A DNA stretch of 28,540 nucleotides. Origin: a virus. Below, piece by piece: positions 1 through 28,540 of the stretch. Location: positions 1-28,540 of the IMG/VR virus record IMGVR_UViG_3300025759_000507; one strand, written 5' to 3'. The notes under the pieces were generated by a model. That model made no database searches, was not told the origin of the DNA, and worked only from the letters and a program-made list of their open reading frames with translations. The first letter of the stretch is position 1. Each line of letters starts with the position of its first letter. Position numbers and translations under genes: made by a program.

Positions 1-363
1 GTCAGCCATCTTATAGGCAGCACGATCAGCAGCCAAAGATGTGAAGTCTACGTTTGCAAACTGCTCTTCAATGTCATCCATTTTGAAAGCAAAGTAGTTA
101 GCTTTGTCAATGGTGAGCGAGAAGTCTGAGTCATCAAGCTTCTCTACTGAGATACCTGTGTGACGCTGCAGAGCGTTGACTGTTACGTCTGGCTCTTTTT
201 GAATGCGAACTGTGTCGCCTTGATTTGCAATCTCACCAAAGTAAGAGTTGTTAGTGATTGCGTTAGTTACAGCTGCACGGCGAAGTGCAATCTGTGCTTG
301 TTTGGAGTAAATAATCGGGGAGAAGTTCCCGTCAAATCCACCACCAGCGGTTCCAATAGCCAT
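1..363 (-). CDS. Major capsid protein, N-terminal part (runs off left edge)
   Basis: This gene is open from an ATG at 363 to the window edge, giving 121 residues. A strong ribosome binding site, AAGGAG, lies at 371-376. The protein begins MAIGTAGGGFDGNFSP, continues with a mixed helix and strand pattern, and contains KANYFAFKMDDIEEQ, typical of phage coat proteins in which a paired strand is followed by an acidic helix. It lies directly after a scaffold-like gene in the portal, scaffold, coat order, which supports the call. It appears to have its own promoter and a hairpin leader at 532-599, which would fit the high output needed for coat protein. The C-terminal part is not visible. Confidence 0.8.
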   Translation of the reverse strand, partial: MAIGTAGGGFDGNFSPIIYSKQAQIALRRAAVTNAITNNSYFGEIANQGDTVRIQKEPDVTVNALQRHTGISVEKLDDSDFSLTIDKANYFAFKMDDIEEQFANVDFTSLAADRAAYKMAD

Positions 364-531
364 AATAATTCTCCTTTATAGATATGGCGTGAAAGTTAGA
401 CACTACATATCCACAATAAAAGAGGCTCGTTGTCTTAGGGTAGTCAGCATTGCTATCAGGATGGCCGTCCTTCAAGCGCTGGGCCTATACTCAGAGGTAG
501 TTCTTCGTGTGGCTAGTGCTTAGTTAAAAGC

Positions 532-564
532 ATGTACAGGCAGTTAATGCCTGACACTGTACAT
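532..564 (-). other. Stem-loop at the predicted 5' end of the capsid mRNA
   Basis: On the minus strand ATGTAC (564-559) pairs with GTACAT (537-532), and AGGCA (552-548) pairs with TGCCT (542-538), with a left-hand bulge of six bases (558-553). The first stem base lies 8 nt after the -10 element at 577-572, so a transcript from that promoter would begin with this hairpin. Four T residues follow the stem on the minus strand, so a weak terminator is the alternative reading. Confidence 0.5.
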
Positions 565-571
565 ACCTATA

Positions 572-599
572 GTTTTATCTACTAATGAGAGTTTGTCAA
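572..599 (-). promoter_or_regulatory. Predicted sigma70-type promoter of the capsid gene
   Basis: The minus strand shows TTGACA (599-594), a 16 bp spacer, then TAAAAC (577-572) followed by TATAGG. It lies immediately after the scaffold stop codon and about 210 bp before the capsid start. The same layout recurs at 11903-11876 and 24345-24372. The -35 is perfect and the -10 matches four of six consensus bases. Confidence 0.5.
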
Positions 600-600
600 C

Positions 601-1530
601 TTATTTCTTACTCATATCGTAAATAAACTTACCAGAGCGCTGAGCATCAAAGATCTCATCCATGCGCTTCTCGTATTCCTTAATAGACATCTTAGCTACT
701 TGTGACTCAGTGATGTACTTAGATGAATCATCTGTGTCTGGTGTAGCACGTCCTTTAGCTTTAATCGAGGACGCTGCTGCCTTATCTGAACTAGAAGAGG
801 CTTTAGTCTTAATGCCTTGATCTGCCTTGTAAAGATCAATAACACGTGCAACTGACTTAGCGTCTTCACTATTCTCATACAGAGCATCCTGTACGACTTT
901 AGGCTGTTTCTCTGCCCAAGAGTGGAACGCATCATCTGCACGAATCTCTTGGAAGTCTGGGTGAAAAGAGAGTAACTCTGCTTCTGCCTTCTCACGCTTA
1001 GCTGTAGCACGTAAAGATTCAATCTCTTTTAAACGTCCATCAAGCTCAGAGGAACGCTCACTAGCTTTCTTATCAGCGATAGCCTCAACGATACCTGCTA
1101 CATCTGGGTACTTCTTAGCCCAAGCCTCTACTTCGTCTTCTGACTTAGGTAGTACAAGCTCATTCTTTGTAGCTGCATCTAGCTGTGCTGTGAGCTTATC
1201 AAGTTGTGCCTGAAACTCTTTCTCTTTCTCTTGAGTGTGTCGCCGTAGATCACCATAACGTTTCTTGAAGTTCTTTTCCTCAGCACTTAGATCTTCATCT
1301 TGTGCTTTGGCTTGTGGTTCTTCTTCTTGTTTGGGACTACTCTCTGCCTGAACTTGGGGTTCGCTAGGCTCTGAGCTATCGGGTTGCGCTTCAACAGCTT
1401 TTTCTTCTGTTTCATCTTGTGTTACGCCTGCCTGTTTAAGCAGTTCCCGTAGCTCAGCCTCATCACGTTCTACACGAGAAAGATTACGTTTGTGGGACTT
1501 TGAGTCCGTTTCAATTAGGGCTTCCGACAT
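601..1530 (-). CDS. Capsid assembly scaffolding protein
   Basis: This 309-residue, highly acidic, Glu/Lys/Ala-rich protein is predicted to be mostly helical. Low-complexity acidic stretches occupy about residues 38-85, and a probable coiled coil at about 90-190 holds runs such as EKEKEFQAQLDKL. The C-terminal third is polar, with a Lys/Ser linker. Length, charge and helix content match podovirus scaffold proteins, which guide coat assembly from inside the procapsid and then leave. The start at 1530 is supported by AAGGAG at 1537-1542. Its position just before the coat gene is the usual one. No catalytic motif is seen. Confidence 0.75.
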   Translation of the reverse strand: MSEALIETDSKSHKRNLSRVERDEAELRELLKQAGVTQDETEEKAVEAQPDSSEPSEPQVQAESSPKQEEEPQAKAQDEDLSAEEKNFKKRYGDLRRHTQEKEKEFQAQLDKLTAQLDAATKNELVLPKSEDEVEAWAKKYPDVAGIVEAIADKKASERSSELDGRLKEIESLRATAKREKAEAELLSFHPDFQEIRADDAFHSWAEKQPKVVQDALYENSEDAKSVARVIDLYKADQGIKTKASSSSDKAAASSIKAKGRATPDTDDSSKYITESQVAKMSIKEYEKRMDEIFDAQRSGKFIYDMSKK

Positions 1531-1551
1531 TTATTACTCCTTATGTTGGGG

Positions 1552-1583
1552 CCAGCCTTAGCTGGGTAGCCTTATAGTTTTAT
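1552..1583 (-). promoter_or_regulatory. TAAAACTATA element followed by a stem-loop, upstream of the scaffold gene
   Basis: The 11-mer ATAAAACTATA (1583-1573 on the minus strand) is identical to the one in the capsid promoter at 578-568. It is followed 12 nt after TAAAAC by the hairpin CCAGC-TAAG-GCTGG (1565-1552). No convincing -35 lies 16-17 bp upstream, so this may be a weak or activated promoter, or only a processing hairpin between the 906-aa gene and the scaffold gene. Confidence 0.3.
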
Positions 1584-1597
1584 GGGTAGTCTAGTAG

Positions 1598-4318
1598 TTA
1601 CTTCTTTTTCTTCTTAGGCTTAGATGCGAGACCGCCTTCTGAGAAACCTCCACCACGTTTTACTTTAGAGGTGTAAGTCTCTTTACCTTCATCATCAGTA
1701 CGTGCATCTGTTCCTTCACTTACCGATACACGAGCAGCCGCCCTGTCCCTATTTACCTCATTTACCCGTGCTCTAAATGTAGCTCTAGCAGATTCCTTAG
1801 GGCTTAATACACCATCGTCATCGTCAGTAGGCTGAGTTACAATATCAGACCCTCTTGGGCTATCAGGAGCATCTCTAAGTGCGGCAATATCATCGTTAGC
1901 CGCTTTAACTTCTGCTGTTTCTGCAGCTGTTGCAGCAGGAGTGTAACCTGCCTCAGGAGTGTAGCTGTATGGTTCTGTTACACCAGGAGTATCAGTCATA
2001 GCTGCTTGTACTGCCTCAGGGGTCATTACAGGAGGCGGTGCAGTAGGTGCTACCTCAGGCTTCTTAGCTTCTTCTGTCTTACCAAACAGACGCTCAAACA
2101 AACCAGGCTGATCTGCAGTCATAGTCTCTGTAAGATCTGTATAGAAAGCCTTCTGCTTAGCATCCAGAGAAGGATCTTTCATACGTCTAGCAAGCTCTTT
2201 AGTGACTTGCTTAGATTGATGCCACGTAGCTGCTTTGAAGGCCATACCAATAAGAGGATTAACCATACCTAAGCCTAATGCAATAGCGGTTCTACTTGTA
2301 TCTTTCTGTGCATCAACTAGATCACGTAACTCTGATGCTGACAAGCCTTTGTAGTCAATAGGCTCTGGATCGGATGCACTTGGGTCAAACCCACTATCAT
2401 CATCACTAGGTGCAGCCTCTTTAGCTTCGCTAGGTACAGCATCAGGAGTGTAGGGAGAATACCCATCAGGCACTGCACTCATAGGCATACCGTTGAAGAA
2501 CAGAATAGTAATGATATTACCTGCAGCATTGCTGTACTGGCGCTGCTCCATGCCTGTGTTTTGGTAGTTCTCTTCTGTCAGAGGGATGTCACCTGTATCA
2601 ACTAAGCCACCAGGAGCATAACCAGAGATGTAACCACCCTTGTTCATCATAGGCTGTTCTTCTTCACCGTCATCAACTATCTGTAGCTCAGAGATGTCAA
2701 AGGGTAGTTCGTCACCACCCATCTCCATACCAATAGGTTCACCACCAATACGTCCATTAGCTTCCATAGCATTGAAGCCTGTCTTAGCTTCTGTGCGTAG
2801 ATCCTCAAAGAACTTAACACCAAAGAAACGAACTACATCAGCAGGTACAACATATTCACCTTCACTTAGTTGAGCGGGGATGTCATCACGTACTTCTTCT
2901 GGTAAGGAGCCTGTAGGGACTTCATTGCCTGACACAGGGTCTACATCCTCCGCTAGACCACCTATTGCAAAGGCTCTTACTGTTTGATCGTCTTCGCCCT
3001 GAATTAAATCGTCAGCCATGCCTGTGGCTATTAGAGAATCTTGTTGGCCTGCGTACATATCTTCTTCTCCTACTAAACCACCCTTAGCGAACTTACGTCC
3101 TAGTATTTCTTCTATTTCATCCCTGTAAGGGAGATCTTTTACACCAGCAGCCTCTTGTGCTGCCTTTGCTTCTTCACGACTTAATACACGGTTAACTTTC
3201 ATATCACCGCCTACTACCCATGTTTCAGCATCTGCCTGACCGTCTTGATAAGTATAGCTACCGCCAGAAGGAAGTTTATCGTTTATGTCTGTCCTGTTAC
3301 GCTCCTGCATGTATTTTAAAAGATCTTCACTGGTATCATCTGCCATGTCTACCTCAACAAAGACCTGATCCTCTGCTCTGCGTTTTACATAGTATTTCTT
3401 CTGGGTCTTTACTCTTTTCTTATCTTCTGCAGATAATTCAGCTACCTTCTTTTTGCCTACAAGCTTACCGTCAAGATAGTTAAAGGTTTTTGCTTTAAAG
3501 GCTTTTGGTGTTACTCCTGCCTTTAAAAGCTTATTCCTTTCAGCAGAAGTAATAATAAGATCCTCTGGACCTAAGTGATGTGCAACAGGCTTTGTAGTAG
3601 CATGAAAACCAGGTCTAGAAGCAACCGCTCTTACTTTGCCAAAGGGTGCAGATTTACTAGGTTTTTCAACAGGAAATCCTGCTTCTCTTAGTTTATCTGC
3701 AGTCTCTTGGTCTGGAAGGGTCTGCATATCTCCTGTTGCTTTAGACTTTTCACCTTTAGATCTTGCAGCGCCTCTACTGGGTACATACATATTACCATTA
3801 GCACCTTTAAAGGTGACAGGCGGTACAGATGCTGATACCCATTCACCAACAGGTATCTCATCAGAAGCATTAACAAATAACGGATATAACTTCCCATCAT
3901 CCGCCTGTGTTGCTATTCTATAAGCGCTTCGTGTCTTCTTGAATGGCTGTTTAGGTTTTAATTGTACATTACCAAGACCAGAACCCATAGCATTAGGATC
4001 TACCTCTACACGCTTAGCTACATCAAATACTTCTTTAGCACCCTTCTTAATAGCTTTAGCAGCAGCATCGCCTAAACCTGGTACAAGTCCTACAAGAGCA
4101 GCACCGCCCAGCGCACCTGCTAAGTAGTAATTAGGCTCATCTTTTTGTAGTTCGTCATAGACATCTTTAGCAGCCATAGCGTCACCAATGATAGGTGTAG
4201 CACTAGCAACAAAGGTAGCAGCATCTTTAAAAGACACCTCTGGAATATCGACTGCAAGCTTCTTACCCTCTGCAGCCCAACCTAAAGCTTCCTCTGTCTG
4301 CTTATCTAAGTCAGCCAT
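1598..4318 (-). CDS. Large virion-associated protein, polyvalent or toxin-like architecture
   Basis: This 906-residue protein lies between portal and scaffold genes, where podoviruses often keep internal or ejected proteins. Residues about 30-95 form a hydrophobic Gly-rich segment with two related turns, TPIIGD (41-46) and LVPGLGD (78-84), which resembles pre-toxin regions of polymorphic toxins. Residues about 128-400 look like a folded domain: AYRIAT (132-137), GFHATTKPVAHHLG (237-250), VFVEVDMADD (319-328), WVVGGDMKVNRVL (367-379). This recalls domains of large polyvalent proteins, perhaps ADP-ribosyltransferase-like. Beyond 410 it is low complexity, with five GGL or GGY repeats (near 413, 453, 561, 570, 895), an EGEYVVPADVV motif (486-496), and a Lys-rich end. 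Domain naming is inference; a virion role rests on position. Confidence 0.5.
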   Translation of the reverse strand: MADLDKQTEEALGWAAEGKKLAVDIPEVSFKDAATFVASATPIIGDAMAAKDVYDELQKDEPNYYLAGALGGAALVGLVPGLGDAAAKAIKKGAKEVFDVAKRVEVDPNAMGSGLGNVQLKPKQPFKKTRSAYRIATQADDGKLYPLFVNASDEIPVGEWVSASVPPVTFKGANGNMYVPSRGAARSKGEKSKATGDMQTLPDQETADKLREAGFPVEKPSKSAPFGKVRAVASRPGFHATTKPVAHHLGPEDLIITSAERNKLLKAGVTPKAFKAKTFNYLDGKLVGKKKVAELSAEDKKRVKTQKKYYVKRRAEDQVFVEVDMADDTSEDLLKYMQERNRTDINDKLPSGGSYTYQDGQADAETWVVGGDMKVNRVLSREEAKAAQEAAGVKDLPYRDEIEEILGRKFAKGGLVGEEDMYAGQQDSLIATGMADDLIQGEDDQTVRAFAIGGLAEDVDPVSGNEVPTGSLPEEVRDDIPAQLSEGEYVVPADVVRFFGVKFFEDLRTEAKTGFNAMEANGRIGGEPIGMEMGGDELPFDISELQIVDDGEEEQPMMNKGGYISGYAPGGLVDTGDIPLTEENYQNTGMEQRQYSNAAGNIITILFFNGMPMSAVPDGYSPYTPDAVPSEAKEAAPSDDDSGFDPSASDPEPIDYKGLSASELRDLVDAQKDTSRTAIALGLGMVNPLIGMAFKAATWHQSKQVTKELARRMKDPSLDAKQKAFYTDLTETMTADQPGLFERLFGKTEEAKKPEVAPTAPPPVMTPEAVQAAMTDTPGVTEPYSYTPEAGYTPAATAAETAEVKAANDDIAALRDAPDSPRGSDIVTQPTDDDDGVLSPKESARATFRARVNEVNRDRAAARVSVSEGTDARTDDEGKETYTSKVKRGGGFSEGGLASKPKKKKK

Positions 4319-4499
4319 TCACTTTGTCCCTCAAGTATTGTAGTTGCCTAAGAGCACGTAAAGCACCCTGATGTCTGTATAGTTCAGCGGTATCTGTAAC
4401 ACTCTCCATGCTACGGTGTTGTATGGAGATGCGCTCCTCAATCTCAACTAGAAACGCATCCCATTTAGCCTTATCGTTTACGAAGCTCTTAAGCGACAT
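4311..4499 (-). CDS. Small conserved protein after portal, function unknown
   Basis: This 62-residue protein starts MSLKSFVNDKAKWDAFL and is rich in charged helix, with a probable amphipathic coil through RSMESVTDTAELYRHQGALRAL. The ATG at 4499 is preferred because it overlaps the portal stop by 11 bp, like other junctions here; an earlier start would run deep into the portal gene. It ends 8 bp inside the next gene, so it is translationally coupled on both sides. The position suggests a head-assembly or connector helper, but no motif proves this. Confidence 0.65.
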   Translation of the reverse strand: MSLKSFVNDKAKWDAFLVEIEERISIQHRSMESVTDTAELYRHQGALRALRQLQYLRDKVNG

Positions 4500-6618
4500 T
4501 ACCAGTAAACCCTTGCTCACCTGGTGTAGGTGCTGTGCCAATGCCTATCTGAGAGCCACCACCACCTGAGGTGTCCTGTACGCCCTGTGGAGCCTGTCCT
4601 TCTGGCGCTGGGCTACCCTGAGGCATGTTAACGCCTTCTGGCCCTACAGGAGGCTGTGCGGGAGCCTGGAAGCCTTTTAGGATCTCAGCCTGTATAGCGG
4701 CATCCTGCATGGAGTTAGTAACCTTGTCTGGGTCAAGATCCATAGACTTAGCAATCTCACGAATGATGTAGTCCATCTTAGCAAAGGGAGCTAGTACTGG
4801 GTTCTGTGCTACTTGCAAGAACTGCATCAAGCGTTGTGACCGTACTTCGTTAGCCATTAAGCTTTCTGTACCAGAGGCATGTACCTCTAAGTCACCACGA
4901 ATCTTCTCATCAAAGTCAAACTGCATGTTGAATGAGAAGAAAGCTTTGCCTAGTGGGCGAATCAAGTAGTCATCTACGTTCTTAACTACCGTCCGAATAG
5001 AACCGTTAGCAGCAGACATAAGCATAGAAATACCAGAAGCTGTACGCCCAACGCCTGATACTCCGGTTTGTCCATGAGCAAAACTAGGGAATCCAGTACT
5101 CTCATCAGCTAGAACTCGTGCCTTATCAAAGAGTTGCATGTTCTCTTGTGCTACGTTAGGGAACTTAGTACCAAAGATTCCTTGCCCTGGAGCACCCCCT
5201 TGACGCCGGAACACCTTGCCTGGGTACACAGATAAGTCTTGACCCGGAACCATGTTGGTCTCATCTACTTCAATGATAAGATTACCAGACAGTGCAGCAT
5301 TGTCAATAGCCATACGCATAAAGCCATTCATCAATGTCTGAGTATCATCCATGTTCTCAGCAATACCTACACCAAAGAAGGAGTAAGGGTTATGCTCATA
5401 GGGTACGGAGTAGTAAGGGATACGTGTAGGTTTGAATGGGTTAAGTACAAAGCGAAGTACCTCACCATTACAGATCCACACGTTACAGTTTACTTCATCT
5501 AAATCTTTAAGTGCCTTGGGGATAGCCACACCATGCTGTTCAAGTACAGACGTATCAACAAAGCCCCAGAACTCTAATACTTCCCAACGCTCAGAGGCTG
5601 GCTGTGTATCGTCATCCTCCATAGTCATTTCCCAGTACTTCTGAATGTAGCTGGGGCCTTTATCAATAGCCATGCTAATTGAGTCAGACATAAAGTAAGG
5701 GCGAGACTTGAGTGAGCGAAGCTGTGTGCGGGACATCTTATGGCGTTGAACAACATACTCTGCATCATTCATAGACTTAGCTTCTGGGTCAGGATAGAAG
5801 TCCCACACAGAAACGTGGCTACACTCAGGTACAGTCTTTACAATAGGGTCATACTCACCCTGCTCATCCCAGTTGGGGTATTCCTTATCTACAGCAAACG
5901 GGCCTTTCATGACACCTGTGCCAAGCAAAGCCATCTCGAATGCCATAGAGCGTAGATGTGTAGAAGCGCCAGACTCTTGAAGCTGGTCATGGATCTTCTT
6001 TTCCATCTTCTTAGCTGCAACCATAGCAGGATGGAATGTTACAGTAGTTGGTGTAGTACCGTCACCCTCAATGATCTTATCTGACACAGCTTCTAGCTTA
6101 CTAGACAGAGGGCCAAGGCGTTTAGAGAGATCTGCGAGGGTCTCACCTGGCTCTAGCTTAGTGTTACCATCAAGCAAATAAGGCTGTGCTGCACCCTTCT
6201 GAGTTACAGGCTTTAAAGCTTCACCAGCTGCAGCGGCATTAGGGTCAACGTTAATGTGTACCGACTCAGCTACACCATCAGGAAGCACAGAAGGATTTAC
6301 AGATAGAGGAAACTTGTTATTGCCGAATAATACGTCTACGATCTGACCGTATGCTGCCAGTGTTTTAGTCTTAGTGACCTTAACAAATACACGAGACTTC
6401 TCAGTGTCAGTAAACTGTACGTCCTTACCATACAAGCCACGATAGTTACGGTAAGCTTTTAGCCAACGCTCCTCATCCGCATAGCGAGAATCCTCAGCAC
6501 GTTTGTAACGCTCTTCAACAAAAGAGACTACACTTGATTTAGTTTCAAAGATACTGTCAGTACTGTCTTCTGCAGCTACGACTTCATCTGTTTCAAACAT
6601 TTCTTCTTGTTCTGCCAT
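4489..6618 (-). CDS. Portal protein
   Basis: This 709-residue protein follows the large terminase, the standard place for the portal, the dodecameric ring at one capsid vertex through which DNA is packaged. Its length is near that of P22-type portals (about 725 residues) rather than T7 gp8 (about 536). The N-terminal part contains RWLKAYRNYRGLYG, typical of portal clip and stem regions. The middle contains FGVGIAENMDDTQTLMNGFMRM, a conserved portal helix pattern. The C-terminus is a Pro/Gly/Gln-rich tail. An in-frame TTG lies two codons upstream at 6624 and would overlap the terminase stop; the ATG at 6618 is the more likely start. Confidence 0.85.
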   Translation of the reverse strand: MAEQEEMFETDEVVAAEDSTDSIFETKSSVVSFVEERYKRAEDSRYADEERWLKAYRNYRGLYGKDVQFTDTEKSRVFVKVTKTKTLAAYGQIVDVLFGNNKFPLSVNPSVLPDGVAESVHINVDPNAAAAGEALKPVTQKGAAQPYLLDGNTKLEPGETLADLSKRLGPLSSKLEAVSDKIIEGDGTTPTTVTFHPAMVAAKKMEKKIHDQLQESGASTHLRSMAFEMALLGTGVMKGPFAVDKEYPNWDEQGEYDPIVKTVPECSHVSVWDFYPDPEAKSMNDAEYVVQRHKMSRTQLRSLKSRPYFMSDSISMAIDKGPSYIQKYWEMTMEDDDTQPASERWEVLEFWGFVDTSVLEQHGVAIPKALKDLDEVNCNVWICNGEVLRFVLNPFKPTRIPYYSVPYEHNPYSFFGVGIAENMDDTQTLMNGFMRMAIDNAALSGNLIIEVDETNMVPGQDLSVYPGKVFRRQGGAPGQGIFGTKFPNVAQENMQLFDKARVLADESTGFPSFAHGQTGVSGVGRTASGISMLMSAANGSIRTVVKNVDDYLIRPLGKAFFSFNMQFDFDEKIRGDLEVHASGTESLMANEVRSQRLMQFLQVAQNPVLAPFAKMDYIIREIAKSMDLDPDKVTNSMQDAAIQAEILKGFQAPAQPPVGPEGVNMPQGSPAPEGQAPQGVQDTSGGGGSQIGIGTAPTPGEQGFTGNVA

Positions 6619-6620
6619 TA

Positions 6621-8222
6621 TCAATACCCGAATGATGGATCACTAGCCTGAAAGCCAGTGCGTTGTTTTGCTGGGTTGTAATCCCATATGCTGCTACGTG
6701 GACGTGTCATAATACCGTATCTTAAAGCGTCATATAAGTGATCCTCTGCGTGAGTATCAACATCTTCTGGGTTCCGCTTGTCCAGAGGAATACTAGGTAT
6801 CTGTGCAATAGTGTTTGTACAGTTATCCATGAATACAAGTTGAGGCTTCTCAGTGAACTCATCCACCTTTAACCGTCTATGTATCTCGTTCTTACCTGCG
6901 ACACGTGAGCCTCTTGACCTGTCAGACGGACGCCAACGACACCCTTTCATATTCATCTGCTCTGCCAAGCTAGGCCCAGTGTCGCCACGGTTGTGCCATA
7001 AAGAACTATCTAGCACCCCGTATCGTATTGTACCATCTTTTGCTTCTGCTTCAAGTATTAAATCTGCTAAATCAGAAGCTGTCACTTTAGAGACGTACAT
7101 CTCACGGTACACAATGACTTGCTCATCAGGTGCTACAGCAAACCACAGAACACCAGTGTAGCTACCATAACCGTAATCGCAAGCCCTAAACTTTGCCCAA
7201 GAGTCAGGAACTTCGAATGCGTCCACGACATGTACCTTTCGGTCAAACTCTGGAAAAGCTGCACCCTCATTAATGTCCCAGTTACCTTCAAGTAACTGCT
7301 TGCGCTGATGCTCTGGAAGCGAGAGAAGCATTGCTTCATAGTCGCCAGCGTCAGCCAAGTACGGATTGTCAAATAGAGAGGCTGGAATAAAGCGCCGTTT
7401 AAATAGAGGCATACCTTCTTTACTATGCCCTTTAGGGAAAGTAATCGTGTCGCCTGTTTCAATATTAGTTGCCCAGAACGGCTTACCACCGATTGCAGGG
7501 TCAATAAACATCTTTTTAACCCAAGCATGTCCTGCTCCTCCGGGGTTTGTTGTAGCCCTCATGTATAGGCCAAGATTAGACGCATGTGCAGATCTCAAGC
7601 GAGACCTCATATAATCCCAAGCGTAAGGGCTAGACCATTGCGTAAGCTCATCGAATCCAATCCAGTTAAAAGCCTGACCTTGATACCGTGTGACATCCGT
7701 GTCTTTATCAAGATAAGACATCCAAAGTCTGCCACCCTGAGGAGAAGTCCATTGCGATTTACGTTCCGACCACTTAATACCAGGTATTGCACGGGGGTAT
7801 AACTCCTGACTCTTTTGTATAAGTTCTCTTAGTTCTTCCGTAGTATGTCGGACTAGCAACCCTGAGAAGTTAGGGTCATTCAGTCCATGTAGAGGGTCAG
7901 CCAACATGGCGTAGCTCTTACCTCCACCAGCTGCTCCACCATAAAGTACCTCACGTTCTGACGCACTCAAGAAGAATGTCTGAGGTCCAGGGTTAGGCTT
8001 GAATACTACCTGTTGAGCTTCCTCAACATCATACTCAGGTGCTTTAACTTGTGCAGGTACAGTCTCTACAACAGTAGTAACAGGCTCCTCAATACTTTTC
8101 GTTAGGGTCTGTGTAGGCTCCTGCGCCTTTACTTTCGAGCTTCTCGATTTGCTCAAGCGTTTCTTCGAGCCACTTGGCAAGCTTACGTTTAATTGTAATT
8201 GCTTTTTTACGTTTTTGCTCAA
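6621..8222 (-). CDS. terL: Terminase large subunit
   Basis: This is the packaging motor ATPase and headful or end-cutting nuclease. Walker A is GGAAGGGKS (95-103), Walker B is WIGFDE (187-192), and the coupling motif is TTNPGG (224-229). The nuclease acidic residues sit in ACDYGYG (D349), LDSS (D405) and HAEDHLYDALR (D494, D498). The only available start upstream of the core is TTG at 8222, because no ATG or GTG occurs in frame for more than 90 codons. That start gives a basic, low-complexity extension of about 70 residues and a 134 bp overlap with the preceding gene. The true start is therefore uncertain, but the core from about residue 73 is clear. Confidence 0.92.
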   Translation of the reverse strand: MSKNVKKQLQLNVSLPSGSKKRLSKSRSSKVKAQEPTQTLTKSIEEPVTTVVETVPAQVKAPEYDVEEAQQVVFKPNPGPQTFFLSASEREVLYGGAAGGGKSYAMLADPLHGLNDPNFSGLLVRHTTEELRELIQKSQELYPRAIPGIKWSERKSQWTSPQGGRLWMSYLDKDTDVTRYQGQAFNWIGFDELTQWSSPYAWDYMRSRLRSAHASNLGLYMRATTNPGGAGHAWVKKMFIDPAIGGKPFWATNIETGDTITFPKGHSKEGMPLFKRRFIPASLFDNPYLADAGDYEAMLLSLPEHQRKQLLEGNWDINEGAAFPEFDRKVHVVDAFEVPDSWAKFRACDYGYGSYTGVLWFAVAPDEQVIVYREMYVSKVTASDLADLILEAEAKDGTIRYGVLDSSLWHNRGDTGPSLAEQMNMKGCRWRPSDRSRGSRVAGKNEIHRRLKVDEFTEKPQLVFMDNCTNTIAQIPSIPLDKRNPEDVDTHAEDHLYDALRYGIMTRPRSSIWDYNPAKQRTGFQASDPSFGY

Positions 8223-8502
8223 CTTCGATTCTTTTCTTTAGGCCTGTAAAAGATATAGTTCTACCTGTCTCTTTACTTAGCCAGGCTGCTACCGCACGAT
8301 AACTATACTGCTTAAGGTGACGCTTTGCAAGCTCTAAAGCCTCAAGTTCTGACTCAATAGGTAAAAGCACCCTATCGTTCTCTGGATCTACCCTGTAGCC
8401 AAACGGTACTTTCTTAGCAATCTTAACTATAGGATGCCATTCTTTTGTGTGGTTCTTTGGGGGTAACGGTAACTGCCAGAACCCTAAGTCTCTATCAGGT
8501 AT
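8089..8502 (-). CDS. Conserved terminase-operon protein with no normal start codon
   Basis: The frame is open from upstream of 8502 to 8089 and reads IPDRDLGFWQLPLPP, then FGYRVDPENDRVLLPI, then LKQYSYRAVAAWL and a helical Lys-rich end. This looks like real protein throughout, including the part before the only GTG (8370). I recall related marine-phage proteins beginning near PDRDLGFW, but could not check. No ATG, GTG or TTG exists before 8370. An ATA sits exactly where the start is expected, overlapping the small terminase stop as TAATA at 8504-8500, with AGAAGG at 8520-8515. The region SYRAVAAWLSKETGRTISFTGLKKRI looks like a helix-turn-helix, so it may be a DNA-recognition partner of the terminase. 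It is 137 residues from the ATA or 93 from GTG. Confidence 0.6.
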   Translation of the reverse strand: MPDRDLGFWQLPLPPKNHTKEWHPIVKIAKKVPFGYRVDPENDRVLLPIESELEALELAKRHLKQYSYRAVAAWLSKETGRTISFTGLKKRIEVEQKRKKAITIKRKLAKWLEETLEQIEKLESKGAGAYTDPNEKY

Positions 8503-8870
8503 TATTCGTTTGAACCTTCTTTTGGTGGCAGATAGAAGATGCCTCCGCCAGATGTTACGTCTATTTTGTCTACCTTACCAAGTCCTGCACGATCTAGCAA
8601 GTCCTTAGCTGCAACCATCTTCTCTTTTATGCCTAGCTCAGTAGGGTCATACAGAGCACCTACCATAGACATAGCAGCTTTAGGAGCAACACGTGCAAAG
8701 TAAGTACGTGTCTTCTCACCGATCTCATCCTTGAGAGCCTCAACAATAGCTGATGTGCTAGAAGCGGGGTCATAACCTGCAAGCTTCTTAGCTGCTACTG
8801 CATCACCGTTAGCCTCATCAAAGAGTACCTCTAGGAAGCGCTGTTGCTTTTCTGTTAGTGCTCTAGCCAT
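8502..8870 (-). CDS. Terminase small subunit-like protein
   Basis: This 122-residue protein begins MARALTEKQQRFLEVLF, followed by GDAVAAKKLAGYDPASSTS. That is the helix-turn-helix pattern of small terminase subunits of the Terminase_2 kind (LTxKQxxFL, then GNAxxAAxxAGY). A second helical part (about 60-100) would be the oligomerisation region, and a short tail ends in FYLPPKEGSNE. Small subunits recognise the packaging site on concatemeric DNA and stimulate the large subunit. The ATG at 8870 has AAGGAA upstream. The gene lies just ahead of terL apart from the linker gene. Confidence 0.7.
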   Translation of the reverse strand: MARALTEKQQRFLEVLFDEANGDAVAAKKLAGYDPASSTSAIVEALKDEIGEKTRTYFARVAPKAAMSMVGALYDPTELGIKEKMVAAKDLLDRAGLGKVDKIDVTSGGGIFYLPPKEGSNE

Positions 8871-8903
8871 AATGTATTCCTTAGTTACCGTTACTTCTTA
8901 AGC

Positions 8904-9380
8904 TTACCATTTGTTTTGCTGCTTTCCGAGGAAATAAAGCCCCACGCCAAGAACACCAATGCCTGATACCACAACCAAGATACCAAGACTCCACTCAACA
9001 ATAGTCTGTTTAATCTCAGCCTTGCGATACATAGTTTTCTGACGGTCTTTACGTACCTGCGCTTCAATACTGAGAAGCTCTTCCCAAGCGCTCTGCCCGT
9101 AAGCAAACTGAATATACTGTTTAATCTCAGCACGTAAAGCCTCCGCTTGCTTCTTCTTAGCGAAGATGTCCATCGCACTAGGACCATTACCACCGAATAG
9201 TACAGCATACCAAGGTGGATTCTCTGACTGCTTATGTGCAAAGCTAAGATCAGAGACAGCACCAGCAAACTTAGCTAAGTCATTAGAGATACCTCCAATG
9301 TCCTTGCCTAACTGAATACCCTTCTTAATAGCGGATACAGCTGTCTGTGCTGCAGCAAAGGCTGTGAAGGGATCAATCAT
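8904..9380 (-). CDS. Conserved protein with C-terminal membrane segment
   Basis: This 158-residue protein starts MIDPFTAFAAAQTAVSAIKKG, an amphipathic Ala-rich helix, and carries a long charged helix at about 75-125. One clear transmembrane segment occupies about residues 131-152 (LGILVVVSGIGVLGVGLYFL), followed by a short basic tail. Similar openings are common in marine podoviruses near structural genes. It could be a virion or internal protein that meets the membrane during DNA entry, or a spanin- or holin-like factor; nothing here decides this. The start ATG overlaps the upstream stop as ATGA. Confidence 0.65.
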   Translation of the reverse strand: MIDPFTAFAAAQTAVSAIKKGIQLGKDIGGISNDLAKFAGAVSDLSFAHKQSENPPWYAVLFGGNGPSAMDIFAKKKQAEALRAEIKQYIQFAYGQSAWEELLSIEAQVRKDRQKTMYRKAEIKQTIVEWSLGILVVVSGIGVLGVGLYFLGKQQNKW

Positions 9381-9550
9381 TTGAACTTAACCTCTATAGG
9401 GCATACATAGTTATAACTTACTCTGTACACTCTGTCGTACCACAAGCCATTCTTCTTAAGGCCACAGTCGTAGTAACAATACTGAAACAACCTGTTACCA
9501 CTTTCAGTCCATGCGTGGTTGAAAGAGATAAAGGCTAGTACACAAAGCAA
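9377..9550 (-). CDS. Small secreted Cys-containing protein (TTG start)
   Basis: This frame encodes about 57 residues: a hydrophobic signal-like start (LLCVLAFISFNHAW) and a mature part with YCYYDCG and a final YVCP motif, giving three Cys in the mature part. Small exported proteins of this YC..CG...VCP kind are common in marine phages. It ends in an ATGA overlap with the next gene, which supports reality. No ATG exists; the best start is TTG at 9550. An ATA at 9556 sits just inside the preceding stop and could be an alternative. Confidence 0.5.
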   Translation of the reverse strand: MLCVLAFISFNHAWTESGNRLFQYCYYDCGLKKNGLWYDRVYRVSYNYVCPIEVKFK

Positions 9551-9552
9551 AA

Positions 9553-9723
9553 CTATTTGAAACTTTCTGCTACGACATTGCGAATCTCTCCACGAGCAAT
9601 GCCAATATCGTGTAACTCTTTGTCTGACATGTTGGTTAGAATCCAGTAGTCAGCACGGGCTTGTTGTGCTTTCTGTAAACTTGCGAGAAAGTCTGTGAAT
9701 GTTTTAACGATTAGTGCGTACAT
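9553..9723 (-). CDS. DUF1127 family small protein
   Basis: This 56-residue protein carries YWILTNMSDKELHDIGIARG (residues 26-45), matching the DUF1127 (YjiS-like) signature in which a leucine-rich helix is followed by LxDIGxxRG. DUF1127 proteins are abundant in Alphaproteobacteria, where they have been linked to phosphate and carbon regulation and to RNA or protein contacts. The ATG at 9723 has AGGA upstream. A phage copy may retune host metabolism or bind host RNA or protein, though its role is unknown. Its promoter-like element and hairpin are at 9746-9776. Confidence 0.75.
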   Translation of the reverse strand: MYALIVKTFTDFLASLQKAQQARADYWILTNMSDKELHDIGIARGEIRNVVAESFK

Positions 9724-9745
9724 TGTATGTTCCTATGTGTTGAGC

Positions 9746-9776
9746 CTAGCTCCATTGCTAGACTTACATAGTTATA
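9746..9776 (-). promoter_or_regulatory. TATAAC element plus stem-loop upstream of the DUF1127 gene
   Basis: The minus strand has TATAAC (9776-9771), then TATGTA, then the hairpin CTAGC-6 nt-GCTAG (9761-9746). TATAACTATGTA recurs exactly at 9415-9404. There is no good -35 at 16-17 bp, so promoter activity is uncertain. The rest of the gap 9724-9825 shows nothing else. Confidence 0.35.
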
Positions 9777-9825
9777 CTCATGTTAGCGCTATTTACCTCT
9801 ACTAAGTTTGCATACCCGATATGTG

Positions 9826-10185
9826 TTATCCAACAGGTACAAACGTCTCAGTTACGGTAAGAATAGTGTCAATATGCCCAGCGGAACTAGGTACGTTTTG
9901 TATCTTATCACCCGGCTGCAGTACTAGGTCAATGTTTGTAAAGGTAATGTAATCGCTTGAACCTAGACTCTTGCCAGACAGAAAGTGAGACGTGTAGTCA
10001 TCAGCTGCTACATACCATTCTAGATCTACAGAGTTTGTACTACCACCACCGTTGACTACATGGATAAACGTAACCTCAGCTACACAGTTAGCAGGGCATG
10101 TATATACAACCTCTGTAGTAGTGCCACTATTGTGACCCCATACAGAACGCATACGTGATGGCTTGCCCTGATTAACTAAACTCAT
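9826..10185 (-). CDS. Predicted beta-rich virion protein, function unknown
   Basis: This 119-residue protein is rich in Thr, Ser, Gly and Val with alternating hydrophobic residues, as in beta-sandwich folds. It contains VAEVTFIHVVNGGG, LEWYVAADDYTSHFLSGKSLG and LVLQPGDKIQ. The LxPGDxI turn is typical of small virion decoration or tail-associated proteins that expose beta strands. It starts at a TAATG overlap with the preceding gene. A capsid decoration or fibre-associated role is inference from fold style and the virion-arm location. Confidence 0.55.
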   Translation of the reverse strand: MSLVNQGKPSRMRSVWGHNSGTTTEVVYTCPANCVAEVTFIHVVNGGGSTNSVDLEWYVAADDYTSHFLSGKSLGSSDYITFTNIDLVLQPGDKIQNVPSSAGHIDTILTVTETFVPVG

Positions 10186-10490
10186 TACTCGTCAACCCAC
10201 GCTTCATTCTCTGGTGTGCTAGGATCATCTGCTATGTAGTGGCCCTTAGATGTACGAGCACGTTTCTTACCTGCTGGAGGTGTAGCTTTCTTAGCCTTCT
10301 TCTTAGGCTGTGTAGCAGCAATGTCAGCTTCCTCACAGATAGCATTAACGTTAGGGTCTTTACTCTGTACATTACCGTAGTTGTCTTCACCAGCAGACTG
10401 GTTACCCATGGAGTCCCACACGTAGCCATGCTCATCTACACGGTAGCCCTTAGCTTCCAGTGCTTCTTTGTATTTATGGTAGTATTTCAT
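10185..10490 (-). CDS. Small Lys-rich conserved protein
   Basis: This 101-residue protein has a tyrosine-rich N-terminus (MKYYHKYKEALEAKGY), an acidic middle, and a basic Lys/Ala/Pro segment (PKKKAKKATPPAGKKRAR, about 62-79) before an acidic end. The basic block could bind DNA or a capsid surface. It is joined by TAATG overlaps on both sides. Function is unknown. Confidence 0.55.
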   Translation of the reverse strand: MKYYHKYKEALEAKGYRVDEHGYVWDSMGNQSAGEDNYGNVQSKDPNVNAICEEADIAATQPKKKAKKATPPAGKKRARTSKGHYIADDPSTPENEAWVDE

Positions 10491-10663
10491 TACTTACCCT
10501 TTTTCATTGGACGTTCTGCTGGGTTAGACGCACCACAGTAACCGCCTTTGTAGTAGCCCATCTTCTTCTTAGCCATACCACCGTATGCCATCTTAGACTT
10601 AGGCATCTTCATCTTAGCGCCACCGCAGTTGCACTCGCCACCTTTACCACACGTACACTTCAT
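10490..10663 (-). CDS. 57-aa Cys-rich, Lys/Gly-rich protein
   Basis: The sequence begins MKCTCGKGGECNCGG, with four Cys in a CxC...CxC arrangement, and continues with Met/Lys/Gly repeats (KMKMPKSKMAYGGMAKKKMG) and one more Cys. It starts in an ATGA overlap and stops in a TAATG overlap, so it is part of the coupled run. The Cys pairs could bind a metal. Small virion proteins with AYGG/KMxYG repeats occur in marine phages, but the function is unknown. Confidence 0.6.
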   Translation of the reverse strand: MKCTCGKGGECNCGGAKMKMPKSKMAYGGMAKKKMGYYKGGYCGASNPAERPMKKGK

Positions 10664-10818
10664 GTCTTTTTCCTCTTAACTGTTTTAGCTGCAGCCTTAA
10701 AAGCAGCTGCTGTTGGTGCGCCCTTAGTACCGGGCTTACGCATCTTCTCTTTACTACCTGCTGCAATACGAGCTTTCTTAGCGTGTATGTTAGCGTACAA
10801 GCCTGGTTTCTTAGCCAT
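10660..10818 (-). CDS. 52-aa basic conserved phage protein
   Basis: The protein opens MAKKPGLYANIHAKKARIAA and continues with EKMRKPGTKGAPTAAAF and a Lys-rich end. Near-identical short proteins are widespread in phages next to structural genes, as I recall. It is strongly basic, so DNA or capsid-interior binding is possible. It begins at a TAATG overlap and ends at an ATGA overlap. Confidence 0.65.
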   Translation of the reverse strand: MAKKPGLYANIHAKKARIAAGSKEKMRKPGTKGAPTAAAFKAAAKTVKRKKT

Positions 10819-11030
10819 TACGCTGGCTCCCCATTGTAGCTTAGAGCTACACAGTTAGGCACTATCGTAGCATAACTATACTGCTCTTTAATCTTACGTG
10901 CCTCAGCTACTATAGAAGCCTGACACTCCTCCACACTGCTAAACACATACGGACTAGTCAATACCTGGCAATGCTCAGCTAAGGCAGACATACATACCAT
11001 CATAACACCTAGAGTACCTATGCTTACCAT
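10818..11030 (-). CDS. Small exported protein
   Basis: This 70-residue protein has a hydrophobic Met-rich signal-like start (GTLGVMMVCMSALA) with a plausible cleavage site after SALAE. The remainder holds three Cys (in HCQV, EECQ and PNCVAL), suiting a periplasmic disulfide protein. It overlaps the previous stop (ATGGTAA) and the next start (TAATG). A role in superinfection exclusion or lysis is possible but unproved. Confidence 0.55.
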   Translation of the reverse strand: MVSIGTLGVMMVCMSALAEHCQVLTSPYVFSSVEECQASIVAEARKIKEQYSYATIVPNCVALSYNGEPA

Positions 11031-11302
11031 TTTACTTTATCAGCCCAATACGCAGCAGAGAGCTTACCCTTCTTGATATTCTTAGCATGTCTAGCTTTGA
11101 AGGATGCACGTTTCTGTTTCATGCGATCAGATTCACCCGCTTTAGGCTTGCCTGCTGTGGACGCTCCCTGTTCACCGAAGCGGATGAGCTTAATGGTGTC
11201 ACCTTCTTTGGCAAGTACAGCGTGGGACTTGGTAGGGTGCTTGGGAGTACGCTTGGGTTTGTTGTAACCTTCAAACTTCTCACCTCTATACTCAATCGCC
11301 AT
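11024..11302 (-). CDS. Conserved basic protein, 92 aa
   Basis: The middle KLIRFGEQGASTAGKPKAGE and the end YWADKVKW form a pattern I recognise as strongly conserved in marine phages, with an RFGEQG motif followed by a Lys/Arg-rich helix (RMKQKRASFKARHAKNIKKG). It is very basic and probably binds nucleic acid or packs inside the head. It starts 11 bp inside the upstream gene. No named function can be given with confidence. Confidence 0.65.
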   Translation of the reverse strand: MAIEYRGEKFEGYNKPKRTPKHPTKSHAVLAKEGDTIKLIRFGEQGASTAGKPKAGESDRMKQKRASFKARHAKNIKKGKLSAAYWADKVKW

Positions 11303-11552
11303 AAGGTCTCTTCCTGTCAGGGTCTAACACATCACTGCGAGATAACATGCCCTCTAAGTACATCGCCCTCTCTACGTGATCTAAAGTGTACCGCACCCCA
11401 GTGTCAGCCTCGATAGCTGCACGAACATAGAACACGTCACTACGAGGGATATGAATACGGCGTATACGCTTGGCACTACCGTCAGCTAAAGCAGTGTAAA
11501 ACTCTTCTAGTATGTTATCATCTGCATATAGTTGTACGGGTTTAACAGTCAT
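11292..11552 (-). CDS. First gene of the left arm, conserved small protein
   Basis: The ATG at 11552 gives 86 residues. A longer frame exists to 11591, but its extra residues look non-coding and overlie an inverted repeat. The core RRIHIPRSDVFYVRAAIEADTG and the end MLSRSDVLDPDRKRPYGD are a conserved marine-phage pattern as I recall. It is the promoter-proximal gene of the left operon, about 145 nt from the predicted start site of the 11703-11731 promoter. Function is unknown. Confidence 0.65.
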   Translation of the reverse strand: MTVKPVQLYADDNILEEFYTALADGSAKRIRRIHIPRSDVFYVRAAIEADTGVRYTLDHVERAMYLEGMLSRSDVLDPDRKRPYGD

Positions 11553-11577
11553 TGTCAACACTTTTCTTAATAAAAAA

Positions 11578-11652
11578 GGTACGTGTCGCAAACTACATGT
11601 TAGGAGAGAGGAGACATGAGGAGAGTGTACACATATGTTTGTGACACGTACC
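11578..11652. repeat. Inverted repeat, 16 bp arms
   Basis: GGTACGTGTCGCAAAC (11578-11593) and GTTTGTGACACGTACC (11637-11652) are inverted copies matching at 15 of 16 positions, separated by 43 bp. It lies just before the first left-arm gene and would fold in the leftward leader RNA. The loop holds purine-rich AGGAGAG copies. Confidence 0.75.
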
Positions 11653-11777
11653 AGGAATGTAACACTTATGTTTATACAAGTTTATGTGTGTTACATATGG
11701 ATAGTGTACAAACTATTAAGAAGGGTGTCAACCCTATAGTTAAACTATCTAAGTTAAACTCTTCCTATGTCCAGTAA
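11616..11777 (+). CDS. Candidate 53-aa ORF with an excellent ribosome binding site
   Basis: An ATG at 11616 follows AGGAGAGAGGAGAC, the same purine leader found before many right-arm genes, and the frame runs to TAA at 11777. The product is rich in Tyr, Thr, Val and Cys (MRRVYTYVCDTYQECNTYVY) and is not recognised. It overlies repeats and leftward promoters, and no rightward promoter is visible ahead of it, so it may be an accident of sequence. Confidence 0.25.
   Translation: MRRVYTYVCDTYQECNTYVYTSLCVLHMDSVQTIKKGVNPIVKLSKLNSSYVQ
11657..11696 (-). other. Stem-loop at the predicted 5' end of the left-arm transcript
   Basis: On the minus strand ATGTAACAC (11696-11688) pairs perfectly with GTGTTACAT (11665-11657) around a 22 nt loop. 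The first stem base lies 7 nt after the -10 element TACACT (11708-11703), where transcription should begin. The word GTGTTACATA recurs at 11961-11970. Confidence 0.5.
11703..11731 (-). promoter_or_regulatory. Predicted proximal leftward promoter
   Basis: On the minus strand TTGACA (11731-11726) is followed by a 17 bp spacer and TACACT (11708-11703). The -35 is perfect, the -10 matches four of six bases, and the spacing is ideal. It would drive the virion arm starting at 11552. Confidence 0.55.
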
Positions 11778-11855
11778 CTTTATTAACACACTCTTTATAT
11801 AGTTTAACTATTTATTATTTATTACTTGTATTAAGTTTAACTTAAATGTTTAACT
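11736..11855. repeat. Cluster of AGTTWAACT iteron-like repeats
   Basis: AGTTAAACT occurs at 11738-11746 and 11752-11760; its inverse AGTTTAACT occurs at 11801-11809 and 11834-11842, with a TGTTTAACT variant at 11847-11855. The 13-mers at 11736-11748 and 11799-11811 are exact inverted copies. TTAAGTTTAACTTAA (11831-11845) has 7 bp inverted arms. One more copy lies before the 13314 gene (13288-13296). They may be operator sites or origin iterons. Confidence 0.65.
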
Positions 11856-11875
11856 CTGTCTACTACTACTACGTA

Positions 11876-11903
11876 GTTATACTCCACAGAACACCCCTGT
11901 CAA
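11876..11903 (-). promoter_or_regulatory. Predicted distal leftward promoter
   Basis: On the minus strand TTGACA (11903-11898), a 16 bp spacer and TATAAC (11881-11876) then TA give the same layout as the capsid and 24345 promoters. The -10 matches five of six bases. Its transcript would cross the AGTTWAACT repeats, so those could be operators. Confidence 0.6.
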
Positions 11904-12222
11904 TCCCTAAAATACACGTACTCGTAAGAAAGTTTTACTAATGAGCGGATCTTTGCCTATGTGTTACATAAATGCACCACTTATTATGCTTATGTGTTTG
12001 GAATGTGGCAACAATAAGGCAACCTAAAATACCCGTGCGTGTAGTTGTACATATACGTAGTACCATATGACCCCCCATGGCCCTCGCACCCCTCTCTTTT
12101 AGCATGGCATAGGGCGATTTATGGTGGTTTGACTGAGTAAGTTACTGTAATTGCTATACTCTTTAACTGATGCTTCGTCAGCCTATTCAAGAAAAGCGTG
12201 TGTTTTCAAGGAGTTTCAAAAG

Positions 12223-12237
12223 TGTGATCACAAATAG
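12223..12237 (+). promoter_or_regulatory. CRP-like palindromic operator candidate, copy 1
   Basis: TGTGATCACAAATAG contains the perfect 10 bp palindrome TGTGATCACA. An exact 15-mer copy lies 54 bp downstream, about five helical turns, so proteins bound at both would face the same side of the DNA. The half-site TGTGA equals that of CRP, but the usual 6 bp spacer is absent. Confidence 0.5.
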
Positions 12238-12276
12238 AAGAAGGATGCATAAAACACCAAACCATATCCCCCATTA

Positions 12277-12291
12277 TGTGATCACAAATAG
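12277..12291 (+). promoter_or_regulatory. CRP-like palindromic operator candidate, copy 2
   Basis: This is the exact second copy of TGTGATCACAAATAG. Its centre lies about 50 bp ahead of the start site predicted from TATAAT at 12320-12325, suitable for an activator or roadblock. A related TGTGATCATA occurs at 12851-12860 near the first right-arm gene. Confidence 0.5.
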
Positions 12292-12319
12292 CATACCCCC
12301 TCTAAGCAATGGCTGACTA

Positions 12320-12325
12320 TATAAT
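12320..12325 (+). promoter_or_regulatory. Perfect -10 box without a -35, possible activated rightward promoter
   Basis: TATAAT stands at 12320-12325, but the bases 16-18 bp upstream are C/T-rich and unlike TTGACA. Together with the palindromes upstream this fits a promoter that needs an activator. It would read into the hairpin-rich leader and the right-arm genes. Confidence 0.35.
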
Positions 12326-12546
12326 GGCACAAAAGAAAAACATTCCAGCCAAGCCACAATGCCACAACATTATCCAACGAAAACACAGACTTATAAAATA
12401 ATTAAAATAATTCTTTACAATCGCAAACCATTCAGGCCATAGTGAATACATCGAAAGCGACAAGGTTCAACCGATAGCAGCGTAGCTCTACAAAAGAATC
12501 AGCGTCCTAGGCGATCAAGCCGCATAGAAGAGCCGCACAGAATATG

Positions 12547-12575
12547 AAGACCGAATAAAAGTAAGACCGAATAAA
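12547..12575 (+). repeat. Tandem repeat AAGACCGAATAAA
   Basis: Two exact 13-mers lie at 12547-12559 and 12563-12575, 16 bp apart, with degenerate relatives nearby (AAACCGAAT at about 12592). The unit is too short and too few to be a CRISPR. A protein binding site is possible. Confidence 0.5.
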
Positions 12576-12649
12576 TAAGACTTGACTAACTAAACCGAAT
12601 CAGCCCACGATAGGGTAAGACCAAAGAGACTAAACGTTATTTGACATAT

Positions 12650-12812
12650 CCCGTTAGATCGGGCCTTGCACTACGACAATGCGGTAGTGGAATCCTTGCT
12701 AGGATATAGGCACATAGACAAGCGCATTCATGTTGGATGATAGGATTGACAATCCTTGGCTCTAACTAGACCGATAAACACACGGCGTATACATGCGATA
12801 ATTGCGCCCGTG
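12650..12812 (+). other. Cluster of short hairpins in the rightward leader
   Basis: In order there are CCCG/CGGG (12650-12663), CACTAC/GTAGTG (12669-12689), ATCCT-TGCT-AGGAT (12692-12705), AGGATT-GAC-AATCCT (12742-12756), and CACGGCG with CGCCCGTG (12781-12812, one bulge). None is followed by a T run. They may form a structured untranslated leader RNA or mark an origin. No match to a known RNA family was recognised. Confidence 0.4.
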
Positions 12813-12977
12813 GTCTCTTCTTTCTAGGGGAGTTTGGCTCAAAGGGTGCGTGTGATCATAAACGTAGCACGATTTATAAGATATAGCTAGGATAGGCATG
12901 TCCAAGATTGTGCCTATCTCATGGTGTATCTAACCAATCACCTTAACCAATTAAATCTAACACAAGGACTGACCCCC

Positions 12978-13244
12978 ATGTATGTAATCGAAAAGAACAT
13001 CCCAATGCCAAACGTAACTCGCCATGGCGTTCCACAATATAAATACCCCTTCTTAACCATGAAAGTGAATGACAGCTTTGCTGTGCCTGTAGATCCAACC
13101 ACCACGCTAAACTATATCCGTGTGGCTAGGCGTGTGGCTAAGAATATACAAGACCAATATGAACGCTCAGACAATAACGGCATGAAGTTTTCATATCGCA
13201 CAGATAAGGTGAACCGTGTGATCCGTGTCTGGCGCACAGCATAA
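12978..13244 (+). CDS. First right-arm gene, small conserved phage protein
   Basis: The protein has 88 residues and starts MYVIEKNIPMPNVTRHG. It contains KYPFLTMKVNDSFAVPV, then a helix with IRVARRVAKNIQDQ, and ends with KFSYRT...VIRVWRT. This layout (KYPF..M..GDSF.VP, then a helix, then strands ending RVWR) is common among small phage proteins of the DUF7303 type, as I recall. The ATG at 12978 has AAGGA upstream; an earlier in-frame ATG at 12921 lacks such a site. Function is unknown. Confidence 0.65.
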   Translation: MYVIEKNIPMPNVTRHGVPQYKYPFLTMKVNDSFAVPVDPTTTLNYIRVARRVAKNIQDQYERSDNNGMKFSYRTDKVNRVIRVWRTA

Positions 13245-13257
13245 ACTAACTTGACAG

Positions 13258-13278
13258 GTAGGCGCTTGATGTGCCTAC
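13258..13278 (+). other. Hairpin between the first two right-arm genes
   Basis: GTAGGCGC and GTGCCTAC pair over eight positions with one wobble, around a 5 nt loop. There is no T run after it. It may be an RNA processing or attenuation site. TTGACA at 13251-13256 lies just before it but has no good -10. Confidence 0.4.
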
Positions 13279-13313
13279 TCTCTGGATAGTTTAACTCAGA
13301 AGGAATGACCCTT

Positions 13314-13907
13314 ATGGATACCCTAGTGAAAAACATACTTGAATGTCACGGCATGGCTACACGCCAAGAAAAGCTCGATGGCTTGCAATGGTACAATCGA
13401 GCACGGCGTGACTGTCGCAAAGTGGCTAAGTCTAAAAACCTAAGCCTGATGAAAGTTGTGGGCGTAGTGGCGGCATCAAGCCCTAACCTAGGCTGGCCTA
13501 AGAATGTGCCGACAGCAGAACAGATCATTGACGGACACACGGCACAGATTGACCCTGAGGATATTCATGGATGTATGGCTTACAAGGCCAATCGCCTCAA
13601 GGGTTACAAGGTATTGGATGGCGTCAACAGATACACGGCTATCCTCAAGACACTGAACGGCCCTAAGATCTCTGCTTTCTTTGACAATATCATGGGCGGT
13701 GACAGTGTGACTGTGGACGGTCACGCTAGGAACATTGCCTACGCTGAACGTGTGGGCTTGAAGTCTAACGCTGCTAACATAGGCAAGGCTGAGTATAACA
13801 CCATTGCTCAAGCATACCGTGACGCTGCGGCAATACTTGGCATCAAAGCCTGTGACCTGCAAGCTATCACATGGGTGACATGGCGCAGAATACACGGCAT
13901 CAAATAA
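13314..13907 (+). CDS. DUF7178-like protein, possibly a DNA glycosylase-type fold
   Basis: The protein has 197 residues. The pattern is LQWYNRA near the N-terminus, VVGVVAASSPNLGWPKNV (about 46-63), a helix with AYKANRLKGYKVLDG, GPKISAFFDNI, then VTVDGHARNIAYAERVG and a final LQAITWVTWRRIHG. This matches a widespread phage family I recall as DUF7178, with WY..A, SP...W..N, VTvDgHA and LQAiTW motifs. The conserved VDGHA and helical layout suggest a helix-hairpin-helix base-excision type fold, which is inference. AGAAGGA at 13298-13304 sits 9 nt before the 13314 ATG, which decides the start over ATG 13305. Confidence 0.6.
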   Translation: MDTLVKNILECHGMATRQEKLDGLQWYNRARRDCRKVAKSKNLSLMKVVGVVAASSPNLGWPKNVPTAEQIIDGHTAQIDPEDIHGCMAYKANRLKGYKVLDGVNRYTAILKTLNGPKISAFFDNIMGGDSVTVDGHARNIAYAERVGLKSNAANIGKAEYNTIAQAYRDAAAILGIKACDLQAITWVTWRRIHGIK

Positions 13908-13921
13908 TAGGAGAGACTAAC

Positions 13922-14071
13922 ATGAAACTGTATATAGTAATTGCTTTTGATCCTGAGGATGGGCCATACGTTGCTACATCTAACACTTGTGAAGGTGAGG
14001 CTGGTTGCTCCGCCTCTGAGGTAACTCAAGAGACAGGACACAAAACTAAAATCAAGATGATAGAGGTGTAA
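13922..14071 (+). CDS. 49-aa protein, unknown
   Basis: The ATG at 13922 follows GGAGAGACTAAC. The product begins MKLYIVIAFDPEDGPYVATS and has two Cys, reading like a small strand-helix-strand domain of the predicted antitoxin or HicB-like style, although too short for certainty. The next gene starts 1 nt after its stop. Function is unknown. Confidence 0.5.
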   Translation: MKLYIVIAFDPEDGPYVATSNTCEGEAGCSASEVTQETGHKTKIKMIEV

Positions 14072-14072
14072 C

Positions 14073-14357
14073 ATGCAAACGATTATGACAAAATACCTTG
14101 GCCCTACTGACACCAAAGGCCCACGGGTCAAGGCTATGACATCCAGCGGTCACAGAGGTTCAACCTACACTGTGGGATGGGATCACAGCCTTGATGTAGA
14201 AGGCAACCATGCTGACGCAGCACAGAAACTATTGGACAAGCTAGGCTGGCTTGGTGAGTGGCGCATGGGTAGCACAGACAGGGGCTATGTATTCGTAAAT
14301 GCAACCGATCACAACTCGCCAAAGCTCATGGCAAAAACAGCAGGCTGGGAAGTGTAA
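14073..14357 (+). CDS. Conserved small phage protein
   Basis: The 94-residue product opens MQTIMTKYLGPTDTKGPRVKAM and continues with YTVGWDHSLDVEGNHADAAQKLLDKLGW. The pattern TKYLGPTxxKGxRxKA, then H..AA..L..KLGW, is common in phage early regions, as I recall, with no known role. A second in-frame ATG lies four codons in (MTKYLG), which may be the true start. Confidence 0.65.
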   Translation: MQTIMTKYLGPTDTKGPRVKAMTSSGHRGSTYTVGWDHSLDVEGNHADAAQKLLDKLGWLGEWRMGSTDRGYVFVNATDHNSPKLMAKTAGWEV

Positions 14358-14358
14358 C

Positions 14359-14682
14359 ATGATCTACGCAATCGCTGACGTACCACACGCAGACTATGAC
14401 AATTATGACACACTCAATAAACTCTTTCACGCATTGTCACCGCTTGGCTGGGAGCATAGCTCATGGAAGAATGACACTTGCCCGTCACTGCTCAAAGAGG
14501 AGAAGCATGGCAACTATTGTCAGATATTCGTGGACTATATCAACCCTGACCTGCGTGAAGATCCAGAGTGGAGCTTACTATCATATGACTGCTTTGACGC
14601 AGAGGGTTGCCTGACATTCCATGAAGAGTTTAACAATGTGGACAAACTCATAATCTATCTAACAAAGAAGGTGACATCATGA
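14359..14682 (+). CDS. 107-aa acidic protein, unknown
   Basis: The ATG at 14359 is preferred because it lies 1 nt after the previous stop, matching local spacing. The protein reads MIYAIADVPHADYDNYDTL, includes HALSPLGWEHSSWKND, and ends LIIYLTKKVTS, with several Trp, Tyr and Asp. Its stop overlaps the methyltransferase start as ATGA, so the two are coupled. It might modulate the methyltransferase, but no motif shows this. Confidence 0.55.
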   Translation: MIYAIADVPHADYDNYDTLNKLFHALSPLGWEHSSWKNDTCPSLLKEEKHGNYCQIFVDYINPDLREDPEWSLLSYDCFDAEGCLTFHEEFNNVDKLIIYLTKKVTS

Positions 14683-15740
14683 ATGTTCTAAGCTTATTCG
14701 ATGGTATGTCCTGTGGTCAGATTGCACTTGACCAGCTGGGCATCAAGGTGAAAAACTATTTCGCAGCAGAGATTGATAAGTATGCAATCAAGGTGGCTCA
14801 AGCCAACTATCCCGACATGATACACCTCGGGGATGTGCGAAACGTACAGACCTCTGGGGATCACCTGATGGATGACTTTGACTGTGGACACAAAATCGAT
14901 TTACTGATCGGCGGCTCACCATGCCAAGGCTTTAGCTTTGCAGGTAAGCAACTCAACTTTGATGACCCACGCAGTCAACTGTTCTTTGAGTATGTCAGAC
15001 TTCTCAAGGCACTCAAGCCCAAGTATTTCCTGTTGGAGAATGTAAGGATGAAAAAGGAGAGCATGGACGTTATCACTGAGATGCTGGGCGTTGAGCCTGT
15101 GGCAATCAACAGCAACCTAGTGTCAGCACAGAACAGACACCGCCTGTATTGGACTAACATCCCTATGGATGGCATCCCAGAGGATCGTGGCATTGTATTG
15201 TCTGACATCTTAGAGGATGGTTGCACAGACAGGGACAAGTCACACTGTATTGACGCCAACTATTTCAAGGGCGGCAACCTCAAGTCATACTTTGAGAAGC
15301 ACAGGCGACAACTGGTCTTCAGTGGCGATGGCCTTGCTCATGTGGGTGATGCTGCCGAATATGATCACTACAAAAACAGTCAGATCAAAAGGGTGTACCA
15401 CCCAGACGGTAAAGCTCCAACCCTACTTGCGTCTGCGGGTGGTAATTCAGAACCTAAGATACTGCAAAAGGGTAGGGGCTGGAACAAAGGAGGTCTGAAG
15501 GCTCAGAATGGAAAGACACCAACACTCAGCACAAGCTCATGGCAACACAACAATCACCTGACTTATGACGAGGGCATGACATGGCGCAAGCTGACACCCT
15601 TAGAGTGTGAACGCCTACAGACTGTGCCAGAGGGATACACTGCACACGTTAGCAACACGCAGCGGTATCGTATGCTGGGCAATGGATGGACAGTAGAAGT
15701 AATCAAGCACATCATGAACGGTATCGACACCCACCAATGA
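14679..15740 (+). CDS. DNA (cytosine-5) methyltransferase
   Basis: The 353-residue enzyme transfers methyl from SAM to C5 of cytosine in DNA. Motif I is LSLFDGMSCGQIALDQLG (4-21), motif IV is GGSPCQGFSFAG with the catalytic Cys in SPCQ, motif VI is ENVRMKK, motif VIII is SAQNRHRLYWTNI, and motifs IX-X are LTPLECERLQTVP and RYRMLGNGW. ENVRMK and SAQNR are of the phage Dnmt3-like style. The target-recognition region lies between about residues 170 and 300. No restriction partner is nearby, so it is an orphan enzyme that may shield phage DNA from host restriction or act in regulation. Confidence 0.93.
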   Translation: MNVLSLFDGMSCGQIALDQLGIKVKNYFAAEIDKYAIKVAQANYPDMIHLGDVRNVQTSGDHLMDDFDCGHKIDLLIGGSPCQGFSFAGKQLNFDDPRSQLFFEYVRLLKALKPKYFLLENVRMKKESMDVITEMLGVEPVAINSNLVSAQNRHRLYWTNIPMDGIPEDRGIVLSDILEDGCTDRDKSHCIDANYFKGGNLKSYFEKHRRQLVFSGDGLAHVGDAAEYDHYKNSQIKRVYHPDGKAPTLLASAGGNSEPKILQKGRGWNKGGLKAQNGKTPTLSTSSWQHNNHLTYDEGMTWRKLTPLECERLQTVPEGYTAHVSNTQRYRMLGNGWTVEVIKHIMNGIDTHQ

Positions 15741-15751
15741 TACCCTATACT
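15724..15751 (+). promoter_or_regulatory. Predicted promoter for the small-gene cluster after the methyltransferase
   Basis: TCGACA (15724-15729), a 16 bp spacer and TATACT (15746-15751) share the layout of the TTGACA-16-TAWAAC promoters. Each hexamer matches five of six bases. The -35 is inside the end of the methyltransferase gene; the next gene starts at 15780. Confidence 0.45.
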
Positions 15752-15779
15752 AGTAACGGTAAGAACAGGAGAGAAAACA

Positions 15780-15953
15780 ATGACTAAGCTAGAACTATAC
15801 ACAAGTGAACTGTTAATGCTCAAGGATCTACTTGAGAGTGACATGGAGCAGACATCATGGGGCGAGGTTGAATACGATGACGTTGACCTGATGCAGTATT
15901 ATCTTGATCGTGCCAAGGTATTAGCCAAAGTAAGAGAGGAGCTAGGCTCATGA
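15780..15953 (+). CDS. 57-aa acidic helical protein
   Basis: The ATG follows AGGAGAGAAAACA. The product reads MTKLELYTSELLMLKDLLE, WGEVEYDDVDLMQYYLDRA and a final LAKVREELGS, predicted as two or three amphipathic helices, so it may be a small adaptor or inhibitor. It stops in an ATGA overlap with the next gene. It is not recognised. Confidence 0.55.
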   Translation: MTKLELYTSELLMLKDLLESDMEQTSWGEVEYDDVDLMQYYLDRAKVLAKVREELGS

Positions 15954-16093
15954 TCCGCATCATACTCACCAGCAAGATCACGCACAAACCCTTGTGCTAT
16001 CACACAGTGACAGACATGAGCGAGGCAGACAGGCTGGCTGCTAATTACAGCCGCATGGAAGGTATCAAAACAGAGATAGAGGTAACACAATGA
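15950..16093 (+). CDS. 47-aa protein, unknown
   Basis: The product is MIRIILTSKITHKPLCYHTV, then SEADRLAANYSRMEGIKTEI. It is coupled by ATGA overlaps on both sides, the main reason to call it real. It has a strand-helix-strand look and no known motif. Confidence 0.5.
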   Translation: MIRIILTSKITHKPLCYHTVTDMSEADRLAANYSRMEGIKTEIEVTQ

Positions 16094-16344
16094 AGAAGAA
16101 TTATCGTACCGCATACGATCAACTCAAGAAGCTAGGCGTCACAGTCTATGAGGATGATGATGATGGCTTTCGTATCTCAGGTGAGGACAACTATCCAGAG
16201 GTGTGGGCTGACTACTACTGTGAGTTTGGCGGCACTGTCTTGGATGACTTTGGTGTCAACCACAAGATCAATGCCATCCTAGAAAAGCAGGGGCTGTTTG
16301 CTGAGTGGGAAAACACTGGCGTCCTAGGTGTTGCAGAAATGTGA
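16090..16344 (+). CDS. 84-aa acidic protein, unknown
   Basis: The product begins MKKNYRTAYDQLKKLGVTVYE, has a DDDDG run near residue 23, and reads YPEVWADYYCEFGG and DFGVNHKINAILEKQGLFAEW. The net charge is strongly acidic, so DNA mimicry is possible but untested. The end shows FAEWENTGVLGVAEM. It is coupled to the preceding gene. Confidence 0.55.
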   Translation: MKKNYRTAYDQLKKLGVTVYEDDDDGFRISGEDNYPEVWADYYCEFGGTVLDDFGVNHKINAILEKQGLFAEWENTGVLGVAEM

Positions 16345-16417
16345 CGTGACATAATGGTAACATTGACGCAGCTTAACACAATGGCTAACCTATAAATGTC
16401 TAACAAAGGAGAGAGAC

Positions 16418-16639
16418 ATGACTAACACACAAAACTCTAAGATCATCACACACCTTCGTGCAACCAAGGGTCTGACCCAGCGTGAGGCTATGCTGGACTA
16501 CAGCATCCAGTCATTCACTAAGCGTATCTCTGAGCTACGCAAGTCAGGCTACCGCATTGATGGTGTGAAGGGTAAGCATCCTGTGACAGGTCAGCAGTAC
16601 ACACGCTATGTGCTTATTGATGAAACTAGTGGAGCATAA
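16418..16639 (+). CDS. Winged helix-turn-helix DNA-binding protein (HTH_39 type)
   Basis: The 73-residue product contains ITHLRATKGLTQREAMLDYS, IQSFTKRISELRKSGYRI and a wing-like end GQQYTRYVLID. The pattern L...LT..EA...Y.I....RI.ELR..GY.I matches a small helix-turn-helix family common in phages (HTH_39). It binds DNA and could regulate phage or host promoters. It starts after AAAGGAGAGAGAC. The 73 bp gap before it holds TTGACG (16363-16368) and TATAAA (16391-16396), but not at promoter spacing. Confidence 0.75.
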   Translation: MTNTQNSKIITHLRATKGLTQREAMLDYSIQSFTKRISELRKSGYRIDGVKGKHPVTGQQYTRYVLIDETSGA

Positions 16640-16736
16640 GGGTAAATACATAGGGTATGATGGTGATGGTAGAGTTATCATCATATCCTCTGATAAGAAC
16701 ATCGCATTGCAATACATGAAAGAGAGAGACAAATGA
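16620..16736 (+). CDS. 38-aa protein, unknown
   Basis: The ATG at 16620 overlaps the preceding gene by 20 bp and the stop overlaps the next start as ATGA. The product reads MKLVEHKGKYIGYDGDGRVI, then a strand and ALQYMKERDK. There is no strong ribosome binding site at 16620; a GTG at 16629 is possible. It is short but consistent with the coupled cluster. Confidence 0.4.
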   Translation: MKLVEHKGKYIGYDGDGRVIIISSDKNIALQYMKERDK

Positions 16737-16933
16737 TCCCCAGTCGTGCCGTAAAAGTCTATGTAAGTTTAGGCCAGCCTGATGGTGAGTATGTCACCAC
16801 AGTCTTCACCCCTCATGACGCTAACCAGGCTCGTATCAAACTGTTCAAACGCACGGGTGTACGCCGTGTTATCTTCAAGACGTTAGCAGGTAATGAGCTA
16901 TCATTCAGTAATGACAGGGTGCAGAAACCATGA
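16733..16933 (+). CDS. 66-aa basic protein, unknown
   Basis: The protein starts MIPSRAVKVYVSLGQPDGEY and contains DANQARIKLFKRTGVRRVIF, a helix with Lys and Arg suited to nucleic-acid contact. It lies in the coupled small-gene run with ATGA overlaps on each side. A purine leader (AAAGAGAGAGACAA) precedes the ATG. Function is unknown. Confidence 0.5.
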   Translation: MIPSRAVKVYVSLGQPDGEYVTTVFTPHDANQARIKLFKRTGVRRVIFKTLAGNELSFSNDRVQKP

Positions 16934-17109
16934 CAGTGTATCCCTTCAACACAACTAACCTGATGCCTGCCTCTGACTACTATCACAAACTGTTGAGACA
17001 GATTGATGATGCGTACTGGAACGGTGGAACGGCTAAGGCACTGGAGCTTGTAGCCCAAGATGTTAAGGAACACATAGAGAGAGGAGACGCATGGTATCCC
17101 AACTTCTAA
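16930..17109 (+). CDS. 59-aa protein, unknown
   Basis: The product contains YYHKLLRQIDDAYWNGGTAK, then ALELVAQDVKEHIERGDAWY, and is largely helical. It overlaps the preceding gene as ATGA and the following one by 19 bp. No known motif is seen. Confidence 0.5.
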   Translation: MTVYPFNTTNLMPASDYYHKLLRQIDDAYWNGGTAKALELVAQDVKEHIERGDAWYPNF

Positions 17110-17192
17110 TGCACTCACTGCCACTAGCTGTAGCACTTGCTTATTTTGGTGGCTTACTTTATCTCTGGTATAAACACGTGAAAGGAAAGTAA
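17091..17192 (+). CDS. 33-aa single-membrane-segment peptide
   Basis: The ATG at 17091 follows AGAGAGGAGACGC, a strong site. The product has a hydrophobic helix with LAVALAYFGGLLYLW and a short basic end (KHVKGK), so it should sit in the inner membrane with a cytoplasmic Lys tail. A second in-frame ATG at 17109 forms TAATG with the previous stop. It lies 1 nt before the integrase gene. Confidence 0.5.
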   Translation: MVSQLLMHSLPLAVALAYFGGLLYLWYKHVKGK

Positions 17193-17193
17193 C

Positions 17194-18114
17194 ATGAAGA
17201 TCCCCAAGGCTTCTTCCACACTACAGGAAGTCATTGATTTCTATAGTAAGTCTGCTGCATTTTGTCGGCTATCAGGCTCTACACAGAAAGACTATGACAT
17301 CCACTTGGCTGCGGTATGCAGCACTGTAGTTGAGGGCAAGGCACTTGGGGCTTATCGCCATAAGTATATCAAGGTTCGTCACCTCACTCAGGCTTACGAG
17401 GACTGGTTATCCTCTGGTGTTCGCACAGCGAACTACCGCAAGTCAGTGTTATCTATTGCGTGGAAACATGCAATGAGGCATGACGTAATGACGCACGATC
17501 CAGTAGCTCTAGTACAAACCAGGTCTGGTCAACCACGGCGTGTACTATGGAGCCGAGATCAAGTGCAGACATTCCTTGCTACAGCTTATGGCGACTTCCG
17601 TTGGCGCAGCATTGGTCTGATCGTCCACATGGCATATGATTGGGGGCAGCGTGTTGGTGACATGCGTGTTCTCACTTGGGATAAGTTAGACTTAACTCAG
17701 TGCCGCTTGGACTTAACTCAGAGCAAACGCAACGCAGAGATACACCTCCCCATCTCATCAGGGTTGTGTGATATGCTGCGCCAGCAGAAGGAAGACTTTA
17801 AGTTTCAGGAGTATGTAGCACCCCGTGTTAAGCCACGAGCAGGGGCATACACACCCTACGATAAACTAGAAATAAGCTATCTTATCAATGACGTACTGAA
17901 AGAAGCTAACCTACCTACCACCCTGACAGCCATGGACTTACGGCGCACGGCAGTGACAGAGATGATGGAGGGTGGGGTAGACTTAGCAGGGATCATGCAG
18001 GTGACAGGACACAAGAACATAACGTCCATCAAACCCTACATGGTCAACACATTCAGCGGTGCATCGAAGGCACTAGCAGCTAGAGGGAATGATGACGATG
18101 GACTTAATGAGTAG
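17194..18114 (+). CDS. int: Tyrosine recombinase (phage integrase)
   Basis: The 306-residue protein has an N-terminal SAM-like core-binding domain (about 10-105) and a catalytic domain (about 115-300). Catalytic residues are R153 (in DWGQRVGDM), K178 (QSKRN), R250 (MDLRRTAV), H273 (GHKN) and nucleophile Y282 (KPYM). The usual His of HxxR is Met (M247). It would cut and rejoin attP and a host site, giving lysogeny potential. It is embedded in the replication arm as in temperate T7-like marine phages. No attachment site or tRNA fragment was seen next to it. Confidence 0.9.
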   Translation: MKIPKASSTLQEVIDFYSKSAAFCRLSGSTQKDYDIHLAAVCSTVVEGKALGAYRHKYIKVRHLTQAYEDWLSSGVRTANYRKSVLSIAWKHAMRHDVMTHDPVALVQTRSGQPRRVLWSRDQVQTFLATAYGDFRWRSIGLIVHMAYDWGQRVGDMRVLTWDKLDLTQCRLDLTQSKRNAEIHLPISSGLCDMLRQQKEDFKFQEYVAPRVKPRAGAYTPYDKLEISYLINDVLKEANLPTTLTAMDLRRTAVTEMMEGGVDLAGIMQVTGHKNITSIKPYMVNTFSGASKALAARGNDDDGLNE

Positions 18115-18454
18115 TTTTGATCTCTATCACCGACACCCAGAAGGATGTTATGTTTATTTCATATCGCCTGATGGAGAAGAGGACACTACAAAGATAGGAA
18201 TAAGTAAAGATCCCTTTAAGAGGAGAGAGGCATTACAGAGTGCTAATAGTAAGCTTCTCAAGCTACATGCTTTCTTTGGGCCTTGGTCTGTGGCAGATGC
18301 AAGAGGTATAGAAAAGGAAATACATGAAAAGCTTGTCACAAAGAGGATACGTGGTGAGTGGTTTGACATAAGCCATAGGGTGTGTTGGCATTTCTTTGAT
18401 AATAAAGAGTGTGGTTACCTTGGAGGTTTTGAGGATGACGATGAACATTCGTAG
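18098..18454 (+). CDS. T5orf172/GIY-YIG-related nuclease domain protein
   Basis: The roughly 118-residue protein has CYVYFI (about 18-23), TKIGISKDPFKRREALQSAN, a central helix with ARGIEKEIHEKL, and RGEWFDIS. This is the T5orf172 (GIY-YIG-like) pattern: VYF...KIG.S..P..R...LQ.., then E..IH, then GEWF. Some members are DNA nucleases; others are fused to phage regulators. Start choice is uncertain; the 18098 ATG has AGAGGGA 9 nt upstream. It overlaps the integrase end by 17 bp and the primase start by 14 bp. Confidence 0.7.
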   Translation: MDLMSSFDLYHRHPEGCYVYFISPDGEEDTTKIGISKDPFKRREALQSANSKLLKLHAFFGPWSVADARGIEKEIHEKLVTKRIRGEWFDISHRVCWHFFDNKECGYLGGFEDDDEHS

Positions 18455-19226
18455 TTACGTTGAGGCGCTCAACCTACAGGATGGTGACACCTATCGCAGC
18501 AACTGCCCTCAGTGTAAGGGTAGAGGCACATTCACAGCCATGAATGATGGTGGCACGATGAAGTACAACTGCTACAAGCTAGGCTGTCGGGTTGGTGGCA
18601 TCTATGAGACAGACATGACAGCGGCAGAGATCATCATGCGTATGAGACCACCCCCTGAGAAGGCCATAGAGGAAGCTGAGACCATGGAGATCCCTGCTTA
18701 CCTAGTGTCCCCTACCTTTGAGCATAAGAAGCACACAGCCTTTGTTCTGCGCTGGGGTATTCGTGACTATCCTGGCTTGATGTATGACGTTAAACAGGAG
18801 CGCACTGTCTTTCCGATACACTACAGAGGAAGGCTCATTGATGCAGTAGGTAGGGCAGTGGGTAAGAGAGCACAACCCAAGTGGTATCGTTACACTGGCG
18901 CAGCTGATTACTTCACAGCAGGTAAGGGTGATGTCGTTTTACTTGTAGAGGATGTCGTATCTGCCATCGTTGCCACCCAGCTAGTGCCTAACGTCACAGC
19001 CTTGGCTATCCTTGGCACTTCACTGTCCAAGAAACACATGGATAAGGTAGGCACATACCGCAAGGCTGTGGTTGCACTTGACCCTGACGCCATGGATAAA
19101 ACTTTACAGTTCAGCAGAGACATAAGGCTCTGGACAGGAATAGAAACAGTTGCTATGAAGCTAATAGATGACATTAAATACCGTGTCGAAGAGGACACGC
19201 AACAACTAGAGGAAGTTTGTACATGA
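18441..19226 (+). CDS. DNA primase with zinc ribbon and TOPRIM domain
   Basis: The 261-residue protein resembles the primase half of T7 gp4. A zinc ribbon uses C22, C25, C44 and C49 (CPQC...CYKLGC). The TOPRIM core shows E170 in LLVEDVVSA and the acidic pair D214/D216 in VALDPDA. It makes RNA primers for lagging-strand synthesis with the helicase encoded at 21086. The start at 18441 gives an AGG 6 nt upstream; a start at 18435 is also possible. It ends in ATGA overlap with thyX. Confidence 0.85.
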   Translation: MNIRSYVEALNLQDGDTYRSNCPQCKGRGTFTAMNDGGTMKYNCYKLGCRVGGIYETDMTAAEIIMRMRPPPEKAIEEAETMEIPAYLVSPTFEHKKHTAFVLRWGIRDYPGLMYDVKQERTVFPIHYRGRLIDAVGRAVGKRAQPKWYRYTGAADYFTAGKGDVVLLVEDVVSAIVATQLVPNVTALAILGTSLSKKHMDKVGTYRKAVVALDPDAMDKTLQFSRDIRLWTGIETVAMKLIDDIKYRVEEDTQQLEEVCT

Positions 19227-19873
19227 TTAAAGCAACATACATTGCCCACATGGGTAATGACTTGACTGTAGCTAACGCAGCACGGGTCAGCTTTGGTAAG
19301 ACAAGTGAGATGGAAGACGATCCGTGGGGGCCACCTAAGCTCAAGGCTAAGGATGATAAGCTCATTCGTTACCTCGCCAAGCACAAGCACATCAGTCCAT
19401 TCGGGCATTGCTTCGCCAGCTTCCACGTCAAGGCTCCCATCTTTGTGGCACGGCAGCTAGTCAAGCATAAGTTCTTGAGATGGAACGAGATTTCTAGGCG
19501 CTACGTTGATGATGAGCCTGAGTTCTATCAGCCTGATGTGTGGCGTGGACGTAGCGCTGACAAGAAGCAAGGCTCTGAGGGTGTCGTTGATGTAGGTGAC
19601 TGGGGTGATACTAACTGGGCATGTCTCAAAGCCTACAACGATCTCCTTGAGCATGGTGTAGCCCCAGAGCAGGCCCGTATGGTACTGCCACAGTCTACTA
19701 TGACTGAGTGGTATTGGTCAGGTTCACTGGATGCCTTCGCTGACATGTGTAACCTGCGCTGCAAGGATGACACACAGGCAGAGACACGAGAGGTAGCACG
19801 ACAGATTGACCACAAGATGATTGAACTATTCCCTGTGTCATGGGATGCACTGACGGAGGATGATGATGGCTAA
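19223..19873 (+). CDS. thyX: Flavin-dependent thymidylate synthase
   Basis: The 216-residue protein converts dUMP to dTMP using FAD and methylene-tetrahydrofolate. It contains [20 protein letters not shown], then the signature region [13 protein letters not shown] (81-93) followed by [16 protein letters not shown]. The classic ThyX motif is RHRxxSxNxxSxR; here both Arg at positions 1 and 3 are Lys and the first Ser is Arg, while H82, N88, S91 and R93 persist. A C-terminal [15 protein letters not shown] matches the usual end. The ATG at 19223 is coupled to the primase stop. Confidence 0.92.
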
Positions 19874-20078
19874 ACTGTATGACTTAGAGCCAATGATAAT
19901 GGACTGCTGGCATGTATGCGATGACCTACAAGTAGTTTTCAGACAGATAGGTGATGGTGAACGTGAGCCTACGCACGATGAAATGATGAACACCTTGATG
20001 GGTATGCAACAGCTATACCAATGGAAGTTTGAGCAGTTGTTCTTCAAGTATGAGGAGATACTACGTGACAGACAATGA
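19866..20078 (+). CDS. Conserved 70-aa phage protein, unknown
   Basis: GGAGG six bases before the third of three tandem ATGs decides the 19866 start. The product reads [20 protein letters not shown], then [12 protein letters not shown] and [20 protein letters not shown], mainly helical. I recall near-identical proteins in marine phages next to thyX or helicase genes. It overlaps the thyX stop by 8 bp. Role unknown. Confidence 0.65.
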
Positions 20079-20238
20079 GTGGCCCTTAGAGGCAGACTTT
20101 AGTGACATCAGACCTATGACACCAGAGGAACGTAAGGCATCTAAAGATCGTGATGAAAAGAATAAGTGGCGCAAGTGTGTCAGTTGTGGTAATGCTAGTA
20201 GAGACACATGGTGTGGCTTTTGTCTGGAGGAAGAGTAA
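20065..20238 (+). CDS. 57-aa zinc-finger-like protein (GTG start)
   Basis: The start is GTG at 20065 with GAGGAG nine bases upstream. The product begins [20 protein letters not shown] and ends with [16 protein letters not shown], a CxxC...CxxC zinc-binding pair. A short metal-bound adaptor is likely. The next gene overlaps its stop as TAATG. Confidence 0.55.
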
Positions 20239-20555
20239 TGATAAACAGTCAGTGGAAGAAACTAATAGCAGAAGAAGAAGCATTCAAGGAGACAGTATTG
20301 GCTGAGCATAATAGAATAGAACCACCTGTTACGACAGATAACGTGAACAACCCGCCACACTACGGTAAGGGTAAGATAGAATGTATTGATTACATTGAAG
20401 ACTTCCTCACCAAGGAGGAATACATTGGTTACCTACGGGGTAACATAGCTAAGTATCTGCACCGCTGGCGTTACAAGAATAAGCAAGAGGATCTACTCAA
20501 GGCGCAGTGGTACTTGGATCGTCTGGTACATATGGATGGAAAGGATACAGCATGA
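20238..20555 (+). CDS. DUF3310 (SaV-like) protein, T7 gp1.7-related
   Basis: The 105-residue product contains NPPHYGKGKIECIDYIEDF, EYIGYLRGNIAKYLHRWRYK and KAQWYLDRL. This is the DUF3310 pattern (NPxHY...ECI...GN..KY..R...K....DL.KA..YL). T7 gp1.7, a nucleotide kinase-like protein, carries a related domain. A role in nucleotide metabolism fits the neighbouring thyX and mazG. It starts at a TAATG overlap. Confidence 0.8.
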   Translation: MINSQWKKLIAEEEAFKETVLAEHNRIEPPVTTDNVNNPPHYGKGKIECIDYIEDFLTKEEYIGYLRGNIAKYLHRWRYKNKQEDLLKAQWYLDRLVHMDGKDTA

Positions 20556-20680
20556 TACCTGTAGGGCAGTTACGTTTAATGCTACGCAAGGCAGGCTTAG
20601 ACTTCGTTATCACTCGTGTTGAGGGTAATGTAGCTCACGTCAACATACTTGTAGCGGAGGGGTCAGATGTTCACAGTTGA
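20552..20680 (+). CDS. 42-aa protein, unknown
   Basis: The ATG is coupled to the previous stop as ATGA. The product reads MIPVGQLRLMLRKAGLDFVI, then TRVEGNVAHVNILV. It has a helix followed by two strands and no motif. It overlaps the next gene by 14 bp. Confidence 0.45.
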   Translation: MIPVGQLRLMLRKAGLDFVITRVEGNVAHVNILVAEGSDVHS

Positions 20681-20903
20681 GTTTGAATCTGATGCAGCTG
20701 TTATCACAACGCTAGATCAGAATAACTTACATGAGGATGTAGAGGTTATCTTTGGTGACGATGGTGATGTCTACATGAGACAGTTTGAACCAGAGATGGA
20801 TTCCTACCAGATGTTAATCATGAGCGCTCAACAGTGGCTAGACCTTATGGCTGCATACAAGAGCAGTGAGGGGTCATACTACTTGGAGGTGAAACATGAG
20901 TGA
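20667..20903 (+). CDS. 78-aa acidic protein, unknown
   Basis: The ATG follows GGAGGGGTCAG. The product starts MFTVEFESDAAVITTLDQN, and the pattern VEVIFGDDGDVYMRQFE and LIMSAQQWLDLMAAYKSSEG is familiar from marine phages. It is strongly acidic and might be an inhibitor or DNA mimic, which is only inference. It overlaps the next start by 8 bp. Confidence 0.55.
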   Translation: MFTVEFESDAAVITTLDQNNLHEDVEVIFGDDGDVYMRQFEPEMDSYQMLIMSAQQWLDLMAAYKSSEGSYYLEVKHE

Positions 20904-21108
20904 TGAAGGAATGTATTTCCTGGGTGGTGCTTTCGCAATGTATGTGTTAGCACTGCCCTTACTATACCACATGGTAGAGCCAGAGGATGAGGAGATGGAC
21001 AACTCTGGCCCTATCAAGTTTACTTTCCTGTGGCCTTTGATTGCCTTGGAAGTAATATACCGTATCTTTGTAGGAGAGAAAGACAATGATGGAACTGGCC
21101 CTAATTAA
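20896..21108 (+). CDS. 70-aa membrane protein with two segments
   Basis: Two hydrophobic helices are visible: YFLGGAFAMYVLALPLLY (about 7-24) and FTFLWPLIALEVIYRIFVG (about 42-60), separated by an acidic loop (EPEDEEMDNSG). It overlaps the helicase start by 23 bp. It could act in superinfection exclusion or membrane anchoring of replication, without direct evidence. Confidence 0.55.
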   Translation: MSDEGMYFLGGAFAMYVLALPLLYHMVEPEDEEMDNSGPIKFTFLWPLIALEVIYRIFVGEKDNDGTGPN

Positions 21109-22306
21109 AACTTTACTTGACCGTGACTTTTATGAACAACACAAGGGCATCCGCTGCCCCGATAAGATCTTTAGTAAGGATGTGCGCAAGATCAAGCAGG
21201 CACTAGATAGTGCAATGGAAACCTATGATGGTAACATGAATGTGCAGGACTTACAGGCTGTGTTTAATCGCATGAACCAGAGCATGACTACCGCAACACG
21301 TACAGCATATGATGCACTCTTTCGCCGCATTGAGATTGCTGAACCTATCAAGGAAGAGATAGCGCAGGACACCCTGTCACACCTATTCCAGCAGCACGTT
21401 GGTGATGTGGTTGCTAACCTTGGCTTTGACTATGTGAACGGTACAGAGAATAGCCTTGAGCCTCTACGTCAACTGCTTGAGGAATACAAGAATGACTTCA
21501 CTCCTAACCTGCGTGTAGACTGGGAGGATGATGACCTTGATACGATCCTAGATGCTACTGCTCTTGAGTCTCGCTGGTCATTCAACATACCTAGCCTAGC
21601 TCGTAAGGTTGAGGGTGTCAGTGGTGGACATCTTGTTGTGGTAGGCGCACGTCCCAACACAGGCAAGACATCCTTCCATGCCTCACTTATCGCAGCGGAT
21701 GGTGGCTTTGCTCATCAGGGCGCACGTTGTATTGTGTTGTGCAATGAGGAGGCTTACACACGGGTGGCATCACGCTACGTCAGCGCCTCTGCTAACATGA
21801 CCATGAAAGAGGTACGAGAGAACCAAGCCCTAGCACGTATGCGCTATGAGCCTGTGCGTAAGAACGTTATGTTCAAGGAGAGCACAGGTAAGGGCATGGC
21901 ATGGGTTGAGTCTGTAGTTAAACAGGAGAAGCCTGACGTTGTTGTGTTGGACATGGGTGACAAGTTCTCTGACATAAAGAGTGAGCGCAGTGACATCACG
22001 CTCAAGGCTGCAGCTATCCATGCTCGTAACATTGCCAAGCAGTATGACTGTTGTGTGATATGGATGTCACAGTTGAGTGCTGAGGCAGAGGGTAAGGCAG
22101 ATCTTAATCAGTCTATGATGGAAGGCAGTAAGACAGGCAAGGCTGCTGAGGCTGACCTAATGCTGCTCATTGGCAAGACTATGCAGGTAGAGGGACAGGA
22201 TGAAGATCCAGTACGCTATCTTAACCTTGCCAAGAACAAACTAAACGGGTATCAGGGTAAGATTACTTGTGTGCTAGATGGATCACGTTCTATCTACACG
22301 GCTTAG
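21086..22306 (+). CDS. Replicative DNA helicase (DnaB/gp4 RecA-like)
   Basis: The 406-residue protein has a helical N-terminal part (about 1-150) and a RecA-like ATPase. Walker A is GARPNTGKTS (187-196), Walker B is VVVLD (285-289), and WMSQL (326-330) carries the conserved Gln. These fit ring helicases of the DnaB/T7 gp4 family, with the primase encoded separately at 18441. It unwinds the fork for the polymerase encoded at 22316. The ATG follows GGAGAGAAAGACA. Confidence 0.85.
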   Translation: MMELALIKTLLDRDFYEQHKGIRCPDKIFSKDVRKIKQALDSAMETYDGNMNVQDLQAVFNRMNQSMTTATRTAYDALFRRIEIAEPIKEEIAQDTLSHLFQQHVGDVVANLGFDYVNGTENSLEPLRQLLEEYKNDFTPNLRVDWEDDDLDTILDATALESRWSFNIPSLARKVEGVSGGHLVVVGARPNTGKTSFHASLIAADGGFAHQGARCIVLCNEEAYTRVASRYVSASANMTMKEVRENQALARMRYEPVRKNVMFKESTGKGMAWVESVVKQEKPDVVVLDMGDKFSDIKSERSDITLKAAAIHARNIAKQYDCCVIWMSQLSAEAEGKADLNQSMMEGSKTGKAAEADLMLLIGKTMQVEGQDEDPVRYLNLAKNKLNGYQGKITCVLDGSRSIYTA

Positions 22307-22315
22307 GAGATAGAC

Positions 22316-24364
22316 ATGAGACTAGTATTAGACGTTGAGAACAGTGTGACTTGGAGGGATGGTAAGATCTTTAACGATCCCTTTGAGCCGACAAACACAC
22401 TGACTCAGGTTGGCATGGTAAATGCTGACAATCACGAAGAGTTACATATTGTAAACTTAGATCACAATGAAGCCAAGGATACGTCAGGAGCAGGACGTGC
22501 CTTGGTACAGAGTGTACTTGATATGACAACACTGCTCATCATGCACAATGCTAGGCATGACTTGATGTGGTTGTGGGAGAGCGGCTTCACCTACGATGGC
22601 CCTATCTATGACACGATGCTTGCTGAGTATCTACTGCAACGTGGACAGAAGGCTGCGTTATCTTTAGAAGCATGTGCTATACGGCGTAACCTAGCTGAGC
22701 AGAAGGAGGACTACCTCTCTACGTGCATCAAGAAAGGTATCAACACCAATGAGACTGATCTCAGTAAGCTTAGCCTTTATCTTAGGGCTGACCTGCTCAC
22801 AACTAGTGAGCTGTTCCACAGTATCGAAGCAGACTACGCAACCCCAGAGAGCAAGTCCCTACACACCGTCAGAGAAGTTACCTTCGATACCTGTAAGACC
22901 CTCACCAGAATGTACATGTCAGGAATCAGGGTGGATCTTGAAGAACTAGAACGGGTGCGTGAACAGTTTGAGGATGAACGCTCTGAGCTAGAGACACGAC
23001 TGCAAAGCAAGGTGCGTGAGCTAATGGGTGACACCCCTATCAACATAGGCTCACCAGAGCAGATGTCACAGGTTGTGTTTAGTGTTCGTATGAATAACAA
23101 GAAGGAATGGGCTGACCTATTTGACTTCACTAATGACTCGGCGGAATTCCGCTCAGCGGTAAAGTCTAACAGTCATCCTATCTATCGCACCAAGGCATTC
23201 ACCTGCCCTACGTGTGAGGGTGAAGGCAAGACATACAAGACCAAGAAGGATGGCACTAGGTTTGCTAAGCCTAATAAGTGCAAGGACTGTGATGCTCGTG
23301 GCTTTCAACTAACACAGACAGATCAGATTGCTGGCTTGCGTTTCTCTGCACCTAACAAGAAGTGGGTCAGTGCCAATGGGTTCAGCACCAGTAAGGATAA
23401 ACTGCAGCTGTTAATCAGTACAGCAAAGACACACAACAAGCATGAGGCTGTCGCATTCCTGCAAGACTATCTGCGCTTCTCAGCTATAAGTAGCTACCTG
23501 TCTACGTTTGTGGATGGCATAGGTATTTACTCAAAGGATGACGGCTTCCTACATGCGACACTTACCCAGAGCGTCACAGCTACAGGACGTTTCAGTGGCA
23601 AGGAACCTAACATGCAGAACATGCCACGTGGGGGTACATTCCCTGTTAAGCGTGTGTTTGTATCACGCTGGAAGGGTGGACAGATATGTGAGGCTGACTT
23701 TGCACAGCTTGAGTTTAGGACTGCTGCATATCTAGCCCAGGATGAGATTGCTATGGAGGAGATCAACACAGGGTTCGATGTTCATAGCTACACAGCCAAG
23801 GTTATCACTGATGCGGGTCAACCTACGACACGGCAACAGGCAAAGGAGCACACCTTCGCACCCCTCTTTGGGGCTACAGGTTATGGCAGAAGTAAGGCAG
23901 AGGAGGCGTACTACATTCAGTTCATTGATAAGTATAAGGGGATTGCAGCATGGCATAAGAACTTAGGAGAGGAGGCAATGCGCTTCAATAAGATTACCAA
24001 TGTGTCAGGCAGGCAGTACGCTTTCCCTGACATATCTCGTAGGTCAAACGGGAGTGTAACACACTTCACTATGATCAAGAACTATCCAGTGCAGGGGTTT
24101 GCAACAGGTGATGTAGTACCTGTCGTACTCAATGAGATGTACAAGCGTCTTGAACCTATGCAATCCTGTCTGGTGAATACCGTGCATGACTCAACAGTGA
24201 TTGACATACACCCTGACGAAGTAGATCAGGTGCTAGGTATGGTAAATGATATGAATGAGGGCTTGACTGATCTAGTCGAGTCAGTGTATGGAATAAGAAT
24301 GAATGTGCCTCTACTATTAGAAGCTAAAATCGGCCCGAACTGGCTTGACACAGTGGATGTTTGA
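22316..24364 (+). CDS. DNA polymerase I family A with internal DnaJ-type zinc insertion
   Basis: The 682-residue replicase has an intact 3'-5' exonuclease (D6-V-E8, HNARHD at 77-82 with D82, D99, and Y155/D159 in YLRAD) and a polymerase domain. Motif A is EADFAQLEFR (459-468), motif B is RQQAKEHTFAPLFG (506-519), and motif C is VHDS (623-626). Between them, at 297-325, lie C297-PT-C300-EGEG and C322-KD-C325-DARG, the CxxCxGxG type of DnaJ zinc centres. This insertion is the known mark of the HMO-2011 polymerase as I recall. The residue equal to E. coli Phe762 is F514. It likely replicates the genome with the primase and helicase. Confidence 0.94.
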   Translation: MRLVLDVENSVTWRDGKIFNDPFEPTNTLTQVGMVNADNHEELHIVNLDHNEAKDTSGAGRALVQSVLDMTTLLIMHNARHDLMWLWESGFTYDGPIYDTMLAEYLLQRGQKAALSLEACAIRRNLAEQKEDYLSTCIKKGINTNETDLSKLSLYLRADLLTTSELFHSIEADYATPESKSLHTVREVTFDTCKTLTRMYMSGIRVDLEELERVREQFEDERSELETRLQSKVRELMGDTPINIGSPEQMSQVVFSVRMNNKKEWADLFDFTNDSAEFRSAVKSNSHPIYRTKAFTCPTCEGEGKTYKTKKDGTRFAKPNKCKDCDARGFQLTQTDQIAGLRFSAPNKKWVSANGFSTSKDKLQLLISTAKTHNKHEAVAFLQDYLRFSAISSYLSTFVDGIGIYSKDDGFLHATLTQSVTATGRFSGKEPNMQNMPRGGTFPVKRVFVSRWKGGQICEADFAQLEFRTAAYLAQDEIAMEEINTGFDVHSYTAKVITDAGQPTTRQQAKEHTFAPLFGATGYGRSKAEEAYYIQFIDKYKGIAAWHKNLGEEAMRFNKITNVSGRQYAFPDISRRSNGSVTHFTMIKNYPVQGFATGDVVPVVLNEMYKRLEPMQSCLVNTVHDSTVIDIHPDEVDQVLGMVNDMNEGLTDLVESVYGIRMNVPLLLEAKIGPNWLDTVDV

Positions 24365-24372
24365 GGTATAAC
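24345..24372 (+). promoter_or_regulatory. Predicted promoter for the SSB-like gene
   Basis: TTGACA (24345-24350), a 16 bp spacer and TATAAC (24367-24372) followed by TAGG overlap the polymerase stop. The -35 is perfect and the -10 is five of six. The 43 bp gap to the ATG at 24408 also holds AAAAGGA as ribosome binding site. Confidence 0.6.
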
Positions 24373-24407
24373 TAGGTACTCTTTGACTCTATTAAAAGGA
24401 TATAGAA

Positions 24408-25283
24408 ATGAGCAATGAACTACAAATCGCAACAGATCGTGGGCAGTCTATGGCTGAGCTTATGGGTGTGTCTTCCACACCAACACAGCAGGCTACACCA
24501 TCTATTGCACGTGTCGGTATGATCCACCAGCCTATCATGGGTGAGGTTGAGTTCAACGGCAAGACAATCAAGACAGAGGTTGTTCCCATAGGTGCATTCA
24601 CCCTGACACAGGGCGAGGATAAGGTGTACAGCAATGGCATTACCTTTCGTGTCTTTGCCCAGCGCCAGCAGTGGCAGCGTTGGAACAGTGAGACAGAAGA
24701 GATGGAGAAGTCTGTCCTGTCTAACTCACTTAACGGTGACATGAAGGATAGCATTGGTGGCTTTAACCTTGGGCGTCCTACTGGATACATCGAAGACTTC
24801 CAGTCACTACCTGAGGCTACCAAACAGATCATGCGTTCAGTCAAGCGTGTTAAGGTATTCTTTGGTACGGTAACACTAGACAACCCTATCAATGACAAGG
24901 GTGAACCAGTGACAGGCAACTACACTGATATACCTGTGGTCATGGATGTTAAGAACCGTGAATCACTCAAGAGTATTGATGCTGTGCTGAACGGTTTGAA
25001 CCGTAAGAACCTACTACCTATCATGTCTACCATTAAAATGTCTGGTGTAGAGGATAGCATTCCTACTGGTGCTAAGTTTGGTAAGATTGAAGCCAAGCTA
25101 GGTAGCAGCGTTGATCTGTCAGACAGTGACAATGAGACACTCAAGGACTTCATTGAACTTGTTGAGTACATGAATGGTAAGGTGCTTGATCTACACAATG
25201 AGCGTAATGATAAGAGCATGTCAGCAGCTGATGAGGCTGTGGTCAAGGACATCCTTAACAACGACTTCATTGAGGTGGAATAA
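24408..25283 (+). CDS. Putative single-stranded DNA-binding protein
   Basis: The 291-residue protein follows the polymerase and precedes two recombination nucleases, the place of ssDNA-binding proteins such as T7 gp2.5. It has a long beta-rich N-terminal part with alternating strands (IGAFTLTQGEDKVYSNG, ITFRVFAQRQQWQRW), a helical C-terminal part, and an acidic tail ending DFIEVE, which recalls the acidic tips of SSB-type proteins. No diagnostic fold motif is visible, so the call rests on context and charge. It has its own promoter at 24345. Confidence 0.55.
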   Translation: MSNELQIATDRGQSMAELMGVSSTPTQQATPSIARVGMIHQPIMGEVEFNGKTIKTEVVPIGAFTLTQGEDKVYSNGITFRVFAQRQQWQRWNSETEEMEKSVLSNSLNGDMKDSIGGFNLGRPTGYIEDFQSLPEATKQIMRSVKRVKVFFGTVTLDNPINDKGEPVTGNYTDIPVVMDVKNRESLKSIDAVLNGLNRKNLLPIMSTIKMSGVEDSIPTGAKFGKIEAKLGSSVDLSDSDNETLKDFIELVEYMNGKVLDLHNERNDKSMSAADEAVVKDILNNDFIEVE

Positions 25284-26152
25284 TGAATCATCCCGCTGAG
25301 TTAAAAGTCTTCAACTTCTTACAGAAGGCTATGGCTGGCGAGAGTACTATGACAGAGGAGGTGGCTAAACAAGTCGCCTCCGATGTTGAGGCTGCATTGT
25401 ATAAGCAGTTTGATAGTGGCCCTCGTGATAAGTTTCGCTTACGCATGTCTAACATTGGCAAGCCTAAGTGCCAGCTGTGGTTTGAGAAGAATGATCCTGC
25501 AGATAAGACACCCTTTCCTCCAGCGTTCCTGATGAACATGATCCTTGGCGATATTGTTGAGGCTGTGTTCAAGGGAGTACTACGCTCTGCTGGTGTAGAG
25601 TTTAAGGACAACGATAAGGTCACACTCAAGTTACCTCACGGTCAGGAGATCAAGGGTGAGTATGACATGGAGATGGATGGGCGCATTGACGATGTTAAGT
25701 CTGCCTCCCCTTGGTCATACGATAACAAGTTTGCATCCTTCGATACTCTTGCACAGGGTGACAGCTTTGGCTACGTGGCACAGCTTGTGGGCTACGCAGA
25801 GGGCGCTGGGAAAGAGGTAGGTGGCTGGTGGGTAGTCAACAAGGCAAACGGACAGTTCAAGTATGTAGACGCCTCTGAGGGAGTGGACAAGGAAGCAGTA
25901 CTCGCTGACATCCAAGCTCTCGTAGACTACATAGATAATGATGAACCCTTTGAGCGTTGCTTTGAGCCAGTAGAGGAAACATTCTACCGTAAGAAGACAG
26001 GCAACTGGGTACTGCCATCAGGGTGTAAGTTCTGTAGCTTCAAGCACAAGTGCCACACTAACCTGCAGCCACGCCCTAGCATCCCTAGTAAGTCTAAGAA
26101 CCCACAAGAGGTTGACTATACTTATGTAGCACCTGAGTATCTTGATGGTTAG
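25283..26152 (+). CDS. RecB/Cas4-like PD-(D/E)XK nuclease with likely Fe-S cluster
   Basis: The 289-residue protein has a nuclease core with GEYDMEMDG (D128), IDDVKSAS (D137 and K139 as the DxK triad) and YVAQLVGYAEG (Q167). Cys63 (KPKCQLWF) together with C248, C251 and C257 (GCKFCSFKHKC) gives a C...CxxCx5C pattern like the 4Fe-4S site of Cas4 and AddB. It likely acts as a DNA exonuclease in recombination or host DNA breakdown, comparable in role to T7 gp6. Its ATG overlaps the previous stop. No cas genes or repeats are nearby. Confidence 0.85.
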   Translation: MNHPAELKVFNFLQKAMAGESTMTEEVAKQVASDVEAALYKQFDSGPRDKFRLRMSNIGKPKCQLWFEKNDPADKTPFPPAFLMNMILGDIVEAVFKGVLRSAGVEFKDNDKVTLKLPHGQEIKGEYDMEMDGRIDDVKSASPWSYDNKFASFDTLAQGDSFGYVAQLVGYAEGAGKEVGGWWVVNKANGQFKYVDASEGVDKEAVLADIQALVDYIDNDEPFERCFEPVEETFYRKKTGNWVLPSGCKFCSFKHKCHTNLQPRPSIPSKSKNPQEVDYTYVAPEYLDG

Positions 26153-26573
26153 GAAACACAACTCACGCTTGTATCGCAGTGGTCTTGAAGTTGAGGCTGC
26201 TGCGTACCTCAAGGATAGGCAGAAGATCGTAGCCTATGAAAAGCTAAAGATAGAGTGGGAGGATCTAAAGTATCGCACTTACACACCAGACTTTGAGTTA
26301 GACAACGGTATAATAATTGAGATGAAGGGGTTGTTTTCTGCTGCAGATAGACGTAAACATATAGAGATACAGCGTCAGCATCCTACACTAGATATTCGTT
26401 TTGTATTTAGTAATGCTAATTCAAGGCTTTACAAGGGAGCCAAGAGTAGGTACTGCGATTGGTGTGATCAGAAAGGCTTCAAGTGGGCGCATCGTGTGAT
26501 ACCTGAGGCTTGGCTCGAAGAGAAGGGCAAGCGAATGAAAGAGCAACGTGTCAAAGTTAAGAGGAGAGAGTAG
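26145..26573 (+). CDS. T7-like endonuclease I (Holliday junction resolvase)
   Basis: The 142-residue enzyme matches T7 gp3: RSGLE near the N-terminus (E15), YTPDFEL (D49) and IIIEMKG (E59, K61), equal to the T7 catalytic E20, D55, E65 and K67. Then ADRRKHIEIQRQHPTLDIRF and SRLYKGAKSRYCDWC follow closely. It cuts branched DNA and Holliday junctions before packaging. The ATG at 26145 overlaps the previous stop by 8 bp; a TTG one codon earlier is less likely. Confidence 0.92.
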   Translation: MVRKHNSRLYRSGLEVEAAAYLKDRQKIVAYEKLKIEWEDLKYRTYTPDFELDNGIIIEMKGLFSAADRRKHIEIQRQHPTLDIRFVFSNANSRLYKGAKSRYCDWCDQKGFKWAHRVIPEAWLEEKGKRMKEQRVKVKRRE

Positions 26574-26926
26574 TGGCTTACGAGATTAAACCTGGTGATG
26601 TAGCTATTGTGTTGTCACCTGTTATTGAGGAAGGCGAATGGAACGGTAACATCAAGACAGGTATGGTGTTTGGTTCTGCTGGCTCTGAGGATGGCATGAG
26701 GGCTGCTCTTGATGAAGCACTAACTATGTCAGCAGCACAGAAGTTCTTAGAGATGTACCCTGATGCTTGGGAAGACTTCTCTGATATAAGGGCTGGCATA
26801 ATGCAGGAAATGTTCCCTGATGAGTTTCATGAAGCAGAGGTAGAGCTAGAAGAGTTAGAGGAAGTCAATGTAGAGGGTAACGTTTACACGCTAGGACGCT
26901 GGACTAAGACAGAGGGCAGTGCATGA
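26573..26926 (+). CDS. 117-aa acidic conserved phage protein (GTG start)
   Basis: The start is GTG at 26573, overlapping the previous TAG, with AAGAGGAGAGAG upstream. The product begins MAYEIKPGDVAIVLSPVIEE and contains DALTM-like helices, FPDEFHEAEVELEELEEVN and a final YTLGRWTKTEG. The pattern is familiar from marine phages near endonuclease I. It is strongly acidic. Function is unknown. Confidence 0.6.
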   Translation: MAYEIKPGDVAIVLSPVIEEGEWNGNIKTGMVFGSAGSEDGMRAALDEALTMSAAQKFLEMYPDAWEDFSDIRAGIMQEMFPDEFHEAEVELEELEEVNVEGNVYTLGRWTKTEGSA

Positions 26927-27090
26927 AGAAGTTTAGCGTGACGTTTGTTGCTAAGGTACATGATAACAACAACATTCTATCCTCATACGAGGACAACCAT
27001 GAGCAGGACATACATGACTTGGTTACAGATATTATCTACGACATAGATGATGTAGAGATAGAGAACTTAAACGTGAGAGAGAGACAATGA
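26923..27090 (+). CDS. 55-aa acidic protein, unknown
   Basis: The product starts MKKFSVTFVAKVHDNNNILS and continues with a helix DIHDLVTDIIYDIDDVEIEN and ends NVRERQ. It has strand, helix and strand elements and is acidic. ATGA overlaps join it to both neighbours. Confidence 0.5.
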   Translation: MKKFSVTFVAKVHDNNNILSSYEDNHEQDIHDLVTDIIYDIDDVEIENLNVRERQ

Positions 27091-27446
27091 TTACACAGGA
27101 AGACATAGATGCCTTTGCAGATATGATGGATGTAAGCCCACAACACTATTCATACTGGGTAGAGGGTAAGATCATAACAGATGGTGAGACACGCTTAGTG
27201 GAGAACACACTGGGCCTTGTAGGTGAGGCTGGTGAGGTAGCTGAGAAGATCAAGAAGCTAATGCGTGACAACACTAAGGTCTCATCAGATGATATTATCA
27301 AGGAGCTAGGTGACGTTGTATTCTACGCTACTGCCTTGGCTAATTACTTTAACAGTGACCTCACAGAGGTACTGCAGACTAACATGGACAAACTAAATAA
27401 CCGTGCTAAGCGTGGTGTTATTAAAGGATCAGGAGACAATAGATGA
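27087..27446 (+). CDS. mazG: MazG-like nucleotide pyrophosphohydrolase
   Basis: The 119-residue protein has GLVGEAGEVAEKIKKLM and IIKELGDVVFYATALANYF, the two helices with the ExxE and ExxD metal ligands of MazG. It ends NMDKLNNRAKRGVIKGSGD. MazG hydrolyses NTPs or dNTPs; phage versions are thought to tune nucleotide or alarmone pools. Short single-domain length is usual for phages. It is coupled to the RNR gene by ATGA. Confidence 0.9.
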   Translation: MITQEDIDAFADMMDVSPQHYSYWVEGKIITDGETRLVENTLGLVGEAGEVAEKIKKLMRDNTKVSSDDIIKELGDVVFYATALANYFNSDLTEVLQTNMDKLNNRAKRGVIKGSGDNR

Positions 27447-28540
27447 GCAATCAATTACCAACAGACTACCAAGCATTCATTCACAAGTCACGTTACGCCA
27501 AGTACTTTGATGGCAAGGGCCGTGAGTCATGGAGTGAAACAGTAGGACGTTACATGGATAACGTAGTACGTAAGGCATTGGGTGGCGTAGACAACAGCTA
27601 CATCAAGGATATTGAACAGGCTATCGTAGGCCAAGAGATCATGCCCTCTATGAGAGCTATGATGACAGCTGGCCCAGCGCTTGATCGTGACAACACAGCA
27701 GGCTACAACTGTAGCTACCTACCCGTAGATGACCCTAAGTCCTTCGATGAGGCTATGTACATTCTCCTCTGCGGTACTGGTGTCGGGTTCTCCGTCGAGC
27801 GCCAGTTTATCAGCAAGCTCCCAGAAGTACCTGAGCTCTTCGAGAGTGAGTCTATCGTTGTCGTTAAGGACAGTAAGGAAGGCTGGGCTAAGGGGTTCCG
27901 TCAAGTTCTTGCACTCCTCTGGGCTGGTGAGATCCCTAAGTGGGACGTATCACAGGTACGCCCTGCAGGTGCAAGGCTTAAGACGTTTGGCGGTAGAGCG
28001 TCAGGCCCAGCGCCACTCGTAGAACTATTTAACTTTGCTGTAGCTACATTCAAGGCTGCACAGGGGCGTAAGCTTAGCTCTATGGAATGTCATGACCTTA
28101 TGTGTTTCATTGGTCAGATCGTTGTCGTAGGTGGTGTGAGACGTTCAGCTATGATCTCTCTGTCTAACCTGAGTGATGACCGTATGCGTCACGCTAAGTC
28201 AGGACAGTGGTGGGAAACAGCTGGGCATCGTGCCTTGGCTAACAACTCTGTATCATACACTGAGAAGCCAGACATGGAAACATTCATGCGTGAGTGGCTG
28301 TCACTGGTTGAGTCTAAGTCAGGTGAGCGTGGTATCTTTAACCGTGAAGCATCCAAGAAGCAAGCAGCTAAGTTTGGGCGGCGTGATCCTAACTATGAGT
28401 TTGGTACAAACCCTTGTTCTGAAATCATTTTACGTCCATACCAGTTTTGTAACTTAACGGAGTGTGTAGTACGTGCTACTGATAGCATTGAAGATCTTGA
28501 GCGTAAGGTTAAGCTGGCTACCATCTTAGGTACTATTCAG
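27443..28540 (+). CDS. Class II (B12-dependent) ribonucleotide reductase, N-terminal part
   Basis: The frame is open for 366 residues to the window edge. It begins KSRYAKYFDGKGRESWSETV, as in monomeric adenosylcobalamin-dependent reductases. The first redox Cys is C90 (GYNCSYLPV), the thiyl site is N323-P-C325-S-E327, and the partner Cys is C336 (QFCNLTE). It reduces ribonucleotides to deoxyribonucleotides without oxygen or a small subunit, and needs host B12. Together with ThyX and MazG it supplies dNTPs. The C-terminal part is missing. Confidence 0.9.
   Translation, partial: MSNQLPTDYQAFIHKSRYAKYFDGKGRESWSETVGRYMDNVVRKALGGVDNSYIKDIEQAIVGQEIMPSMRAMMTAGPALDRDNTAGYNCSYLPVDDPKSFDEAMYILLCGTGVGFSVERQFISKLPEVPELFESESIVVVKDSKEGWAKGFRQVLALLWAGEIPKWDVSQVRPAGARLKTFGGRASGPAPLVELFNFAVATFKAAQGRKLSSMECHDLMCFIGQIVVVGGVRRSAMISLSNLSDDRMRHAKSGQWWETAGHRALANNSVSYTEKPDMETFMREWLSLVESKSGERGIFNREASKKQAAKFGRRDPNYEFGTNPCSEIILRPYQFCNLTECVVRATDSIEDLERKVKLATILGTIQ

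Follow-up and report, generated by a model that had tools for sequence, protein, structure and literature searches.

The original study of AkgR is said to describe a GntR-family regulator that activates TCA-cycle genes. Among the AkgR binding sites of Rhodobacter sphaeroides, another source lists GTGATCAC (PMC6365646). Sites for a host regulator, PhoB, lie at several cyanophage promoters and are backed by gel shift, according to a second paper (PMC10976474). HMO-2011-type phages are described in a third as dominant and broadly distributed marine viruses (PMC9038755). Little was found in the literature on the promoters of HMO-2011-type phages, and a paired-palindrome element such as the one described below has no report in the literature searched, which mostly excludes subscription papers, nor did term searches within PMC9038755 and PMC6918029 bring one up.

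The window, the whole 28,540-nucleotide stretch of viral DNA analysed here, has two arms: by its gene annotation, a left arm on the minus strand with packaging and head genes, and a right arm on the plus strand with replication genes. The arms diverge from a non-coding control region at 11592–12977 (1.39 kb, delimited by the open reading frame list and the sequence, no strand assigned), portions of which align with dozens of retrieved loci. It is flanked on the left by c0, the first left-arm gene (11292–11591, minus strand, 99 amino acids), for which searches of Pfam and PHROGs gave zero matches, and on the right by the first right-arm gene (12978–13244, plus strand, 88 amino acids), which is weakly DUF7303-like, scoring 20.7 bits, under the 27-bit cut-off. 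The DNA polymerase is 71–74% identical to those of Roseobacter phages CRP-207, CRP-603 and CRP-2 and 55% identical to that of Puniceispirillum phage HMO-2011; by DNA polymerase and gene order alone, the phage appears to be a member of the HMO-2011-type group. The right arm also contains an integrase gene (17194–18114) that matches PHROGs 1 and 216.

Inside the control region, about 631 bp from c0 and about 691 bp from the first right-arm gene, lie two exact copies of the palindrome TGTGATCACA, at 12223–12232 and 12277–12286, neither with an assigned strand. Each extends to the 15-mer TGTGATCACAAATAG (12223–12237 and 12277–12291, 54 bp from start to start), just as the initial annotation had recorded. 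The 10-bp palindromic core that it described is equally sound: among the 17 10-base palindromes of the window, which are of 16 kinds, TGTGATCACA is the only one to occur twice. The 10-mer occurs twice where a first-order model of the window predicts 0.06 exact copies (probability of at least two, about 0.002); for the 15-mer the prediction is 0.0001. Allowing one mismatch raises the matches to the 10-mer to 6, versus a shuffle mean of 1.7, and 6 are reached in 2 of 100 shuffles. Seven 15-mers are repeated in the window, so repetition alone is not rare; among these seven, the TGTGATCACAAATAG pair is the closest together and the sole palindromic one.

Conservation in related phages, which the initial annotation had put forward as a check, is evident in relatives gathered independently of the motif. 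Nineteen were retrieved via the first right-arm gene, and 17 of them extend at least 860 bp upstream; an exact copy is present in 14 of these 17 and two copies in 12, and in all 12 with two exact copies the spacing is 52, 53, 54 or 55 bp. The three without an exact copy are L107, L114 and L122, the copies in L114 being degenerate. In an alignment of 19 relatives, several of them retrieved by motif, 16 have the first palindrome intact and 16 the second, with small indels between. Across viral contigs, an exact scan with the 15-mer gave 101 stretches, many with one to three more palindrome copies nearby, and pairs 20–50 bp apart occur in at least 120 stretches for the palindrome versus 14 for the reversed palindrome used as a control. 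In a set anchored on c0 (the best 80 of 583 loci), 57 regions extend 900 bp upstream; 25 of them have an exact copy and 17 at least two, and in 21 of the 25 the sites lie 600–860 bp from c0. The exact site is missing in 32 of these 57 regions, which counts against the reading that we favour below. A search of the 32 for substitute doubled palindromes gave AT-rich pairs near c0 alone and none at the usual place. A c0 relative is present in 100 of 187 double-site viral loci, its median start 604 bp from the motif.

Seventeen phage records, with CRP-5 left out, make up the isolate search. Exact copies occur in CRP-603 (4), CRP-2 (1), CRP-13 (2), CRP-1 (2) and CRP-345 (2), and all 11, in 5 of the 17 records, sit in the terminal non-coding region. 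The exact word is absent from 12 of the 17 records, including HMO-2011 (SAR116 host), HTVC033P (SAR11 host) and CRP-207, CRP-9, CRP-3, CRP-212, CRP-235, CRP-738, CRP-4, CRP-6 and CRP-7. These nine Roseobacter phage isolates are without the exact site, and the element is therefore dispensable even in Roseobacter phages. Over the first nine isolate records, the reversed control has 2 copies versus 11 for the word; one-mismatch counts are uninformative in the 17 isolates (37 for the word, 37 for its reverse). The genes flanking the control region in CRP-207 are close to those of the window (88–92% DNA identity); the CRP-207 c0 protein is just 67% identical to the window c0, and a CACACG-rich stretch replaces the palindromes, as if the control cassette had been exchanged. 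A second palindrome, GTTTAACGTTAAAC with its variants, also looks like an operator. The terminal non-coding region of CRP-9 (L399) holds five GTTTAACGTTAAAC-type palindromes with at most two mismatches, 22–33 bp apart, and no TGTGATCACA; that of CRP-13 (L400) holds three GTTTAACGTTAAAC-type copies 31–32 bp apart beside TGTGATCACA.

The 187 double-site loci group into communities by shared proteins. One community comprises 20 loci, 15 of which contain a terminase (the one searched is 81% identical to that of Roseobacter phage CRP-6), and its arrays have a spacing of 22–23 or 32 bp. One locus with a CRP-6-like terminase, L265, has six TGTGATCACA copies exactly 23 bp apart at 3905–4029. The idea that these array phages form an unrelated lineage was dropped: 18 of the 20 have at least one protein cluster in common with c0-bearing loci, several of them replication-type. 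Independent gain of the array is for that reason not supported, and the array may have travelled with a replication-type module common to the c0-bearing loci.

The spacing of neighbouring sites follows the turn of the DNA helix. From 315 neighbouring phage pairs 15–81 bp apart, dereplication (removal of pairs whose spacing was the same and whose ungapped identity reached 60% or more) left 149, whose spacings cluster at 20–24, 29–34, 39–48, 51–57, 61–68 and 73–77 bp. The best period is 10.9 bp with an R of 0.639 (0.604 at 10.5 bp), versus a maximum R of 0.331 in 500 sets drawn under a uniform-spacing null. The scans preset the spacing ranges (20–50 and 51–81 bp), the pairs come from the matches listed and some kinship among them is left, none of which creates a 10.9-bp period. 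The phage palindromes are a conserved, helically phased array. Taken together, 95 host-genome pairs have no clear phasing (R 0.17 at 10.7 bp).

The hosts of the isolates are Rhodobacteraceae, several of them of the RCA lineage, according to the isolate records and PMC6918029. The same 10-mer is present in 56 of 60 genomes of the Planktomarina family drawn regardless of the word, with 291 copies versus 5 of the reversed control, and in 54 of 115 genomes of a class-level sample. Planktomarina, which we take to be of the RCA lineage, is represented by one genome with 8 sites: two before sucC, one before the GntR gene, one inside an sdhC-like open reading frame and four elsewhere. A scan for paired sites gave 110 genome stretches, about 40 of them Rhodobacterales by name and the others ranging from Reyranella to Bifidobacterium. 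At least two copies lie within 200 bp before sucC in 13 of these 110 stretches, and also in L494, L496 and L499; in L495 the pair is between mdh and sucA, preceding sucA. The sucC and sucA pairs are 21 bp apart in the four marine loci opened. In L494, L495 and L499 a single copy ends 7–8 bp ahead of the start codon in a GntR/FCD gene that stands in an lpd–suc–sdh neighbourhood, its frame broken in the L494 assembly. In the likely hosts, the word thus accompanies TCA-cycle genes as well as a GntR/FCD gene, as befits an operator of such a regulator.

The GTGATCAC core is present in the window at 12223 and 12277, as it would be in an AkgR-type operator. A search for GntR domains gave 12 positives among 14 control genomes and none among 23 phage records, of which 22 have the word and some are fragments. 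We consider it probable, judging from sequence, that the palindromes are sites for a host GntR/FCD regulator, most likely of the AkgR type, at the central control region of the phage. By its gene neighbourhood, the marine GntR/FCD gene is a candidate orthologue of R. sphaeroides AkgR. The word is common to other GntR/FCD genes and lineages, so a GntR/FCD binder is likely, with AkgR as the best candidate.

This breadth also feeds a rival reading, that one or several different host GntR/FCD paralogues sharing GTGATCAC read the sites and that the link to the TCA cycle is incidental. Paired sites flank other genes and other GntR/FCD genes, outside Rhodobacterales too, which speaks against AkgR specificity; in several other lineages they adjoin GntR/FCD and aminotransferase genes (cluster 0, 16 loci; cluster 1, 11 loci). 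A close akgR-like gene is missing from some alphaproteobacterial genomes in which several copies occur, and the Planktomarina genome has 9 matches to an akgR-like query, two of which are pieces of one gene. We nevertheless find the paralogue reading unlikely, given that the marine Rhodobacteraceae loci opened cluster their sites at sucC, at sucA and at the GntR gene of that same cluster. At genome stretches such as L292, L306, L319 and L390, pairs of TGTGATCACA 57 bp apart lie beside a glutamate-semialdehyde-aminotransferase-like gene, the gene of cluster 0, whose loci have varied spacings overall; the cluster 0 sites are possibly a second regulon with half-turn spacing.

A possible −10 box, TATAAT, lies on the plus strand at 12320–12325, 33 bp past the second copy. 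It does lack a −35 element, as had been noted: the hexamer lying 17 bp upstream shares 0 of 6 positions with TTGACA, and there is no TG extension. This perfect TATAAT is not a general feature: 5 of 19 relatives have it in exact form past the second site, at 33 bp in L009 and L029 and at 38 bp in L229, L109 and L284. Variants follow the second site in others (TAGAAT at 38 bp in L088, L013 and L078; TATACT at 33 bp in L093), and nine of the 19 have no such box at 33 or 38 bp. The TATAAT at 12320 does not pass as a sigma-70 promoter; the region yields 7 promoter-like hits, versus a shuffle mean of 4.7, and it is not one of them. The proposed third copy, the variant TGTGATCATA, is indeed present at 12851–12860; it is kept in 2 of 19 relatives (L088 and L229), and we attach no meaning to it. 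Among 57 right-hand and 47 left-hand dereplicated flanks of c0-bearing phage regions there is no fixed −10 distance; on the right-hand side the 30–39 nt bin is the highest (12), the other bins holding 2 to 10. In the Planktomarina-type sucC loci L494 and L499 the proximal site is followed by N35 and TATATT. The spacing from site to box, 33 bp in the window and 35 bp in these two sucC loci, would suit activation from upstream.

Two further stretches of the control region are conserved. At 12025–12100 a core consists of a TATACGTA-like sequence and then a C-rich stretch, CCCCCCATGGCCC; it may serve as a promoter, in packaging or at an origin. The 10-mer palindrome TATACGTATA is present in 26 of the 57 c0-anchored regions (from the best 80 of 583). 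The strongly conserved non-coding stretch at 12452–12560 has no Rfam match. Over 11 sequences its consensus fold is weak, at −9.5 kcal/mol with 16 pairs, 3 of them changed on both sides, and it is possibly a leader RNA.

Some phages have the array 200–300 bp from c0, across the conserved TATACGTA and C-rich core. Given an array on either side of this core and no fixed −10 distance, titration and repression stay live rivals: while phage DNA is multiplying its sites may act as a sponge for the host regulator, or this regulator may keep the phage promoters shut until the metabolic state changes. The number of perfect sites, from one to several and six in the 23-bp array of L265, fits either, as do their variable positions, and the site that abuts the start codon of the host GntR gene is placed as for autorepression. 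Weighed against this are the few copies per genome and the helical phasing, which suggests an ordered complex rather than mere binding capacity, and we rate titration or repression as a minority prospect.

A phage-encoded regulator or replication initiator that binds the palindromes as origin iterons is an improbable alternative. The central non-coding position, the repeat arrays, the replication genes of the right arm and the c0 genes near the sites in 100 of the 187 loci are all compatible with iterons, but the same word is enriched in host genomes, none of the 23 phage records has a GntR domain, and relatives of c0 and of the winged-helix protein encoded at 16418 also occur in motif-less phages. 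The winged-helix protein, named in the initial annotation as a candidate binder, is itself unlikely, because CRP-207 encodes a copy that is 93% identical (65 of 70 residues) and has no sites: nowhere does it hold an exact TGTGATCACA, and its terminal region is also free of versions with one mismatch.

A site of the CRP/FNR type, as first proposed, has a half-site, TGTGA, resembling that of CRP, but the CRP consensus is TGTGA-N6-TCACA, with 6 bp between half-sites, and with half-sites that abut here (0-bp spacer) in a host context of GntR/FCD and TCA-cycle genes we reject this reading as barely credible. What stands of the proposed control switch is an intergenic control element of conserved spacing, most likely read by a host protein.

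In the AkgR reading, an AkgR-type protein encoded beside TCA-cycle genes of marine Rhodobacteraceae would bind both palindromes. Separated by whole helical turns, its dimers would be on one side of the DNA, where they could cooperate or hold a loop, and the bound complex at the central divergent region would tie phage transcription to the carbon and energy state of the host. In the window and its closest relatives, the second site may be an activator site for a rightward promoter that has a −10 and no −35. More tentatively, and with somewhat less than even confidence, we suggest that a widespread group of marine roseophages has wired its central divergent region to the TCA-cycle regulator of the host via phased arrays, and that infection thereby proceeds according to the carbon and energy state; relatives without the word may use other phased operators, such as the GTTTAACGTTAAAC-like ones of CRP-9, the operator type being an exchangeable host-adaptation module. 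If a TCA-cycle regulator of the host does read the control region of HMO-2011-type phages, carbon supply would govern how these phages develop in slow-growing ocean bacteria. Host-regulator capture, seen for phosphate in cyanophages, would then include central carbon metabolism and a phased operator array.

Compared with known systems, the window has in common with the E. coli CRP site the half-site TGTGA, and differs from it in having no 6-bp spacer and a different host context. With the AkgR regulon of R. sphaeroides it has the GTGATCAC core in common. Rhodobacteraceae have the word before sucC, before sucA and at a GntR/FCD gene; the sucC and sucA pairs of the four marine loci are 21 bp apart, as opposed to phage spacings of 2–7 turns. 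The cyanophage promoters with PhoB sites are like the window in that a marine phage promoter region has sites for a host regulator reporting metabolic state; whereas the cyanophage case involves phosphate, a two-component system and scattered genes, the window has a single central divergent region in which a word of the GntR/FCD type forms a phased array of putative operators.
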